A DNA stretch of 64,000 nt, taken from assembly GCA_945882095.1 (NCBI GenBank), contig CAMCWF010000001.1:124001-188000 (forward strand), given 5' to 3'. A program made the position numbers and the translations under genes. The notes under the pieces were generated by a model that did no database searches, was not told the origin of the DNA, and saw only the letters and a program-made list of their open reading frames with translations. Positions 1-64,000 of the stretch are shown here, piece after piece. This stretch comes from Chryseobacterium gleum. Its GTDB lineage: Bacteria > Bacteroidota > Bacteroidia > Flavobacteriales_D > Crocinitomicaceae. The first letter of the stretch is position 1. Each line of letters opens with the position of its first letter.

Positions 1-2191
1 TGTAGATAGAATTAAACCCTTGACGGTCAGATTTTAACTGTTCCATTAAGGTATGTGTCAACCTTGAATTGGTATGTGTCCAGATGTCAATGATTTGATT
101 GTAACGCTCATTGTTGGTGATCAATCCCATGTTATAATTAGCCATTACTTCTTTTACATCGGTAGAGGCTTTAGAAACCAAGGCTTCTTTTTCTTTCGGG
201 ATGATAATGTCATCAAGGTTAAACGATAACCCTCCTTTGAACGCCATGTCATATCCTAGGGATTTGATATCGTCAAGGAATTGTGCCGTTCTGGAAGTTC
301 CTGAAATTTTCAATACTTCCCCGATGATGTCACGCAACGCTTTTTTGGTTAATACATCATTGATAAAACCAACTTCTCTAGGCACTTTTTCATTGAAAAG
401 TACACGACCACAGGTGGTTTCAATCAATTTAAGTACAGGAACCCCTTGTTCATCAAGATCATAGGATTTCACTTTGATTCTTGCGTGAAGGTCTAGTTTT
501 CGTTCGTTTAAGGCAATGATTACTTCTTTTGGAGAATAGAAAATACCATCTTGTCCTTTCACTACATCATCCTCAGTAGATAGCTTTCCTTTGGTCATGT
601 AATACAGACCCAAAACCATATCCTGGGAAGGAACGGCAATCGGAGCACCATTGGCAGGGTTAAGGATATTGTGCGATGCAAGCATCAACATTTGAGCCTC
701 AAGGATGGCTGCATTTCCAAGGGGTAAGTGAACCGCCATTTGGTCACCGTCAAAGTCGGCGTTGAATGCGGTTGTTACCAAAGGATGTAAACGAATGGCT
801 TTTCCTTCAATCAATTTCGGTTGAAAAGCTTGGATTCCCAAACGGTGAAGTGTTGGTGCACGGTTTAGCAATACAGGGTGACCTTTTAATACATTTTCAA
901 GGATGTCCCAAACCACTGGTTCTTTTCGGTCTACAATTTTCTTTGCAGATTTCACTGTTTTCACGATGCCACGTTCAATCATTTTACGAATGATAAACGG
1001 TTTGTAAAGTTCCGCAGCCATATTTTTGGGAAGCCCACATTCGTGAAGTTTCAAATCAGGACCAACGACAATTACAGAACGGGCTGAATAATCCACCCTT
1101 TTACCGAGTAGGTTTTGACGGAACCTACCTTGTTTTCCTTTCAATGAATCAGAAAGTGACTTAAGGGCACGATTGGATTCTGTTTTAACCGCGCTGGATT
1201 TTCTTGAATTGTCAAAAAGTGAATCTACCGATTCTTGAAGCATCCTTTTTTCGTTTCTTAAGATCACTTCAGGCGCTTTGATCTCGATCAATCTTTTAAG
1301 TCGATTGTTACGAATGATTACACGTCGGTAGAGGTCATTCAAATCCGAAGTTGCAAATCGTCCACCATCAAGGGGAACCAAAGGACGCAATTCAGGTGGA
1401 ATCACAGGTACCACTTTCACAATCATCCATTCAGGACGGTTGTCAATTCTTTTTTGAGAATCACGCATTGCTTCCACAACTTGAAGTCTTTTGAGGGCTT
1501 CATTTTTACGTTGTACGGAGGTTTCATCTTCCGCAGAAGCGCGCAATTGGTGAGACATAGATTCAAGATCCATGCTCTTAAGCAAATCATATAATGCTTC
1601 AGCGCCCATTTTGGCAATGAATTTATTGGGATCTGTATCGTCTAAGAAATGGTTGTCTTTCAAAGCAGGATTCTCAATAATATCGAGGTATTCTTCTTCC
1701 GTCAAGAAGTCAAATTTCTTAAGCGCAAGTCCTTCCATTTCGGTAGTCATACCGGCTTGGATCACCACATAACGCTCATAATAGATGATTTGATCTAACT
1801 TTTTGGTAGGCATCCCAAGGAGGTAACCAATTTTGTTTGGAAGCGAGCGGAAATACCAAATATGAGCCACAGGAACAACCAAGGAAATATGTCCTGTTCG
1901 TTCTCTTCGCACTTTTTTCTCGGTAACTTCTACCCCACAACGGTCACAAACGATTCCTTTGTATCGAATGCGTTTGTATTTACCACAGTGGCATTCATAA
2001 TCTTTAACGGGTCCAAAAATACGTTCACAAAACAAACCATCTCGTTCCGGCTTGTAGGTTCTGTAGTTAATGGTTTCCGGTTTAAGTACTTCACCACTTG
2101 AGTGCTCTAGAATAATCTCTGGTGAGGCCAAAGAAATGGTTATTTTACTAAAGCTATTTTGTTTTTTTGGGGTTTCTTTTTTCAAAGCCAT
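1..2191 (-). CDS. rpoC: DNA-directed RNA polymerase subunit beta' (N-terminal part)
   Basis: Encodes the N-terminal 730 residues of the RNA polymerase beta' subunit; the gene runs off the left window edge. The N-terminal zinc-ribbon cysteines are visible (CHCG...CDRCG, about residues 68-88), and the Mg-binding loop [10 protein letters not shown] places the three catalytic aspartates at about 479, 481 and 483. It starts with ATG 28 bases after the rpoB stop, in the order rplK-rplA-rplJ-rplL-rpoB-rpoC found in nearly all bacteria. The visible part shows no frameshift. It forms the active-site cleft with RpoB. Confidence 0.98.
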
Positions 2192-2219
2192 TTTTATTGC
2201 TTAAAATCTAATTAATCAA

Positions 2220-5200
2220 TTAATCTAAGGACACGTTCAAACACAATCCGCGCAATTCATGCAACAATACATTGAATGATTCTGGGATACCTGGTTCAGG
2301 AATAACATCACCTTTCACAATTGCTTCATACGCTTTTGCTCTACCGATAACATCATCGGATTTAACGGTAAGTAATTCTTGAAGGATATTCGCAGCACCA
2401 AATGCTTCGATTGCCCAAACCTCCATCTCACCAAATCTTTGACCTCCAAATTGGGCTTTACCACCCAAAGGTTGTTGTGTAATCAATGAGTATGGCCCGA
2501 TGGATCTGGCGTGCATTTTATCATCTACCATGTGAGAAAGTTTCAACATATAGATGATTCCAACGGTAGCTGGTTGGTGAAAACGTTCACCGGTACCACC
2601 GTCATACAGATAGGTTTTTCCCGATTTTGGAACACCTGCTTTTACAGTCCATTCATCAATTTCAGCAGGGCTGGCACCATCAAAAATCGGCGTTGCAAAC
2701 TTGATTCCTAATTTTTCACCTGCCCAACCAAGAACGGTTTCGTAAATCTGTCCTAAGTTCATACGAGAAGGTACACCCAACGGATTCAATACGATGTCGA
2801 CTGGGGTTCCATCTTCCAAGAAAGGCATGTCTTCTTGACGAACGATGTTGGCTACGATTCCTTTGTTACCATGTCTTCCCGCCATTTTATCTCCAACTTT
2901 CAGTTTTCGTTTTTTGGCAACGTACACTTTTGCAAGTTTCACAATTCCTGCTGGAAGTTCATCTCCTACAGAAATATGGAATTTTTTACGTTTGTAATTT
3001 CCAAAGAGGTCGTTTGATTTGATGCTAAAATTATGGATCACTCGGCTGATCATTTGGTTAATTTTCTCATCAGAGGTCCAATTCAAAGGATTGATTATGG
3101 TATAATCCAATGCCATGAGCACTTTGGTAGAAAACTTAGTTCCTTTTTTGATCAGTTCTTCCTTAAAGTTATTGAATACACCTGAGGATTTGTTCTCTCC
3201 GATGATGGTCAATAATTTTTCGGCCAATTTTTCTTTTAGCTCGTAGTGTTCTTTTTGAAATTCCGCATCTAAGATTTCCAAAATTGGTTTGTCTTGGCTC
3301 TTGGTTTTACGGTCTTTAACAGCACGAGAGAAAAGTTTTTTGTTGATTACCACACCTCTAAGTGAAGGTCCTGCTTTTAGGGAAGCATCTTTCACATCTC
3401 CAGCTTTGTCTCCAAATATTGCACGCAATAATTTTTCCTCTGGGGATGGATCGGTTTCACCTTTAGGCGTAATTTTTCCAATCAGGATGTCTCCTTCTTT
3501 AATCTCAGCGCCGATGCGAATCAATCCATTTTCATCTAAGTCCTTGGTTGCTTCTTCGCTCACATTTGGAATGTCAGAGGTAAGCTCTTCCATTCCTCTT
3601 TTTGTATCACGTACTTCCAAAGAATACTCATCAATATGAATCGAGGTAAAGATGTCATTTCGAACCACTTTTTCAGAGATTACGATGGCATCCTCAAAGT
3701 TGTAACCTTTCCAAGGCATGAAAGCTACTTTCATGTTTTGTCCAAGTGCCAACTCCCCTTTTTGGGTGGCATATCCCTCGCAAAGTACTTGGTCTTTCGC
3801 CACGCGATCTCCTTTTTGGACAATCGGTTTAAGGTTCATACAAGTACTTTGGTTTGTTTTTGCAAACTTGGTCAGGTTGTATTTTTTTACTTCACTGTCG
3901 AAGGAAACCAATTTATCTTCATCGTTCCAATCGTAACGAATTATGATTTCATTGGCATCAACGTATTCAACCACACCTGGTCCTTCAGCGTTCACCAACA
4001 CACGAGAGTCTCTTGCCACCAATTCTTCAATACCGGTACCGACAATCGGCGAACTTGGTTTGATCAAAGGTACAGCTTGACGTTGCATGTTTGATCCCAT
4101 TAGGGCACGGTTGGCATCATCATGTTCTAGGAACGGAATGGAGGAAGCCGCAATCGATGCGATTTGGTTGGCTCCAACGTCCATAAGGGTAAGGTCTTTT
4201 GGTTTCACCACTGGGAAATCTCCTTCATACCTTGCTTTAACAACATCGGATAAGAAATTTCCTTTGTCATCCACAATTGCATTCGCTTGAGCGATGGTTT
4301 TCCCATCTTCTTCTTCAGCGGCTAGGTACAATGGCTCTTCTGTAAGTACAACTTTACCATTGTCAATTTTACGATATGGAGTTTCAATGAAACCTAATTT
4401 ATTTACTTTGGCGAAAACGCAAAGCGAAGAAATTAGACCAATGTTTGGACCTTCTGGCGTTTCAATGGTACACAACCTACCGTAGTGGGTGTAGTGAACG
4501 TCCCTTACCTCAAATCCTGCTCTTTCACGAGATAAACCGCCAGGCCCTAGTGCTGAAAGTCTACGTTTGTGCGTAACTTCTGACAAAGGATTGGTTTGGT
4601 CCATGAATTGAGAAAGTTGATTGGTTCCAAAGAAGGAATTGATAACTGAGCTCAATGTTTTCGCGTTGATCAAGTCAATAGGGGTAAATACCTCATTGTC
4701 TCTCACGTTCATTCTTTCACGAATGGTACGGGCCATTCTGGCAAGACCTACTCCGAATTGTGCGTACAATTGTTCACCAACGGTTCTAACGCGACGGTTG
4801 GAAAGGTGATCGATATCATCCACATCCGCTTTAGAGTTGATCAATTCAATTAGGTATTTTACAATTTCAATGATGTCTTGTTTTGTAAGTACCCTTGATG
4901 TTTCTTCTGCGTTTATTTTAAGTTTTTTATTTAACCTAAAACGTCCTACTTCACCAAGATCATAGCGTGTATCCGAGAAGAATAATTTTTCGAAAACACC
5001 TTTTGCGGTTTCGAAATCTGGTGGATCTGCGTTTCGTAATTGTCGGTAGATGTACTCAATTGCTTCTTTTTCAGAATTGGTTGCATCTTTTTGAAGGGTG
5101 TTATAGATAATAGTATAATCAATGGCATTTGCATTTTCTTTGTGCAAGATGATTGATTTAGCCCCTGAATTCAGGATGTCTTCAAGGTGTTTTTCTTCGA

Positions 5201-6029
5201 TCAGAAGTTCACGGTCAAGAACAACTTCATTTCTTTCAATTGAAACTACTTCTCCAGTATCTTCATCTACGAAATCTTCGATCCAGGTTTTAAGAACCCT
5301 TGCTGCCAACCTACGTCCAACCAATTTTTTAAGGATTGCTTTGGTAATTTTGACTTCATCGGCAAGGCCAAAGATTTCAAGGATGTCGCGGTCGGTCTCA
5401 AAGCCCATTGCCCTAAAAAGGGTGGTAAGGGGTAATTTTTTCTTTCTATCAATGTAAGCATACATGATGCTGTTAATGTCGGTAGCAAATTCAATCCAAG
5501 AACCTTTGAAAGGGATGATTCTTGCTGAATATAATTTTGTTCCATTTGCATGGCGAGATTGTCCAAAGAACACCCCTGGTGAGCGGTGTAATTGAGAAAC
5601 GATTACGCGTTCAGCACCGTTTACAACGAAGGAACCTTTCGGTGTCATGTAAGGAATGGTACCTAAATAAACATCTTGAACGATGGTTTCGAAATCTTCA
5701 TGTTCCGGATCGGTACAATACAATTTCAATTTTGCCTTTAGGGGAACACTGTATGTAAGTCCTCTTTCGATACATTCTTCTATGGAATAACGAGGGGGAT
5801 CAATGAAATAATCAAGAAACTCTAAAACGAACTGGTTTCTGGTATCCGTTATCGGGAAGTTTTCAGCGAACACTTTAAAGAGTCCTTCACTTTCCCTGTT
5901 TTCTGGAGTTGTTTCCAATTGAAAAAACTCTCGAAAGGATTTTAATTGAATCTCCAAGAAATCTGGATATTCAAAGAAATTTTTGCTTGATGCGAAGTTT
6001 ATTCGGTTTGAATTCGTTTTTGTTGCCAA
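2220..6029 (-). CDS. rpoB: DNA-directed RNA polymerase subunit beta
   Basis: Complete beta subunit, 1269 residues, the usual length for Bacteroidetes. The rifampicin-binding region is intact, with [20 protein letters not shown] followed by LSALGPGG. The positions equivalent to E. coli D516, H526 and S531 carry wild-type Asp, His and Ser, so rifampicin sensitivity is expected. The C-terminal [14 protein letters not shown] segment that contacts beta' is present. It lies between rplL and rpoC on the same strand, preceded by a 97-base spacer containing a hairpin. Confidence 0.99.
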
Positions 6030-6072
6030 GGCGAATATTTTAATTGAAATTAATAAAAGGACGTACTATAAA

Positions 6073-6110
6073 CAGGACAAGGCATCCGAATAAATCGATT
6101 GCCTGTCCTG
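6073..6110 (-). promoter_or_regulatory. Hairpin in the rplL-rpoB spacer (attenuator or processing site)
   Basis: Two arms, 6073-6079 and 6104-6110, pair perfectly over seven bases. After a one-base bulge they continue for four more pairs, closing a 15-base loop. No T-run follows on the minus strand, so it is not a full terminator. E. coli has an attenuator and RNase III site in the same spacer; the similar role here is inferred from position only. Confidence 0.5.
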
Positions 6111-6126
6111 CAAAACCATGGATTAA

Positions 6127-6507
6127 TTACTTAACCTCAACCTCAGCTCCAGCCTCTTCAAGAGATTTCTTAAGTGCTTCGGCTTCGTCTTTAGAAACTG
6201 CTTCTTTCAAGGTAGAAGGTGCAGCGTCAACTAAATCTTTAGATTCTTTAAGGCCATTTCCAGTAAGTTCTTTAACAAGTTTAACTACTGCAAGTTTGTT
6301 TGGTCCACAACCTTTCAAGATTACGTCGAATTCTGTTTGCTCTTCTACAGCTTCTGCTTCAGCGCCACCGCCGCCACCAGCGACCATAACTGCTGCTGCA
6401 GCTGCAGGTTCGATTCCATATTCTTCCTTAAGAATTGCTGCCAATTCATTTACTTCTTTTACGGTTAAGTTAACCAACGTTTCCGCTATTTGCTTTAATT
6501 CAGCCAT
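6127..6507 (-). CDS. rplL: 50S ribosomal protein L7/L12
   Basis: Complete 126-residue L7/L12, the stalk protein that recruits translational GTPases to the large subunit. An N-terminal helical dimerisation domain (about 1-35) is followed by an Ala/Gly-rich hinge (about 36-55). The conserved C-terminal domain begins at about residue 58 ([25 protein letters not shown]). It lies 30 bases after rplJ, the gene for the protein that carries it on the ribosome. Confidence 0.99.
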
Positions 6508-6537
6508 TTTATTTGTTTTTAAAAGGATTTATAACTA

Positions 6538-7062
6538 TTAATTTTCTCTTTCTTCGAGGGTTTTAAGGATCCCTGCTATTTTACCACCTGCGCCTTTAAG
6601 ACCTGACAATACATTTTTCATTGGGCTCTGTAACAAACCAACGATTTCTCCGACCAATTCTTCTTTAGATTTGAGCGTTTCAAGCGCCAGTAATTGGTCA
6701 TCGCCTACAAAAATTGCTTCTTCAATGTAGGCACCTTTTAGGATTGGTTTTGGAGATTTCTTACGTAATTCTGAAATCAATCTTGCGGGTGCATTCGCTT
6801 CTTCGCTAATCATCATGGAGGTAGAACCTTTCAAAAGGTTTTTCAATTCCCCATAATTCTTACCTTCTACACGATCCATTGCTTTTTTAAGAAGTGCGTT
6901 TTTCACTACTTTCAAAGAAATGTTTGATTGATAGCATTTTCTTCTTAGGTTGTTGATTGATTCAACCGTTAGATCAGCAGTATCTGTCAAGTAGAGTATG
7001 TTGGATGCAGATAATTCAGCGACCAAATCCTCGATGTATTTTGCTTTTTCTTCTCTTGTCAT
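6538..7062 (-). CDS. rplJ: 50S ribosomal protein L10
   Basis: Complete 174-residue L10, which anchors L7/L12 dimers to 23S rRNA at the stalk base. The N-terminal rRNA-binding domain and the C-terminal helix that carries L12 are both present. The gap from rplA is only 10 bases. The long L10-binding leader known upstream of E. coli rplJ therefore cannot be there, and any autoregulation must act from another site. Confidence 0.98.
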   Translation of the reverse strand: MTREEKAKYIEDLVAELSASNILYLTDTADLTVESINNLRRKCYQSNISLKVVKNALLKKAMDRVEGKNYGELKNLLKGSTSMMISEEANAPARLISELRKKSPKPILKGAYIEEAIFVGDDQLLALETLKSKEELVGEIVGLLQSPMKNVLSGLKGAGGKIAGILKTLEEREN

Positions 7063-7072
7063 TTTAAAATTA

Positions 7073-7768
7073 TTAAGCAGTTACGGATTTGGTATCTATT
7101 TGAATTCCGGCACTCATTGTAGAGCTCAATGCAATACTTTTGATGTAGGTTCCTTTCGCTGCGGAGGGCTTTAATTTAAGGAGCGTTAGAATAAGCTCAC
7201 TTGCATTTTCTTGAAGTTTCGAGCCTTCGAAGCTAACTTTTCCAACAGACGTATGAACGATACCATTCTTGTCTACTTTAAAATCAATTTTTCCTGCTTT
7301 CACTTCTTGAACTGCTTTAGCCACATCCAAGGTAACTGTACCTGTTTTCGGATTTGGCATAAGTCCACGTGGACCTAAAATCCTACCTAGGGCACCTACT
7401 TTACCCATCACGCTAGGCATCGTAATGATTACATCGACATCGGTCCAACCGCCTTTGATTTTGGCGATGTAGTCGTCTAATCCAACGTAATCTGCACCTG
7501 CCGCAGTCGCTTCTGCTTCTTTGTCTGGGGTACACAAAACGAGGACTTTCATGTCTTTACCGGTTCCATGCGGTAGGGCTACGGTACCTCTTACCATTTG
7601 ATTGGCTTTACGAGGATCGACACCTAGGCGCACAGCGATATCAACAGACGCATCAAATTTGGTAGTTGTAATTGACTTCACCAAATTACAAGCTTCGCTC
7701 AGCGAATATGCCTTCTCTAAATCTACTTTAGACAAGACTTCCTTTCTTTTCTTTGAAATTCTTTTCAT
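7073..7768 (-). CDS. rplA: 50S ribosomal protein L1
   Basis: Complete 231-residue L1 of the mobile L1 stalk. Family signatures include [20 protein letters not shown] near the N-terminus and the central [20 protein letters not shown] stretch. It follows rplK by nine bases and probably shares its transcript. In other bacteria L1 represses rplK-rplA translation by binding its own mRNA; a candidate site lies upstream of rplK. Confidence 0.99.
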
Positions 7769-7777
7769 GTCGTTAGA

Positions 7778-8224
7778 TTATTTGAGTTTTGGAGGTTCAC
7801 CGCCTTTTACAACTACACCCATGCTTCGTGCTGTACCAGCAACCATGGTCATGGCTGCGTCAACGGTAAAGCAATTTAAATCAGGAAGTTTATCCTCCGC
7901 AATCAAGCGAATCTGGTCCCACGAAATGGAACCAACTTTGGATTTATTAGGTTCAGAGGAACCTTTCTTGATTTTCGTTTGCTCTACAATTTGCACTGCA
8001 GCTGGGGGCGTTTTTAAAACGAATTCAAATGATTTGTCTGCATAGACAGTGATCACAACTGGGACCACTTTTCCGGGTTTATCTTGGGTTCTGGCATTAA
8101 ACTGCTTACAGAATTCCATGATGTTTACCCCTTTTGCACCAAGTGCCGGACCGATAGGTGGCGAGGGATTCGCTGCACCTCCTTTGATCTGTAATTTGAT
8201 CAAAGCTACTACTTCTTTAGCCAT
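7778..8224 (-). CDS. rplK: 50S ribosomal protein L11
   Basis: Complete 148-residue L11 of the GTPase-associated centre, also needed for RelA-type stringent signalling. The proline-rich N-terminus ([20 protein letters not shown]) and the C-terminal rRNA-binding domain ([15 protein letters not shown]) are intact. An 81-base spacer separates it from nusG, the largest gap between nusG and rplL, which suits a regulatory leader. Confidence 0.99.
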
Positions 8225-8251
8225 TTATTCACATTTTATGTAGTCAAACAT

Positions 8252-8287
8252 AAGTACTATCGGGAAGCTTGTTTCGATTTCCTTACT
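8252..8287 (-). promoter_or_regulatory. Candidate L1-binding leader hairpin upstream of rplK
   Basis: On the minus strand AGTA and TACT pair at the base, and GGAA and TTCC pair above. The two helices are separated by one base on the left and CGATAG on the right. A short double helix with an asymmetric GAT-containing internal loop is the general form of L1 targets on mRNA and 23S rRNA. The hairpin sits just before rplK-rplA. This is inference from shape; no alignment was possible. Confidence 0.35.
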
Positions 8288-8305
8288 CCTACGGTTATTA
8301 CATCC

Positions 8306-8872
8306 TTAAACCTCTTTTTCTACTTGCATGTAGCTTAATTCAAGCAAGTTTTTTCTACCAAATATTTTAACCATCACTTTCAATTTCTTCTTATCCTCGT
8401 TAATCTCATCGATTATACCGGTAAAGTTATTGAAAGGACCATCGATTACTTTTACACCTTCTCCTATTACGAATGGAATTCTGACCTCTTCTTCATTTTC
8501 AGCGAGCTCGTCTACTTTCCCAAGGATTCTGTTTACCTCAGCCAAGCGCATTGGAACGGGTTCTCCACCCTTTTCAGAGCCTAAGAAACCAATTACATTG
8601 GTGATGCCTTTGATGATGTGAGGAACTTCTCCAATCAAAGCAGCTTCAATCAAAACGTAACCAGGTAAATAAGATCTTTCTTTGTTTACTTTTTTACCAT
8701 TTCTAATTTGAAACACTTTTTCGGTAGGAATCAGTACTTGCGATACATATTCATCGAGTTTGTGACGTGAAATTTCAAGCTCAAGAAGTTCTTTTACCTT
8801 TTTTTCTTTGCCGCTCACTGCGCGAACCACATACCACCTTTTTGGAATTTCCGACATTTCTTTTGTTGTCAT
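8306..8872 (-). CDS. nusG: Transcription termination/antitermination protein NusG
   Basis: Complete NusG of 188 residues. The NGN domain contains RWYVVRAVSGKEKKVKELLE and the lead-in to YLPGYVLIEA; the C-terminal KOW domain contains VIDGPFNNFTGIIDEI. The start chosen is the ATG that overlaps the secE stop by one base (TAATG), which points to translational coupling. A start 30 bases further upstream is possible but would lie inside secE and add a non-conserved tail. NusG binds RNA polymerase to promote processivity and couples it to Rho or ribosomes. Confidence 0.97.
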   Translation of the reverse strand: MTTKEMSEIPKRWYVVRAVSGKEKKVKELLELEISRHKLDEYVSQVLIPTEKVFQIRNGKKVNKERSYLPGYVLIEAALIGEVPHIIKGITNVIGFLGSEKGGEPVPMRLAEVNRILGKVDELAENEEEVRIPFVIGEGVKVIDGPFNNFTGIIDEINEDKKKLKVMVKIFGRKNLLELSYMQVEKEV

Positions 8873-9087
8873 TAATAAATAAATCCGAGAAGTCCTCTCC
8901 AAGTATCGCCTTGTTTACCTGTAATACCAAAGGTGAAATCCATTCCAAATACCATTGCTGAGAAGAGGATGATGGATATCAAGACAATGATTGTGTTGTT
9001 TTGTAATTCTTTCCATGTTGGCCACGTAACATTGTGCAACATTTCCGAATACGTTTCCAAGAAGTAGGTTCTAAATTTATGAAACAC
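8872..9087 (-). CDS. secE: Preprotein translocase subunit SecE
   Basis: Small 71-residue SecE of the single-membrane-span type common outside Gammaproteobacteria. The cytoplasmic amphipathic helix carries the conserved VTWPTWKEL motif (about 20-28). One transmembrane helix follows at about 33-52, then a short periplasmic tail. It clamps SecY in the SecYEG channel. The place between tRNA-Trp and nusG is the standard one. Confidence 0.97.
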   Translation of the reverse strand: MFHKFRTYFLETYSEMLHNVTWPTWKELQNNTIIVLISIILFSAMVFGMDFTFGITGKQGDTWRGLLGFIY

Positions 9088-9106
9088 AGTACTTTTATTT
9101 TAATTG

Positions 9107-9179
9107 CACGGGCGGTAGGATTCGAACCCACGACCAATGGTTTTGGAGACCACCACTCTACCAGCTGAGCTACACCCGT
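9107..9179 (-). tRNA. trnW: tRNA-Trp (anticodon CCA)
   Basis: A full cloverleaf folds: acceptor stem ACGGGTG with CGCCCGT, anticodon loop CTCCAAA reading CCA, and T-loop TTCGAAT. The discriminator is G73, as expected for tRNA-Trp. The CCA tail is not encoded. It lies between tuf and secE, as in many bacteria. Confidence 0.97.
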
Positions 9180-9181
9180 TT

Positions 9182-9208
9182 AAAAAGGGGAGCAATTTGA
9201 CTCCCCTT
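9182..9208 (-). terminator. Intrinsic terminator-like hairpin after tuf
   Basis: On the minus strand GGGGAG pairs with CTCCCC around an eight-base loop, followed directly by TTTTT. It stands between the tuf stop and tRNA-Trp, so it probably reduces read-through from the very abundant tuf message into secE-nusG. Part of the transcription must pass it unless a weak promoter lies in the short space before tRNA-Trp. Confidence 0.7.
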
Positions 9209-9232
9209 CTGTAAACTTATTTAATAACTCAA

Positions 9233-10420
9233 TTAAGAAATGATTTCAGTTACTTGACCCGCACCTACGGTTCTACCTCCTTCACGTATGGCAAAACGAA
9301 GTCCTTTGTCCATTGCAACAGGAACGATCAATTTAACATTGATGGTAACGTTGTCACCTGGCATAACCATTTCACGACCATCTGTCAAGAAAATCTCTCC
9401 GGTTACATCGGTTGTACGGAAATAGAATTGAGGACGGTATTTGTTATGGAATGGCGTATGACGTCCACCTTCTTCTTTTTTCAAAACGTAGATTTCAGCT
9501 TTGAATTCATGGTAAGGTTTAGTTGAACCTGGTTTACAGATAACCATCCCTCTTTTAATTTGTGTTTTTTCAATACCACGTAGCAACAAACCAACGTTGT
9601 CACCTGCTTCACCGCGGTCAAGGATTTTACGGAACATTTCTACCCCAGTTACGGTAGAAGAAAGTTTAAGGTCACCCATTCCTAAGATGTCTACAGTCTC
9701 ACCTGAGTTGATAACACCTGTTTCGATACGACCTGTTGCTACAGTACCACGACCGGTAATTGTAAATACGTCTTCGATAGGCATCAAGAACGCTTTATCG
9801 ACATCCCGTGGAGGCAATTCGATGTATGTATCTACTGCTTCCATCAATGCTTCAACGGTTGCAACCCATTTCTCTTCTCCATTCAATGCACCCAAGGCAG
9901 AACCTTGAATTACTGGAGCATTGTCACCATCATATTTGTAGAAAGACAACAATTCACGGATTTCCATTTCAACCAACTCCAAAAGCTCCTCATCATCAAC
10001 CATATCCACTTTGTTCATGAATACAACCATTCTAGGAACACCTACTTGGCGACCTAAAAGAATGTGCTCACGTGTTTGAGGCATTGGTCCGTCGGTAGCA
10101 GCAACCACAAGGATTGCTCCGTCCATTTGGGCAGCTCCTGTTACCATGTTTTTTACGTAGTCAGCGTGACCTGGACAGTCAACGTGCGCATAGTGACGGT
10201 TTGCCGTTTCATACTCAATGTGAGATGTGTTAATGGTAATACCACGCTCCTTTTCCTCAGGGGCGTTATCAATTGAGGAGAAGTCTCTTACTTGAGCCAA
10301 TCCTTTTGACGCTAATACGCTGGAAATTGCAGCAGTTAGCGTAGTTTTACCGTGGTCAACGTGTCCAATGGTTCCAATGTTCACGTGTGGTTTCGAACGA
10401 TCGAAATTTTCCTTAGCCAT
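9233..10420 (-). CDS. tuf: Elongation factor Tu
   Basis: Complete EF-Tu of 395 residues, the GTPase that delivers aminoacyl-tRNA to the ribosome. The G-domain motifs are present: P-loop GHVDHGKT, switch [22 protein letters not shown], and NKVD. Domains II and III are complete and it ends VTEIIS. It lies downstream of four tRNA genes, as E. coli tufB does. No fusA or rpsG is adjacent, so this is the tRNA-linked tuf copy. Confidence 0.99.
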
Positions 10421-10472
10421 TTTACTTATTTGTTACTTAGTTAATACTCGTTTTAATTTACACTTATAATAA

Positions 10473-10488
10473 AGATGCCGAAGCATCT
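10473..10488 (-). terminator. UUCG-capped hairpin between tRNA-Thr and tuf
   Basis: A six-pair stem AGATGC/GCATCT is closed by TTCG, an exceptionally stable tetraloop. On the minus strand a short T-rich tract follows. It may release or protect the 3' side of the tRNA cluster transcript ahead of tuf. It could act as a partial terminator or as an RNA processing boundary; the sequence does not decide. Confidence 0.5.
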
Positions 10489-10500
10489 GTTTTTTTATTG

Positions 10501-10572
10501 AGCCAATGACGAGATTTGAACTCGTGGCCTCTTCCTTACCAAGGAAGCGCTCTACCCCTGAGCTACACCGGC
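10501..10572 (-). tRNA. trnT: tRNA-Thr (anticodon GGT)
   Basis: Cloverleaf with acceptor GCCGGTG/CATTGGC, anticodon stem CTTCC/GGAAG around TTGGTAA (anticodon GGT), and T-loop TTCAAAT. CCA is not encoded. It is the last of four tRNA genes before tuf. Confidence 0.96.
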
Positions 10573-10582
10573 ACTCAAAGAG

Positions 10583-10655
10583 AGCGGGAGACGAGATTCG
10601 AACTCGCGACGTTCAGCTTGGAAGGCTGACGCTCTACCAACTGAGCTACTCCCGC
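10583..10655 (-). tRNA. trnG: tRNA-Gly (anticodon TCC)
   Basis: Cloverleaf with acceptor GCGGGAG/CTCCCGC, anticodon stem TCAGC/GCTGA around CTTCCAA (anticodon TCC), and T-loop TTCGAAT. CCA is not encoded. It is 10 bases upstream of tRNA-Thr(GGT) in the minus direction. Confidence 0.97.
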
Positions 10656-10669
10656 ATATATTACCTTCG

Positions 10670-10752
10670 TGGGGAGAGCAGGATTCGAACCTGCGAAGGT
10701 GTACACCAACAGATTTACAGTCTGTCCTCGTTAGCCACTTGAGTATCTCCCC
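10670..10752 (-). tRNA. trnY: tRNA-Tyr (anticodon GTA)
   Basis: Class II tRNA with a long variable arm, 83 bases. Acceptor GGGGAGA pairs with TCTCCCC, the discriminator is A73 as usual for tRNA-Tyr, and the anticodon loop CTGTAAA reads GTA. CCA is not encoded. Confidence 0.97.
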
Positions 10753-10761
10753 AACACTCCG

Positions 10762-10835
10762 AGCCGATGGAGGGATTCGAACCCCCGACCAGCTGATTAC
10801 AAATCAGCTGCTCTGGCCAACTGAGCTACATCGGC
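10762..10835 (-). tRNA. trnT: tRNA-Thr (anticodon TGT)
   Basis: Cloverleaf with acceptor GCCGATG/CATCGGC, anticodon stem GCTGA/TCAGC around TTTGTAA (anticodon TGT), and T-loop TTCGAAT. It is the first gene of the tRNA-tuf transcript, 49 bases downstream of a TACATTTG promoter element. Confidence 0.97.
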
Positions 10836-10884
10836 GAATGTCGGTACCAATAAATAAAGAACAATCCCTCCAAAATTTGGATTG

Positions 10885-10892
10885 CAAATGTA
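10885..10892 (-). promoter_or_regulatory. Bacteroidetes -7 promoter element of the tRNA-tuf-ribosomal operon
   Basis: The minus strand reads TACATTTG, a perfect match to the TAnnTTTG -7 element used by the primary sigma factor of Bacteroidetes. It is the only such match in the spacer before the tRNA genes. A clear -33 TTTG was not found, so the call rests on the -7 element and position. Confidence 0.55.
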
Positions 10893-10988
10893 TGAAGCTT
10901 TTTTTGATTGAAAAAATTTTTATGGATTTTTTTAATTGTCAATTGAATTAACTTCGGAACATTTACAATTCCGTACTTTTACCCTTCG

Positions 10989-12110
10989 ATGAGAAAGAAA
11001 AAAATTATCATTTGTGTCACCTCAGATTTAGCCACAGATCAAAGGGTATTAAAGCATTGTAACGCCTTCATTACGAATGGGTTCGATGTTGTATTGGTGG
11101 GACGTAAGCTAAAAAAAAGTTTGCCCATGCCCGTGCTTTCTTTCCAAACACACCGTTTCCATTTGCTTTTTAGCAGTGGGGTCTGTTTTTATTTAGAGTA
11201 TACCTTGCGGTTGTTTTTTTACTTATGCTTTCAACGCTTTGATTTTCTTTGGGCGAACGATTTAGACACAGTTATTCCCTGTGCTTTATGCTCAAAAGTG
11301 CGCAAATCAAAATGGGTTTTTGATTCCCATGAAATCTTCACTGAGGTCCCTGAACTTCAACACACCACCCTCAAAAAAGCGATTTGGCTATGGGTAGAGC
11401 GAAAATGGGCGGTTCATGCTGATCTTATGCTTACAGTCAACGCATCCATTGCCGAACGATTTGAAAAACTATATCATCGAAAGGTATACGTTGTTCGAAA
11501 TGTTCCACTACAACGTGATTTATTGCCTCCATTGAACCGAACTGAATTGGGTATTCCCGAAACCCATCTCATCCTTGTAACCCAAGGTTCTGGTATGAAC
11601 AAAGGACGCGGATTAATAGAAAGCATTGACGCGATGAGGGGATTGGAAAATGTAACCTTGTTTGTCATCGGAAGTGGAGATGCCATCCCCAATGCAAAAG
11701 CCCAGGTGGTAAGTAATGGCAAGGGGTCATCTGTCAGGTTTATAGATAGGCTTCCTTATTTAGAAATGATGCGATATACCCAAATGGCAGATGTTGGGTT
11801 GGCATACGACGCGCTGAATTGTTTGAATTTTCACTATGCTTTGCCCAATAAAATTTTTGACTATTTCCAAGCTGGCATTGCAGTGATCAGTGGACCACAA
11901 CCGGAAATTGAAAGGTTGGTAATGCAATATGAAGCGGGCATTTCCATGGATGAAGTTACCCCAAAAAACATTGTATGCGCCGTTGAAGCGTTTCAGAAAG
12001 ACCCCCGGTTTTTAGCCAAGTGTAAGGAAAATGGGAAGAATGCCTCAAAAATTGAAACCTGGCAAAATGAGCAAAGAAACCTTCATGAAGTAATTGCCTT
12101 GTTAACTTAA
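10989..12110 (+). CDS. Glycosyltransferase, GT4 type
   Basis: A 373-residue GT-B glycosyltransferase. The C-terminal half carries GT4 marks: GSGMNKGRGLIESIDAM where the donor-site loop lies, and the late LPNKIFDYFQAGIAVI segment, where the acidic residue of the family's nucleotide-sugar site sits. It probably transfers a sugar from a nucleotide donor to a surface glycan. It converges with the next glycosyltransferase, overlapping by nine bases at the 3' ends. Donor and acceptor cannot be read from the sequence. Confidence 0.85.
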   Translation: MRKKKIIICVTSDLATDQRVLKHCNAFITNGFDVVLVGRKLKKSLPMPVLSFQTHRFHLLFSSGVCFYLEYTLRLFFYLCFQRFDFLWANDLDTVIPCALCSKVRKSKWVFDSHEIFTEVPELQHTTLKKAIWLWVERKWAVHADLMLTVNASIAERFEKLYHRKVYVVRNVPLQRDLLPPLNRTELGIPETHLILVTQGSGMNKGRGLIESIDAMRGLENVTLFVIGSGDAIPNAKAQVVSNGKGSSVRFIDRLPYLEMMRYTQMADVGLAYDALNCLNFHYALPNKIFDYFQAGIAVISGPQPEIERLVMQYEAGISMDEVTPKNIVCAVEAFQKDPRFLAKCKENGKNASKIETWQNEQRNLHEVIALLT

Positions 12111-13007
12111 CCTTCGGTATTCTTGGTCAAGGACCAACAGTTTATAGATGTCAAAAAACAACAAAATCCCTGGTTTTTTTCCCATTCGAAGTCTTTGCTT
12201 AAGCATTCCCAAAAACAATTTTCTTAGGAGCATTAAGCACGCACTCAATTTCCATTTGCGCAGGGTGAGATAATACCTCAATAATTTTACGTGTTGAATG
12301 AAACCCTTGTCTTGTTTTTCTCTGGATAAAATTAGAACCAGGTTTCCGATGGCATTTTCTGTCTTACGTAAAAAGGCATCATTGTCGTCGAGCGTAGCAT
12401 TGAGCACGGGATTGTCGATTTGATGTGTAAAAAATCCCAATCGTTGCAGCTCGAATCCATACAAGGTGTCTTCGTGGCCATACCCTGATAAACCCTCGTC
12501 AAACTTTACCGCATCTGCCAAGGATTTTGCAATCACAAAATTATTGGTCTTGAATCCTGTATTGGAAAGTCTGCGTTGATTTAGACTTAGGCTTTCCCTT
12601 GTCACACTGATTTTCCATCGCAAGTAATGCTGGGCATCGGGCTCAGAATCTTGGTAAACACTACCGCCGTAAAAAACGGATTTATCTTCTTGGCGAATTG
12701 CTTTCCACCAAAGCTCCAGAAAATCTTCATGTATGATTTGAGAATCCCCATCTAAAAAAAGAAGATGGGTTCCTTTTGCCTGCTGGGCGAGTAAGTTACG
12801 CGTTTTGCTTCTGCCTAGGTTCGTTTGATTTCGATGGACTAAGACGTGGCTAAGTTCAAGGATAGATTCGGGGATTGCCGATTCATTTGAAGCATCATCC
12901 AACAACAGGATTTCGGTAGGAAACCCCACCTTTTTCGCTTGTGAATTCAGCACACTTACCAATTGAAGAACATTCGTATTGTAAACGGGAATACAAACGC
13001 TTAACAT
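12102..13007 (-). CDS. Glycosyltransferase family 2 protein
   Basis: A 301-residue GT-A enzyme starting MLSVCIPVYNT, the usual GT2 nucleotide-binding strand. LLLDDASNES comes next, and the metal-binding DxD appears as FLDGDSQ (about residue 95). The GYGHEDTLYGFEL segment near 205 carries the ED pair expected for the catalytic base. It is the last gene of the run starting with H-NOX, only five bases after DUF3467. It probably adds sugars to surface glycans; its link to the upstream sensor genes is only by position. Confidence 0.85.
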   Translation of the reverse strand: MLSVCIPVYNTNVLQLVSVLNSQAKKVGFPTEILLLDDASNESAIPESILELSHVLVHRNQTNLGRSKTRNLLAQQAKGTHLLFLDGDSQIIHEDFLELWWKAIRQEDKSVFYGGSVYQDSEPDAQHYLRWKISVTRESLSLNQRRLSNTGFKTNNFVIAKSLADAVKFDEGLSGYGHEDTLYGFELQRLGFFTHQIDNPVLNATLDDNDAFLRKTENAIGNLVLILSREKQDKGFIQHVKLLRYYLTLRKWKLSACLMLLRKLFLGMLKQRLRMGKKPGILLFFDIYKLLVLDQEYRRLS

Positions 13008-13012
13008 GGGAT

Positions 13013-13318
13013 TTATGCCATGGTGTTTGGTGTACCGAAGTGCATTGGAGGGATGCCAGCTTGTGGGTCTTGAATGGCGCCAAAATTCTCCTCATACTTT
13101 TCAATGTTGTCAGTCAATGCTTGAAGAAATCTTTTAGCATTTTGAGGTGTCATGAGTACACGTGATCGAACTTTTCCTTTGGGCATGCCAGGCATGATTT
13201 GGATGAAATCACAAACCACTTCTGCAGGAGAGTGTGTAATTACGGCTAGGTTAGAATAAATCCCCAAAGCGATTTCTTCACTTAGTTCGATGTTCATTTG
13301 GTTTTCTTGATCTTCCAT
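13013..13318 (-). CDS. DUF3467 domain protein
   Basis: A 101-residue protein of unknown function. It matches the DUF3467 pattern: an acidic N-terminus, EIALGIYSNLAVITHSPAEVVCDF, then RVLMTPQNAKRFLQALTDNI. No signal peptide or membrane span is present, so it should be cytoplasmic. From memory, this family often lies just after rpoC in Flavobacteria; here it is some 11 kb upstream of rpoC inside another operon. Six bases separate it from the preceding gene. Confidence 0.85.
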   Translation of the reverse strand: MEDQENQMNIELSEEIALGIYSNLAVITHSPAEVVCDFIQIMPGMPKGKVRSRVLMTPQNAKRFLQALTDNIEKYEENFGAIQDPQAGIPPMHFGTPNTMA

Positions 13319-13324
13319 GATAAA

Positions 13325-14662
13325 TTAGGTTAACGGGAATTCATTTTCATTAAAGGTAATGCCATATTCTTGAAGTTCATTCAAAACGGGCTTATAAATT
13401 TCACTCGAAACGGGGATATGAACACCCGGATGGCTGTAACCATTTAGCATAAGCTTTGTAATGATTGCGATGGGTAACCCGACTGTATTCGACATTGCGG
13501 TATAGGTTACGTCTTCACCTAAGGAAACCATCGACGATACGATTCGTTTTTGGATGTTGTCTTCTACGAATTCAATTTCGTGATACATTACGATCATGTC
13601 GCGGTCGTTATCGTTTAATTTCCAAGCTTTCTGCAATAGGGTCTGAAGCAACCAAGCGGGACTTGAATCTTCATGGGTAATTGTTTCATCTTGGTTAAAG
13701 AAACCAATTTCTTCAAAAAGAACAAAGAGGTGTTCTCTATCGGCACGTAGGAAACGCTTCAGTTTATCTTCCACGCTCATTTCAACTTCATAGGGAAGAA
13801 ATCCATTCAACAGTTGTCGCGGCGTTAGTTTATTGCTGTTTTCCAACACATAGGAATCATCAGTAAGCCCTAACTCTACAAAAACGTCCCAACCTTGACA
13901 GAAATCTGGTTTACGCAGGGTTCCTCTGTAAATGGTTTTCACTTCATTGATGTCATATACTTCGAGGTATTTCAAAGAATCCCGATTGGCATACCCATCA
14001 AAATCACCATGGCCTTCGATGTTGAATCTTTCGGTCCTTTTAAACAGTTGCGTATAAGGGATGTATTTGAGTTCGTTGTTTTGACGGAAAGCAGCGACCC
14101 CCCCTTGTCCGGCCAGAACTACATTTCTTGGATTCCAAGTAAATTTATAGTGCCAAGCATTTCCGTCGTTTGACGGTGCGATCAAACCCCCACAGAAAGA
14201 TTTAAAACTTGTAAGGGTTGCGCCTTTCTCTCTGATTTGGTCGATGATTTTCATCGCGCTCATGTGGTCTAAACCGGGGTCTACGCCCGTTTCGTTCATG
14301 ATGGTAACCCCTTTTTCTTTTGCTTGTAAGTGTAAGGCCTTCATTTCTTTGGAAACATAGCTTGGGGTAATCAGGTTGGTTCTAAGATCGATGCAATCCT
14401 TGGCAACATCTGGATGAAATTTTGGAGGGAGCATGGAAATAACGATGTCGACGTGCGCAATGAGTGCCCTACGTTCTTCGGCATCACTTGCATCTAGGCT
14501 AATGAGATCTATGCGGGGATGGTTGCCGTATTTTTCCGACAGAAAATCCAACTCTTTGTTGGCAATTTTAAGGTGCCAATTTTCTTTTTCAAGGTGATTT
14601 AAGAGGTAGCGAAACAAAGAGGAAGCAGATAAGCCTGCACCAAGTACCAAAATGGTTTTCAT
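13325..14662 (-). CDS. Saccharopine dehydrogenase-like protein (L-glutamate-forming type)
   Basis: A 445-residue NAD(P)-dependent enzyme of the saccharopine reductase group. The N-terminal dinucleotide motif is VLGAGLSASSLFRYL. VISMLPPKFHPDVAKDCI and NETGVDPGLDHMSAMKII are family signatures around the active site. It could act in lysine breakdown through saccharopine, but no partner lysine-ketoglutarate reductase gene is in the window. It begins five bases after the receiver gene, so it should be co-transcribed with the H-NOX signalling genes, an unusual partnership. Confidence 0.85.
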   Translation of the reverse strand: MKTILVLGAGLSASSLFRYLLNHLEKENWHLKIANKELDFLSEKYGNHPRIDLISLDASDAEERRALIAHVDIVISMLPPKFHPDVAKDCIDLRTNLITPSYVSKEMKALHLQAKEKGVTIMNETGVDPGLDHMSAMKIIDQIREKGATLTSFKSFCGGLIAPSNDGNAWHYKFTWNPRNVVLAGQGGVAAFRQNNELKYIPYTQLFKRTERFNIEGHGDFDGYANRDSLKYLEVYDINEVKTIYRGTLRKPDFCQGWDVFVELGLTDDSYVLENSNKLTPRQLLNGFLPYEVEMSVEDKLKRFLRADREHLFVLFEEIGFFNQDETITHEDSSPAWLLQTLLQKAWKLNDNDRDMIVMYHEIEFVEDNIQKRIVSSMVSLGEDVTYTAMSNTVGLPIAIITKLMLNGYSHPGVHIPVSSEIYKPVLNELQEYGITFNENEFPLT

Positions 14663-14667
14663 GTGTA

Positions 14668-15075
14668 TCAGTCGATGTTTTCTAAAATGGGACGTATGGC
14701 ATTGAAAAGAACTTCTTCATCCCAAGGTTTTGAGATAAAAGATTCCAACAAATTGTCTTTTTGAAGGGCATCTACGGAGACTGGATTTGCATGACCTGAG
14801 AGCATAACGCATTTAAGATTCGGATGCTTTTCTTTGATGGCACGAATCAATTGGGCTCCGGTCATCTTAGGCATTTGATAATCCACGATGATAAAAATGA
14901 TGTCAATTTTCTCTTCGACTAAATTGTCAATGTTCTCTAAAGCCTCAGAGGGATCGGTAAAGTATTCCAACAGGGTACATTTTTGATCAACAATTTTTGC
15001 AAGTTGGAAACCGAGCATTTGCAAAATATAGGGATCATCATCTACACAAACGACGGCATATTTTAATTCATACAT
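14668..15075 (-). CDS. Stand-alone response-regulator receiver
   Basis: A 135-residue receiver domain with no output domain. Acidic pocket residues lie at 12-14 (VDDD) and the phosphoacceptor is D65 (IIVDYQMPKMTG). The switch Ser is S93 (MLSGHA) and the conserved Lys is K116 (ISKPWD). It starts 12 bases after the large histidine kinase and is its natural phosphorylation partner. Without a DNA-binding or enzymatic domain it must act through protein contacts or pass phosphate onward. Confidence 0.93.
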   Translation of the reverse strand: MYELKYAVVCVDDDPYILQMLGFQLAKIVDQKCTLLEYFTDPSEALENIDNLVEEKIDIIFIIVDYQMPKMTGAQLIRAIKEKHPNLKCVMLSGHANPVSVDALQKDNLLESFISKPWDEEVLFNAIRPILENID

Positions 15076-15087
15076 GGCGTAAAGTTA

Positions 15088-18000
15088 CTATAATAATTCA
15101 ATCTCAACTTCATTTTTTGGAGGATGTGAATGGTCTGTTTTTTTGAAACGAACGTGAAAAGTTGTAAGCGAATCATCGGATTCTAGCGTTATTTTTGCAT
15201 TGTGCTCTTCCAAAACACTTCTTACGATGCTCAGACCCAAACCTGATCCGTTTTTCTTTGCCTTGGTAGTGTAGAACTTATCAAATATTTTTTCCTTGAT
15301 TTCATCTGGGATCTTTGGACCATTATTGGCTATCGATACGGTCACAAATCCATCGTTTTCTGCAGACGTAATTTTTATCATCCCTCGGTCTTTGTATTGG
15401 TCAAGGGATTCGATCGCATTCTTGATGATGTTTGACCAAAGTTGGAAAAGTTTGATGTCAAAACCCGACACAAAGTATGATTTATCGACATCAAAAATCA
15501 GTTCAACGTTCTTCTTAAGTTCATAATTGAATACATTCAAAACGGTAGATATGTTGCTATGTAAATTTACAGATGTCTTCTCACTGTTTCGTTGGTCTTT
15601 AATAAACGACCGAAGGTCTTGTACCACTTTAGACGCTCGGTCTGAGGATGTAAGAATGGTTTGTATGAAATTACGAACGATTTGCATGCTGTAAATAAGT
15701 TCGAGGTATTCCTTGGCGTTGGAAGCATTTAGGATTTCCTTGATAAATTCTTCCTGGCTTACATTGATACGGGTTTTCACGAGCATTGCGACCATTTTTG
15801 ATCGTTCGGAGTTCTCGAACTCGGGGTAAAGAACCAAAAGAAATTCATCCATTTCCTTCATTTCTCTACGTTGTTGTAAGCCTCCTACAAAGAGTTCACC
15901 TTGCAATTCGATGGCTCTGTTCATTGCTTTTTTTATCTGGCTTTCAGTACATTTCGCTACAATGTCATGAAACAAGTTGTCTAAGGTGTAGCGAATGCTT
16001 TCCGCACCAATCTTGATGGCACCGAGTGGGGTGTTTAGGTCATGGGCGATTCCAGAGGCAATCTCACCAATGGTTACCATTTTTTCTTGATCCGCCATGG
16101 ACTTCGTCAACGTTATGTTTCGGTTGATTTCTTCAGAAACCCTATTTTCAAGATCTGCGTTAATTTCTAAGATCTCGGCTTGAAGTTTTTCTTTTTGGCT
16201 TTGTTCATCAAGCGCTTGAATTTTTTGAGAAAGCATGTTCGCCACCGTCATCAATACCCTCACATGTAGGTCTGTGAAAAAGTTTTTTTGGTCGTTTTCT
16301 GAATCGATCACGCCCCATCGTTTTTTTCCAATGTTGATCGGGACGGCAACTTCTGATGCCCGATGAACACCGTCAGCAATGTACCTGCTGTCAAGGGAGG
16401 TGTCAGGAACCAACAAAGACTTACCGGTTTTAGCTACGGTTCCTACAATTCCTTTTCCGTAGGGAACGGTCATGCAATTTTTACATGGTCTTTTTCGCTT
16501 GTTTTTGTCCTCCGTAGCTGCAACCTTCACCAGGTCATTCCCTTCAAGCTTATAAATGATACAATCCTCAAAATCCAATTGGGAGACGATGTTTTCAACG
16601 ATATCCTCACAAATTGCTTGGTAATTGGTACCCGTTAGAAAGGAATCTGCCAATACATTTACGGTTTTTTCTGCTTGGATGATTTTTTCCAGTTCTTCGT
16701 TAATTGATTGGATTTTTCGATTGGATTTTTCGATTTCACGAATGTTTTTCATTCTCACATTGACATTCACCAACATTCGTGCATAGAGTTGGAGAAGGTC
16801 CTTTTCATCCTCATAAAACTTTCTTTGTTGCTTGACCGCATCGAAACCCACAAATCCCAAACAGACGTTTTCGTACATCAATGGCAACGCTATCAAACTT
16901 TTAATTTTTTGGGCGATGAGCATGGATTTTAAATCTCCCTCTGGTAGAAGCGCTGAGTTTTCAATTTCAATGTTTTTTCCTTGAAAGTGGGATTCTACCC
17001 ACATGGGGATTTGTTCAAAGGGAATCTTTTGTAAGTTATTAATTTCTTTTTGCACGCCTTCAGCCACCCACTCGTAGGTATTCGTTGCAAATTTTTCTTT
17101 GTGATTGTATTCAAAAACGTACACACGATCAACTTTTACAAAATTACCGATTTGACTCAAGGTACTGTCGATGGCTCCGGCGAGGTCATCGGGCTGCAGG
17201 TCGATGTATTCATTCGCAACACCCATCAAAATTGCTTGGAATTCATTTTTGTAGGCTAGGATGGTTTGGGCTAATTTTCTTTCTGTGATGTCCCTCGAAG
17301 CAGCGATGATGTACCCTTTCCCATCAATCACTTGGTAACGGAAGTTTACTTCCAAATCGACTGTTTCTCCTGTATTTTTGTTTACATTGATTGTTTCTGC
17401 TGTAACGCTTCCTTTGTCCCTCAGTTCCGTTAAGTGCGCTTGCCAAATGGCAGGGTCTTTAAATTTTGGATCTACATCAGAAACTTTATAACGCTGGATT
17501 TCATGCATAGGTATCCCCATTCTTTCCGATGCAGTATTGTTTATGTAGACAAAGTCTCCATTGTCATTGGCTACTTGTACCGCATCGCTGGTTGCGTTTA
17601 AAAATTGCTCTAAAAGCGCGAGTCTGACCTGGGATTTCCGAACAGATTCCTCGGCTAATTTTCGTTCAGTAATGTCAATGCCATAGCCAACGACATTCGT
17701 TTTTTTGTTGATTGGGTTGTGGACAGGCCGCATCCTACGCATCATTACCTGCCTTTTCCCGAGTGAATTTACAACGTCATCCTCCCATTCCACCTCCTCA
17801 TTGGTTTTCATGACCTCCAAGAATTTTGCACGTCTAAATTCGGCTGCTTTGGTGTCAACGCCTTTGAATTTACAATAATCGAAATCATCTTTACCAATGA
17901 TAAAATTTCGGATTTCCTCGTTTTTAATGCCTTGGGGATTTACGAAAAGATACCTGTGTTTGTCATCAAACACCGCAATGTCTGAGGGGATGTTGTTAAG

Positions 18001-18870
18001 GATGTATTCATAAAAGGCTTGTTGTTGGTCAAGTCTTTTGTTTAGCTTGGTTAATTCTCCTTCTTTTTCTTGAACTTGACTCACGAAGTGTGAGATGTTG
18101 GCGGCATAAATGTTATAAAAATCTGAGGACTTGGTATTTCGAATGTTCACCAAGTAGGTATTGTTATTTCTCGCCAAATACATCGAAAAGTTATCCAATT
18201 GATGGGTTTCGACATAGCTAAGGTTGAGTTTCAATTCATCATCATTCACCATGCTTTGTGTGATGTTGAAATCTTCCAAAAACTGAACAGCAGCAGGATT
18301 TGAATAGCGCAATTCAAACTTTTTACTTAAACGAAGTACAGGATTTGGGTTTTCATTTGGGAAAATTGCCGTAGACATCAATGCTTCTTGGCTTTCCAGA
18401 AGGGCTCTGTTTTTGTCCGTATACATTTCTGCAAGTCGGTTGGCATCCTCCAAGGATTTTGTTGAGGAATGAAGCAAGAACAAGTATTCTGAAATGTAAT
18501 CCTGGTTTGAGAAATCCTTTAAAGTCAGGTGATAACTTGAGATGTGAAAATTTGCGTTGATTACTGGCGCAGCATGCAGTACAAAACCCCATTTTGTTTT
18601 TCGACAAGCTGATTTAAAGCGTTGCTTCCCGTCCAAACTCTCAATAAAGACCAATGCATTTTTATCCGCATTCAAGGACACTATTGCATTTTTATGGGTC
18701 CACCTAAAAACCGAGTCAAAAGGAATTCCTTCATATAAAGTTGGAATCGACTTTAAAAATACCTTTCCGAATTTAAGAATTTCAAAGTTTTGACTTAAAA
18801 AAAGGGTGTGTGGCGCTGAGAATTCTAATGCTTCAAACAATTCATCCAATTCGAACGCAGCCTCTTTCAT
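15088..18870 (-). CDS. HNOBA-like/PAS/GAF sensor histidine kinase, partner of H-NOX
   Basis: A 1260-residue soluble kinase with no evident membrane span. The N-terminal 135 residues resemble HNOBA, the PAS-like domain that accompanies H-NOX in guanylyl cyclases and some kinases: HTLFLSQNFEILKFG, then SYHLTLKDFSNQDYISEYLF and a coiled coil. PAS domains follow at about 170-265, 300-405 and 415-530, then GAF domains at about 545-690 and 730-870. The phosphoacceptor is H943 in GIAHDLNTPL; an insertion separates it from the rest of the dimerisation region. The ATPase domain has N-box IIKNAIESL and GSGLGLSIV. It starts four bases after H-NOX. HNOBA assignment is by eye. Confidence 0.9.
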   Translation of the reverse strand: MKEAAFELDELFEALEFSAPHTLFLSQNFEILKFGKVFLKSIPTLYEGIPFDSVFRWTHKNAIVSLNADKNALVFIESLDGKQRFKSACRKTKWGFVLHAAPVINANFHISSYHLTLKDFSNQDYISEYLFLLHSSTKSLEDANRLAEMYTDKNRALLESQEALMSTAIFPNENPNPVLRLSKKFELRYSNPAAVQFLEDFNITQSMVNDDELKLNLSYVETHQLDNFSMYLARNNNTYLVNIRNTKSSDFYNIYAANISHFVSQVQEKEGELTKLNKRLDQQQAFYEYILNNIPSDIAVFDDKHRYLFVNPQGIKNEEIRNFIIGKDDFDYCKFKGVDTKAAEFRRAKFLEVMKTNEEVEWEDDVVNSLGKRQVMMRRMRPVHNPINKKTNVVGYGIDITERKLAEESVRKSQVRLALLEQFLNATSDAVQVANDNGDFVYINNTASERMGIPMHEIQRYKVSDVDPKFKDPAIWQAHLTELRDKGSVTAETINVNKNTGETVDLEVNFRYQVIDGKGYIIAASRDITERKLAQTILAYKNEFQAILMGVANEYIDLQPDDLAGAIDSTLSQIGNFVKVDRVYVFEYNHKEKFATNTYEWVAEGVQKEINNLQKIPFEQIPMWVESHFQGKNIEIENSALLPEGDLKSMLIAQKIKSLIALPLMYENVCLGFVGFDAVKQQRKFYEDEKDLLQLYARMLVNVNVRMKNIREIEKSNRKIQSINEELEKIIQAEKTVNVLADSFLTGTNYQAICEDIVENIVSQLDFEDCIIYKLEGNDLVKVAATEDKNKRKRPCKNCMTVPYGKGIVGTVAKTGKSLLVPDTSLDSRYIADGVHRASEVAVPINIGKKRWGVIDSENDQKNFFTDLHVRVLMTVANMLSQKIQALDEQSQKEKLQAEILEINADLENRVSEEINRNITLTKSMADQEKMVTIGEIASGIAHDLNTPLGAIKIGAESIRYTLDNLFHDIVAKCTESQIKKAMNRAIELQGELFVGGLQQRREMKEMDEFLLVLYPEFENSERSKMVAMLVKTRINVSQEEFIKEILNASNAKEYLELIYSMQIVRNFIQTILTSSDRASKVVQDLRSFIKDQRNSEKTSVNLHSNISTVLNVFNYELKKNVELIFDVDKSYFVSGFDIKLFQLWSNIIKNAIESLDQYKDRGMIKITSAENDGFVTVSIANNGPKIPDEIKEKIFDKFYTTKAKKNGSGLGLSIVRSVLEEHNAKITLESDDSLTTFHVRFKKTDHSHPPKNEVEIELL

Positions 18871-18873
18871 GGA

Positions 18874-19416
18874 TTACCAAGAAATTAAAAATACGTGACA
18901 GTCTCCGTTTTCTTCCATGAATTCGATTTGCTTCACTGTACATTCGATGCCGAATCTTTTTCCCAAACCTTTGATCAGTCCTAAAAGCATAGGCGTGAGT
19001 CCTGGTCTTTTGCTTCTGTACTCCAACTCCAATGATTGCTCCAATACATTCCTCGTCGTAAATTGAGGCGGTTCCAAATGTGGCATTATGCCACTGATTC
19101 GAAGGTGAAGCATGTCTAAATTCCCCAAAAATTCAGGGAAGGTATCTCCGGACAACTCCATAAGATAACCATATCCTTCTTCAGAAGTGTAGGTAATCCA
19201 ATATTCACCAAAGGCTTCTAAGATGTCGTTTGCATCTGCTGTAAGGATGCGTGACGCATGTTTAACCAAATCATAGGTCAATGAATCGGGATAGGCATTC
19301 ATACCTACAAAATCCCCTTCTTCAAAGCCAGTACTGGCACAGATTTCATTCCATTTTTCTTCTCCGTGGCGCGTAACCACCAAATCTTTGATCGCTTTGT
19401 TTACAAGTCCGTACAT
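18874..19416 (-). CDS. H-NOX heme nitric-oxide sensor (HNOB domain)
   Basis: A 180-residue stand-alone H-NOX protein beginning MYGLVNKAIKDLVV, the typical family start. The heme-ligand His is H104 in LDMLHLRISG, and the propionate-binding Y-x-S-x-R motif is Y133, S135, R137. The position matching the oxygen-binding Tyr140 of the Thermoanaerobacter protein is Pro142, so NO selectivity is expected. The ATG at 19416 was chosen because it starts the conserved domain and lies downstream of a TATCTTTG promoter element; the upstream in-frame codon at 19452 does not. In characterised systems NO-bound H-NOX controls an associated kinase. Confidence 0.94.
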   Translation of the reverse strand: MYGLVNKAIKDLVVTRHGEEKWNEICASTGFEEGDFVGMNAYPDSLTYDLVKHASRILTADANDILEAFGEYWITYTSEEGYGYLMELSGDTFPEFLGNLDMLHLRISGIMPHLEPPQFTTRNVLEQSLELEYRSKRPGLTPMLLGLIKGLGKRFGIECTVKQIEFMEENGDCHVFLISW

Positions 19417-19431
19417 AACTATAGCTTTTAA

Positions 19432-19439
19432 CAAAGATA
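19432..19439 (-). promoter_or_regulatory. -7 promoter element of the H-NOX operon
   Basis: The minus strand reads TATCTTTG, a perfect TAnnTTTG. It lies 16 bases upstream of the chosen H-NOX start, and this position rules out the longer reading of that gene. No convincing -33 box was found. Confidence 0.5.
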
Positions 19440-19492
19440 CATAAAGCAACATATTCTCCTACCTAGAAAAATAGCAAGCATAAGAATATGCT

Positions 19493-19500
19493 TAACTTTG
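19493..19500 (+). promoter_or_regulatory. -7 promoter element of the aldo/keto reductase gene
   Basis: TAACTTTG matches TAnnTTTG and lies 15 bases before the ATG. Together with the minus-strand element at 19432-19439 it makes a divergent promoter pair in this spacer. Confidence 0.5.
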
Positions 19501-19515
19501 CACTAAAAAAGTACA

Positions 19516-20499
19516 ATGGACTATACCAATCTTGGAAAAACAGGTTTACAAATCAGTCGCTTATCCCTTGGCTCATGGTTAACCTTCGGAAAGCAAATTG
19601 AAGACAATTCAGCGGAGTTACTGATGCAAATGGCCTATGAGCATGGCATCAATTTTTTTGACAACGCCGAAATCTATGCGCGAGGCATGAGTGAAATCGT
19701 GATGGGCAAAACCTTAAAAAAAATGGGATGGTCCCGAGACACCTACATCGTAAGCAGCAAAGTTATGTTTGGCGCAGGGGGTCAAATGCCAACCCAAAAA
19801 GGTCTGAGCAGAAAACACATCACCGAAGCATGTCATCAAGCCATGGAGCGATTGCAAGTTGATTACCTGGATTTGTATTTATGTCACCGTCCAGATAAAA
19901 AAACGCCCATCGAAGAAACGGTGTGGTCGATGCACAACCTAATTGTTCAAGGAAAAATCTTGTATTGGGGTACATCAGAGTGGAGTGCACAAGAAATTAT
20001 GGAAGCCCACATGTTTGCAAAACAAAATCATTTGATCGGTCCTGTGGTTGAACAGCCAGAATACAATATGTTTTGCAGGGAAAAAATCGAAGTGGAATTC
20101 AGTCAGTTGTACAAAACCGTTGGTTTAGGCACCACGATTTGGTCTCCTTTGGCTTCAGGTGTTTTAACGGGCAAATACAACGCTGCTTTTCCTGAAAACA
20201 CGAGGTTGGGAATGGACGGATTGGATTGGTTAAAAGACAAAAACATCACTGAGGAGAAAATTGAAAAAGTTAAACAACTTGCATCATTCGCCAATGAATT
20301 AGGTGTATCGCTTCCGGTATTGAGCATTGCATGGTGCTTGAAAAATCCAAATGTCAGCACTGTAATTTTGGGCGCAAGCAAGGCCGAGCAATTGAAAGAA
20401 AATTTTAACGCTTTGGACTTTCAACATCAATTGACATCAGAAATGATGACAAAAATTGAAGACATCTTGCAAAATACCCCAAGGAAACCAGATTTTTAA
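19516..20499 (+). CDS. Aldo/keto reductase (Kv-beta-like)
   Basis: A 327-residue NADPH-dependent oxidoreductase with a TIM-barrel fold, close in pattern to potassium-channel beta subunits and YghZ-type enzymes. The catalytic tetrad is visible: Asp and Tyr in FFDNAEIYARG, Lys in VSSKVMF, His in YLCHRPD. The C-terminal ILGASKAEQLKENF loop binds the cofactor phosphate. It reduces aldehydes or ketones; the physiological substrate is not known. No channel gene is nearby. Confidence 0.92.
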   Translation: MDYTNLGKTGLQISRLSLGSWLTFGKQIEDNSAELLMQMAYEHGINFFDNAEIYARGMSEIVMGKTLKKMGWSRDTYIVSSKVMFGAGGQMPTQKGLSRKHITEACHQAMERLQVDYLDLYLCHRPDKKTPIEETVWSMHNLIVQGKILYWGTSEWSAQEIMEAHMFAKQNHLIGPVVEQPEYNMFCREKIEVEFSQLYKTVGLGTTIWSPLASGVLTGKYNAAFPENTRLGMDGLDWLKDKNITEEKIEKVKQLASFANELGVSLPVLSIAWCLKNPNVSTVILGASKAEQLKENFNALDFQHQLTSEMMTKIEDILQNTPRKPDF

Positions 20500-20540
20500 A
20501 CTTTTACCAAGCTTGGCTGTTACGAACTAAAAATAAATTC

Positions 20541-21551
20541 ATGATTCGCACCGACATCATCATCATTGGCGCAGGACCCGTTGGTTTATTCACGGTCTTT
20601 GAAGCAGGATTACTTAAATTAAGATGTCATTTAATTGACTCTTTACCGCAACCTGGTGGACAATGTTCTGAAATCTATCCCAAAAAACCCATATACGACA
20701 TCCCCGGTTTTCCGAGTATCTTGGCTGGTGAATTGGTAGACAACCTAATGGCACAAAGCGCGCCTTTTTCCCCCGGATTTACCCTTGGAGAAGCGGCCAC
20801 TGAAATCGAAAAAAATGAAGGCGGAAACTTCGTTGTTCGCACTGTGAGAGGCACCTTACACGAAGCACCCATTGTCATGATTGCGGGTGGACTTGGTGTT
20901 TTTGAACCGAGAAAACCTCCCATTGCAAACCTTGAAAATTTTGAAGACAAGGGGGTTGAATACATCATTCGAGATCCTGAATTTTACCGAGGAAAAAAAT
21001 GTGTCATTGCTGGCGGAGGCGACTCTGCGTTGGATTGGTCGATCTACTTGGTGGAAAACAACATTGCGGAAAAAGTTACTTTGGTTCACCGAAGCGCGTC
21101 TTTTCGTGGACACCTGGACTCCGTTCAAAAAGTCATTGATTTGGCTGAAAAAGGAAAGATAGACCTCATCACGGAAGCCGAGGTGACGGGACTTAATGGA
21201 AAGGAATCGTTGGAGGAGGTGGTCATAACCCATCAATCCCAAGGCGAAATACTTCGTACAGCAGATCACTTTATTCCCTTATTCGGATTAAAACCCAGCC
21301 TTGGACCCATTGCCGATTGGGGCTTGGAAATAGAGAAATCAGCCATCAAGGTGAACCCTTTGGATTATTCTACCAACATCCCTGGCATCTATGCCGTTGG
21401 CGATGTAAATACCTATGAAAACAAATTAAAGCTCATCCTCTGTGGATTTCACGAAGGAACCTTAGCTGTTCAGTCTGCATTTGCGAGAATTTATCCCGAA
21501 AAACGCAATGTATTAAAATACACCACAGTGAACGGAATTCAAGGATTTTAG
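20541..21551 (+). CDS. Ferredoxin--NADP reductase, thioredoxin-reductase-like type
   Basis: A 336-residue flavoprotein with an N-terminal FAD motif (IIIGAGPVGLFTVFEAG, about 6-22) and an NADPH motif (CVIAGGGDSALDWSIYL, about 154-170). The redox-active CxxC of thioredoxin reductase is absent, as expected for the homodimeric ferredoxin-NADP reductase family of Bacillus YumC type. The C-terminal segment NIPGIYAVGDVNTYENKLKL is typical. It moves electrons between NADPH and ferredoxin or flavodoxin. It may be co-transcribed with the reductase 41 bases upstream. Confidence 0.92.
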   Translation: MIRTDIIIIGAGPVGLFTVFEAGLLKLRCHLIDSLPQPGGQCSEIYPKKPIYDIPGFPSILAGELVDNLMAQSAPFSPGFTLGEAATEIEKNEGGNFVVRTVRGTLHEAPIVMIAGGLGVFEPRKPPIANLENFEDKGVEYIIRDPEFYRGKKCVIAGGGDSALDWSIYLVENNIAEKVTLVHRSASFRGHLDSVQKVIDLAEKGKIDLITEAEVTGLNGKESLEEVVITHQSQGEILRTADHFIPLFGLKPSLGPIADWGLEIEKSAIKVNPLDYSTNIPGIYAVGDVNTYENKLKLILCGFHEGTLAVQSAFARIYPEKRNVLKYTTVNGIQGF

Positions 21552-22883
21552 ATGAAAAACAAAACCATTAGTACCGTAATTGTATTGGGACTTCTTTCCC
21601 TCTTGGTTATTCTTGCGGTACAATTGTTTTGGGTCAAAAAAACCATCGATGTACAAAAAACCAGTCTTGCCATCCAAAAAAAGGAAGACAGTTTGAATCT
21701 AAAAGAATTTCAGGACCACGTCCAAATTTCGCTCATGAACGTACTTGGCACCATCCAAAAACGCGAATCCATTCAAATGGATATGTATGGTGCTGTTAAA
21801 CAAATTTCCAACAACCATTATACAGTCGACTTCAACGAGGAATTGCAACCCTTTTACCTCGAAACCTTACTCAAAAAAGAGTTTTACCTGCGCAACATTC
21901 GACGGGATTTTTATTACGGAATTTATGACTGTTTTACAGATTCCATTGTGTTAAGCAACCGGGTTCGCTACAAAAAGGATTCGATTTACGTAACGGACCT
22001 GAAACCATTGTCCGAGGTTACACCGGAGAAACTGAACTTGAAAAAGGATGGGCATTATTTTACGGTGTATTTTCCTGACTTTAAAATTGGCAGCATTGAG
22101 CCTCAAAAAAATTACTCACCTTGGATTTACCTCACTGCAATGCTGATCTTGGTGACCATCTTTTTCTCCTTCTCGGTATCTATTATTTTGCGACAAAATC
22201 GCTTGGCAGAGGTAAAAACTGATTTTATCAACAACATGACGCATGAATTGAAAACCCCCATTTCCACCATTAGTTTGTCATCCGAAATGTTGCTTAGACT
22301 CAAAGATTTTAAGGAAGAAAATGTATTGAAATACGCAGGGATTATTTACAAGGAAAACAAGCGCTTAGAGCATCAGGTTGAACGTGTTTTGAATGTTGCG
22401 AAGTTGGACAGGGAAGAAGTTATTTTGGATAAAAATGAATTCGATGTCAATGAATTGCTGCGTGATGTTAAAGAAAATTTCGAATTACATCACCTGGAGA
22501 AGGGAGGTAAAATTGAAGTGAATCTTCATGCCCAAAAACATCTTGTTCAAGCGGATGCCATCCATTTAACCAATGTGATTTATAACCTTTTGGACAATGC
22601 TGTGAAATATTGCGATACCATTCCCAGCATCATTATCCAAACGAAAAATGAGAAAAATGGAATTTGGATCGAGATTGAAGACAACGGAATTGGCATTAAA
22701 AAAGAAAACATTCCCTACATATTCGATAAATTCTACCGTGTTCCCACAGGTAATTTGCACAACGTAAAAGGGTTTGGGCTGGGATTGTTCTATGTCAAGC
22801 TCATCATGGACGCCCACCACGGGAAGGTTCAAATCAAAAGCACCCCTGGAAAAGGAACGGTGTTCTCCCTATTCTTTCCGTAG
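21552..22883 (+). CDS. Membrane sensor histidine kinase, orphan
   Basis: A 443-residue sensor kinase. A transmembrane helix at about 8-28 and a second at about 190-213 bound a periplasmic sensing domain of about 160 residues. The phosphoacceptor is H231 in NNMTHELKTPIS, and the ATPase domain shows NVIYNLLDNAVKY and GFGLGLFYVKLIM. There is no HAMP domain. Its ATG follows the reductase stop directly (TAGATG), so it is translated from that message. No response regulator lies beside it. The signal sensed is unknown. Confidence 0.93.
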   Translation: MKNKTISTVIVLGLLSLLVILAVQLFWVKKTIDVQKTSLAIQKKEDSLNLKEFQDHVQISLMNVLGTIQKRESIQMDMYGAVKQISNNHYTVDFNEELQPFYLETLLKKEFYLRNIRRDFYYGIYDCFTDSIVLSNRVRYKKDSIYVTDLKPLSEVTPEKLNLKKDGHYFTVYFPDFKIGSIEPQKNYSPWIYLTAMLILVTIFFSFSVSIILRQNRLAEVKTDFINNMTHELKTPISTISLSSEMLLRLKDFKEENVLKYAGIIYKENKRLEHQVERVLNVAKLDREEVILDKNEFDVNELLRDVKENFELHHLEKGGKIEVNLHAQKHLVQADAIHLTNVIYNLLDNAVKYCDTIPSIIIQTKNEKNGIWIEIEDNGIGIKKENIPYIFDKFYRVPTGNLHNVKGFGLGLFYVKLIMDAHHGKVQIKSTPGKGTVFSLFFP

Positions 22884-23285
22884 TTTTTTCAACTTCACAT
22901 TGGGTTGAGGAAACACCCCTGTACGAACCATTGTTTTTGATTTAGGGAAAACCCAAAGCTCTTCGGGAATCGCACCCGCTTGTGCCGAAATAACAATGAC
23001 CCATTTTGTGGTTTTATCCACTTTGACTTTCAAAACCGATTGATACGCTCCTTTGTTTACCATGCAATGGCTTGGGTTCACATAACAAACCGTACCATCT
23101 GTTTTTCTCAAAACCACCGAGACTGAAATCGAATCCATCGTGAAGGCTTCACCATGGTGGGTAAAAGCATACGAAGGCTGAAGCCCTGTGAAGTTTCCAC
23201 ACAATTTCCGAGGTAATTTTACGGGATTTTGGGCCCAAGAAAATGCGGCCAGATGAAGTAGAAGAATGAATGCACCGTATTTCAT
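22869..23285 (-). CDS. Secreted protein of unknown function
   Basis: A 138-residue protein that I do not recognise. The chosen ATG gives a clean signal peptide (MKYGAFILLLHLAAFSWAQ, cleavage near 19); a reading 16 codons longer would bury it. The mature part is about 120 residues with a few cysteines (LCGNF, TVCYVNPSHC) and a basic C-terminus. It should be periplasmic or exported. Its 3' end overlaps the kinase gene on the other strand by 15 bases. Confidence 0.65.
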   Translation of the reverse strand: MKYGAFILLLHLAAFSWAQNPVKLPRKLCGNFTGLQPSYAFTHHGEAFTMDSISVSVVLRKTDGTVCYVNPSHCMVNKGAYQSVLKVKVDKTTKWVIVISAQAGAIPEELWVFPKSKTMVRTGVFPQPNVKLKKLRKE

Positions 23286-23392
23286 ACCCAGCGAAATTAA
23301 CGAAATTGCGAGCATGACCCTAAAGTTGTTCAAAATTCACGTTGCGATTTCGTGAAACGAATTTCAATAACCTATAACTTCGTAAAAAAAAC

Positions 23393-24187
23393 ATGGAACA
23401 ATATCATGCTTTATTGAAGCACATTTTGGACAATGGTGTCCGAAAGGAAGACCGAACTGGAACGGGTACCCTATCCGTTTTTGGATACCAAATGCGCTAT
23501 GATTTGCAAAAAGGTTTTCCGTGTACCACCACAAAAAAACTGCACCTTCGGTCCATCATCCACGAATTGCTTTGGTTTTTGAAAGGCGACACCAACATTG
23601 CTTATTTGAAAGAAAACAACGTTAGCATTTGGGACGAATGGGCGGATGCAGACGGGAACCTAGGGCCTGTTTATGGATATCAGTGGCGAAGCTGGCCTAC
23701 ACCAAACGGAGGACATATCGATCAGATATCTCAACTCATAGAACAAATCAAAAAGAATCCAGATTCTCGAAGACTGATTGTTTCCGCTTGGAATGTTGCC
23801 TGTGTGAATGACATGGCTTTGCCTCCTTGCCACACGCTTTTTCAATTTTACGTTGCCGAAGGAAAGTTAAGCTGTCAATTATACCAGCGAAGTGCTGACA
23901 CCTTTTTAGGCGTGCCGTTTAACATTGCTTCCTATGCCCTACTTACCCTCATGGTGGCTCAAGTTTGCGGTCTCGAACCAGGGGACTTTATCCACACTTT
24001 TGGGGATGCCCACTTGTATTCTAATCACATCGAACAAGCGCAACTTCAATTGTCAAGAACACCGAAGGAATTACCTACCATGAAAATTAATCCGAACATA
24101 AAAGACATCTTTTCATTTTCCATTGATCATTTTCAATTGGTAAATTACGACCCATATCCACACATTAAAGCCGCCGTTGCCATCTAA
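23393..24187 (+). CDS. thyA: Thymidylate synthase
   Basis: A complete 264-residue ThyA that methylates dUMP to dTMP using methylenetetrahydrofolate. The catalytic Cys is C146 in [11 protein letters not shown], the same number as in E. coli. R21 and R126-R127 bind phosphate, and [18 protein letters not shown] is intact. It is followed by dihydrofolate reductase with a one-base overlap (TAATG), a classic thyA-folA pair that regenerates the folate it consumes. Confidence 0.99.
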
Positions 24188-24687
24188 TGAAAATCTCTTT
24201 AATTGTTGCAGTAGACTCCGAAGGAGGCATTGGTAAAAACAACCAGCTTTTATGGCATTTGCCTAACGACATGAAATTTTTCAAGGAAACCACCCTACAT
24301 CACATTGTGTTAATGGGAAGGAAAAACTTCGAATCCATTCCTGAAAAATTCCGTCCACTTCCAAACCGATTGAACTGTATCCTAACCAAGAATCCGCTTT
24401 TCCATGCAGACAATTGTCTGGTTTTTAACAACCTCCAAGCTTGTTTAGCCCAATTTCAAGACGACACCCGTACCCTTTTTATCATTGGAGGAGGAGAAAT
24501 TTACCGTTTGGCGATGGAACAACTCGACATTACAGAGATGTTTATTACCAAGGTAAACCATGCCTTTGAGGCAGATACCTTTTTCCCTGCTTTTGAACAA
24601 GAAAAATGGGTCCAAAAAGTATGTTTTGAACAATCTCCCGATGAACGGCACGCCTACGGATTTACGGTTTATCGATATTCTCGGTAG
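24187..24687 (+). CDS. folA: Dihydrofolate reductase
   Basis: A complete 166-residue DHFR. The active-site acid is D28 in LLWHLPNDMKFFK, with NADPH-binding GRKNFESI and FIIGGGEIY. It reduces dihydrofolate to tetrahydrofolate with NADPH and is the target of trimethoprim. Its start codon overlaps the thyA stop, so translation is coupled and the two activities are made together. Confidence 0.98.
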   Translation: MKISLIVAVDSEGGIGKNNQLLWHLPNDMKFFKETTLHHIVLMGRKNFESIPEKFRPLPNRLNCILTKNPLFHADNCLVFNNLQACLAQFQDDTRTLFIIGGGEIYRLAMEQLDITEMFITKVNHAFEADTFFPAFEQEKWVQKVCFEQSPDERHAYGFTVYRYSR

Positions 24688-24718
24688 AAATATTTACATT
24701 TAATAAAAACACAACCCG

Positions 24719-25243
24719 ATGCTTGCACCTTTCAACCTTCAAAAATGGATTGACGACAATAGAGACTTACTCAAACCGCCGGTTTCCAACAAGAATTTAT
24801 ACCACGAAGCGGGTGATTTTATCGTGATGATTGTTGGTGGCCCTAATGCGCGCAAAGACTATCATTACAATGAAGGAGAGGAGTTGTTTTACCAATTAGA
24901 AGGTGACATCACCGTGCGAATTCAATGGGAAGGCAAACCAAAAGACATCATCGTGAAAGAAGGTGAAATGTTTTTGCTTCCTGCGAACACACCGCATTCC
25001 CCTGCCCGTGGCGCAAACACCATTGGATTGGTCATCGAAAGGGTTCGTAAGGGAACCGATTTGAAGGACGGATTGTTTTGGTTTTGTGAAAACTGCAACA
25101 ACGAGCTAAAATCCTATCGCTTTCACCTTGAAAACATTGAGAAGGATTTTCTACCTAGGTTTAAGGAATTCTACGGAAGTGAAGACATGCGTACATGTAA
25201 TAAATGCAATCACGTTATGGCCGTTGATCCTAAATTTGTCTAA
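24719..25243 (+). CDS. 3-hydroxyanthranilate 3,4-dioxygenase
   Basis: A 174-residue cupin dioxygenase that opens the ring of 3-hydroxyanthranilate in the kynurenine route, toward quinolinate/NAD or tryptophan breakdown. Iron ligands are H49, E55 and H93 (RKDYHYNEGEE, TPHSP). A C-terminal rubredoxin-like iron site is formed by C123, C126, C160 and C163, as in the bacterial and fungal short forms. No other kynurenine-pathway gene is in the window. It sits 31 bases after folA and may be expressed with it. Confidence 0.94.
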   Translation: MLAPFNLQKWIDDNRDLLKPPVSNKNLYHEAGDFIVMIVGGPNARKDYHYNEGEELFYQLEGDITVRIQWEGKPKDIIVKEGEMFLLPANTPHSPARGANTIGLVIERVRKGTDLKDGLFWFCENCNNELKSYRFHLENIEKDFLPRFKEFYGSEDMRTCNKCNHVMAVDPKFV

Positions 25244-25245
25244 GG

Positions 25246-25686
25246 TTACTTATCCGTTTCGTAGGTACTCACATAGGTAATGTTGGTTACCTTGTTGTAA
25301 TATGAAAGGACCATTTTATTAGCACGAAGGTCTGTAATGGTATATGAAATCGCGATTTCTTCTCCTTTTGGCAACATTAACAAAGATACTTTGTCATCGC
25401 TCAAGCTCCATGTACCGTTGTCAAATTGCGATTGCAACTGACCCAATACCGATTGGGTTGAAGACCATGAAAAAGTTTCGTCTTTGTCCAAAACCAATTT
25501 GATTTGAGGTTGTGAAGCAATGAATTCGTTTCCATTGATCATATAGCTTGTAAGGGTCCAATCGTTGACCAACCTGCTTTTTTTGGTTAAAAGTGTGAAT
25601 TTTGGTCCGTTTGCATATTTGCTACATGCCGGTGCTACCATTGCCAAAACGGAAACCAATAAAAACAAAGTAAAAAATCTTTTCAT
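25246..25686 (-). CDS. Lipocalin-like lipoprotein, paralogue 1
   Basis: A 146-residue lipoprotein with a lipobox-type signal ending in PACSK (Cys about 21). Its mature start, CSKYANGPKFTLLTKKSRLVNDW, is close to that of the next gene (CGKYPEGPNFALSSKKSRLAGEW), so they are tandem paralogues. Alternating strands and a central GTWSLSDDKVSLLML fit a small lipocalin-like beta-barrel. The function is unknown. It has its own promoter (25703-25710) and lies after its neighbour's terminator. Confidence 0.8.
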   Translation of the reverse strand: MKRFFTLFLLVSVLAMVAPACSKYANGPKFTLLTKKSRLVNDWTLTSYMINGNEFIASQPQIKLVLDKDETFSWSSTQSVLGQLQSQFDNGTWSLSDDKVSLLMLPKGEEIAISYTITDLRANKMVLSYYNKVTNITYVSTYETDK

Positions 25687-25702
25687 AGGAATTATTTAGG
25701 TT

Positions 25703-25710
25703 CAAAAATA
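25703..25710 (-). promoter_or_regulatory. -7 promoter element of lipoprotein paralogue 1
   Basis: The minus strand reads TATTTTTG, a perfect TAnnTTTG. It lies between the upstream terminator and the start codon 17 bases away, so the gene is a separate transcription unit. Confidence 0.55.
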
Positions 25711-25724
25711 GGATTTTTTTATTC

Positions 25725-25752
25725 AAAAAAAAAGCCCCGAGAAACGGGGCTT
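25725..25752 (-). terminator. Intrinsic terminator of lipoprotein paralogue 2
   Basis: On the minus strand AAGCCCCG pairs with CGGGGCTT over eight bases around a five-base loop, followed by a run of T. This is a strong rho-independent terminator placed 20 bases after the stop codon. Confidence 0.9.
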
Positions 25753-25772
25753 GGTAAAATTAAATGCTTTCC

Positions 25773-26219
25773 TTATTTAGGATCGTAGGTATAGATAAAA
25801 ACATCACCAGAACTGTAATCAGTTCGTTTGAATTTAAGGGCATCCTTTTCCAATTTCAAAATCACAAACGTATCTTTTGCATTGGCATTAGGTGTGGTTT
25901 CAGTGAAAACTACACTCGATTTGTCGCTTGTAAATTCCCAATTACCTTGACTTGTAAAGACACTTTCAATTCCGAAAACCGTAACCGTAGTTTGTGCAGT
26001 GTAGCTCCCATCTTTGTTGATGCTGTTCACTTGGGCAAGGTTGGTCAAATTCCACTCAACCCCATTTTCGTTGATTGAAGTTGCTTTCCATTCTCCCGCT
26101 AGACGAGATTTCTTAGAGCTTAATGCGAAATTTGGTCCTTCAGGGTATTTACCACAAGAAGTTAAAACGGTCGTTGCAAGCAAAACGATTGCTACGCTGA
26201 ATGTAAGTACTTTTTTCAT
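25773..26219 (-). CDS. Lipocalin-like lipoprotein, paralogue 2
   Basis: A 148-residue lipoprotein with a signal ending LTSCGK (Cys about 22). It shares the N-terminal KSRL-x-x-W block with the gene downstream. Its C-terminal SSGDVFIYTYDPK resembles SSGDVWILDPK at the end of the gene at 57844-58215, which links all three. The central strand pattern QGNWEFTSDKSSVVF is lipocalin-like. It may bind a small hydrophobic ligand on the outer membrane; this is inference from fold type. Confidence 0.8.
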   Translation of the reverse strand: MKKVLTFSVAIVLLATTVLTSCGKYPEGPNFALSSKKSRLAGEWKATSINENGVEWNLTNLAQVNSINKDGSYTAQTTVTVFGIESVFTSQGNWEFTSDKSSVVFTETTPNANAKDTFVILKLEKDALKFKRTDYSSGDVFIYTYDPK

Positions 26220-26235
26220 TTGATTATTTTTTTGT

Positions 26236-26243
26236 CAAAGTTA
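26236..26243 (-). promoter_or_regulatory. -7 promoter element of lipoprotein paralogue 2
   Basis: The minus strand reads TAACTTTG, 16 bases before the start codon. It is back to back with the plus-strand element at 26277-26284. Confidence 0.55.
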
Positions 26244-26276
26244 CGCATTCACTCCTTTCATGCTGCGATAATCCCT

Positions 26277-26284
26277 TATTTTTG
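26277..26284 (+). promoter_or_regulatory. -7 promoter element of the HMA lipoprotein gene
   Basis: TATTTTTG matches TAnnTTTG, with TTTC 17 bases upstream as a weak -33 box. It lies 12 bases before the ATG. Confidence 0.5.
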
Positions 26285-26296
26285 TATAAAAAAATT

Positions 26297-26680
26297 ATGA
26301 AGTTTTTGATTGTATTCCTTACGTTGGTTTTGTTTTCAACATTTTCTTGCACAGAAACCCAAAAATCGAAACCTGCGGCTCCACAGAAAAAAAAGACACT
26401 TGTTACCGCCAAAGCAAATGCGGGAATTTGTTTCAAGGTTTCTGGCATGGTTTGCAAAATGGGATGCGGAGGTGCCATTCGTAAAGAACTAAAATCAACG
26501 GGAAGCGTCGAAAGTGTTTCGGTTGATTTCGTTGACGGAGCAAAAGCACAAAACATCAACGTTCGTTACGACAGCACGCAGATTTCCATTGCAGAGATGC
26601 AAGTGGTTTTAGAAAATACCAACGATGGGCAATTCCAGGTATTGACTACCTGCCCATTGAACGAAGGACCTCATAAATAA
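26297..26680 (+). CDS. Heavy-metal-associated (HMA) domain lipoprotein
   Basis: A 127-residue protein with a lipoprotein signal (FSTFSCTET, Cys about 18), a Lys/Pro/Ala-rich linker, and an HMA-like domain. The metal loop is GMVCKMGCGGAIRKEL. Its cysteines are separated by three residues rather than the usual two, a variant that I recall from other Bacteroidetes. It probably binds copper or a similar soft metal in the periplasm. A later Cys (TTCPLNEG) near the C-terminus could add a ligand. The hydrolase gene begins three bases after its stop. Confidence 0.8.
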   Translation: MKFLIVFLTLVLFSTFSCTETQKSKPAAPQKKKTLVTAKANAGICFKVSGMVCKMGCGGAIRKELKSTGSVESVSVDFVDGAKAQNINVRYDSTQISIAEMQVVLENTNDGQFQVLTTCPLNEGPHK

Positions 26681-26683
26681 ACC

Positions 26684-27445
26684 ATGGAACTTCATTTTCG
26701 AACGTTAGGCGAGGGAAAACCCATGGTAATTTTACATGGACTTTTTGGGTCAGGTGACAACTGGCAAGCCTTGGCCAAACGTTTTTCACCTTTTTACACG
26801 GTTTACTTAGTGGATTTACGAAACCATGGTCATTCCCCTTGGGACAATTCGCATACCTATGAAGACATGGTGGAGGATGTGTATGCTTGGGTGATTGCAC
26901 AAGGGCTGAAAGACATTCATTTATTGGGACATTCCATGGGTGGAAAGGTTGCCATGTGCTTTGCACAACAATACCCTCACCTGCTCTCAAAACTTTTGGT
27001 GATTGACATGGGTATCAAGGGATATCCGATGCACCACCAGTATATTTTAGCGGGCATTCATGCCTTGCATTTACATGAACTGGGCAGCCGTTCTGAGGCA
27101 GAAAGCCAATTGAAAAACCACATAGAATCGCAAGGTGTAATTCAATTTTTACTTAAAAACCTTTACTGGATTGAGAAAGGAAGATTGGCCTGGCGAATGA
27201 ACGTTGCCGTACTTGAACAATTCATGCCTGAGATTTTGGCAGCCATCCCAGAAAAAGAAGCATGGACACCGACACTTTTCCTACGCGGAGGCTTGTCGAA
27301 TTACATCCTTTCTGAGGACATTGACGAAATTGAGCTACGTTTCCCGGACAGCACACTTGAAACCATAGAAGATGCAGGACATTGGGTCCATGCAGAACAA
27401 CCAGATGCATTTGCAGATGCCGTTTTGGGATTTTGTTTGAGGTGA
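26684..27445 (+). CDS. Alpha/beta hydrolase (YbfF-like)
   Basis: A 253-residue hydrolase with an oxyanion region at LHGLFGSGDNWQALA and the nucleophile Ser in LLGHSMGGKVAM. The catalytic His is in DAGHWVHAEQPDAF near the C-terminus. It lies within the esterase group that includes E. coli YbfF. Likely substrates are short acyl esters or acyl-CoA; the sequence does not say which. It starts three bases after the HMA lipoprotein and should share its transcript. Confidence 0.9.
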   Translation: MELHFRTLGEGKPMVILHGLFGSGDNWQALAKRFSPFYTVYLVDLRNHGHSPWDNSHTYEDMVEDVYAWVIAQGLKDIHLLGHSMGGKVAMCFAQQYPHLLSKLLVIDMGIKGYPMHHQYILAGIHALHLHELGSRSEAESQLKNHIESQGVIQFLLKNLYWIEKGRLAWRMNVAVLEQFMPEILAAIPEKEAWTPTLFLRGGLSNYILSEDIDEIELRFPDSTLETIEDAGHWVHAEQPDAFADAVLGFCLR

Positions 27446-27601
27446 TTCAGGAGGGGAAATGGTATTTGCTTCAAGACACTGATGTGAGATACTTGCAATC
27501 ATTTGCACAAAAATTCAGTAAAAAAGAGTCAAAACCACGAAAATTCCATTTCTACGTCATATTTGTCGTGAATTGTTTTTTTATTATGGAGATATTTGCA
27601 T

Positions 27602-27829
27602 GTGGAAAACGAACTCGGCTTAGAATTACAAAAATTCGGAGCTAAAATACGGGAGATTCGAAAATCAAAAAACATTACCCAACAACAGCTGGCGGCTTTA
27701 TGTGACGTCGACATACGCACCATTCAGCGCATCGAAAAAGGGGGATTCAATCCAAGTTTAAAGATCCTTCGACAATTGGCTTTGGCTTTTGACCTCTCCT
27801 TGTCTTCCCTGTTCTCTGTCATTGATTAA
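27602..27829 (+). CDS. Small XRE-family DNA-binding regulator
   Basis: A 75-residue protein made almost wholly of one helix-turn-helix of the Cro/C1 type: FGAKIREIRKSKNITQQQLAALCDVDIRTIQRIEKG. A GTG start at 27602 is assumed; a TTG two codons upstream is also possible, and no ATG is in frame. With no ligand or oligomerisation domain it resembles a phage or restriction-control repressor, but no such genes are near. The CACGA...TCGTG inverted repeat at 27536-27570 could be its operator. Confidence 0.8.
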   Translation: MENELGLELQKFGAKIREIRKSKNITQQQLAALCDVDIRTIQRIEKGGFNPSLKILRQLALAFDLSLSSLFSVID

Positions 27830-27853
27830 CCCACAAAGGTCAACCTTCGTTTC

Positions 27854-28357
27854 TTAGCTTTTCTTATAAATTGGGACCGTAGAACACGGTTCACCAAACA
27901 TGAGGGATTTCACTACGGGCCGCAAGGTCAACACCAATTGCGTTAGCGCATATTCTTGGTCTAACAAGTTTGCACAACCCTTAACAATTACCCGTTGGTC
28001 GCGCAAGGATGCTAGGTCTAATTCCTTTAACGCTTTTGAAAGTAAAAAATGTTCCATGACAGCGGCAGAACCCGCAACCACATCTTGCGTGAAAGGCGCC
28101 AACGCGGAGGTTACCAGCATATAGGCCCAGGTGGGAATCACGGCATCGGTATTGCAGAACACACGAACGGGAGTACCCCCATAGGTTGACCAATTGTTTT
28201 CCTTAACCCATGCACGAAAATCCTTTTCTCGCAAGACCAAACCTTGCCATAATTGTTCGCTTAAATCCAAGGAAACGGGATTGACTTTCGTTAAGAAATC
28301 TGCCAAATCCATTTGAATCAAACCGCTTTCTTTGACCTTGTTTTTAATTTCTTCCAT
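27854..28357 (-). CDS. DUF2480 family protein
   Basis: A 167-residue cytoplasmic protein of the DUF2480 family, found almost only in Bacteroidetes and of unknown function. Features include LADFLTKVNPVSLDLSEQLW, FRAWVKENNW and a central TDAVIPTWAYMLV. There is no signal peptide or membrane span. The lone gene is divergent from the rhomboid protease, with a 55-base spacer. Confidence 0.85.
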   Translation of the reverse strand: MEEIKNKVKESGLIQMDLADFLTKVNPVSLDLSEQLWQGLVLREKDFRAWVKENNWSTYGGTPVRVFCNTDAVIPTWAYMLVTSALAPFTQDVVAGSAAVMEHFLLSKALKELDLASLRDQRVIVKGCANLLDQEYALTQLVLTLRPVVKSLMFGEPCSTVPIYKKS

Positions 28358-28412
28358 GGTACAAAGATAGGCATAGAGACGCTGAATGGGGTTTTAGGAC
28401 TGCTAATTTTAC

Positions 28413-29288
28413 GTGCAACAAAAAAATGAATTCATACAGTATTCAGTATTAACCAATATACAGACATTCTGTCACCTTACCTTCCTAGGCACGTCTTTTG
28501 AAAATACGGCCGCTGTGAAAAACCATCCCCATTTCGACAGTACCTTTTGGCCGTCCCTCATACCCGGTGGTTTGATTGTACTGCTGCTTTGGATCATTCA
28601 GTGGGCCCAGCACCTGTTTGTTTTTCCTTTTTATACCCTTGGGGTAATGCCAAAGACTGTTAACGGATTGATTGGGATACTTACCATGCCGCTCATTCAC
28701 GACAAGTTGGATTACCACCATTTACTGAACAATTCCGTTGCATTTGTCTTGCTGATGTCCTTATTGGTGTATTCCTACCGAAGCATATCTATCAAAGTGC
28801 TTTTCCTTAGCTGGCTGATCGGTGGGGCATTGGTTTGGGCTTTTGCAAGCAACCACGGGGCGTATCACATCGGCATCAGCGGGGTGATTTATTCACTGTT
28901 CGGATTTTTGTTTGCGTCGGGATTGCTGCGCAGGTATTTTCCCTTGCAAGCACTCTCTATGTTGGTGGTATTTATTTATGGCAGCATGATTTGGGGGATT
29001 TTTCCTTTGGTAAAACACGTATCATGGGAGGGCCACCTGGCCGGAATTCTTACAGGCGTTGTATTGGCCTTTGTTTTCAGGAAACAAGGACCCCAACGTC
29101 CTAAATACCAATACGAAATCGAGCGAGAAATGGGGATCGAACCCCCTGATTTTGAAGCGGAACTTGCAAAAGCAAATGAAGAGGAAACACCGAGGGTTCC
29201 TCCCATCATCGTTTACCATTACCGTCCCAATGTTCCAATTATACCGTTGGACGATACCACTCCCTCAACACCGCAGACCCCTGAATAA
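28413..29288 (+). CDS. Rhomboid family intramembrane serine protease
   Basis: A membrane protein of up to 291 residues with about six transmembrane helices. The catalytic Ser is S156 in HIGISGVIYSLFGF and the catalytic His is H208 in WEGHLAG. H103 and N107 (HHLLNN) form the oxyanion side. The long C-terminal Pro-rich tail (about 228-291) is cytoplasmic and unlike the core. The GTG at 28413 is the earliest start; the first 34 residues are not rhomboid-like, and a GTG at 28515 is an alternative. It should cleave membrane-anchored substrates. Confidence 0.87.
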   Translation: MQQKNEFIQYSVLTNIQTFCHLTFLGTSFENTAAVKNHPHFDSTFWPSLIPGGLIVLLLWIIQWAQHLFVFPFYTLGVMPKTVNGLIGILTMPLIHDKLDYHHLLNNSVAFVLLMSLLVYSYRSISIKVLFLSWLIGGALVWAFASNHGAYHIGISGVIYSLFGFLFASGLLRRYFPLQALSMLVVFIYGSMIWGIFPLVKHVSWEGHLAGILTGVVLAFVFRKQGPQRPKYQYEIEREMGIEPPDFEAELAKANEEETPRVPPIIVYHYRPNVPIIPLDDTTPSTPQTPE

Positions 29289-29703
29289 GCATGTCGGATG
29301 AAGGCACCACCGTTTCCAAGGCGACCAAGGTTCCGGTTTTGAGTGTTAAATCTTGTTCCAATAAATGGCTAATGATTTCCGAAATTCCTTCGTTATGCCC
29401 GACAAACAAGACCGAATCTTCTGCATTTTGGGAAAGGAAGTTTTTCCACGTTTCGAGCGACGCCAAGTACAATTCTGGACAAAACACCATTGGAATTTCA
29501 TGGTATGCTTTGGCAAAGGGAGCAATGGTTTCTTTGGTTCTTTGGGCCGAGGAACAGTAGATTTTCACAATCCCCAATGTGCCTAACTTCTCTGTCATGA
29601 TTTCTGTTTGTCTCCGCCCTTTGTCTGCCAAACAACGGTCGAAGTCATCCCCAGAATCTGAGAATGCTAAGGTTTTTGCATGCCGAAGAAAATACAACCT
29701 CAC
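29239..29703 (-). CDS. SixA-like histidine phosphatase
   Basis: A 154-residue protein of the phosphohistidine phosphatase SixA group. The catalytic motif is R7-H8 (MRLYFLRHAK), with the second conserved His in LFVGHNEG. Its GTG start overlaps the stop of the CpsB-like gene by four bases (GTGA), so it is the terminal gene of the polysaccharide operon. Its 3' end overlaps the rhomboid gene by 50 bases. It probably removes phosphate from His residues or small phosphoesters; its role beside capsule genes is unknown. Confidence 0.87.
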   Translation of the reverse strand: MRLYFLRHAKTLAFSDSGDDFDRCLADKGRRQTEIMTEKLGTLGIVKIYCSSAQRTKETIAPFAKAYHEIPMVFCPELYLASLETWKNFLSQNAEDSVLFVGHNEGISEIISHLLEQDLTLKTGTLVALETVVPSSDMLIQGSAVLREWYRPTV

Positions 29704-30452
29704 AATCCTTGGTTTTTCAATAAGCGATTGCTAAGGCTGCTCAAATAAGGAAGCGAAAGGTGTTCTTCGAGCATGGTTAAATGATCCATGCGATGGGCAT
29801 CCGTACCTGCAAAATCCACCAAAACCTCATCCATCATTAATTCCGCTTGTTTTCGGATGTCCGGCCCATAATGTCCGGTTAAAGAATTCAGGTTCATTTG
29901 GATGTTTACCCCAAGCTCACGATAAGAGGCTGCGGCATCGATACTTGCTAAAAAATAGAGGTACCGTTCAAAATGGGCTAGTATGGGTGTATAACCCTTG
30001 TCCAACATCCTTTTAAATATGTCTTTTTCGTAAACCGGCGGATTTGTGAAGCTAAATTCCACAAGTACAAAATTTTCTTTTCCGAAGTTTAAAAGGGATT
30101 TTTTTTCAATCTTGGGAAGGATGGAATCGTCAAGGAAATACTCTGCAGCCACTTCCAAGGGGAAATCGAAATTCCTATGATGCATTTCTTTTTTCACCTC
30201 CTCAAAACCGCGCAGAATGGTTTCTTCGGTATTTGGATACATATCCATTTTGATGTGTGGCGTTGTGATGCACTTCTTATACCCTAAGTCCTTCATTTTA
30301 AGCAGCAATGCTAAGCTTTCATCCATGGATTTTGAACCATCGTCTATGCCCGGAATAAAATGGCTGTGCATGTCTGTCTTTAACCAAGAAAGGGATAGTT
30401 TGGGACTTGCTTCGGTTTGCGAGGAAGAAAAAACCTTTCGAAACCAGCTCAT
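29700..30452 (-). CDS. PHP-type tyrosine-protein phosphatase (CpsB/YwqE-like)
   Basis: A 250-residue PHP-domain phosphatase. The metal motif is DMHSHFIPGIDDGS (about 27-40), with TTPHIK, AAEYF, LAHFERY and AGTDAHR following. The family dephosphorylates the tyrosine kinase that controls capsule or exopolysaccharide chain length. The ATG at 30452 overlaps the rfbB stop (ATGA); an upstream start 28 codons earlier would lie inside rfbB. The cognate Wzc-type kinase is not in the window. Fits control of the sugar operon it ends. Confidence 0.9.
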   Translation of the reverse strand: MSWFRKVFSSSQTEASPKLSLSWLKTDMHSHFIPGIDDGSKSMDESLALLLKMKDLGYKKCITTPHIKMDMYPNTEETILRGFEEVKKEMHHRNFDFPLEVAAEYFLDDSILPKIEKKSLLNFGKENFVLVEFSFTNPPVYEKDIFKRMLDKGYTPILAHFERYLYFLASIDAAASYRELGVNIQMNLNSLTGHYGPDIRKQAELMMDEVLVDFAGTDAHRMDHLTMLEEHLSLPYLSSLSNRLLKNQGL

Positions 30453-31507
30453 TTTTTGTGATACATTTCTTCGTAATAACTTCGGTAAGCACCCGAGGTC
30501 ACTTGATCCATCCAAGGTCTGTTTTGCAAATACCAATCGATCGTACGCGACAGGCCTTCTTCAAAAGTGAGGGAAGGCTCCCACCCCAATTCGGTTTTTA
30601 ACTTGTTGGCATCAATGGCATACCGCATGTCATGTCCAGCCCGGTCTTTTACAAAGGTGATGAGCTTTTCAGATTCACCCGTTTCCCTTCCCAGTTTCTC
30701 GTCCATGCATTGACAGAGGTATTTTACCAATTCAAGGTTGGTCCATTCATTTAACCCCCCAACATTGTATGAATCACCCAATACGCCTTTATGAAAAATC
30801 GCATCAATCGCAGAAGCGTGGTCTTCCACCCATAACCAATCTCGAACATTGTTTCCTTCACCATAAATGGGCAAAGGTTTGTGCGTTAAGATGTTGTTGA
30901 TCATTAGGGGGATGAGTTTCTCCGGAAAGTGGTGGCTTCCATAATTGTTGGAGCAATTCGACATTTTCACGGGTAAACCATAGGTATGGAAGTACGCTCG
31001 TACGAAATGGTCGGAAGCGGCTTTCGATGCAGAGTAAGGACTTCGAGGGTCGTAAGCGGTGGATTCGGTAAAAAAACCTTCTTCGCCTAGGCTTCCAAAA
31101 ACCTCATCTGTGGAAACGTGGTAAAAAACATGATGGCTGGAATCTTTCCAAAGGGCTCGGGAAACCTCCAAGAGATTTACGGTACCAACGACATTGGTCA
31201 TTACAAAATCCATGGGTCCTTCGATGGAACGGTCAACATGTGATTCTGCAGCAAGGTGAATTACGTCGGTGAATTGGTATTTTTCAAACAACGTTTTCAA
31301 TGCGCCAATGTCTTGGATGTCTACTTTTTCAAAAACGTAGTTGGGTAGCATTGCAACATCGGTCAAGTTTTCCAGGTTACCTGCATAGGTTAGTTTGTCC
31401 AAATTGACAATTTGATAGTTTGGGTAGCGGATTAAAAACCTTCTAACGACATGCGAGCCGATAAATCCTGCGCCTCCTGTAATGGCGATACATTTTTGAA
31501 ATTCCAT
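30449..31507 (-). CDS. rfbB: dTDP-glucose 4,6-dehydratase
   Basis: A 352-residue short-chain dehydrogenase that turns dTDP-glucose into dTDP-4-keto-6-deoxyglucose, the precursor of dTDP-rhamnose and related sugars. NAD motif TGGAGFIGSHVVRRF, catalytic STDEVFGSLGEEG, and Y-x-x-x-K as PYSASKAASDHF. The ATG two bases after the preceding stop was chosen. No rfbA, rfbC or rfbD gene is adjacent, so the other steps must be encoded elsewhere. Confidence 0.94.
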   Translation of the reverse strand: MEFQKCIAITGGAGFIGSHVVRRFLIRYPNYQIVNLDKLTYAGNLENLTDVAMLPNYVFEKVDIQDIGALKTLFEKYQFTDVIHLAAESHVDRSIEGPMDFVMTNVVGTVNLLEVSRALWKDSSHHVFYHVSTDEVFGSLGEEGFFTESTAYDPRSPYSASKAASDHFVRAYFHTYGLPVKMSNCSNNYGSHHFPEKLIPLMINNILTHKPLPIYGEGNNVRDWLWVEDHASAIDAIFHKGVLGDSYNVGGLNEWTNLELVKYLCQCMDEKLGRETGESEKLITFVKDRAGHDMRYAIDANKLKTELGWEPSLTFEEGLSRTIDWYLQNRPWMDQVTSGAYRSYYEEMYHKK

Positions 31508-31509
31508 AG

Positions 31510-32811
31510 TTATAAGCTCCAATAGTTTAGGTTTGTAATTTTGTCTTTATATATGCCTTTCACATCGATGAAAACCCCTTGGTTGTTCTTTAACAGACCC
31601 GAAAAATATTGTTCGTCCAAAGCGACATACTCTTTATGGTTTACGGCCACAATAATGGCATCATAATCGGTATCGGGTGTTTCTTTCAATGCCAAACCAT
31701 AGGTTTCCATCATTTCTTGGGAAGACGCATGCGGGTCAATTAAATCGACATTCATTTGAAAGGATTTCAATTCATTCACGATGTCCATTACTTTAGAATT
31801 TCTGATGTCGCTGACATTTTCTTTGAAGGTGGTACCCATGATCAAGGTTTTCGCATCTTGGATGTGTTTTCCTTGGGCGATGACTTTTTTCACGGTTTGT
31901 TTGGCAATGTAAAATCCCATCGAATCGTTTACATATCGACCACTGGTAATTACTTTGGCATGGTATCCCACCTGTTGTGCGCGATGGGTTAAGTAATATG
32001 GATCCACTCCGATGCAATGCCCACCTACCAATCCTGGGGAAAATTTCAAGAAATTCCATTTGGTACCTGCGGCTTCGAGCACATCGTAGGTATTGATTTT
32101 CAACTTGTTGAAAATAATGGAAAGTTCATTGATGAGTGCGATGTTTACATCTCTTTGGGTATTTTCAATGATTTTTGCTGCTTCCGCAACTTTAATGGTT
32201 GGCGCCCGATGAACACCCACTTCCACAACGAGTTCGTAGACTGCGGCGATGTTCTCCAATGCTTCTGGCGATGAGCCTGAAACCACCTTTATCACATTTT
32301 GAAGGGTGTGTACTTTGTCCCCTGGGTTGATCCGTTCTGGGGAATAACCAACAAAGAAATCAACATTGAAAGTCAAACCTGAGGCGGACTCAAGAATCGG
32401 AATACAATCCTCTTCGGTACAACCTGGATATACAGTAGATTCAAAAACCACATAATCGCCTTTTTTTAAGGTAGAACCCACGGTTTTTGTAGCTGCCAAA
32501 AGGGGTTTTAAATCTGGGAGGTTGCTGTCGTCTATGGGCGTAGGAACGGCAATTACGTAGAAGGAGGGCTCTTTGAGCGCTTGGATGTCAGAGGAAAATT
32601 GGATGTCACAACCGTTGAATTCTTCCTTTGAGAGTTCGTTGCTGGGATCGATGTGGTTCCTCATTTTTTCAACGCGTGCTGCATTGATGTCGAAACCAAT
32701 CACTTTTAATTTTTTTGCAAAAGCGAGCGCAAGCGGAAGACCGACATAACCCAGTCCGATGACGGCAATGGCAGTGTGCTTATCTTTTAGTTCAGTGTAT
32801 TTTTCTAGCAT
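31510..32811 (-). CDS. UDP-N-acetylglucosamine/galactosamine 6-dehydrogenase (WbpA/TviB-like)
   Basis: A 433-residue nucleotide-sugar dehydrogenase that oxidises C6 of a UDP-N-acetylhexosamine to the uronic acid. NAD motif IAVIGLGYVGLPLALAFA, and catalytic Cys in GLVGGHCIGVDPYY. It is only distantly like the Ugd-type protein in the same operon and follows the WbpA/TviB pattern (YSPERINPGDK, FKENVSDIRNSK). Its start overlaps the preceding stop by one base. With the next three enzymes it forms a diacetamido-uronic acid pathway. Confidence 0.9.
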   Translation of the reverse strand: MLEKYTELKDKHTAIAVIGLGYVGLPLALAFAKKLKVIGFDINAARVEKMRNHIDPSNELSKEEFNGCDIQFSSDIQALKEPSFYVIAVPTPIDDSNLPDLKPLLAATKTVGSTLKKGDYVVFESTVYPGCTEEDCIPILESASGLTFNVDFFVGYSPERINPGDKVHTLQNVIKVVSGSSPEALENIAAVYELVVEVGVHRAPTIKVAEAAKIIENTQRDVNIALINELSIIFNKLKINTYDVLEAAGTKWNFLKFSPGLVGGHCIGVDPYYLTHRAQQVGYHAKVITSGRYVNDSMGFYIAKQTVKKVIAQGKHIQDAKTLIMGTTFKENVSDIRNSKVMDIVNELKSFQMNVDLIDPHASSQEMMETYGLALKETPDTDYDAIIVAVNHKEYVALDEQYFSGLLKNNQGVFIDVKGIYKDKITNLNYWSL

Positions 32812-33857
32812 TATGATAAATTGGAAAGTAAAATGGATTGTTCATCTCGAATGGCATATATTCTTTCGATGATGTCTACGACTTTCAATCCTTCGAGTGC
32901 ATTGGTTGTTGCGGTGGTTCTTCCTTTCAAAGTGTTTATTACATTTGAAATTACATAATTATGGTTGGCTGCAGAACCTTTGTAGGGACCATAGTCATTT
33001 GCCGGATTTGATTCTTCCAGCACTGGCAATTGGTAGTCTTTAATGTTGCAAACTTCCACTTCATTCATGTATTGCCCGCCTATTTTCACGCTGCCATTTT
33101 TACCGATGATGGTCATGGAGCTTTCTAAATTTTGGTTTGCCACAGAAGTTGAATAGTTAATACAACCCATCCCACCATTGAGGAATTGAAAACTTACAAA
33201 GCCAGAATCTTCAAAATCCGTGGTCTCAGTGTGGGTGAAATCCGCAAATTTCCCTTGAATGTGGTCGACATCCCCAAAAAGCCAATACATTATGTCTATG
33301 AAATGAGAGAATTGCGTGAACAAGGTGCCACCATCTAAATCGTTGCTACCTTTCCAGTTTCCGGGCTTATAATACCTTTCATCTCGATTCCAATAGCAAT
33401 TCACTTGTACCATAAAAATTTCACCCAACACATCTTCATCTACGATGGATTTTATCCAAACCGCCGGCGGTGAATACCTGTTTTGCATCACGCAGAATAC
33501 TTGTTTGTTGTTTTTGAGGGCGGTAAAAATTACTTTTTCACAGCTTTTTTTCGTGAGTCCCATGGGCTTTTCAACCACGACATGTTTCCCGTTTTCGAGC
33601 GCGAAAATCGCTTGATCAGCGTGCATCCCATTGGGCGTACAGATGGTTACCACATCAAAGGCGAGGTTACTTGCAAATAATTTTTCAATGGAATCAAAAT
33701 GAGGTACATTAAAATGCTGCGCATCACATTCCTCCATACTTCGCACATCACAAATGGCTACCAATTCACTTTCAGCATCTCGCTGGATCATCTCTGCATG
33801 TCTTTTTCCAATGTGACCTGCCCCAACTATAGCAAATTTTATTTTTTCTTGATTCAT
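32811..33857 (-). CDS. Gfo/Idh/MocA oxidoreductase (WbpB/WlbA-like)
   Basis: A 348-residue NAD-dependent dehydrogenase. N-terminal motif FAIVGAGHIGKRHAEMI, and catalytic Lys in VVVEKPMGLT. In the Wbp route this enzyme oxidises C3 of UDP-GlcNAcA to the 3-keto form for the aminotransferase. Assignment rests on its place beside WbpA-, WbpE- and WbpD-like genes as well as on family pattern. It overlaps both neighbours by one base (TAATG at each end). Confidence 0.88.
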   Translation of the reverse strand: MNQEKIKFAIVGAGHIGKRHAEMIQRDAESELVAICDVRSMEECDAQHFNVPHFDSIEKLFASNLAFDVVTICTPNGMHADQAIFALENGKHVVVEKPMGLTKKSCEKVIFTALKNNKQVFCVMQNRYSPPAVWIKSIVDEDVLGEIFMVQVNCYWNRDERYYKPGNWKGSNDLDGGTLFTQFSHFIDIMYWLFGDVDHIQGKFADFTHTETTDFEDSGFVSFQFLNGGMGCINYSTSVANQNLESSMTIIGKNGSVKIGGQYMNEVEVCNIKDYQLPVLEESNPANDYGPYKGSAANHNYVISNVINTLKGRTTATTNALEGLKVVDIIERIYAIRDEQSILLSNLS

Positions 33858-34432
33858 TATGTTAACCTGGTTACATTTTGATTTACTAAAAGATAATTTT
33901 GATTGGATTCCGGGCAGGTAGCTTCGCCTGTTTCATTGAACATCAGCCGGTGACCGAATTCACTCACCCATCCAATTTGCCTTGCGGGGTTACCCACGAC
34001 CAAGGCGTAGGGCTTAACTTCCTTTGTAACCACTGCGCCTGCGCCCACCAAAGCGAACATGCCGATTTCATTTCCACATATGAGTGTCGCATTTGCCCCT
34101 ATGCTTGCCCCTTTTCTTACATGGGTTTGGGCATATTGCTCCTTGCGAACGACATGACTTCTGGGATTAATAACATTGGTAAACACCATGGATGGCCCTA
34201 GGAACACATCGTCTTCACAGACAACACCGGTATAAATGGATACATTGTTTTGAACCTTTACATTTTTCCCCAAAATCACGCCCGGGGAGACCACGACATT
34301 TTGCCCAATGTTGCATTGATCTCCAATAACAGAATCTTGCATAATGTGTGAAAAATGCCAAATTTTTGTGCCTGCACCTATGGTACACCCAGCATCAATT
34401 ACAGCCGTGGGGTGTGCAAAGAAATCCGTCAT
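33857..34432 (-). CDS. Sugar N-acetyltransferase with hexapeptide repeats (WbpD/WlbB-like)
   Basis: A 191-residue left-handed beta-helix acyltransferase. Early repeats [17 protein letters not shown] and later [20 protein letters not shown] are typical. KIWHFSHI with [16 protein letters not shown] matches enzymes that acetylate the 3-amino group of UDP-2-acetamido-3-amino-glucuronate. Product: UDP-2,3-diacetamido-2,3-dideoxy-glucuronate. It overlaps the Uxs gene by four bases. Confidence 0.9.
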
Positions 34433-35424
34433 TTTACAATGTATTTTTCAAAATTGTTATGTTCTTTGGCGAAAAGGGCTTCTTCCGAAAGGGTCTTAAA
34501 ATAGGCATACGTCCTTTCCAAACCTTCTTGCCTGGAAATTTTAGGTTCCCAATGAAGCAATTCCCTCGCCAAGGTAATATCGGGTTGGCGTTGTTTGGGG
34601 TCGTCCACAGGCAATTCCACGTAACTGATTTTTTGTTGGGTGCCTGTTAATTTTACAATTTCTTCTGCAAATTCTTTGATGGTAATTTCTTGTGGATTTC
34701 CCAAATTCACGGGTCCGGAATAATCGCAAAAAAGCAATCGATAGATTCCTTCCACTAAATCATCAACATAGCAAAAGGATCTTGTTTGAGAACCATCTCC
34801 AAAAACGGTTAGGTCTTCTCCCCGCAAAGCTTGCCCTATAAATGCCGGCAAAACCCTCCCGTCGTTTAAGCGCATGCGAGGACCGTAGGTATTAAAAATT
34901 CGTGCGATTCTTGTCTCCATGCCATGGTAGGTATGGTAAGCCATAGTCATTGCTTCTTGAAAACGTTTGGCTTCATCGTAAACCCCTCTTGGTCCTACGG
35001 GATTTACATTCCCCCAATAGGTCTCTTTTTGGGGATGGACCTCAGGGTCGCCATATACTTCAGAAGTGGATGCAATTAAGAGTCGTGCATTTTTTTCTTT
35101 TGCCAATCCCAAGCAATGGTAGACACCTAGGGACCCAACCTTCAGGGTTTGAATCGGAATTTTCAGGTAATCAATTGGACTGGCTGGGGAAGCAAAATGC
35201 AGGACGTAATGCAACTCCCCACTGATGTGAATAAACTTAGAAATATCGTGGTGGTGAAATTCAAAATTGGGCAGTGGAAAAAGATGTTCAATGTTGCTCA
35301 TTCTCCCAGTAATTAGGTTGTCCATTGCGATGACATGGAAGCCTTCTTTAACGAAGCGATCACACAGGTGAGAACCCAAGAAACCGGCCGCTCCGGTAAT
35401 CAATACGCGTTTATCTTTATTCAT
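34429..35424 (-). CDS. UDP-glucuronate decarboxylase (UDP-xylose synthase type)
   Basis: A 331-residue extended SDR enzyme. NAD motif [17 protein letters not shown]; catalytic [15 protein letters not shown]-x-x-x-K in [24 protein letters not shown]. This pattern fits UDP-glucuronate decarboxylases that make UDP-xylose. It lies directly after the gene for UDP-glucose dehydrogenase, whose product is its substrate, and overlaps it by four bases (ATGA). Confidence 0.92.
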
Positions 35425-36719
35425 CTTCCTATGCTAAAATATTCAAAACCATGCGACAAAACGTGGGCCTTTTCATAGACATTCCTTCCATCAAAAATCA
35501 CTTTGTTTTTTAATTCTTGGGTGAGTTTGCTAAAATCTGGAGACCGAAAAACAGCCCATTCGGTGCAAATCACCAAGGCTTCAGCATTTTGAATGGCCTC
35601 ATATTCAGAGGTAGCATATGTCAATCGATTATGGTAAATCCTTTTCACGTTGGGCATCGCTTCAGGATCAAAAACAGTCAACAATGCACCGGCCTCCAAA
35701 AGTTTGTCAATTAGGTACAAAGCGGGGGCTTCTCGGATGTCATCCGTATCAGGTTTAAAAGAAAGACCCCAAATGGCCAATTTTTTACCCGAGAGGTTTC
35801 CCGAAAAGTAGGTTTGTATTCTTGGAAACAAGACGGTTTTTTGTTGGTCGTTTACGCGCATTACCGCATCAATGATTTCGAAGGAATAGCCTTCGAGTTT
35901 TCCGCTGTGGCTAAGTGCTTGCACATCTTTTGGAAAACAAGAGCCTCCGTAGCCCATCCCTGGGAATAAAAACCGTTTCCCTATGCGCTCATCGGCGCCT
36001 ATCCCCATGCGGACATGGTCAACATCTGCGCCCACTTTTTCGCAAAAGTTAGCGATTTCATTCATGAATGTGATTTTCGTTGCCAAAAATGCATTTGCGG
36101 CGTATTTTGTAAGCTCGGCAGATTTTTCATCCATCACAACAATGGGATTCCCTTGCATGACATAGGGCTTATACAATTGCTCCATCGCTTCAATGGCGCG
36201 TGGGTCTGTACTTCCAATGACGATTCGATCGGGCTTCATGAAATCTTGAACGGCAAAGCCTTCTCGAAGAAATTCAGGATTGGAAACGACGCTAAATTCA
36301 CTTTTTGCGTGCTTGGCTATGGTTTTTTGAACTTTCTCAGCGGTACCAACGGGAACGGTACTTTTATCGACAATCACTGTGTATTTTTCCAACAAAGGAC
36401 CCAATTCTTCGGCCACTTGAAGGATGTATTTCAGGTCCGCTTGTCCATCCGCACCTGAGGGGGTGGGCAAAGCCAGAAAAATAATCTCTGCATCTTGAAT
36501 TCCTTCTTTGAGCTGAGTGGTAAAACGAAGCCGATTCGCTGCAACATTTCTTTCTATGAATGCATCGAGGTTTGGTTCATAAATGGGGACTTTACCCTGC
36601 TTAAGGAACTCGATTTTCTCCTGGTCAATGTCAACACAGGTAACTACATTTCCCGTTTCGGAGAGGCAGGTCCCCGTGACCAAACCAACATACCCGGTTC
36701 CAATTACGGCTATTTTCAT
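35421..36719 (-). CDS. UDP-glucose 6-dehydrogenase
   Basis: A 432-residue UDP-glucose dehydrogenase of Ugd/TuaD type, which converts UDP-glucose to UDP-glucuronate with two NAD. NAD motif [27 protein letters not shown]; catalytic Cys in [32 protein letters not shown]. It feeds the decarboxylase that follows. Its start overlaps the aminotransferase stop by four bases. Confidence 0.95.
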
Positions 36720-37852
36720 TTCGCTTTGTTTAGAAATTCTCCAACTTTCAAAAGGATATACTCCAATTGGTCTGCTTGCATTTCAGTATGCATGGGAAGG
36801 GAGATGACGCGTTCCGTCAAAAAGTCTGTAACAGGTAATTGGGTTTGTTCACTTCCAAAGGGTGCAAACATTTTTTGACGGTGCGCAGGAATGGGATAAT
36901 AAATCATGGAAGGAATTTCAACCTCTAGTAAAGAAACATGGAGTTCATCCCTCAATTCCGGGGCAATTTGCAAGGTATATTGATGAAACACATGGTTAGA
37001 ATACGTTGCCCTATGTGGAACTTTTACATTGCTAAATTTCGAGAGGAAACCATCGTATTGATTTGCCAAATGGTGTCGTTTTTCATTATAATCAGCCAGG
37101 TGCTTAAGTTTTATGCGTAAGACTGCCGCTTGAATCGAATCCAAACGCGAGTTACACCCTACCCGATCGTGATGGTATCTTTTGCTTTGACCGTGGTTGG
37201 CAATCATGCGCATTTCTTCTGCCAAGACGTCATCCGCTGTGAAAATAGCGCCGCCATCTCCGAAACAACCTAGGTTTTTACTTGGAAAAAATGAGGTGCA
37301 ACCGATGTGGCCAATGGTTCCTGTTTTTTGAACTTTACCATTTGAAAAATAATAATCACAACCCAAGGACTGGGCATTGTCTTCAATTACATACAGTCCG
37401 TTGGCATTGGCAATGGCCATGATTTCCTCCATATTGGCTGCTTGACCATAGAGGTGAACCGGAACAATGGCTTTGGTTTTGGGGGTGATGGCTGCTTGGA
37501 TTTTTGAAGGGTCTATGCAAAAGGTATCTGCGTCTACGTCAACAAAAATTGGCGTTAGCCCCAATAAGGCGATCACTTCCGTGGTGGCGATGTAGGTAAA
37601 AGAAGGCGTAATTACTTCATCACCCGCTTTTAACCCCAATGCCATCATTGCAATTTGAAGCGCGTCGGTACCGTTGGCACAAGGAATTACATGTTTGACA
37701 TCCAAGTATTCTTCCAATTCGGTTTGAAACAATTGTACTTCAGGACCATTGATAAACTGTGCTTTTTCGACGACCGAAAAGATGGCTTCATCGATGGCGG
37801 GCTTGATTTTCTCATATTGGGAAATCAAATCAACCATTTGGATTTTTTTCAT
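36716..37852 (-). CDS. DegT/DnrJ-family sugar aminotransferase (WbpE-like)
   Basis: A 378-residue PLP-dependent aminotransferase. The N-terminal ANGTDALQIAMMALGL segment and VIEDNAQSLG (Asp binding PLP) are present. The Schiff-base Lys lies in SFFPSKNLGCFGDGGA. In context it transfers an amino group to C3 of the keto-uronic sugar made by the WbpB-like enzyme. It is the first gene of the operon, 20 bases downstream of a TACTTTTG promoter element. Confidence 0.92.
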   Translation of the reverse strand: MKKIQMVDLISQYEKIKPAIDEAIFSVVEKAQFINGPEVQLFQTELEEYLDVKHVIPCANGTDALQIAMMALGLKAGDEVITPSFTYIATTEVIALLGLTPIFVDVDADTFCIDPSKIQAAITPKTKAIVPVHLYGQAANMEEIMAIANANGLYVIEDNAQSLGCDYYFSNGKVQKTGTIGHIGCTSFFPSKNLGCFGDGGAIFTADDVLAEEMRMIANHGQSKRYHHDRVGCNSRLDSIQAAVLRIKLKHLADYNEKRHHLANQYDGFLSKFSNVKVPHRATYSNHVFHQYTLQIAPELRDELHVSLLEVEIPSMIYYPIPAHRQKMFAPFGSEQTQLPVTDFLTERVISLPMHTEMQADQLEYILLKVGEFLNKAK

Positions 37853-37872
37853 ATTTGAGACATTGTATATAA

Positions 37873-37880
37873 CAAAAGTA
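37873..37880 (-). promoter_or_regulatory. -7 promoter element of the polysaccharide operon
   Basis: The minus strand reads TACTTTTG, a perfect TAnnTTTG, 20 bases before the aminotransferase ATG. No good -33 box at the usual distance. Nine overlapping or nearly gapless genes follow, so this may drive them all. Confidence 0.5.
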
Positions 37881-37952
37881 GGGATTTTACTTTGGTTGAA
37901 AGCAGGCCAAAGATTGAATTCTGAGCCTTAAAAACAATTATAGAATTTCCTT

Positions 37953-37960
37953 TACCTTTG
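37953..37960 (+). promoter_or_regulatory. -7 promoter element placed for a leaderless message
   Basis: TACCTTTG ends only four bases before the ATG at 37965. A -7 element at this distance would start transcription at or within a few bases of the A of ATG, giving an mRNA without a 5' leader. Confidence 0.5.
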
Positions 37961-37964
37961 TTAA

Positions 37965-38720
37965 ATGCGCCTGTTTCTTTTTTTATCGCTGCTTGTGACT
38001 TCGATTGGTTTTGGCCAACGGGTACCAAATGACACGATTTCCGTAGGAAAGTTTCTGTTGGGTATTCAATACAGCACAGGCTGGACGGGAGGTGATTTGG
38101 TAAATCGTTATGGGTTTATGAATGCCGTTGGGATGCAAGCGGGATATAAGTTTAAATCGAACTGGAGTACGGGCGTTGATGCAAATTTTTTGTTTGGAAA
38201 CAAGGTAAAATTACCCAATCTTTTCAGCAGTTTGATCGATTCTTACGGGAACATTACAGATGTAAACGGGGATGTTGCTGCCGTTAATGTCATCATGCGA
38301 GGCGTATACGCTAATGTATTCGTCGGTAAAACCATACCGCTTTCAGCCAGTAATAAAAATTCTGGTCTCATGGTACAATTTGGTTCTGGATACCTCAACC
38401 ACAGGGTAAAAATTGAAACCCAAACCCAAGTCGTTCCGATGTTGGAAAAGGAATACAAGAGAGGATACGACCGCTTAACCACAGGCATTAATTTTTCACA
38501 GTTTTTGGGATATACCCATATGTCTCACGGCGGATTTTACAATTTTTATGGTGGGATTTATGCCCTTCAAGGTTTAACCTACAACCGACGAACCCTTTTC
38601 TTCGACCAACCCGAAGTACCTGTGTCAAAAGATTTGCGTTTAGACCTCATTTTCGGACTTCGTTTTGGTTGGTACATTCCATTCTATTCATCGAATAAGG
38701 ATTATTACATCGAATATTAA
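37965..38720 (+). CDS. Outer-membrane beta-barrel-like protein of unknown function
   Basis: A 251-residue exported protein. Signal peptide MRLFLFLSLLVTSIGFGQ, cleavage near 18. The mature part has many alternating amphipathic strands rich in Gly, Tyr and Phe (LLGIQYSTGWTGG, FGLRFGWYIPFY near the end), as in small outer-membrane barrels. No family is recognised. Its stop overlaps the Kdo transferase start by one base, so the two are translated together and may both serve the outer membrane. Confidence 0.7.
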   Translation: MRLFLFLSLLVTSIGFGQRVPNDTISVGKFLLGIQYSTGWTGGDLVNRYGFMNAVGMQAGYKFKSNWSTGVDANFLFGNKVKLPNLFSSLIDSYGNITDVNGDVAAVNVIMRGVYANVFVGKTIPLSASNKNSGLMVQFGSGYLNHRVKIETQTQVVPMLEKEYKRGYDRLTTGINFSQFLGYTHMSHGGFYNFYGGIYALQGLTYNRRTLFFDQPEVPVSKDLRLDLIFGLRFGWYIPFYSSNKDYYIEY

Positions 38721-39946
38721 TGCGCATTATTTATGACTTTTCCCTCTGGGCTTATGGATTTTTTTTCCAATTGGCTCAATGCTTTCACCCCAAAGCTAAA
38801 CGTTGGGTCGAAGGCAGGAAATCTTGGCGAATAAAATTAGCCCATCTCGGCGAAACCGAAATCGATCTTTGGATGCATTGCGCTTCCTTGGGAGAATTTG
38901 ACCAAGGACTTCCGGTATTGTGGGCATTTAAAGCCAAACACCCGACTGCCAATGTATTGGTTACTTTTTTCTCTCCATCGGGAATGGAACATTACCATAA
39001 ACGCAAGCACTGTGTTGATTTTGTTGCTTATCTCCCCTTGGATACCCGAAAAAACGCACGGGACTTTATTACCCTTGTGAAACCGAAAAAAGCCATCTTT
39101 GTTAAGTACGAGTTCTGGTTAAACTATATTTTTGAATTGAATTTTGCGAAAATATCATTGTTTTCGGTTTCTACGCTGTTGCGACCCAAACAAGTTTTTT
39201 TCCGTTGGTATGGCGGCTTGTTTAGAAAAGCGTTGGAAACTTTTGGTTTTTTCTTCGTGCAAAATGAAGAGACCTTAACGCTCCTTAAAAGCATTGGAAT
39301 TACAAATGCTACGGTCAGCGGAGATACCAGATATGATGCTGTATTGAAAAATAAAAATGACCAAACCCAAGAAGGGATGGACAGCGCATTGTCCCTGCTC
39401 TTTTCAATTTGTGAAAACCAAAAGATCTTGATACTGGGAAGCAGCTGGGAACCAGAGGAAAAGTTGATTTACAACCAACAACCTTTACTTTCATTTGACA
39501 AAATAATCATTGCGCCTCATGATATTTCAGAAAAACACTTTTATTCATTGGAGGCGTTGTTTGGCGATCGGTCCATTCGTTTTAGTGAATTATCGAGGTA
39601 CCAAAATGAAAAAATAATCCTCATCGACAATATTGGGTATTTAAATAAGATATATGCCTTGGGAAGCCTTGCCTTGATTGGGGGAGGGTTTTCCGGAAAA
39701 CTTCACAATATTCTTGAACCCGCAGCTTATGGGGTTCCCGTTTTGTTTGGCCCTAAATTCAAAAAATTCCCAGAAGCACAACTTTTCATAGACAACGGCA
39801 TAGGGTTTTCGATAACTGACGGGAAATCCATGGTTGAGAAGATAAGTAGCATTGATAAAGACAGGGAAGGAATTTCAGAGAAAATCCAGAAATTTGTGGG
39901 TTCTCAGCAAGGTGCCGCCCAAAAAATCATCGAAAAAATTTCTTAA
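38720..39946 (+). CDS. waaA: 3-deoxy-D-manno-octulosonic acid (Kdo) transferase
   Basis: A 408-residue GT30 enzyme that adds Kdo from CMP-Kdo to lipid A precursor at the inner membrane. An N-terminal membrane anchor is followed by HCASLGEFDQGLPVL, with the catalytic Glu at about 59. VKYEFWLNYI and the C-terminal IGGGFSGKLHNILEPAAYG and GPKFKKFPEA are family signatures. It shows that the organism makes a Kdo-containing LPS. Its last four bases overlap the end of purF on the opposite strand. Confidence 0.93.
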   Translation: MRIIYDFSLWAYGFFFQLAQCFHPKAKRWVEGRKSWRIKLAHLGETEIDLWMHCASLGEFDQGLPVLWAFKAKHPTANVLVTFFSPSGMEHYHKRKHCVDFVAYLPLDTRKNARDFITLVKPKKAIFVKYEFWLNYIFELNFAKISLFSVSTLLRPKQVFFRWYGGLFRKALETFGFFFVQNEETLTLLKSIGITNATVSGDTRYDAVLKNKNDQTQEGMDSALSLLFSICENQKILILGSSWEPEEKLIYNQQPLLSFDKIIIAPHDISEKHFYSLEALFGDRSIRFSELSRYQNEKIILIDNIGYLNKIYALGSLALIGGGFSGKLHNILEPAAYGVPVLFGPKFKKFPEAQLFIDNGIGFSITDGKSMVEKISSIDKDREGISEKIQKFVGSQQGAAQKIIEKIS

Positions 39947-41844
39947 TAAGCGCGAACGTTCTTTTTCTCTACCCAATTCATAAAAGATTTGTTGACCACT
40001 TTGTTTCCTCCTGGCGTGGGATAATCCCCTGTGAAATACCAATCTCCTGTATGCTCTGGAATGGCTTTGTGAAGGTTTTCAACGGTTTGAAATACAATTT
40101 TCACCTCCATGGGAACATCGCTCGGTGTCAACAATTGGGATATTTTATCGGAAATCTCTTCATTGGTAAAAGGAGCATAAATGGCTTTTACCGCGTTGAC
40201 TACTTGTTCTTTGGGTAAGTCTTTCTGTGCCAAACAATTTTGGTAGACCTCTTCGATAATGTAGTCCAGATTTCTTTCCTTCAACAAAGCAATGGTGGCA
40301 TCAAAAGCAATAAAATCGCCCATCTTGGCCATGTCAATTCCATAACAATCCGGGTAGCGGATTTGGGGGGCAGAAGAAACGACGACGATTTTTTTAGGAT
40401 CCAAACGACCCAGCATTTTTAATATGCTTTTTTTAAACGTCGTTCCACGGACAATGCTGTCGTCTATGACCACCAAAGTATCAACATGTGGGATTACACT
40501 TCCGTAGGTAATGTCATACACATGGGTAACGAGGTCATCCCGAGAATCGTCTTGGGTGATAAAGGTTCTTAGTTTCGCATCTTTGATGGCAATCTTTTCA
40601 ATCTTAGCCCTTTCTTGAATGATCGACTTAATATCCTCCGCAGTTGCATGGTTTCCTAACTCACAAATGGCCTTCACTTTGTCATCGTTGTGATGGTCTT
40701 CAATTCCTTTCATCATGCCATAGAAAGAAACTTCGGCGGTATTAGGGATGAACGAAAATACGGCGTTGTTGATGTCGCCGTCAATGGCTTCCAATACCTG
40801 GTCAACGATATACCTCCCTAAATTTTTACGCTCCTTGTAGATGTCGATGTCGGATCCTCTGGAGAAATAAATTCGCTCAAAAGCGCATTTTTTAATGGGT
40901 AATTGCGGTAAAATGGCCTCTTCAGTTACGGTTCCATTTTTTCGAATGATGAGCGCAGCGCCCGGAGTAAGCTCTTTAACTTGGTTTACTTTTAGGTTAA
41001 ATGCCGTTTGGAGTACGGGCCTTTCGGATGCTACCACACAAATTTCGTCGTTTTCAAAATAGAACACGGGACGTATACCTGCGGGATCACGAAGGACAAA
41101 GGAATCCCCATGCCCCAACATTCCAGCCATGGCATAACCACCATCCCATTTAACGCTGGCTTTTTTAAGGATGTTGACAAGGTCCATTTCTGCGGCGATT
41201 TTCTCGAAAATCTCAATGTTTTTCAACCCTGAATCTTTGTATTTAGCATACAGCCGGTCGTTTTCCATATCTACGAAATGGCCAATTTTTTCTAACACGG
41301 TAACGGTATCCGACTTTTCTTTTGGATGTTGTCCCAATTCAATGAGCGAATCAAAGAGTTCATCTACGTTGGTGAGGTTAAAATTGCCTGCCAAGACAAG
41401 GTTACGTGTAATCCAATTGTTTTGTCGAAGGAAGGGGTGACAGCTTTCGACAGAATTTCTTCCAAAGGTACCATAGCGAAGGTGACCTAAAAACAACTCA
41501 CCTGTAAAATCTGCATGAGTTTTAAGGAATTGGATTTCCTTAAGTTTGTCTGGATTTTCTACACCTAATTGATTGAGGTTCTTTGAAATTTGTTCAAAGA
41601 TGTCTTGAATTGGATTGGTCTGAATTGACCTTACCCTAGAGATGTATCGCTCACCCGGATTCATGTCAAATTTTATACTGGCAAGCCCAGCACCATCTTG
41701 ACCTCGGTTGTGCTGTTTTTCCATGAGCAATTGCATTTTATGTAAACCATAAAAAGCGGTACCGTAGGATTCAATGTAATGTGTCAAGGGTTTTTTCAAC
41801 CTTAACAATGCGATTCCACACTCATGTTTTATAGCGTCGCTCAT
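39943..41844 (-). CDS. Amidophosphoribosyltransferase family protein (long Bacteroidetes form)
   Basis: A 633-residue protein with a class II glutamine amidotransferase domain. The N-terminal nucleophile is C9 (KHECGIALLRL), so a short propeptide would be removed. QHNRGQDGAGLA, HLRYGTFG and a C-terminal PRPP site VVIDDSIVRGTTFKKS are present. It is longer than canonical PurF (about 500); Bacteroidetes often carry such a form, and I cannot say whether it replaces or complements PurF. It would make phosphoribosylamine, the first step of purine synthesis. Confidence 0.88.
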   Translation of the reverse strand: MSDAIKHECGIALLRLKKPLTHYIESYGTAFYGLHKMQLLMEKQHNRGQDGAGLASIKFDMNPGERYISRVRSIQTNPIQDIFEQISKNLNQLGVENPDKLKEIQFLKTHADFTGELFLGHLRYGTFGRNSVESCHPFLRQNNWITRNLVLAGNFNLTNVDELFDSLIELGQHPKEKSDTVTVLEKIGHFVDMENDRLYAKYKDSGLKNIEIFEKIAAEMDLVNILKKASVKWDGGYAMAGMLGHGDSFVLRDPAGIRPVFYFENDEICVVASERPVLQTAFNLKVNQVKELTPGAALIIRKNGTVTEEAILPQLPIKKCAFERIYFSRGSDIDIYKERKNLGRYIVDQVLEAIDGDINNAVFSFIPNTAEVSFYGMMKGIEDHHNDDKVKAICELGNHATAEDIKSIIQERAKIEKIAIKDAKLRTFITQDDSRDDLVTHVYDITYGSVIPHVDTLVVIDDSIVRGTTFKKSILKMLGRLDPKKIVVVSSAPQIRYPDCYGIDMAKMGDFIAFDATIALLKERNLDYIIEEVYQNCLAQKDLPKEQVVNAVKAIYAPFTNEEISDKISQLLTPSDVPMEVKIVFQTVENLHKAIPEHTGDWYFTGDYPTPGGNKVVNKSFMNWVEKKNVRAY

Positions 41845-41920
41845 ACTTTTTTTCCGAAATTAAGGATTCGAAAAGCGACAAAGGGGAGATTGTTGATTAA
41901 TTTCAAAAATCGTTCATAAC

Positions 41921-42256
41921 TTAATGTCCTTTGGGTTGGCAACATTTCGGCAATTCGAGGACGGCTTTTGGATTCGCTTTACGCAAATCGGCATCATATC
42001 CTGCTTCTGTCAAAGCAATTGACAAGGCATCTCTGTTGGTTTTTGAAGGTTTGTAAACGATGGTAACGTCTTTTGACTCCATGTCAAGTTCTGAAAAAAC
42101 AACCCCTTTTGATGCATTCAATGCCTCTTCAATCCTTGTTTTACAATCGCCACATTGCGCGGAAGTATGGATTACAAGGGTGTCTCTTTTTGGTGTGCTT
42201 TGCGCATAGGTTGAGAGCGTTAACATCGCGATAAGGCAGCATAAAATGGTTTTCAT
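41921..42256 (-). CDS. Exported HMA-domain metal-binding protein
   Basis: A 111-residue protein with a signal peptide (MKTILCCLIAMLTLSTYAQ) and one HMA domain. The metal loop is HTSAQCGDCKTRIEEAL with classical CxxC. The C-terminal LPKCCQPKGH adds a CC pair and a His. It probably binds copper or a similar ion in the periplasm. The ATG chosen lies one base after the TonB receptor stop, so the two are co-translated, and it may receive metal from that receptor. Confidence 0.87.
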   Translation of the reverse strand: MKTILCCLIAMLTLSTYAQSTPKRDTLVIHTSAQCGDCKTRIEEALNASKGVVFSELDMESKDVTIVYKPSKTNRDALSIALTEAGYDADLRKANPKAVLELPKCCQPKGH

Positions 42257-42257
42257 A

Positions 42258-44435
42258 TCAATGTTTGTCTTTAATTTCAAATCTAAAACCCGAATATACA
42301 TTAATTCCTGTTATGGGGCCCCAAACCATGGTCGCATCGAAACCAGGATCTTGATGGTTTTGCGCCAACAAAATGGGATTGGGCTGGCGATAATTCAGGG
42401 CATTTTCTACCCCAAGGTAAACTTCCCATTTCTTCCATTTGCGAATGACCTGTGAATTGACAAGGGTGTACCAAGGTGAGTAGGTCATACCAACATAAGA
42501 AGCAGGCATGCGCATTGGACCAAAAATCGCGGCCGTTAGGTCCCACTGCCAACGTTTGTTCTTAGACATCAAATTGGATGTCACCAAAAACCGGTGTTTA
42601 GAAATCATGGATTGCGATTGTCTTACGTTTCCGAAAATAGATTTCACATCAAGGTATTTGTAGGCCAACCTAAGCTCAAAGTTTTTCACCAATTGGGCGC
42701 TTATTTCAGTTTGCACAGCCATGGAGCTGGATGCATTTTCTTGGTAAGCGAAAGAAATGTCCTGGGCGTAAAGGTCTCTGTCTATAACCAGCTGTCTTTC
42801 AAACCATGTATAATAAACATCTGTTGTCCATGTGAATTTTTTCTTAAACACATTGCCCTCTGCGACAAAGGACCCACCACAATTCCAAGAGACTTCTGGC
42901 AGCAATTGGGTGGGAAGAATCCAGTTTTTTTGATTTGCCAAGAGACCGATGTTGTCAATGAGCACGTTGGGTATGCGCCACCCTTTTCCAGCGGTAAACC
43001 GGAGGTCCATTTTTGGAGTGAGCGCGTATTTACCGTGGATTCGAGGCACCCATTGCCAACCGGTTAGGCTATGGTAATCCAAACGAAAACCCGAAATCAG
43101 GGAGAACCTCAACCCATTCAGGTTGTGTTCGATGAACGCACTGGAAATGAACTCTTCACGGTCTCTGTTCACATTGCCAATTTGTTGTTTCAATGCCAAA
43201 TAGCTGCCTGTTAAACCCGAACGAAACTTGTGGGTTTCCTTTAGATTGGCATCGTCGTACACCATGGATACAAAGGCTCTTTTTTCGTTCCCTTGAAAAT
43301 TTCTAGTGCCATATTTGCCTTCTAATTCATGGTATTTTGCGTGGTAAATCACGCCCAAAGATTGTGCAGGTTTTTTACCAAAAAATCCAGTTTTCGCGAA
43401 GAGGTCTACATGTTTATTTCCAGCATTCATTGTATACGTTTCACCGCTAAGGTCTGGGGCAAATTGCCCCGATACCCTGTTGTCTACATAGGCATTTACA
43501 CCGAATTGCGCTTCCATTTTCTCTCCTTCATATTGCCATCGGTTCATCACAGCTAGGTTTCTAAAAAGGGGAATGTCCATAAAACCATCCTTGTTTTCAT
43601 CTACTTTGACATTGTTGTACGACCCATTTGTAAGCAAGTTGGTCGACCATTTCTCCCCCAAATGCTTTCCCACCAAGGCATTGATTTCGCTTCTTCCAAA
43701 CCTGTTTTGGTAGCCATTTAGCAAAAATTTCTCCATGTTATGGGGTTGTTTTAATTCAAGATTTATAAGCCCCGCCATCGATTCGTGTCCGTTTACAACA
43801 GATCCTGTCCCTTTTGAGATTTGGATAGAAGACAGCCAAATTCCCGATAAGGATTGAATTCCGAAAGGAGTTTCCAAGCCCCTTAAAAATGGAATGTTTT
43901 CAAATTGAAATTGGGTGTACACCCCGTCCAACCCGAGCAGTTGAATTTTTTTGGCGCCCGAAACCCCATCCGTAATGTTTACATCGACGCTGGCATTGGT
44001 TTCGAAAGATTCGGAGAGGTTGCAACAAGCGGCGCGACGAAATTCATTCGATGAGAGCAACTCAATGTTTAAGGTTTTGAATTTAAGTATTCCACTTTGT
44101 TTTTTCAATTCAACGATTACTTCCGGTTGCATATTCCGGTTGTAAAGAGAGATGATAAGGGATCCAAAGCGATCTGATTTATCCACCACAACGGTGTCAG
44201 ATGCATAACCCGGATAGGCAATCACCAAGGTGTCGGGTAATTTTTTACCCAAAAACAGTTCAAACTTCCCTTCGGAATCGGTAAAAACCGCGGTTTTATT
44301 CGCCAACAATTTCAACTTGGCGCCATTTAGCGAAAGGGTATCGTTTTCACTCACCCCACGAACATAACCTACCAACTGAGCGTGCGTGCTGAAAAAGAAA
44401 ATGCATGAAAAGACAAGGATACAGAAACGTAGCAT
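42258..44435 (-). CDS. TonB-dependent outer-membrane receptor, probably for a metal
   Basis: A 725-residue receptor. Signal peptide (about 1-20), then a carboxypeptidase-like beta-sandwich (LVGYVRGVSENDTLSLNGAKLKL... split by residue run). The plug begins near residue 115 and holds an unusual RRAACCNLSESFETN segment with a CC pair. A 22-strand-type barrel fills the rest, ending FRFEIKDKH. The ATG at 44435 is preferred to a TTG two codons earlier. Flanked by a Cys-rich exported protein and an HMA protein, it probably imports copper or another soft metal; no siderophore genes are near. Confidence 0.9.
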   Translation of the reverse strand: MLRFCILVFSCIFFFSTHAQLVGYVRGVSENDTLSLNGAKLKLLANKTAVFTDSEGKFELFLGKKLPDTLVIAYPGYASDTVVVDKSDRFGSLIISLYNRNMQPEVIVELKKQSGILKFKTLNIELLSSNEFRRAACCNLSESFETNASVDVNITDGVSGAKKIQLLGLDGVYTQFQFENIPFLRGLETPFGIQSLSGIWLSSIQISKGTGSVVNGHESMAGLINLELKQPHNMEKFLLNGYQNRFGRSEINALVGKHLGEKWSTNLLTNGSYNNVKVDENKDGFMDIPLFRNLAVMNRWQYEGEKMEAQFGVNAYVDNRVSGQFAPDLSGETYTMNAGNKHVDLFAKTGFFGKKPAQSLGVIYHAKYHELEGKYGTRNFQGNEKRAFVSMVYDDANLKETHKFRSGLTGSYLALKQQIGNVNRDREEFISSAFIEHNLNGLRFSLISGFRLDYHSLTGWQWVPRIHGKYALTPKMDLRFTAGKGWRIPNVLIDNIGLLANQKNWILPTQLLPEVSWNCGGSFVAEGNVFKKKFTWTTDVYYTWFERQLVIDRDLYAQDISFAYQENASSSMAVQTEISAQLVKNFELRLAYKYLDVKSIFGNVRQSQSMISKHRFLVTSNLMSKNKRWQWDLTAAIFGPMRMPASYVGMTYSPWYTLVNSQVIRKWKKWEVYLGVENALNYRQPNPILLAQNHQDPGFDATMVWGPITGINVYSGFRFEIKDKH

Positions 44436-44490
44436 AGACAAAAGATAAAGAATTAAAAAATGAGACTAAAATCAGAAGAAATTGTCTTTT

Positions 44491-44901
44491 TTATATTCTC
44501 CAAAAACCAATGAAGGCTCGCAGATACTTGCCATATTTCACATGAGGCACCCTACATTGCGTCGGGGTTTGCGGCACTTTGAATTGGAAAGTGCTTCCCA
44601 CTAAACCTATCCATGGAAGGGCTGGTAGCTTACCGGAAAAATTAGGCGTCGGGGCAGTCGCAGCGGTACGTCCCTCTACTTTCAACTTAAGAAACGTGGT
44701 TTCTTGGCTGCAACATTTTTTGTTTTTCTTTTGGCAGCATGATGGAAGTGCTGTTTCCTTCTCGCAACAATCTTTTTCACTGATGTGGATCAATGAGGTG
44801 TAAGCTATTCCCTCTTCCAGGCAAGTATGAGAATAAATGGGTAGGCCCACACTCACGGTGAAAATCAAAAAAGCCAAAAGAAGCGTGGAAATTCTCTTCA
44901 T
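44491..44901 (-). CDS. Cys-rich exported protein (HYC_CC_PP-like)
   Basis: A 136-residue protein with a signal peptide or N-terminal anchor (MKRISTLLLAFLIFTVSVG). Cysteine clusters follow: SHTC, DCCEKE, PSCCQKK and KKCCSQE. It resembles the small HYC_CC_PP proteins of Bacteroidetes that lie next to TonB receptors and HMA proteins; here the first motif is HTC, not HYC. A metal-related role is likely from the clusters and neighbours. It begins 10 bases after the transporter gene. Confidence 0.75.
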   Translation of the reverse strand: MKRISTLLLAFLIFTVSVGLPIYSHTCLEEGIAYTSLIHISEKDCCEKETALPSCCQKKNKKCCSQETTFLKLKVEGRTAATAPTPNFSGKLPALPWIGLVGSTFQFKVPQTPTQCRVPHVKYGKYLRAFIGFWRI

Positions 44902-44911
44902 CCTTACAAAG

Positions 44912-45805
44912 TTAAGAAACGATTTCCTTTTTTCGTCGCTCAAAGTAGGAAAGGACACCATTCAATATCAATACGCCAATGATGATGATGGCGCCTATGT
45001 AAAAATCTTTGGAAAGCAACTCGTTTTCTTTCAAGAGAACAATGGCCAACAGGATCGTGTAAACGGGCTCGAGGTTTATGGACAGCGAAACGGTAAAAGC
45101 GCCCAGTTTTTTAACAATTTCAATGGTGGTTAAAAACGCAAAAGAGGTGCAGACAATCCCTAAGAAAAGCAGCCATAACAAATCATTCAAGCTCAACTCA
45201 AAGGCTTTCATAGGTTTCGCAATCGATAGCAGGTAAAGGGTGATTCCTACGAGACCTACGCACAGCTCCAGTAGGGTAAGGGAAATGCTTTCTACCGATT
45301 TAGAAAGTTTGGCATTCATCACCGAAAACAGGGCGGCAAAGAAAGCAGAGACCAACCCAATGGCAACTGCATTCCTTTCATCTCCATTAAAATCCTTTGC
45401 TACGAAGGCAATGCCAGCAATCACCAACAAACTCATCAACAGTTGACGCATTTGAAATTTTGATTTCATCAAAATGGGTTCCAACCAGGTAACATGCAGC
45501 GTGGTGGTAGACAAGCACAAAATGGCCAAAGATGCCGTTGAAATTTGAATGGTGTAATAAAACGTCAACCAATGGGCAGCGACCACACTTCCTACCAATA
45601 CAACCCAAATCCATTGAGACCGTGGTACAGCGAAACGGATTTTGCGAAACCATATAAATAATAGAAGGGACGCAATCGCAATCAGTAAGCGGTACCAAAC
45701 AATGATGAAGGAATCTTGGTGAAGAAGTTTCCCGATAATCCCGGTGAAACCCCAAAGAAAAATAATCAGATGAAGTAAGAAATGGTATCGGTATTTCTGG
45801 AACAA
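44912..45805 (-). CDS. DMT-superfamily (EamA) transporter
   Basis: A 297-residue membrane protein with ten predicted helices in two EamA repeats. The first opens IIFLWGFTGIIGKLL and the second GLVSAFFAALFSVMNAKLSK. Members export or import amino acids, metabolites or nucleotide sugars; the substrate is unknown. It starts with TTG, one base after the DUF2911 stop, with no ATG available near the N-terminus. It lies immediately before the Cys-rich/TonB/HMA group. Confidence 0.88.
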   Translation of the reverse strand: MFQKYRYHFLLHLIIFLWGFTGIIGKLLHQDSFIIVWYRLLIAIASLLLFIWFRKIRFAVPRSQWIWVVLVGSVVAAHWLTFYYTIQISTASLAILCLSTTTLHVTWLEPILMKSKFQMRQLLMSLLVIAGIAFVAKDFNGDERNAVAIGLVSAFFAALFSVMNAKLSKSVESISLTLLELCVGLVGITLYLLSIAKPMKAFELSLNDLLWLLFLGIVCTSFAFLTTIEIVKKLGAFTVSLSINLEPVYTILLAIVLLKENELLSKDFYIGAIIIIGVLILNGVLSYFERRKKEIVS

Positions 45806-45806
45806 G

Positions 45807-46655
45807 TTACTTTTTATTTTTCCAAGATTCTATGGATTTTTTGGATTGGGTTACATAGCTTGAATCACCATCTTTTTCTGCCAACTGAATACACAATTCC
45901 GCTGCTGCAATGGCTTCTTTGTAAGCTCCTTTCTCTGCCAATATCAATGATTTGGTGCGTAACATCCAATAAGCTTCGGGACGCAACACAATCGCTTTGC
46001 TCACCCAGTCCAACGCTTGAGCCATGTCCATTTTTTCATCTAAATAATATTTCGCTGCGGCATGGTAATCATTTGCGCTGGGTCCAGCCATGGTTTTTTG
46101 AATGCTTGCAAGTACTTTGTCCTTCGATAGCACACCGAAAGGAAATTTAACTTTGGTATTGTCCCATTGGATTACCAAAACTCCTCCGTTGTTGGTGATT
46201 TCATCAATTCCAATGAAAAGGTTTTCGGATTTCTCTTGTGAGGTAAACACGTTTGAAGTGAGCGTTAGCACAACTTTCTTTTCATCCCAAACTTCTGGCA
46301 TTCCCCACAGGTTTGTTTCGCTGTAAAACGCAAGATCCCATTGGTTTTTATTGGGTTTCGCGAATAAGGCATAGGTCCCTGCTTTCAAGGTGTCTTTGCC
46401 GAATATCAATTTATCAGAGGCTGTGATTTTTGTGCATTCATTGGCACCCAATCGCCAATAAGCATTGTAGGGAATAAAATCTCCAAAAATTACCCGGCCG
46501 TTAACGGCAGGACGAGAGTAGGACAATGTGACATCGGTCAGTCCAACCTTTTGTTCCATTTTACAAAGGGGACTTGCTTTGGGTGTGGTTACTTGGGTAA
46601 ACCCATAAAAAGAAATGCATACGAAGGCAGCAAAAGTGAAAAGTTGTTTAGACAT
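45807..46655 (-). CDS. DUF2911 protein with C-terminal TPR-like helices
   Basis: A 282-residue exported protein. Signal peptide MSKQLFTFAAFVCISFYGFTQ. The DUF2911 domain (about 30-175) shows VTLSYSRPAVNGRVIFGDF and YNAYWRLGANECTKI. C-terminal helices (AQALDWVSKAIVLRP, EAIAAAELCIQLAEK) resemble two tetratricopeptide repeats. The family is common in Bacteroidetes and uncharacterised. It begins three bases after the preceding gene. Confidence 0.88.
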   Translation of the reverse strand: MSKQLFTFAAFVCISFYGFTQVTTPKASPLCKMEQKVGLTDVTLSYSRPAVNGRVIFGDFIPYNAYWRLGANECTKITASDKLIFGKDTLKAGTYALFAKPNKNQWDLAFYSETNLWGMPEVWDEKKVVLTLTSNVFTSQEKSENLFIGIDEITNNGGVLVIQWDNTKVKFPFGVLSKDKVLASIQKTMAGPSANDYHAAAKYYLDEKMDMAQALDWVSKAIVLRPEAYWMLRTKSLILAEKGAYKEAIAAAELCIQLAEKDGDSSYVTQSKKSIESWKNKK

Positions 46656-46658
46656 AAG

Positions 46659-47069
46659 TTATAATTTAAATTGTGATTTCAATTGGTTAAACGTTTCGAA
46701 CGAACAGCGTTCGTATCCATGTTGGAATAGGTCAAATACTTCATCCAATCTCTGTTTTGTATATACTTTTTTTCCTTTATGAAAGGAAGGCATCTCTTCA
46801 TGGGTAGCGATGTACATTTCTCCCGCAGTTTCCCCCATAAAAACGACAGACCAGTCCTTTTCCGTTTTACGTTCCATATAGGTCGTTTCATCTGTAACTT
46901 TTTCCCAAATGAGATCACTGAAATGTTCTACCCATCGCAAGGCTTCTTCAGGCTCATCTCGGTTTAACGTTTCCCATGCCTTGCCTTCTAATCCATTCAC
47001 AATGAGAAAGGCTACAAATTCCTTTTCCAATGCCCGCAACTGTTCCTCATGTAAACAAGCAAAACGCAT
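46659..47069 (-). CDS. DUF6495-like protein of unknown function
   Basis: A 136-residue cytoplasmic protein starting MRFACLHEEQLRALEKEFVAFL. The N-terminal pattern, with WVEHFSDLIWEKVTDETTYMER, resembles DUF6495 proteins of Bacteroidetes as I remember them. There is no signal peptide. The ATG overlaps the gldH stop by one base (TGATG), so a codon before it (TTG) is not needed. No function can be named. Confidence 0.65.
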   Translation of the reverse strand: MRFACLHEEQLRALEKEFVAFLIVNGLEGKAWETLNRDEPEEALRWVEHFSDLIWEKVTDETTYMERKTEKDWSVVFMGETAGEMYIATHEEMPSFHKGKKVYTKQRLDEVFDLFQHGYERCSFETFNQLKSQFKL

Positions 47070-47542
47070 CAATTCATTGATTTAGCCTCGAAGACATCAA
47101 AGGTGAGATCAACGACTTCATGTAATTTTTTTTGGGTAGTTGCCTGTTCAAAGGTAAAGGTATAGGTTCCTTTTTTGGGGAAATCATCGTGCATTAACAA
47201 TTTTGAAAAAGAAACCATTGAACCAGACTTTTTACCTGTCCATTCTCCGGAAGGTTTTGCGGTAATCATTTCGATTGGAAATTTCTTGGATTTACCTAAG
47301 GGACCATCAATGGTAAAAAACATCCAAAGATTTGAATAGGCAAAATCGGTAGTGGTGCGAATGTTCAATATAAAATCGTAGGTCTTGCTGGTATCTTGAA
47401 TGTTGATTTTAAAGGACGGGAATTGCTTTTGAGACCAAGTGCGGTTGGAAAACACTACGGTTTTATTAAACACGGCATCAGAGGTGCAAGAGAACAGCAG
47501 CAACATGGCCGTAACCACAAAAAACAAATGCCTACTTTTCAT
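47069..47542 (-). CDS. gldH: Gliding motility lipoprotein GldH
   Basis: A 157-residue lipoprotein with the signal MKSRHLFFVVTAMLLLFSC. GldH features are KTYDFILNIRTTTDFAYSNLW followed by a tail rich in strands. GldH is needed for gliding and linked type IX secretion in flavobacteria. The ATG at 47542 sits inside the end of ricT, overlapping it by 11 bases. No other gld gene is in the window, so gliding itself cannot be asserted. Confidence 0.9.
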   Translation of the reverse strand: MKSRHLFFVVTAMLLLFSCTSDAVFNKTVVFSNRTWSQKQFPSFKINIQDTSKTYDFILNIRTTTDFAYSNLWMFFTIDGPLGKSKKFPIEMITAKPSGEWTGKKSGSMVSFSKLLMHDDFPKKGTYTFTFEQATTQKKLHEVVDLTFDVFEAKSMN

Positions 47543-48692
47543 TGGTGGCAGGATTGGGTTTGTTTTTATTGGGTTTATACTTCTTCTTTTTATTTTTACT
47601 GGGCTTATTCTTGTTCTCAAAACGTGTCAAACTGTCTTGACCCACTACATTTTCATACCCTACAACCACCTCTTTTTCTACTTCAAAAGCAAAATCTTTG
47701 AGGTCTCTTGGGATGGTTCCAGCTTTGTTTAGTTCTTGAATTTTTTTAACACGTTCTGGCGTAAGCATGATCAAACCTGAATCTTCTGGAAATGCATACC
47801 ACATCATTCGTTTGAAGACATCTGTCTTAATGTGATACGCCTCACCTTTGGTGGTTTTGAGCTTAATTTCTGTCTTTGGAAAGGTTTTGAAAGCCTCCAA
47901 ATACATGTCCAATTCATAATTCAGACAGCACTTTAATTTACCACATTGACCAGCTAATTTCTGTGGATTTAAAGCCAATTGCTGGTACCTTGCTGCGGAG
48001 GTTGACACGGACCTGAAATCGGTAAGCCACGTCGAGCAACACAATTCCCGTCCACATGAACCAATCCCCCCTAAACGCGAAGATTCTTGTCGCGATCCAA
48101 TTTGACGCATTTCAATTCTGGTTTTGAATGCATCTGCCATGTCTTTAATCAATTGACGGAAATCCACTCGGTCCTCAGCGGTGTAGTAGAACGTAGCTTT
48201 CGTAAGGTCACCTTGGTATTCTACATCCGAAATCTTCATGTCTAATCCCAATTTCATGGCAATCGTTCGGGTCTGAAACATCATGTCTTTTTCCAAATTA
48301 CGGCCCTTAATCCAATTGTCAATTTCAGGTTGGGTAGCGATGTGAAGAATTTTTCTTGCTTCTGCATGCTTAAAATTAGGCGACTTCTTTTTGACTTGAA
48401 TTTTCGCCAACTCCCCAACGATGGATACCACGCCGATGTCAAAACCCGGTGCGGCCTCTACCACTACAATGTCTCCCATTTGGAGCGGCAAGTTTTGGAT
48501 GTTTCGGTAAAAATTCTTTCTTGAGTTTTTGAAACGTATTTCTACAATTTCATAAGGTTTTTGGTTTTCAGGCAACGAAATATTTGACAACCAATCGTAT
48601 ACCTCCAACTTACTGCATCCGCCACTGCTACACAAGCCATTGTTTTTACAACCGCCTGGCGTTCCTTCCTTTCCACATGATGCACAACCCAT
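47532..48692 (-). CDS. ricT: PSP1/RicT family protein
   Basis: A 386-residue protein of the PSP1 (YaaT/RicT) family. An N-terminal Cys-rich segment (MGCASCGKEG, SSGGCSK) precedes the PSP1 core with VVVEAAPGFDIGVVSI. GSCGRELCCSTW and GQCGKLKCCLNYE are the conserved Cys motifs. The basic Lys/Asn tail (about 350-386) is low-complexity. In Bacillus RicT joins an Fe-S complex that helps RNase Y mature mRNAs; the Bacteroidetes role is unproved. Next to holB, as is usual. Confidence 0.9.
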   Translation of the reverse strand: MGCASCGKEGTPGGCKNNGLCSSGGCSKLEVYDWLSNISLPENQKPYEIVEIRFKNSRKNFYRNIQNLPLQMGDIVVVEAAPGFDIGVVSIVGELAKIQVKKKSPNFKHAEARKILHIATQPEIDNWIKGRNLEKDMMFQTRTIAMKLGLDMKISDVEYQGDLTKATFYYTAEDRVDFRQLIKDMADAFKTRIEMRQIGSRQESSRLGGIGSCGRELCCSTWLTDFRSVSTSAARYQQLALNPQKLAGQCGKLKCCLNYELDMYLEAFKTFPKTEIKLKTTKGEAYHIKTDVFKRMMWYAFPEDSGLIMLTPERVKKIQELNKAGTIPRDLKDFAFEVEKEVVVGYENVVGQDSLTRFENKNKPSKNKKKKYKPNKNKPNPATNEK

Positions 48693-48721
48693 TGTTATTT
48701 GTTTTCGGTAAAAATAAGCAT

Positions 48722-49840
48722 TTAAGACCTATGAATGAATCGCATGCATTGAAAACACAATTGCGTAAATAGAATTTTTTGATTCGCATTTCGCTCCAAA
48801 TGATAGTAAGCATCGTCAAATTCCGACATAAATTCACGAATGTTTTTGCCATTGATGAAGGGAGAAAACTTTTCAACAAAGCCCAATTCTGATGGCGTAA
48901 GGTTTGCGTTTTGCGCACCCAAATAATTCATTAAAAAGCTCTGTCGTATCATATGTAGGGTATACAACATGAACAACTTTTGGTTTTCCTTGCTTAAACT
49001 GGCGGCTGTTTCCGCCCAATTCATCATCTCAATTACATCCTTCTTGTAGCTGGACCGCATCAATTGAATAAAGAGCTCTCGGTATTCGTCCGTTGCGCCA
49101 CCGTCATGAAAAAATTCCAATGCCTTGCACAAGTCTCCATCGGCGAACCTCGCTATGGCATCCGCCTTTGAGGCTTCCATGCTTTTTTTCTTTTGCAAAT
49201 AAGACGACACATCGCTTTCTAACAACTTGGGAACTTGAATGGATTGCGTTCGGGACTGAATGGTAGCCAAAATGGCTTGTGGATTCTCGACCAACAATAA
49301 AAACAAGGTTTTTGGGGAAGGTTCTTCAAGGATTTTAAGGATCTTATTTGCACAGGAAGGATTCATGGCATCGGCACCAAAAATAACCATCACTTTATAT
49401 CCTCCTTGGTAGGATTTTAGTTTCAGTTTTTGAATGATGGATTCACTTTCCTCAGCGCCAATGATCGGTTTTCTTTCTTTTGAATCAATCATTTGCAGCC
49501 AATCATATTGGGTAAAATACGGGGTTGTCCCGATCATCTTTCGCCAAGTGGGCAAAAAATGTTCGGATGTTTTGGCGATGCCTTGTACCACTGGATAGAC
49601 AAAATGCAAGTCGGGATGCTGAAACGAATTAAGCTGGGTACAAGAAGCGCAATTTCCACAGGCGTCCTGTTCACCCGGGTTTTCACACAACAGGTAGCGC
49701 GAAAAGGCCACCGCCAAAGGAATAGTACCATAACCAGGTTTCCCTACCAGCATTTGGCCATGACCGATTTTGTCGGATTTGACTTCCTGAATGAGTTGAG
49801 CGATTACTTCCTTTTGACCGACGACGTCCTTGAAAAACAT
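48722..49840 (-). CDS. holB: DNA polymerase III subunit delta'
   Basis: A 372-residue clamp-loader protein. MFFKDVVGQKEVIAQL starts the AAA+ domain. The P-loop reads LVGKPGYGTIPLA, lacking the Lys-Ser/Thr needed to bind nucleotide, as in E. coli delta'. A zinc site is C-x8-C-xx-C-xx-C (LLCENPGEQDACGNCASC). ATG 49840 was chosen, five codons inside the longest reading. It loads the sliding clamp together with DnaX and HolA. Confidence 0.93.
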   Translation of the reverse strand: MFFKDVVGQKEVIAQLIQEVKSDKIGHGQMLVGKPGYGTIPLAVAFSRYLLCENPGEQDACGNCASCTQLNSFQHPDLHFVYPVVQGIAKTSEHFLPTWRKMIGTTPYFTQYDWLQMIDSKERKPIIGAEESESIIQKLKLKSYQGGYKVMVIFGADAMNPSCANKILKILEEPSPKTLFLLLVENPQAILATIQSRTQSIQVPKLLESDVSSYLQKKKSMEASKADAIARFADGDLCKALEFFHDGGATDEYRELFIQLMRSSYKKDVIEMMNWAETAASLSKENQKLFMLYTLHMIRQSFLMNYLGAQNANLTPSELGFVEKFSPFINGKNIREFMSEFDDAYYHLERNANQKILFTQLCFQCMRFIHRS

Positions 49841-49892
49841 ATGTAAAAATAGCAATTAAAAACTTCAACCATGGGATTAAAAAAGGAACCTT

Positions 49893-50567
49893 TCAACCCT
49901 CTGCAGAGGCAATCATGACGACGAATTCTCCTTTTATTTCCTTGGATTTGAAGTGCAACAATACTTCTGGAGCTGTGCCCCGAACAAATTCCTCAAACAT
50001 TTTAGAGATTTCCCTTCCGACCACAACCTTGCGCTCCGGACCCATAAACTCGATGATTTGTTCTAAGCATTTTATCAAGCGATAAGGAGATTCATACAAA
50101 ACTACAGTGCAATCCTTGTCCACCAATGCTTTCATTTTTGTTTGCCGTCCTTTTTTATGCGGTAGAAATCCTTCAAAATAAAAACGATCGCAAGGCAATC
50201 CACTTGCCACCAAAGCGGGGACAAAAGCCGTAGGGCCAGGTAAACATTCAACTTTTATGCCTTTTTCGATGCATCCGCGAATCAACAGATATCCGGGGTC
50301 TGAAATGCCTGGGGTGCCTGCATCTGAAACCAAAACAACCATTTCAGCCGTTTCAATTTTATGAAGCATTTCAGCCAATTGTGCATGCTCATTGTGGGTA
50401 TGAAACGAAACCACCCATTTCTGAATGTCTAACAATTTCAGCAGCTTTTTGGTCACACGGGTATCTTCTGCGATTACGAAATCACATTCTTTTAGCATCC
50501 GTATGGAACGCAGCGTAATGTCCTCTAAATTTCCAATGGGGGTAGGAACCGCAATTAAATGTGCCAT
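49893..50567 (-). CDS. rsmI: 16S rRNA (cytidine-2'-O-)-methyltransferase RsmI
   Basis: A 224-residue tetrapyrrole-methylase-fold enzyme. It shows IAVPTPIGNLEDITLRSI, IAEDTRVTKKLL, LVSDAGTPGISDPGYLL and PGPTAFVPALVASGLP. It 2'-O-methylates C1402 of 16S rRNA with S-adenosylmethionine. It is shorter than the E. coli protein (about 286) because the C-terminal extension is missing, which is common. One base separates it from the RDD gene. Confidence 0.95.
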   Translation of the reverse strand: MAHLIAVPTPIGNLEDITLRSIRMLKECDFVIAEDTRVTKKLLKLLDIQKWVVSFHTHNEHAQLAEMLHKIETAEMVVLVSDAGTPGISDPGYLLIRGCIEKGIKVECLPGPTAFVPALVASGLPCDRFYFEGFLPHKKGRQTKMKALVDKDCTVVLYESPYRLIKCLEQIIEFMGPERKVVVGREISKMFEEFVRGTAPEVLLHFKSKEIKGEFVVMIASAEG

Positions 50568-50568
50568 T

Positions 50569-51351
50569 TTATCGGGTTAAATATACATAGTCTTTTAGCA
50601 CCTTTTCGAGAAAAGCCGTTGTGTTCTTCTTGGGCATTTCTATTTCCAATCGCTCACACGTTTTTTGAGTCACCGCGTTGAAAACCTTTGTGATTTCTGC
50701 ATTTCGGTAATTCTTGTATTGCTCAATCACATTCTTAAGATACATAATGTCTTCATCGGTAAAGGAAATCACCTTTTCATACGTAGGTTTATACGTTGTC
50801 GATTCTTGCCTGCTTAGGATGTCCGACAATTTGTATTTTCTTGAAGGACGTGTGCGAATGGCAATGACCGAAACAATCATATCTCCAATTCTCTGGTGTT
50901 TGGGGGAAAGACTCATGGCAAGAAAATCCAACAGGGTGATGAAAGGAATGATGAAAATCCAAACGGGGTTAGAAACCAAAGAAACCCAAAAAAATTCGCC
51001 ACGCATGACCCAGCGCAAAAAATTATCCTGCAAGGTCATCCGATCCCCATTTACCCGAACCATGCGAATGCCCACAGCCATCTTACCCAGCGTTTGCCCG
51101 TTGAAAAAATACTCCATCACAGGTTTGTATAGATAGATAGGCATGTTTACCAAAAGTACCAAGAGCAGCAAAGCCAAATCCAAATCTTGGCTCCAAATAG
51201 AAACATCGTTTAAGAAGGCAAACAACACAATCATGAAATACACATAAATGATTACGGTGTCAATGACATAGGCCAAAGCGCGTTGAACGACCGATGCCAT
51301 TTCAAATTCAATTTTCACATGTTGTGCCGAAAGAAATTCTACTTTTTTCAT
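50569..51351 (-). CDS. RDD family membrane protein
   Basis: A 260-residue membrane protein with the RDD core: QRALAYVIDTVII (helix 1), GQTLGKMAVGIRMV, and HQRIGDMIVS. About four helices lie within residues 25-165, followed by a 95-residue cytoplasmic tail. The family is thought to transport or exchange small ions or substrates; no function is established for this type. It overlaps radA by four bases (ATGA). Confidence 0.88.
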   Translation of the reverse strand: MKKVEFLSAQHVKIEFEMASVVQRALAYVIDTVIIYVYFMIVLFAFLNDVSIWSQDLDLALLLLVLLVNMPIYLYKPVMEYFFNGQTLGKMAVGIRMVRVNGDRMTLQDNFLRWVMRGEFFWVSLVSNPVWIFIIPFITLLDFLAMSLSPKHQRIGDMIVSVIAIRTRPSRKYKLSDILSRQESTTYKPTYEKVISFTDEDIMYLKNVIEQYKNYRNAEITKVFNAVTQKTCERLEIEMPKKNTTAFLEKVLKDYVYLTR

Positions 51352-52709
51352 GCCGCAAAAACCTTTTTAACCACTTCCTCTAACTTTTTACACGTCACCA
51401 CTTCGATGTTGTAGGAATCTTTTTTCAATCCTTTATTGTAAGCCGAAATAAATATGTGGGTATACCCTAATTTTTGTGCTTCCAGGATTCTCGTTTCCAC
51501 TCGATTTACCGGACGAATCTCCCCTGACAATCCAACTTCCGCAGAAAAGGTAAATTCTCTGGGTACAGAAATGTCTGCATTGGAGGACAATACGGCAATC
51601 ATAACTGCCAAATCCACGGCTGGGTCATCCACTTTAATTCCGCCTGCGATGTTTAAAAACACATCTTTGGTCGCCAAACGAAATTGGCATCGCTTTTCCA
51701 AAACCGCCAAAAGCATGTTCAACCTCTTGGCATCATAACCATTGGAAGACCTTTGCGGCGTACCATAAGCGGCGCTGCTCACCAAGGCTTGTACTTCTAC
51801 TTGTAAGGGACGTAAACCCTCAATGGTGGTGCTGATGCAAGAGCCACTCAAGGTCCCGTCTGTATTGGTGATTAATATTTCAGAAGGATTTTCAACCATC
51901 CGCAAGCCGGTGCCCTGCATTTCATAAATACCCAATTCGTTGGTAGACCCAAAGCGATTTTTCACGGTGCGGAGCAAACGATAAAAGTGGTTTCGATCCC
52001 CTTCAAATTGTAAAACCGCATCCACCATGTGTTCTAAAACCTTTGGCCCTGCAATGGAACCCTCCTTGGTGATGTGGCCAATGAGAAAAATGGGGGTATG
52101 TGTAGTCTTCGCATAACGAAGCAATAACGCAGTGCATTCCCTAACTTGACTCACGCTTCCAGGGGCACTTTCTATCGAAGGATTAAAAAGGGTTTGAATG
52201 GAGTCTATGACGAGGATGTCTGGTTTTAGGCTTTCTGACAACGTGATGATTTGAACCACGTCCGTTTCTGTTAGCAATTGACATTGGGTGTTTTCTATTC
52301 CAATGCGCTCGGCACGCATTTTAATTTGTTGTTCACTTTCTTCTCCGGAGACATACAATACCCGAAATTGTTCCTTCACGGCCATTTGCAACAACAAGGT
52401 TGATTTCCCAATACCTGGGTCGCCTCCAATCAAAATGATTTCACCGGGAACAATGCCCCCTCCCAACACGCGGTTTAACTCCAAATCTTTTAAATGGATC
52501 CGAACGGTTTCATTTTGGGTGATTTCATGAATAAAAACAGGGGCCGCATTTTGGGTTTGCTTTGAAAAAGGAATCGATGCATTTTTGGAAACATTGACCC
52601 GCTCTTCGATAAAAGTATTCCATTCACTGCAGGAAGGACATTTCCCTAACCACTTAGGTGCTTCATATCCACAGGATTGGCAAAAAAAAGCTGTTTTGAT
52701 TTTAGACAT
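51348..52709 (-). CDS. radA: DNA repair protein RadA/Sms
   Basis: A complete 453-residue RadA. Zinc finger C10, C13, C24, C27; Walker A GGDPGIGKSTLL (about 95-106); the family motif KNRFGSTNELGIYEM; and a Lon-like C-terminal domain (about 290-453). It is a branch-migration motor that works with RecA at recombination intermediates. It heads a run of up to twelve tightly spaced minus-strand genes. Confidence 0.97.
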   Translation of the reverse strand: MSKIKTAFFCQSCGYEAPKWLGKCPSCSEWNTFIEERVNVSKNASIPFSKQTQNAAPVFIHEITQNETVRIHLKDLELNRVLGGGIVPGEIILIGGDPGIGKSTLLLQMAVKEQFRVLYVSGEESEQQIKMRAERIGIENTQCQLLTETDVVQIITLSESLKPDILVIDSIQTLFNPSIESAPGSVSQVRECTALLLRYAKTTHTPIFLIGHITKEGSIAGPKVLEHMVDAVLQFEGDRNHFYRLLRTVKNRFGSTNELGIYEMQGTGLRMVENPSEILITNTDGTLSGSCISTTIEGLRPLQVEVQALVSSAAYGTPQRSSNGYDAKRLNMLLAVLEKRCQFRLATKDVFLNIAGGIKVDDPAVDLAVMIAVLSSNADISVPREFTFSAEVGLSGEIRPVNRVETRILEAQKLGYTHIFISAYNKGLKKDSYNIEVVTCKKLEEVVKKVFAA

Positions 52710-52811
52710 TAAAACAAAAGTAATTGAATTCTAAAAATTCGTCGCCTTTACTTGGTTTTTATCAACCTTATAAATGTTCAAAAAAAAGTCAAGTTTATTT
52801 TAAAAAATGTG

Positions 52812-52839
52812 TTTGACTATAGCAAAAAAATTAATTTTG
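52812..52839 (+). promoter_or_regulatory. Promoter of the acidic-tail gene
   Basis: A -7 element TAATTTTG (52832-52839) is preceded by TTTG at 52812-52815, 16 bases away. This is the best complete match to the Bacteroidetes -33/-7 pattern that I found in the window. It lies 24 bases before the ATG. Confidence 0.6.
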
Positions 52840-52863
52840 CTCGATAAAACAAAAGCATACAAC

Positions 52864-53223
52864 ATGTCAAAGAGAAGGTCAATTATTAGTTACGACAAAC
52901 TCACCCTAGATCAGAAAAAACAAATCTTAAAAGATTACCCCGATGGGTATATCAATCACCTTACAACCATTAAAACACCTAATGGAGAAGTGCTTGATGC
53001 CCTCATTTGGGAAACAGAAGAAATCATCTACTTGGTTAAAATCAATAAAATTGTTACCAAATCCAAACCCGTAATCGTGGACGATGAAGATGGTTTTGAT
53101 GATGGGTTCGACAAAGATTCAGAATTAAAAGACGATGATGTAGACGATGTGGACGGTGATGATGAAGAGGACGACGATTATGACAAACCTGATGACAACG
53201 AGGCTGACGCAGAAGAAGACTAA
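52864..53223 (+). CDS. Small protein with very acidic C-terminal tail
   Basis: A 119-residue cytoplasmic protein. The folded part (about 1-70) reads MSKRRSIISYDKLTLDQKKQ and then IKTPNGEVLDALIWETEEIIYLVK. From about 73 onward the sequence is almost only Asp, Glu, Lys and short hydrophobic breaks. It may be conserved in Bacteroidetes, but no function can be given. The charged tail recalls RNA polymerase delta subunit by composition only. Single gene with its own promoter and terminator. Confidence 0.8.
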   Translation: MSKRRSIISYDKLTLDQKKQILKDYPDGYINHLTTIKTPNGEVLDALIWETEEIIYLVKINKIVTKSKPVIVDDEDGFDDGFDKDSELKDDDVDDVDGDDEEDDDYDKPDDNEADAEED

Positions 53224-53241
53224 TCCGAGCAAACTTTATTT

Positions 53242-53270
53242 AGTTAAGGGCTTTCTTCCTTAACTTTTTT
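53242..53270 (+). terminator. Intrinsic terminator after the acidic-tail gene
   Basis: AGTTAAGG pairs with CCTTAACT over eight bases, around an eight-base loop, followed by six T. It stands 18 bases after the stop codon. Its tail runs into the TATCTTTG element for deoC. Confidence 0.8.
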
Positions 53271-53277
53271 ATCTTTG
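53270..53277 (+). promoter_or_regulatory. -7 promoter element of the deoC operon
   Basis: TATCTTTG matches TAnnTTTG and lies 23 bases before the GTG start of deoC. It abuts the upstream terminator. Confidence 0.5.
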
Positions 53278-53300
53278 GTTCTGAATCAAATTAAATCTTT

Positions 53301-54212
53301 GTGGCAAAACCTTTTAATCCTTCCAAAGTTTTTTCAAATGTTTCGATAGACAAAGTGGGCGTGGAAGAACGCATCGCACGTTTTCAATCAAGAAGCATAA
53401 AAAACGAAGCCAAACACCAAGGCCTAAGAATGGTCCTTAACATGATTGACTTAACCACTTTGGAAGGGAAAGATACCCCCGGAAAAGTGCGTCAAATGTG
53501 CTACAAAGCCCAACATCTTCATGATGCTTTTCCAGGACTCCCTACCGTAGCCGCTGTTTGCGTATACCCTACCATGGTAAAAATCGCAAAAGATTCCTTG
53601 GTCGGGTCTTCCGTTAAAGTTGCCTCCGTTTCAACCGCCTTCCCTTCGGGACAATCCACCCATCAGGTGAAAATATTGGACACCCAATTTGCCATCGATC
53701 AAGGCGCAGATGAAATTGATATGGTGATTTCCAGGGGAAAATTCTTGGCGGGAGAATATGCCTTTGTATACGATGAAATCGCTGCCATTAAAGAAGTTTG
53801 TGGAAAAACCAGGCTCAAAGTGATTTTGGAAACCGGTGAACTCCCCACTTTAGACATGGTCCGAAAAGCCAGCGACATCGCCATTCATGCCGGTGCCGAT
53901 TTTATAAAAACTTCCACAGGGAAAATTCAGCCCGCTGCCACCATGCAAGTTACCTTTACCATGCTCATGGCGATAAAAGACCATTATGACCGCACAGGCA
54001 TTATGATTGGGATGAAACCAGCAGGAGGCATTTCTAATTCTAAATTAGCGTTGCATAACCTTGTAATGGTAAAAGAAATTCTCGGTAACCAATGGCTTTC
54101 AAATGAGTGGTTCCGCTTTGGTGCCAGTAGCCTCGCCAATGATGTTTTGATGCAAATTGTGAAATCCGAAAACGGAAATTATCAATCTGCTGATTATTTT
54201 ACAATTGACTAA
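53301..54212 (+). CDS. deoC: Deoxyribose-phosphate aldolase (long form)
   Basis: A 303-residue DeoC, which splits 2-deoxyribose 5-phosphate into acetaldehyde and glyceraldehyde 3-phosphate. The Schiff-base Lys lies in DFIKTSTGKIQPAA; other marks are VCVYPTMV, DEIDMVISRGKFL and GMKPAGGIS. About 50 N-terminal residues are longer than in E. coli. GTG is the start. Two ALDH-family genes follow on the same strand; the first would oxidise the acetaldehyde. Confidence 0.95.
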   Translation: MAKPFNPSKVFSNVSIDKVGVEERIARFQSRSIKNEAKHQGLRMVLNMIDLTTLEGKDTPGKVRQMCYKAQHLHDAFPGLPTVAAVCVYPTMVKIAKDSLVGSSVKVASVSTAFPSGQSTHQVKILDTQFAIDQGADEIDMVISRGKFLAGEYAFVYDEIAAIKEVCGKTRLKVILETGELPTLDMVRKASDIAIHAGADFIKTSTGKIQPAATMQVTFTMLMAIKDHYDRTGIMIGMKPAGGISNSKLALHNLVMVKEILGNQWLSNEWFRFGASSLANDVLMQIVKSENGNYQSADYFTID

Positions 54213-54214
54213 AT

Positions 54215-55678
54215 ATGCCCACTAAACCTACCTCCGTTCCTACGGATTGGAACTATGCACCTTCTCCCGAAGGAACAAGCCACATCCAACTGAAAAAAAA
54301 ATATTCGCTTTTCATCAACAATGAATGGGTTGAACCCCTTTCAAATACATATTACCCCACCACAAACCCTGCAACCGAAGAGGTGTTGGCCGAAATTGCT
54401 TGGGCAAACGAAGCGGATGTGGATGCGGCGGTGCGTGCAGCAAGAAATGCATACGACAACACGTGGTCCCAAATGCCTGCCCATGAACGTGGGAAATATT
54501 TGTACCGCATTGCCAGAATGATGCAAGAAAGGGCACGCGAATTTGCCGTTATCGAAACCCTGGATGGCGGAAAAACCATCCGTGAATCACGCGATGTTGA
54601 TGTGCCTTTGGCTTGTAACTACTTTTTTTATTATGCCGGATGGGCAGATAAACTCGAATTTGCTTTTCCAAATCAAAAAATTGAGCCCTTAGGGGTTGCG
54701 GGACAAATCATCCCTTGGAATTTCCCATTGCTGATGGCCGCTTGGAAAATTGCACCTGCATTGGCTACGGGAAACACCGTTGTGTTAAAACCCTCAGAAA
54801 CCACCCCGTTGACCGCCCTGAAACTGGCTGAAATCATTAAAGATTGTGGCCTGCCTCCAGGCGTTGTGAACATCATAACCGGTCACGGAGACACCGGCGC
54901 GGCCCTGGTGAACCATCCCGATGTAAATAAAATTGCCTTCACGGGTTCAACACAAGTTGGAAAAATGATCCAACGCGCCGTCGCTGGCACCCACAAAAAA
55001 ATCACCCTCGAGTTGGGCGGAAAATCCGCAAACATCGTTTTTGATGATGCACCGATTGACCAAGCCGTTGAAGGAATTGTAAACGGCATCTTTTTTAACC
55101 AAGGGCATGTTTGCTGCGCAGGTTCTAGGCTATTTGTCCAAGAAAACATTGCGGCCATCGTCATTCATAAATTAAAAGCGCGGATGGACAGTCTTTACGT
55201 GGGAGATCCCTTGGATAAGAATATAGACATTGGCGCCATCAATTCAAAAAAACAACTCGAAACCATCCAGAAATACATTCAAATTGGAATCAATGAGGGT
55301 GCAGAAATCTATCAAACCGAATGTGTCCTACCTACGAAAGGGTACTTCTGTAAACCGACGCTGTTCCTAAACGTTGCCCAATCCAACGTGATTTCTCAAG
55401 AAGAAATCTTTGGTCCCGTTCTAACCATTCAAACCTTCCGGTCCATTGATGAAGTCATCCAAAAAGCCAACAATTCTCCTTATGGATTGGCAGCGGGTGT
55501 TTGGACAGACAAAGGGTCCCGCATTTTTAACCTCTCTACAAAATTGCGCGCAGGGGTTGTTTGGGCAAACACCTACAACAAATTTGATCCTACCTCCCCG
55601 TTTGGCGGATTTAAGGAAAGTGGTTTTGGCAGGGAAGGAGGACTTCATGGGCTTAGCGCATATGTAAAAAGTGAGTAA
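54215..55678 (+). CDS. Aldehyde dehydrogenase
   Basis: A 487-residue NAD(P)-dependent aldehyde dehydrogenase. NAD-binding IIPWNFPLLMAAWKIAPAL and TGSTQVGK; general base E266 (LELGGKSANIVF); catalytic Cys C300 in FFNQGHVCCAGSR. The C-terminal FGGFKESGFGREGG is intact. It starts two bases after deoC and could turn the acetaldehyde from that reaction into acetate. It is followed by a catalytically incomplete relative. Confidence 0.95.
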   Translation: MPTKPTSVPTDWNYAPSPEGTSHIQLKKKYSLFINNEWVEPLSNTYYPTTNPATEEVLAEIAWANEADVDAAVRAARNAYDNTWSQMPAHERGKYLYRIARMMQERAREFAVIETLDGGKTIRESRDVDVPLACNYFFYYAGWADKLEFAFPNQKIEPLGVAGQIIPWNFPLLMAAWKIAPALATGNTVVLKPSETTPLTALKLAEIIKDCGLPPGVVNIITGHGDTGAALVNHPDVNKIAFTGSTQVGKMIQRAVAGTHKKITLELGGKSANIVFDDAPIDQAVEGIVNGIFFNQGHVCCAGSRLFVQENIAAIVIHKLKARMDSLYVGDPLDKNIDIGAINSKKQLETIQKYIQIGINEGAEIYQTECVLPTKGYFCKPTLFLNVAQSNVISQEEIFGPVLTIQTFRSIDEVIQKANNSPYGLAAGVWTDKGSRIFNLSTKLRAGVVWANTYNKFDPTSPFGGFKESGFGREGGLHGLSAYVKSE

Positions 55679-55710
55679 AATCTAGATTTAGCAACCTAAT
55701 TAGCAAGAAA

Positions 55711-56580
55711 GTGGAAATTTTGAAAACCTATAAAATATACATCGGAGGGGCTTTCCCGAGAACAGAATCAGGAAGATACTACGCCCTCCTCGATTCGACC
55801 GGAAATACACAAGCCAACGTTTGCCTTTGCTCAAAAAAAGACATTCGAAACGCCGTGGTGGCAGCAAGAAAAGCCTTTGGCGGTTGGGGTGAACGAAGCG
55901 CATTCAACCGAGGACAAATCCTTTACCGCATTGCGGAAATGCTGAATGGAAGAAAAGCACAATTCATTGAGGAGTTGACATTGCAGGGAAGTACCCAAGC
56001 CCAAGCAGAGGCAGAAGTTTCCTTGGCCATTGACCGCATCGTGTATTATGCGGGTTGGGCCGATAAGTTTGTACAAGTTGCCAGCAGTGTGAATCCCGTC
56101 AACTCATCTCACTTTAACTTCTCCACCCTTGAACCCATGGGTGTCGTGGGTGTGGTGGCCCCAGCAAATTCCTCGCTGATTGGTTTGGTTTCCATGGTGA
56201 TGCCTGTGCTATGTGGGGGAAATACCATCGTGGTTATCGCATCTGAAAAACTTCCGCTTTGTGCCGTGACCTTTGCCGAAGTACTTCACACATCGGATCT
56301 ACCTGGAGGAACGGTAAACATCCTCACTGGAAAGATAGAAGAGATGTTGCCTACTTTGGCCGCTCACATGGATGTAAATGCTTTGGTGACGGAAGCTTTA
56401 GGTGAATTAACCATCCCCATTGCTGTGTCCTGTGTAGACAACCTAAAAAGACAATTTACCCATGACCATGATTGGATGACCCCTGCAGGCCAAAACCTTC
56501 ATTTCATTACAGAATTACAAGAAATTAAAACCACTTGGCATCCCATCGAAAACATTGGCGGGTCTACCAGTAGCTATTAA
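55711..56580 (+). CDS. ALDH-family protein lacking the catalytic domain
   Basis: A 289-residue protein similar to the first half of an ALDH: KAFGGWGERSAFNRGQILYR, IVYYAGWADKF, EPMGVVGVVAPAN. WNFP is replaced (PANSSL), the NAD-binding Lys is lost (VVIASEK for VVLKPSE), and there is no general-base Glu or catalytic Cys. The final part is unlike ALDH. It cannot be an enzyme of that class on its own and may be a partner of the preceding ALDH. Its GTG starts 33 bases after it. No frameshift is visible, so it is not an evident recent pseudogene. Confidence 0.85.
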   Translation: MEILKTYKIYIGGAFPRTESGRYYALLDSTGNTQANVCLCSKKDIRNAVVAARKAFGGWGERSAFNRGQILYRIAEMLNGRKAQFIEELTLQGSTQAQAEAEVSLAIDRIVYYAGWADKFVQVASSVNPVNSSHFNFSTLEPMGVVGVVAPANSSLIGLVSMVMPVLCGGNTIVVIASEKLPLCAVTFAEVLHTSDLPGGTVNILTGKIEEMLPTLAAHMDVNALVTEALGELTIPIAVSCVDNLKRQFTHDHDWMTPAGQNLHFITELQEIKTTWHPIENIGGSTSSY

Positions 56581-56597
56581 ATTACCGGAAAAAAGGC

Positions 56598-57434
56598 TTA
56601 ATTCAAATATGGATTTTCCTTCAGCAATGAGCCTAGGTCTTTGATGCTAAGAAATACCTCCGGAGCCCCTGCTGCATACGGACCGATTTCGTAGGGTTGA
56701 TAGAAAAACGTGATGCCTTTTCGGGTGATGGAAAACACCTCTGACACTTCAAAAGGTTGATCTCCATCCAAAAACCACCAACCCTCGTATCCATTTTGCG
56801 CCAAAAACTTTCGCCTAGCCAACGATTTCAATGCGGATTTGTAATTGTCCGCCAATACATCTTTCAATTTAATTTGGTTTCCTGTTGCAAGGTCAACATT
56901 GAGCACCGAAGATCCATACTGTCCATGTGCTGCGCCCAGTGCATAATACTCAAACGTTATGGCCATTGACATGAAGGTGTTTGTGGAATCTATCAAGCTA
57001 CAGGTATAGGAATCTTGACGGTATTCCAATTCACCCGCCTCATTGGCTGTGTTCTTAATTTCCGCGACAAACTGCTTAAGTGTTTTTTGCTTTCCACCAC
57101 TGGTCCATGTAATTTCTTTTTCAATCAGCGTGTTGATTTTACCGGCTACTTCAGCATTGTTCATGGAAACCTTCAATCCCGTAATTTCCCGTGTATTGCA
57201 CCAATCTTGATCCATTTCCATGTCGTCCATTTCAGCAAAGGGCATGTCACAATTTTCGGCTTTTAGCTTAAACTTCTTAAAGGATAAACCCGTAGGCATG
57301 GCTTTTTCGGTTTCAATTTGGGCGGTCGTATCCGCCAACGAAGGGCTTTCAACTTGATTTTCTTTTTGGGTATCACTTGAATTACAAGCACTTAAAAAGG
57401 AGACGACTCCACATACAAACAAAAGTTTTCGCAT
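56598..57434 (-). CDS. DUF3298-domain lipoprotein (RsiV-like)
   Basis: A 278-residue lipoprotein, signal MRKLLFVCGVVSFLSACNS. The mature part has an N-terminal DUF4163-like half and a C-terminal DUF3298 domain. Marks are LGAAHGQYGSSVLNVDLATG and FFYQPYEIGPYAAGAPEVFL. Relatives form the outer part of the lysozyme-sensing anti-sigma factor RsiV, but this one is a lipoprotein with no sigma-binding part. Its role is unknown. Confidence 0.88.
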   Translation of the reverse strand: MRKLLFVCGVVSFLSACNSSDTQKENQVESPSLADTTAQIETEKAMPTGLSFKKFKLKAENCDMPFAEMDDMEMDQDWCNTREITGLKVSMNNAEVAGKINTLIEKEITWTSGGKQKTLKQFVAEIKNTANEAGELEYRQDSYTCSLIDSTNTFMSMAITFEYYALGAAHGQYGSSVLNVDLATGNQIKLKDVLADNYKSALKSLARRKFLAQNGYEGWWFLDGDQPFEVSEVFSITRKGITFFYQPYEIGPYAAGAPEVFLSIKDLGSLLKENPYLN

Positions 57435-57450
57435 AGTTAAAAATTATATT

Positions 57451-57458
57451 CAAAGGTA
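57451..57458 (-). promoter_or_regulatory. -7 promoter element of the DUF3298 lipoprotein gene
   Basis: The minus strand reads TACCTTTG, 16 bases before the start codon. It lies between the tRNA-Pro terminator and the gene. Confidence 0.5.
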
Positions 57459-57524
57459 ATTGAAAAGATGAGATTTAAGGCTTTGGGAGGATAAACACGG
57501 ATCAAATTCTATTCGTTAAAAACC

Positions 57525-57551
57525 AAAACCCATTGCCTTGCAATGGGTTTT
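57525..57551 (-). terminator. Intrinsic terminator of tRNA-Pro
   Basis: A perfect 12-pair stem (AAAACCCATTGC with GCAATGGGTTTT) closes a three-base loop. On the minus strand TTGGTTTTT-like T-rich sequence follows. It stands 11 bases past the tRNA 3' end. Confidence 0.85.
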
Positions 57552-57562
57552 TGAGGATTTGG

Positions 57563-57636
57563 TCGGGATGACAGGATTCGAACCTGCGACCACACGCCCC
57601 CCAGACGTGTACGCTACCGGACTGCGCTACATCCCG
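57563..57636 (-). tRNA. trnP: tRNA-Pro (anticodon GGG)
   Basis: Cloverleaf with acceptor CGGGATG/CATCCCG, anticodon stem CACGT/GCGTG around CTGGGGG (anticodon GGG), T-loop TTCGAAT. The discriminator is A73 and the D-arm begins AGCGC, both usual for tRNA-Pro. CCA is not encoded. It is a single-gene transcript. Confidence 0.96.
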
Positions 57637-57654
57637 ATTGGGCAAATGTACAGA

Positions 57655-57684
57655 AATTTGAAAAACATGAAAATCGACTCTTTT
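57655..57684. repeat. 30-bp perfect direct repeat, copy 1
   Basis: Starts AATTTGAAAAACATG and ends GACTCTTTT, identical to 58307-58336. The two copies lie 652 bases apart and flank the lipoprotein gene at 57844-58215. Sequence outside the 30 bases differs. Confidence 0.95.
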
Positions 57685-57792
57685 GAGCGTAAGCTTATTC
57701 CCAATACTTTTTCCAAAATCTTTTCAAAATAATTTTATTTCAGTTTTTCACTTCAACGTTAATGTGGAGGTTGATTGAATATTGAAACAAAA

Positions 57793-57821
57793 AAAACCGT
57801 AAGAACTTGTCCTACGGTTTT
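57793..57821 (-). terminator. Intrinsic terminator of lipoprotein paralogue 3
   Basis: A nine-pair stem (AAAACCGTA with TACGGTTTT) around an 11-base loop, followed on the minus strand by TTTT. It stands 22 bases after the stop codon. Confidence 0.8.
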
Positions 57822-57843
57822 AGTTTTTAATTAATGTTTTAGA

Positions 57844-58215
57844 TTATTTTGGATCAAGTATCCAAACGTCTCCGGAAGAATCAACCAATTCCATTTTGTC
57901 CTTTTCATATTTAGTAACTGAAAGAATTTCAGCAGTACCATCGACAATTAAAGTTATTTTTTGATCCAGCACAGAATATGTGAACGCATCTACAAAAGAC
58001 TGTGACAAAAATGTGTACGTCAATGTCCCATTACCCGTCAACTTATCTTCTTTAATAAATTTGAACGTGTAGCTTTCATTTGCTTCAGGAGCTAGACCGG
58101 CAAGGCTAACAACTTTCCATTCCCCATCGAGTCTGCGATTAATTTTTGCGTCCTTAGAGCAAGAAGCGGTAACGGCAAGAAAGGCTACCAATAGAATAAA
58201 CAAACCTTTTTTCAT
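57844..58215 (-). CDS. Lipocalin-like lipoprotein, paralogue 3
   Basis: A 123-residue lipoprotein, signal MKKGLFILLVAFLAVTASC. It shares RRLDGEWKVVSLAG and the C-terminal SSGDVWILDPK with the gene at 25773-26219. Strand pattern suggests a small lipocalin-like barrel. Unknown function. It stands alone with its own promoter and terminator, between two copies of a 30-bp repeat. Confidence 0.8.
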   Translation of the reverse strand: MKKGLFILLVAFLAVTASCSKDAKINRRLDGEWKVVSLAGLAPEANESYTFKFIKEDKLTGNGTLTYTFLSQSFVDAFTYSVLDQKITLIVDGTAEILSVTKYEKDKMELVDSSGDVWILDPK

Positions 58216-58237
58216 AATTATATTTTTAAAATTTAAA

Positions 58238-58265
58238 CAAATTTAGTGAAAATATTTGTTGCAAA
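58238..58265 (-). promoter_or_regulatory. Promoter of lipoprotein paralogue 3
   Basis: The minus strand has TAAATTTG (58238-58245) with TTTG (58262-58265) 16 bases upstream, a good -33/-7 match. The -7 element is 22 bases before the ATG. Confidence 0.6.
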
Positions 58266-58306
58266 ACCGTACACCTTTGCTTTATAAACAACGACCATAC
58301 TATTGT

Positions 58307-58336
58307 AATTTGAAAAACATGAAAATCGACTCTTTT
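58307..58336. repeat. 30-bp perfect direct repeat, copy 2
   Basis: Identical to 57655-57684. It ends 53 bases before the SOUL gene start, so it may include or replace part of that gene's upstream region. Confidence 0.95.
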
Positions 58337-58389
58337 CCATAATTTCTCAACAAATGTGCGTATGGGGTGTTGTTCTGCCAAACACACCT

Positions 58390-58974
58390 ATGAAAGGTTA
58401 CCTCAAGTGGCCCCTTGTTGGAGCACTCGTATTAATTGGGCTTAATTCATTTTACATGTCAAAAATCGAAAAACCAGCCTATACGGTAGAGCGAAAGCTC
58501 GAAAACAACGTTGAAATCCGCCTATACCCAAACATGGTCGTAGCGAAAATGGACTTAGAAGGGGCTTCTTTCGATGACTATGGGTCGCAAGGATTTAGAA
58601 GCATCGCGTCCTACATTTTTGGCAACAACCAAAGCCAACAAAAAATTGCAATGACCTCACCCGTTATCATGGAACAAGGTGAAGATGCTAGCATGTATTT
58701 TGTTATGCCCAAACAATACGCTATATCAGATTTACCTACCCCGAATTCTTCCAAGGTCAAGATTGACGAGGTAAGCGCTAAACGCTTAGCCGTTGTTCGT
58801 TTTGGAGGTTGGGCGAATGACAAACGCATTGAAAAACATCAACAAGAACTTATTCAGCAGTTAGACAAGGAAAAAATCGCCTACAAAAAACCCTTTCTGT
58901 TTATGGCTTACAATGCGCCTTGGGATGTCTTCGGGCGAAGAAATGAAGTCGCGGTGGAGTTGGAAACGCATTAA
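58390..58974 (+). CDS. SOUL family heme-binding protein
   Basis: A 194-residue protein with an N-terminal hydrophobic anchor (about 6-22) and one SOUL domain. Marks are YGSQGFRSIASYIFG, QKIAMTSPVIMEQ and FMAYNAPWDVFGRRNEVAVEL. SOUL/p22HBP proteins bind heme or porphyrins in eukaryotes; bacterial members are little studied. The ATG at 58390 gives a sensible anchor; an earlier in-frame ATG at 58354 is less likely. It is likely anchored to the inner membrane facing the periplasm. Confidence 0.9.
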   Translation: MKGYLKWPLVGALVLIGLNSFYMSKIEKPAYTVERKLENNVEIRLYPNMVVAKMDLEGASFDDYGSQGFRSIASYIFGNNQSQQKIAMTSPVIMEQGEDASMYFVMPKQYAISDLPTPNSSKVKIDEVSAKRLAVVRFGGWANDKRIEKHQQELIQQLDKEKIAYKKPFLFMAYNAPWDVFGRRNEVAVELETH

Positions 58975-59018
58975 TCATTCCCCCCTGTCAGGGCTAAATA
59001 AATCTTTCAACGAAACCA

Positions 59019-60257
59019 TTATTCCCCAACCCTAATCGGTAATCGATAATAATCCCCATTCAGTCGAATGAAGGCCAAAGGTGTGTTCAAAGCAAATAGC
59101 ATAAAGCCTTCGGATGCATTGAGTCGTTGAATGGCTATTTCTTTTCCAGAATAATCAAAAGCTGTTAGCTCATTTATAGGGAGATCAAGGCCTTGTAAGG
59201 ACCATTGGTTTTCTCCAATTGCATAAATCGAAATAGGTACACCCATTTCAGAAACATCGTTAACGCCCACCGTAATTTGTACTGAATCCATTGCCTGCCC
59301 GCAAGGTCCTGATGCAATGCAGCTTACCCAATAGGTTCCCGTTGCAAAGGTGTGGGCAACTTGTAAACCCGCACCGAATTGATTGTCCCCAAAATCCCAG
59401 GTGACTTGATCGCAATGCGTACAGTTGGCATAGAATAAATAGCCTCCGGGAATCCCACCAGCCTGGGCCGTTAGGTCCGTTTGCGTTAAAGAATCTGGGT
59501 GGGTTAACATCCAGGTGTCTATGCTGTCAAGGACGACTAAATTCGCGGCGTCCGTGAGGAGTTGTGCAGTAACCGCATCGAGTCCTGCCGTATAAGAAAG
59601 ATTTGTAGCAATCGGCTTCTGAAACAAGGAAACATAAAACACCGATGCCGCCAAATAGGTCCCTGCGACAGATGGGTGGGAACCATCGCCGACATACAAT
59701 TGGATGTTCGGTTGCGTTTCTCTGACATATCGCCAAGCAGACCCTACCGGGCTTACCGAGGCCATGCTTGAATCTGCAATCCGTAAATAAGCATCTCTTA
59801 GACGCGCATTCATCTTGTGAAACGTATTGATGCTGTCCCATTGTGGGTCTCCTATTTCTCGGCCCCATGTCATAAAGTAGTTCACTTGCGCGCAATCGTG
59901 GTTGGCATACACTGAATCAGCCAATTGCATGGCGTAGGGAATGGATTGCGTGTTTACTTGCTGAAAAGGAAAGGATGGCTCTTGGCTTTGTCCCTGAATG
60001 ATCACGTAATCCCAATCTTGTGCATTGATTTTTTGATACGTAACCGGATCTTGGGATTGCATTTGAAAGGTATACCCCCCATTGGTTTTGGAATCTACGA
60101 ATGAATAGTCGCCCATGGCATTTGCAATTTGCATGAATGTACCGGGAAGGTCATTGGCGTACGTATAACTGTTGCCAACAAACAATACTTTTAAGCTGTC
60201 TTGTCCAAAAGTGATTGTGCATAAGCCGACAAAAAGCAAGAGTAGCGATTTTTTCAT
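59019..60257 (-). CDS. Secreted SGNH-type hydrolase with PKD-like and sorting domains
   Basis: A 412-residue exported protein. Signal MKKSLLLLFVGLCTITFGQ. The hydrolase domain shows VLFVGNSYTYANDLP (nucleophile Ser in GNS) and DGSHPSVAGTYLAA (catalytic Asp-x-x-His). A PKD-like stretch (VTWDFGDNQFGAGLQVAHTF) follows. The C-terminal 70 residues resemble a type A type IX sorting domain (ELTAFDYSGKEI, LNGDYYRLPI). It could act on esterified polysaccharide outside the cell; the substrate is unknown. Confidence 0.85.
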   Translation of the reverse strand: MKKSLLLLFVGLCTITFGQDSLKVLFVGNSYTYANDLPGTFMQIANAMGDYSFVDSKTNGGYTFQMQSQDPVTYQKINAQDWDYVIIQGQSQEPSFPFQQVNTQSIPYAMQLADSVYANHDCAQVNYFMTWGREIGDPQWDSINTFHKMNARLRDAYLRIADSSMASVSPVGSAWRYVRETQPNIQLYVGDGSHPSVAGTYLAASVFYVSLFQKPIATNLSYTAGLDAVTAQLLTDAANLVVLDSIDTWMLTHPDSLTQTDLTAQAGGIPGGYLFYANCTHCDQVTWDFGDNQFGAGLQVAHTFATGTYWVSCIASGPCGQAMDSVQITVGVNDVSEMGVPISIYAIGENQWSLQGLDLPINELTAFDYSGKEIAIQRLNASEGFMLFALNTPLAFIRLNGDYYRLPIRVGE

Positions 60258-60383
60258 GGTGATTTTTCTTCGAAATTAAACATTTTTCAGCATCCGAATT
60301 CGTTTTGATTGGGTCTTTTTAGTGAGGTGTATCCCCATCCCCCTTCACGCGAATCGAATGCACTTTCTTAATTTTTCCTTTTG

Positions 60384-60391
60384 TATTTTTG
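60384..60391 (+). promoter_or_regulatory. -7 promoter element of menA, leaderless spacing
   Basis: TATTTTTG ends four bases before the ATG of menA. The spacing is identical to that at 37953-37965 and would give an mRNA starting at or near the ATG. Confidence 0.45.
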
Positions 60392-60395
60392 TGCC

Positions 60396-61313
60396 ATGGA
60401 TCAACTAAAAATTTGGATTCACGCACTTCGTTTGCGTACCCTTCCGCTTTCCATTTCTGGCATTTTGGTCGGATTGGGGTTAAGTCCTTTCGCTGGAAGG
60501 GAGAACCTCTGGGTGCTTTACGGTTGTTTGGTCACAACCCTGTTGTTTCAAATTCTTTCAAACCTTGCGAACGACCTTGGAGATGCCCAAAAAGGCACGG
60601 ACAATGCCAACAGAATTGGTCCAATGCGGGCGGTACAATCCGGTAAGATTTCCCAAAAAACCATGAAAATTGCCGTTGTCCTATCCGCGTTGCTTTCCTT
60701 GCTTTCGGCCGGTGTACTCATTTACCATGCGTCACTCGCCATTGGAATTCAAGGACGCTACCTTTATGCCTTTCTCGCAGTGTTGAGCATTGCTGCCGCT
60801 GTGATGTATACTGTGGGAAAAAATGCCTACGGTTACCTCGGATTGGGTGACATGGTGGTCTTTTTGTTTTTTGGAATGCTTGCGGTCATTGGAACAAAAC
60901 ATCTTTACACCTCCGCCTTCAATATATGCGAGTTATTGGGTGCGATTTCCATCGGTGGTTGGAGCGTTGGTGTATTAAACCTAAACAACATGAGGGACCA
61001 AGAAAACGACCGTGAATCGGGCAAGAAAACCTTGGTTGTTAAGATGGGATTTCTGCGCGCCAAACAATACCACTTTGGGTTGATTGCACTTTCTTCGCTT
61101 TCGTGGTTTTTCTTGATCGCGTTAGTTTTTTTCGAGAACAGAAGTTTCTGGATGCTTCTTGGCTTGTTGCCATTCCCGTTTTTTTTAAAGCACTTAAAGC
61201 AGGTAAAAAGCATACAATTTCCTAAGGATTTTGACCCTGAATTAAAAAAAGTAGCCCTTTCTTGCTTTCTAGCCGCTTTTTCCTTCTACATCGCAACTTT
61301 ATTGTCTTCTTAG
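60396..61313 (+). CDS. menA: 1,4-dihydroxy-2-naphthoate polyprenyltransferase
   Basis: A 305-residue membrane protein of the UbiA fold. The prenyl-diphosphate motifs are NDLGDAQKGTDN (about 61-72) and NNMRDQENDRESGKKTL (about 202-218), each binding Mg through Asp. About eight or nine helices are seen. It prenylates DHNA in menaquinone synthesis. The ATG at 60396 was chosen; an upstream reading adds five residues with no support. No other men gene is in the window. Confidence 0.94.
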   Translation: MDQLKIWIHALRLRTLPLSISGILVGLGLSPFAGRENLWVLYGCLVTTLLFQILSNLANDLGDAQKGTDNANRIGPMRAVQSGKISQKTMKIAVVLSALLSLLSAGVLIYHASLAIGIQGRYLYAFLAVLSIAAAVMYTVGKNAYGYLGLGDMVVFLFFGMLAVIGTKHLYTSAFNICELLGAISIGGWSVGVLNLNNMRDQENDRESGKKTLVVKMGFLRAKQYHFGLIALSSLSWFFLIALVFFENRSFWMLLGLLPFPFFLKHLKQVKSIQFPKDFDPELKKVALSCFLAAFSFYIATLLSS

Positions 61314-61352
61314 ACTTTCCTTACAAACGCATTTCAAATGGAGATAAATATG

Positions 61353-61360
61353 TACATTTG
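61353..61360 (+). promoter_or_regulatory. -7 promoter element of etfBA
   Basis: TACATTTG matches TAnnTTTG, with TTTC 17 bases upstream. It lies 21 bases before the etfB ATG. Confidence 0.5.
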
Positions 61361-61381
61361 TCGAGCAAATTCAACAGCGCT

Positions 61382-62122
61382 ATGAAAATTCTAGTATGCA
61401 TTAGTAAAGCACCCGATACCACATCCAAAATCGCTTTCACAAACAACAACACTGCTTTTGATGAAGCCGGTGTTCAGTACATTGTAAATCCCTATGACGA
61501 GTGGTATGCCTTGGTTCGTGCTTTAGAAATTAAAGAATCCGTTGGAGGAGAAGTTACCATAGTAACCGTAGGTCCAAACGAAGATGACGCAATCATGCGA
61601 AAAGCACTGGCCATTGGGGCTGACAAGGCGGTTCGTATTGATGCAAATCCGAAGGACGCCTATTTTGTAGCCACCCAAATCGCGACGTATGCCAAAACCA
61701 TTGGGTTTGACATGGTGTTAACCGGAAAAGAAACCATCAATTACAACGGTTCCCAAGTAGCCGGAATGATTGCAGAATCTTTGGGTTTTCCACTGATTTC
61801 CTTGGCTTCAAAACTTGACGTTGAGGGCACAACCCTAACTTTGGAAAGAGAAGCAGCAAATGGCGTAGAAGTCGTTTCTGTGAACGCACCGATTGTCGTT
61901 TCCTGTGCAAAAGGAATGGCGGAACAAAGAATCCCCAACATGAGAGGCATTATGGCAGCACGCACAAAACCGTTGGAGGTAATTCCTCCCGCAGCTTGTG
62001 ATGACCTTACCACCTTCGCGACTTTTGGAAGCCCACTTGCAAAATCAGAAGTAAAAATGATTGATCCAAACAACATGGATGAATTGGTTGCCCTCTTACA
62101 CAACGAAGCCAAAGTAATTTAA
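61382..62122 (+). CDS. etfB: Electron transfer flavoprotein subunit beta
   Basis: A 246-residue ETF beta. It starts MKILVCISKAPDTTSK; AMP/FAD-contact segments include VTVGPNEDDAIMRKALAIGADKA and TGKETINYNGSQVAGMIAESL. An in-frame opening 40 codons longer was rejected because it lies across the promoter and menA end. With EtfA it carries electrons from acyl-CoA dehydrogenases to the quinone pool. Confidence 0.96.
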   Translation: MKILVCISKAPDTTSKIAFTNNNTAFDEAGVQYIVNPYDEWYALVRALEIKESVGGEVTIVTVGPNEDDAIMRKALAIGADKAVRIDANPKDAYFVATQIATYAKTIGFDMVLTGKETINYNGSQVAGMIAESLGFPLISLASKLDVEGTTLTLEREAANGVEVVSVNAPIVVSCAKGMAEQRIPNMRGIMAARTKPLEVIPPAACDDLTTFATFGSPLAKSEVKMIDPNNMDELVALLHNEAKVI

Positions 62123-62132
62123 TAGCAAAAAT

Positions 62133-63062
62133 ATGACACTGGTATATTTACACACTTCCAATGGAATGAGCAAATCTGCTTTTGAAGCAGTTACTTACGC
62201 AAAAAAATTAGGAAACGAAGTCATCGTCTTGACCGCCGGAAATGCTGATGCAAACACCTTGGCAGAATTAGGAGGCTTTGGCGCCCAAAAAGTCATCGTT
62301 AACCGCGCCATTGATGGAAGGGATGAACAACAAGTTTCCACTTGGGTTTGTAACCACGCCGCCAACGCAGAAAACATTTTGTTTTTGCATGATGTTGCTG
62401 GAAAAGCCATCGCTCCCCGTGTTTCCGTACGACTTAAAGCTGGATTGGTAGCAGGCGCTGTTGCCCTTCCCGAAATGGATCAAACCATCAAGGTAAATGT
62501 CTTTTCAGGAAAAGCATTTGGATTCGTGAAAGTAAATTCTCAAAAACGAATCATTTCCCTTTTGGCTAACAGCATCGCCCCAGAAAAAATCGCAGAAGAT
62601 TGTCAAGTGGAAGAAGTTAATGAAACCATAGAATCCTCTGGAATTAAAATCCTTTCTACGAAAAAACCCGAAGGAAAAATTCCTTTGCCAGAAGCAGAGT
62701 TGGTTGTTTCTGCCGGACGTGGCTTAAAAGGCCCTGAAAACTGGGGAATCATTGACGATTTGGCAAGTGCCCTTGGTGCCGCAACCGCTTGTTCACGTCC
62801 CGTTTCTGACATCGGTTGGAGACCTCACCACGAACATGTTGGACAGACAGGCATCGCCATACGTCCCAACTTATACATTGCCATAGGCATTTCAGGTGCG
62901 ATACAACATTTAGCAGGTGTGAACGGATCTAAAGTAATTGTTGTGGTAAACACAGACAAAGAAGCTCCTTTTTTCAAAGCGGCAGACTATGGCATCCTGG
63001 GAGATGCTTTTGAAGTCATTCCTAAGTTAACCGAAGCCGTAAAAAGGTTCAAATCTAACTAA
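62133..63062 (+). CDS. etfA: Electron transfer flavoprotein subunit alpha
   Basis: A 309-residue ETF alpha. The FAD domain near the C-terminus has VVSAGRGLKGPENWGIID, CSRPVSDIGWRPHHEHVGQ and YIAIGISGAIQHLAG. It follows etfB by ten bases, the standard pair. Acyl-CoA dehydrogenases and ETF-quinone oxidoreductase are not in the window. Confidence 0.97.
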   Translation: MTLVYLHTSNGMSKSAFEAVTYAKKLGNEVIVLTAGNADANTLAELGGFGAQKVIVNRAIDGRDEQQVSTWVCNHAANAENILFLHDVAGKAIAPRVSVRLKAGLVAGAVALPEMDQTIKVNVFSGKAFGFVKVNSQKRIISLLANSIAPEKIAEDCQVEEVNETIESSGIKILSTKKPEGKIPLPEAELVVSAGRGLKGPENWGIIDDLASALGAATACSRPVSDIGWRPHHEHVGQTGIAIRPNLYIAIGISGAIQHLAGVNGSKVIVVVNTDKEAPFFKAADYGILGDAFEVIPKLTEAVKRFKSN

Positions 63063-63076
63063 TAATTTTTCCGGGC

Positions 63077-63670
63077 ATGGATAAAATTAAATTAGAAATC
63101 ATAGGAATTGAATACAGCCAAACCCAAACAGGTTCCTATGTTCTAAAAATGCTTGAAATTGGAGGGAAACGTCGGTTGAACATCGTAATCGGTGGTTTTG
63201 AGGCCCAAGCCATTGCCGTTGAATTGGAAAAAATGGTTCCCAACCGTCCCCTTACCCACGATTTATTCAAGACCTTTTGCACCTCCTTCGAAGTGGATGT
63301 AATGGAAGTAGTCATCTATAAATTTCACGAAGGTGTTTTCTTTTCAAAAATTGTTTGCAAATCTGAAGAAAAGCTAGTAGAAATAGATTCCCGTACCTCT
63401 GATGCCATCGCCATTGGTGTCCGTTTTAACTGCCCTGTGTATACCCTCAACAAAGTAATGGACGAGGTTAGCAACGTGGCAGAAAATGAAATGAAATTTG
63501 ATGACCTAGACGATGAAGGTGAAATAGAGTCTTTCGACATGCATGGAAATGACCCCCTTAACGAATTGTCGTTGGAAGAACTTCAAATTCAATTAAATGA
63601 AGCCTTGGAGAACGAAGATTATGAACTTGCGTCTAAAATTCGTGACGAAATCAGCCAAAGAAAAAAATAA
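63077..63670 (+). CDS. Bifunctional nuclease-family protein with UVR motif
   Basis: A 197-residue protein. The bifunctional nuclease (DUF151) domain spans about 1-135 with NIVIGGFEAQAIAVELE and DSRTSDAIAIGVRFNCPVY. An acidic linker (about 140-160) leads to a UvrB/UvrC-type helical pair (LEELQIQLNEALENEDYELA). The fused arrangement is common in Bacteroidetes. Relatives have been reported to cut DNA and RNA; the UVR part probably mediates protein contacts. It starts 14 bases after etfA. Confidence 0.9.
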   Translation: MDKIKLEIIGIEYSQTQTGSYVLKMLEIGGKRRLNIVIGGFEAQAIAVELEKMVPNRPLTHDLFKTFCTSFEVDVMEVVIYKFHEGVFFSKIVCKSEEKLVEIDSRTSDAIAIGVRFNCPVYTLNKVMDEVSNVAENEMKFDDLDDEGEIESFDMHGNDPLNELSLEELQIQLNEALENEDYELASKIRDEISQRKK

Positions 63671-63687
63671 ACTGCTATCTTCAAACC

Positions 63688-64000
63688 ATGTTTGAAAAGA
63701 ATGGCTTAACCTCCCCGATAAATAAAGTTAAAATTCAATTAACTTTCATGAGCTTTTTACAGTACTTCATTTGGGGTGCTTGGCTCATTACCGTTGGAAA
63801 ATACTGTACCAATACCATGCACTGGTCCTTTACGGAATTCGGGGCGATTTTCACGACCATGGGAATTTCCTCTGTGTTTATGCCCAGCATAATGGGAATT
63901 GTGGCAGACAAATGGATCAACGCGGAAAAACTCTTGGGCGCACTTCACTTGCTTAGCGGATTGGCAATTGTCAGCCTCCCTTTTGTACATGATCCCACGC
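63688..64000 (+). CDS. Nucleoside permease (NupG-like), N-terminal part
   Basis: The first 104 codons of a major-facilitator protein of the nucleoside:H+ symporter group; the gene continues past the right edge. QLTFMSFLQYFIWGAWLITVG and FGAIFTTMGISSVFMPSIMG are typical of the first three helices. The ATG at 63688 follows the nuclease gene by 17 bases. A later start at about 63748 would give the length usual for E. coli NupG, so the exact start is unsure. Confidence 0.85.
   Translation, partial: MFEKNGLTSPINKVKIQLTFMSFLQYFIWGAWLITVGKYCTNTMHWSFTEFGAIFTTMGISSVFMPSIMGIVADKWINAEKLLGALHLLSGLAIVSLPFVHDPT

Follow-up and report, generated by a model that had tools for sequence, protein, structure and literature searches.

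Three adjacent genes, for an H-NOX protein, a histidine kinase and a lone receiver, raise the question of whether the kinase begins with an HNOBA domain and, if so, whether the separate H-NOX protein acts through it. We examined the locus in the window (the whole 64,000-nucleotide stretch that was analysed) and among relatives. We put at about three in four the probability that the operon is a cytosolic NO-sensing two-component unit, its front end corresponding to the regulatory half of a soluble guanylyl cyclase (sGC) beta chain divided between two proteins.

An operon of H-NOX, sensor kinase and lone receiver

Three consecutive ORFs on the minus strand of the window encode the H-NOX protein (180 aa, 18874..19416), the sensor histidine kinase (1260 aa, 15088..18870) and the receiver (135 aa, 14668..15075). 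The three-gene operon is thus confirmed, with the neighbours that the preliminary description had named. The H-NOX start is the ATG at 19416 (MYG start, the same in relatives); the listed ORF could also begin at 19452. The gap between kinase and receiver is 12 bases, as described, whereas that between H-NOX and kinase is 3 bases (18871–18873), so the earlier figure of 4 was one too many. That the H-NOX stop and the kinase ATG lie in frame, one codon apart, was considered as a special feature and rejected, as the two genes share a frame in 22 of 73 loci, the chance expectation.

The highest 19-residue hydropathy mean of the kinase is 1.49, so no membrane span is expected, in line with the soluble 1260-residue protein first described. 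Pfam finds the two GAF domains that had been proposed, PAS families and HATPase_c (E 7.8e-21); HisKA reaches 18.8 bits, below its cut-off of 26.9. The three PAS domains of the earlier account hold in part: the best Pfam stretches cover residues ∼ 419–532, but the segments at ∼ 276–410 (17641..18045, minus strand) and ∼ 141–275 come only from the alignments of relatives, with no curated match. The DHp and ATP-binding region (residues 906–1260, 15091..16155, minus strand) has His943 in the H box, an N-box at 1147 and a G box at 1208. Where a class III cyclase domain was looked for, the Pfam result contains no cyclase family and HATPase_c instead. The receiver matches Response_reg (E 4e-17), retains Asp65, Ser93 and Lys116 and, as had been noted, has no output domain in its 135 residues that Pfam could find. 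HATPase_c, the H box with His943 and a Response_reg domain with Asp65 mark the pair as two-component proteins, with HisKA sub-threshold.

The kinase N-terminus as a divergent HNOBA domain

The preliminary description assigned the first ∼ 135 residues of the kinase (∼ 140 in its proposed profile check) to HNOBA. The window protein alone does not reveal this. Pfam gives no HNOBA match at E up to 0.1 with the full kinase, or at E up to 1 with its first 145 residues, and a PDB search with the kinase matched no HNOBA structure (the sole row, a sulfatase at E 0.033, was taken as chance). The FPF and RP motifs, both invariant or nearly so in 14 canonical HNOBA rows, are absent. The assignment emerges, however, through the aligned family. 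PF07701 matches 38 of 43 aligned N-termini at E up to 1 and 30 of them at E up to 0.001 (best 3.1e-9). The only PDB matches of the N-terminal family profile up to E 1 are 2P04 (0.0055) and 2P08 (0.0059), and this Nostoc HNOBA kinase domain is the first PDB match of both the A1 and the A4 profiles. In hhalign, the family N-terminus aligns to canonical HNOBA (14 of 14 rows Pfam-positive at 0.001) with a probability of 99.4 and E 1.7e-21. Five PAS/GAF segments of the same kinases, used as controls, gave 35.1 (24 columns, at the HNOBA coil end) or below 1, with no domain-wide match to canonical HNOBA.

The predicted structure points the same way. An AlphaFold model of the region (m2672e3eaa02b, pLDDT 82.7, with only 66–70 in the tail blocks) has a PAS-like fold and a C-terminal linker leading into a coil, as in sGC. 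The first 21 Foldseek rows are all sGC or 2P04/2P08, and the VIA Z is 15.1 against sGC beta1 206–368 compared with 10.7 against the best PAS outside the sGC–2P04/2P08 group. Residues 113–133, a conserved tail (18472..18534, minus strand), align to about 329–347 of Manduca sGC beta, the PAS–coiled-coil linker. An ordinary PAS domain, no closer to HNOBA than other PAS domains are, would fit the Pfam-negative window protein, the PAS fold and the Z of 9–10 that many PAS chains reach, but is scarcely tenable against 30 family N-termini matching PF07701 at E up to 0.001, a profile–profile match that the PAS/GAF controls do not show across the domain, structure searches headed by sGC and 2P04/2P08, and a post-PAS motif that aligns to sGC. 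The reading of residues 1–145 (18436..18870, minus strand; PAS-like core and C-terminal linker) as a divergent HNOBA domain therefore stands.

In the phylum search HNOBA was counted only for matches to the first part of the Pfam model; matches confined to model positions ∼ 160–216 were read as coil matches. A second weak HNOBA match in the same genome (22.8 bits) lies in an ORF that does not resemble a kinase and was taken as chance.

An H-NOX protein of the sGC/Alr2278 type

The window H-NOX matches PF07700 with E 1.9e-45, and its closest solved structures are those of Nostoc Alr2278. It scores 102 bits against full-length human sGC beta1 and 36 bits against S. oneidensis 4u99. His104 aligns with the His of Alr2278 and presumably occupies the place of the heme ligand; residues 133–137 read YxSxR, which we take to be the H-NOX motif of that form. 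These comparisons establish the adjacent gene as one for an H-NOX of the sGC/Alr2278 type.

W73 is the same in Alr2278, and LTPMLLG aligns to LAPMVLG of that protein, with no tyrosine there. An H-NOX pocket of the Alr2278 kind, without tyrosine, would be expected to exclude O2. The unit might nonetheless respond to O2 or to redox state and not to NO, given the O2-sensitive H-NOX domains of obligate anaerobes (PMC8196705) and a Vibrio H-NOX that can respond to oxidation (PMC7108781), both as described in the accessible portions of these papers. With Alr2278 as the nearest solved relative and the shared pocket features, we judge this very unlikely.

Pairing of H-NOX and HNOBA among relatives

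A comparison of neighbourhoods bore out the proposed pairing. In 62 of 66 loci retrieved with the window H-NOX, an HNOBA-profile protein is encoded on the same strand beside the stand-alone H-NOX, and the remaining four are cut by contig ends; this shows that the pairing is conserved. The window locus, where a separate H-NOX gene adjoins that of the HNOBA kinase, has the form of the Nostoc-type split unit. H-NOX itself is scattered: 27 of the 395 genomes of the phylum have it, and 67 of the 299 of the order. By profile matches in the order, it was found in 33 of the 50 genomes with HNOBA, against 34 of the 249 without; 17 of the 50 have an HNOBA-profile match and no H-NOX match, three of these weak (E 3e-4 or worse). 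HNOBA without H-NOX was seen in six g220 genomes, G569, G491 and the Flavobacterium-type G154, G202 and G324. A FIST protein is coded nearby in the Flavobacterium-type loci.

On a 93-row H-NOX tree (a quick build with long-branch warnings), a single branch with SH-aLRT 99 separates HNOBA-partnered from coil-kinase-partnered proteins, the labels ‘coil kinase’ and ‘none’ being a reading of the loci within 1.5-kb flanks. The window sequence (L001), L030 (same H-NOX as L024) and the incomplete L076 and L096 were left out. The contig-search loci (L) partly coincide with the G genomes, and the two are not independent samples. The Bacteroidota coil/PAS-kinase loci (L009–L019, L023, L028, L029) share with the window the phylum and the order H-NOX then kinase, but their kinases give no HNOBA-profile match (L011 and L016 are also negative by Pfam), start with a coil as we read them, and belong to the opposite H-NOX clade.

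HNOBA with and without H-NOX in the genus

We called HNOBA full length when its A4 score exceeded 60 bits and the match spanned 120 or more model positions. Within the window's genus it is full length in all 23 loci that have H-NOX (23 of 23) versus 2 of 12 without (2 of 10 secure), although the A4 profile, built mostly from H-NOX-bearing loci, favours those loci. The two counts are given because L204 and L205 (G646, G726) may represent another kinase. The control PAS (276–410) is kept in 10 of the 12 loci without H-NOX, and in 10 of 10 secure orthologues. The HNOBA tail, a homologue of the linker through which sGC contacts H-NOX, is missing in several H-NOX-less relatives; HNOBA itself is cut or lost in most loci without H-NOX. 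The exceptions are G628 and G630.

The genus table was drawn from 43 genomes with a DHp-CA match, 8 of which were omitted: G723, G664, G537, G602, G718 and G729 for contig ends cutting the kinase or H-NOX region, G708 for a kinase cut in DHp, and G715 for a cut contig or unread bases. Among these, H-NOX is present in G708, G602, G537 and G718 and partial in G715; none was found in G723, G664 and G729, where contig ends cut the regions, and G729, whose HNOBA is complete and lies where a contig ends, may add another exception. In G571 both H-NOX and HNOBA occur, without a DHp-CA match.

The independent-contrast test of the link between H-NOX and HNOBA falls short: of seven contrasts five agreed, none was opposite and two were unchanged (p 0.0625), after 3 or 4 of 5 (p 0.125–0.25) before two loci were added. 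When HNOBA was regressed on DHp-CA identity, z was ∼ −3 for G600 and G610 against their nearest relatives (66 aligned columns), −0.4 for G628 and −0.3 for G630, too few events to weigh. Since contrasts on the genus tree count changes and not their direction, and H-NOX is so patchy, H-NOX and the HNOBA N-terminus might have been gained jointly in some lineages, the genus pattern then reflecting gain, not loss. However, G628 has an 81-aa ORF, a remnant of H-NOX, ahead of a full-length HNOBA kinase, and in G600, G610 and G692 a truncated stub of HNOBA remains at the matching syntenic position, which argues for loss there. Joint gain is in our view quite unlikely, and would in any case also tie H-NOX to HNOBA. 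What is new here is this comparative evidence, which suggests that the two belong together.

Contact and signalling

A model of H-NOX and HNOBA as one fused chain has a pTM of 0.56. Both domains fold well and match both sGC beta domains, but the overall rmsd is about 20–23 Å; with that pTM, the model lends no support to an sGC-like placement. The separation by partner type on the H-NOX tree and the natural losses in the genus raise the likelihood of direct contact between H-NOX and HNOBA. HNOBA could instead mainly dimerize or couple the kinase, with H-NOX acting elsewhere (e.g. on the DHp/ATP-binding region) and the adjacency a matter of operon history. That several lineages keep HNOBA without H-NOX, and that coil kinases of the Bacteroidota adjoin H-NOX without an HNOBA-profile match, would fit such a role. 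It is hard to square with the separation of HNOBA- and coil-partnered H-NOX at a single well-supported branch, or with genus loci that lack H-NOX and mostly lose or cut HNOBA while the neighbouring PAS stays; we regard it as unlikely.

For the favoured reading, a two-protein sGC-like front end, we propose the following course. NO would bind the H-NOX heme at the predicted ligand His104, and a shift of the heme-ligand helix would be passed, by analogy with sGC, to the HNOBA PAS core and the PAS-to-coil linker. The coil may then relay the signal through the PAS/GAF stack to DHp, changing autophosphorylation at His943, from which the phosphoryl group would pass to Asp65 of the lone receiver. The receiver would act by protein contact or hand the phosphate on. 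NO binding, H-NOX/HNOBA contact and output are thus all inferred steps.

We speculate further, at slightly under even odds, that H-NOX docks on the counterpart of the PAS-to-coiled-coil linker that it touches in animal sGC. In the genus, selection on account of H-NOX would preserve this linker and often all of HNOBA, and the linker would be deleted upon H-NOX decay while the rest of the kinase and the receiver stay; in lineages with HNOBA but no H-NOX another sensor, such as the FIST protein encoded near it in the Flavobacterium-type loci, may use the same socket. A structural review still calls the role of the sGC PAS domains in signalling ambiguous (PMC8196705, as excerpted). With sensor and HNOBA as separate small bacterial proteins, contact and switching are directly measurable, and the genus offers variants in which H-NOX is present, H-NOX has decayed or HNOBA is cut, several of them sharing a chromosomal location, so that comparing them can test what the linker does.

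Relation to known systems

The nearest relatives of the unit differ in architecture. sGC beta1 (6JT0 and others) likewise has H-NOX, HNOBA/PAS and a linker helix, with kinship in sequence and fold for both parts, but as a single chain with a cyclase, whereas in the window the two parts are on separate proteins and the output is a kinase. To our knowledge, HnoK of Shewanella has no HNOBA. In the Shewanella HnoX/HnoK/HnoB type of system, too, a histidine kinase and a receiver accompany a stand-alone H-NOX (PMC8846402, available portion); the window H-NOX is far nearer to sGC beta1 than to its S. oneidensis counterpart.

The Nostoc HNOBA kinase gene, we assume, adjoins an H-NOX gene. 2P04/2P08 is the H-NOXA/HNOBA PAS domain of a Nostoc punctiforme signal transduction histidine kinase (Ma et al., 2008, cited in the available part of PMC2904703). 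That protein is, like the window kinase, a histidine kinase bearing HNOBA; in a comparison that covered the Nostoc HNOBA domain, the window HNOBA is diverged, lacking FPF and RP. PAS and GAF domains follow it in the window kinase, and a lone receiver is encoded next. Both HNOBA in bacteria and the Nostoc structure are published (PMC2904703, PMC2828450 and PMC8196705, in their accessible portions), so the kind is known: of an HNOBA-bearing bacterial kinase beside a separate H-NOX, identity and pairing hold, and novelty does not. Titles and the beginnings of abstracts, mostly from outside subscription journals, on HNOBA, on H-NOX in Bacteroidetes or Flavobacteria and on H-NOX with FIST/NosP contained no account of this operon. 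Among our own loci, a Nostocales genome (Cylindrospermum, L086) encodes an HNOBA protein directly after H-NOX.

Architecture of the operon

The three genes lie on the minus strand and encode an H-NOX protein (18874-19416; 180 residues; Pfam HNOB, 1.9e-45), a kinase (15088-18870; 1260 residues; Pfam matches to GAF, PAS and HATPase_c) and a receiver (14668-15075; Pfam Response_reg, 4e-17), separated by gaps of 3 and 12 bases respectively. The H-NOX, the only copy in the genome, has His104 and the YxSxR motif, the kinase has an H box (His943), an N box and a G box, and the receiver has Asp65. A membrane span in the kinase is unlikely (top 19-residue hydropathy mean 1.49). Together the genes encode a sensor kinase of the split H-NOX/HNOBA type and a receiver that stands alone.

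The HisKA match of the kinase is below the Pfam threshold and spans only 28 residues (935-962). The second part of the DHp appears late, as if a stretch of ∼ 100 residues had been inserted (window 15496-16023, kinase residues about 950-1125), and PDB matches start no earlier than about residue 1050.

The kinase N-terminus is a diverged HNOBA domain

The preliminary description likened the kinase N-terminus to HNOBA (PF07701), the partner domain of H-NOX in animal soluble guanylyl cyclase (sGC). Direct searches of the window kinase against Pfam and the PDB gave no HNOBA match, and the resemblance was established through relatives. The window H-NOX retrieved 66 loci from genome_contigs, from which 43 kinase N-termini, window included, were aligned (A1). 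PF07701 was matched by 30 of the 43 at E ≤ 0.001 (best 3.1e-9) and by 38 at E ≤ 1, the window not among them. The A1 profile found only 2P04 (E 0.0055) and 2P08 (E 0.0059) in the PDB, both the Nostoc kinase PAS domain. Aligned with hhalign to 14 canonical HNOBA domains adjoining other H-NOX genes (14/14 Pfam-positive), A1 gave a probability of 99.4 (E 1.7e-21); three PAS and two GAF control segments of the same kinases gave 35.1 (an alignment of 24 coil-end columns), 0.4, 0.1, 0.2 and 0.2. A joint profile with canonical HNOBA (A4) matched sGC β and α chains and 2P04/2P08, and no others in the PDB at E up to 0.1.

The fold agrees. An AlphaFold model of the region (pLDDT 82.7, pTM 0.72) returned sGC or 2P04/2P08 as the first 21 Foldseek rows. 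VIA gave Z 15.1 to sGC β1 206-368 (138 aligned, 3.5 Å) and 12.6 to 2P08; the best PAS outside this group reached 10.7. Since family Pfam matches, profiles, hhalign, Foldseek and VIA concur, kinase residues 1-145 are HNOBA, in a diverged form that lacks the FPF and RP motifs.

Conservation is concentrated in the tail: residues 102-145 hold 4/6 invariant and 6/9 nearly invariant A1 columns, and in the A4 search the tail sequence LtlnDFakhDyiaEyLf aligns with Manduca sGC β about 329-347. Contact of H-NOX at this sGC-like linker is the best-supported candidate mechanism, as yet unproven. A read-through model of H-NOX plus HNOBA matched both sGC β domains but deviated by about 20-23 Å overall, and therefore does not place the two domains.

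H-NOX and HNOBA are paired across genomes

Neighbourhood comparison bore out the pairing: an HNOBA-profile protein lies on the H-NOX strand in 62 of the 66 loci (a set that leans to near relatives, having been found with the window's own H-NOX), the other four being cut by contig ends. At one locus (L084) the HNOBA protein is upstream of H-NOX, and at another (L092) the frame is broken. We take the Nostoc HNOBA kinase gene to adjoin H-NOX. Among 299 genomes of the order, H-NOX occurs in 33/50 with HNOBA versus 34/249 others. The phylum sample has H-NOX in 27/395 genomes (30 loci), with adjoining HNOBA at 11, a kinase that starts with a coil at 14 and no kinase within 1.5 kb at five.

On a 93-row H-NOX tree (a quick tree with long-branch warnings) all 71 HNOBA-partnered and three contig-cut rows fall on one side of a branch (SH-aLRT 99), and the 14 coil-kinase and five partnerless rows on the other. 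The HNOBA-partnered rows come from Bacteroidota, Cyanobacteriota, Planctomycetota, Acidobacteriota, Pseudomonadota and Gemmatimonadota. One genome (G254) has two H-NOX genes, one of each partner kind.

The coil-start kinases (L009-L019, L023, L028, L029) form a second Bacteroidota partner class with its own H-NOX clade. Six metagenome-assembled loci titled Chryseobacterium gleum or Chitinophaga pinensis (L038, L039, L040, L043, L050, L057) fall among Flavobacteriales and Crocinitomicaceae on the H-NOX tree; these species names may be wrong.

The identity proposed in the preliminary description holds, and what is surprising in it, HNOBA in a bacterial kinase, is largely known: passages of PMC2904703 cite Iyer 2003 for the occurrence of H-NOXA (HNOBA) in bacterial homologues and Ma 2008 for crystallization of the PAS domain of a Nostoc punctiforme kinase, passages of PMC2828450 and PMC8196705 use that domain as an sGC model, and passages of a c-di-GMP review (PMC8846402) count HNOB proteins among the auxiliary sensors that serve two-component systems. 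New are the diverged HNOBA clade, which Pfam misses in the window protein, and its conserved operon that includes a lone receiver, as are the clean separation of partner types across the H-NOX tree and the natural losses.

Natural losses in the genus

The kinase phosphotransfer and ATP-binding region (DHp-CA) was found in 43 of 86 sampled genomes of the window's genus, and 35 loci, one per genome, were readable throughout. HNOBA was full length at 23/23 loci with H-NOX versus 2/12 without (Fisher p 3.6e-7, kinship ignored). Whole-genome searches of these 12 (completeness 59%-99%) found no H-NOX. A control PAS segment was retained at 23/23 and 10/12, the two misses being doubtful orthologues.

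Genome G628 has an 81-residue H-NOX remnant ORF followed by a full-length 1260-residue kinase, and G630 has full HNOBA and no H-NOX. By reading of domain outlines, in G600, G610 and G692 the tail is lost and a PAS stub is left; in G462 and G697 the kinase is shorter and retains a PAS-like stub; the stretch absent from all five takes in the HNOBA tail. Also by reading, G690 and G678 have lost HNOBA and kept the preceding GAF-like stretch and following coil, and in G730 the kinase begins at the coil. The kinase of G646 and G726 may be a different one. G628 and the five genomes lacking the tail share the window's flanks (aldo/keto reductase, FAD oxidoreductase, dehydrogenase).

When only independent contrasts are counted, the DHp-CA tree gives seven pairs, five in the same direction, none opposite and two unchanged (sign test p 0.0625, whether or not the doubtful pair is included). 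Without G730 and G588 the pairs number five, three or four of them in the same direction (p 0.125-0.25). Co-loss of HNOBA with H-NOX in the genus is thus suggestive, not conclusive.

At five related loci (L213, L221, L227, L228, L229) another kinase and another lone receiver come after the HNOBA kinase and its receiver, possibly a duplicated phosphorelay, with the dehydrogenase gene next where the contig extends that far.

HNOBA without H-NOX

HNOBA can serve without H-NOX, because it persists in several genomes that lack it, which tells against tying HNOBA and its tail to H-NOX. Six genomes of one group (g220; loci L181-L184, L193, L194), in which no H-NOX match was found, keep HNOBA in the order GAF-like domain, HNOBA, receiver gene; the tail is intact in all five aligned. 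G491, G569 and the Flavobacterium-type G154, G202 and G324 likewise have HNOBA and no H-NOX, with the tail present in G154 and G202. In G202 a FIST/FIST_C protein is encoded beside the HNOBA kinase; the window genome has no FIST match.

The g220 proteins are ∼ 490-530 residues long, with a well conserved tail. Five Flavobacterium-type loci (L132, L134, L136, L138, L140) have a larger cluster in which H-NOX, HNOBA kinase and a ∼ 377-residue protein form a single run, continued by one or two more kinases, an Hpt-like protein and a response regulator. H-NOX is absent from the related loci L127-L129, and at L129 the matching protein is FIST/FIST_C by Pfam. In the Flavobacterium-type cluster a single phosphorelay may thus serve two candidate NO sensors.
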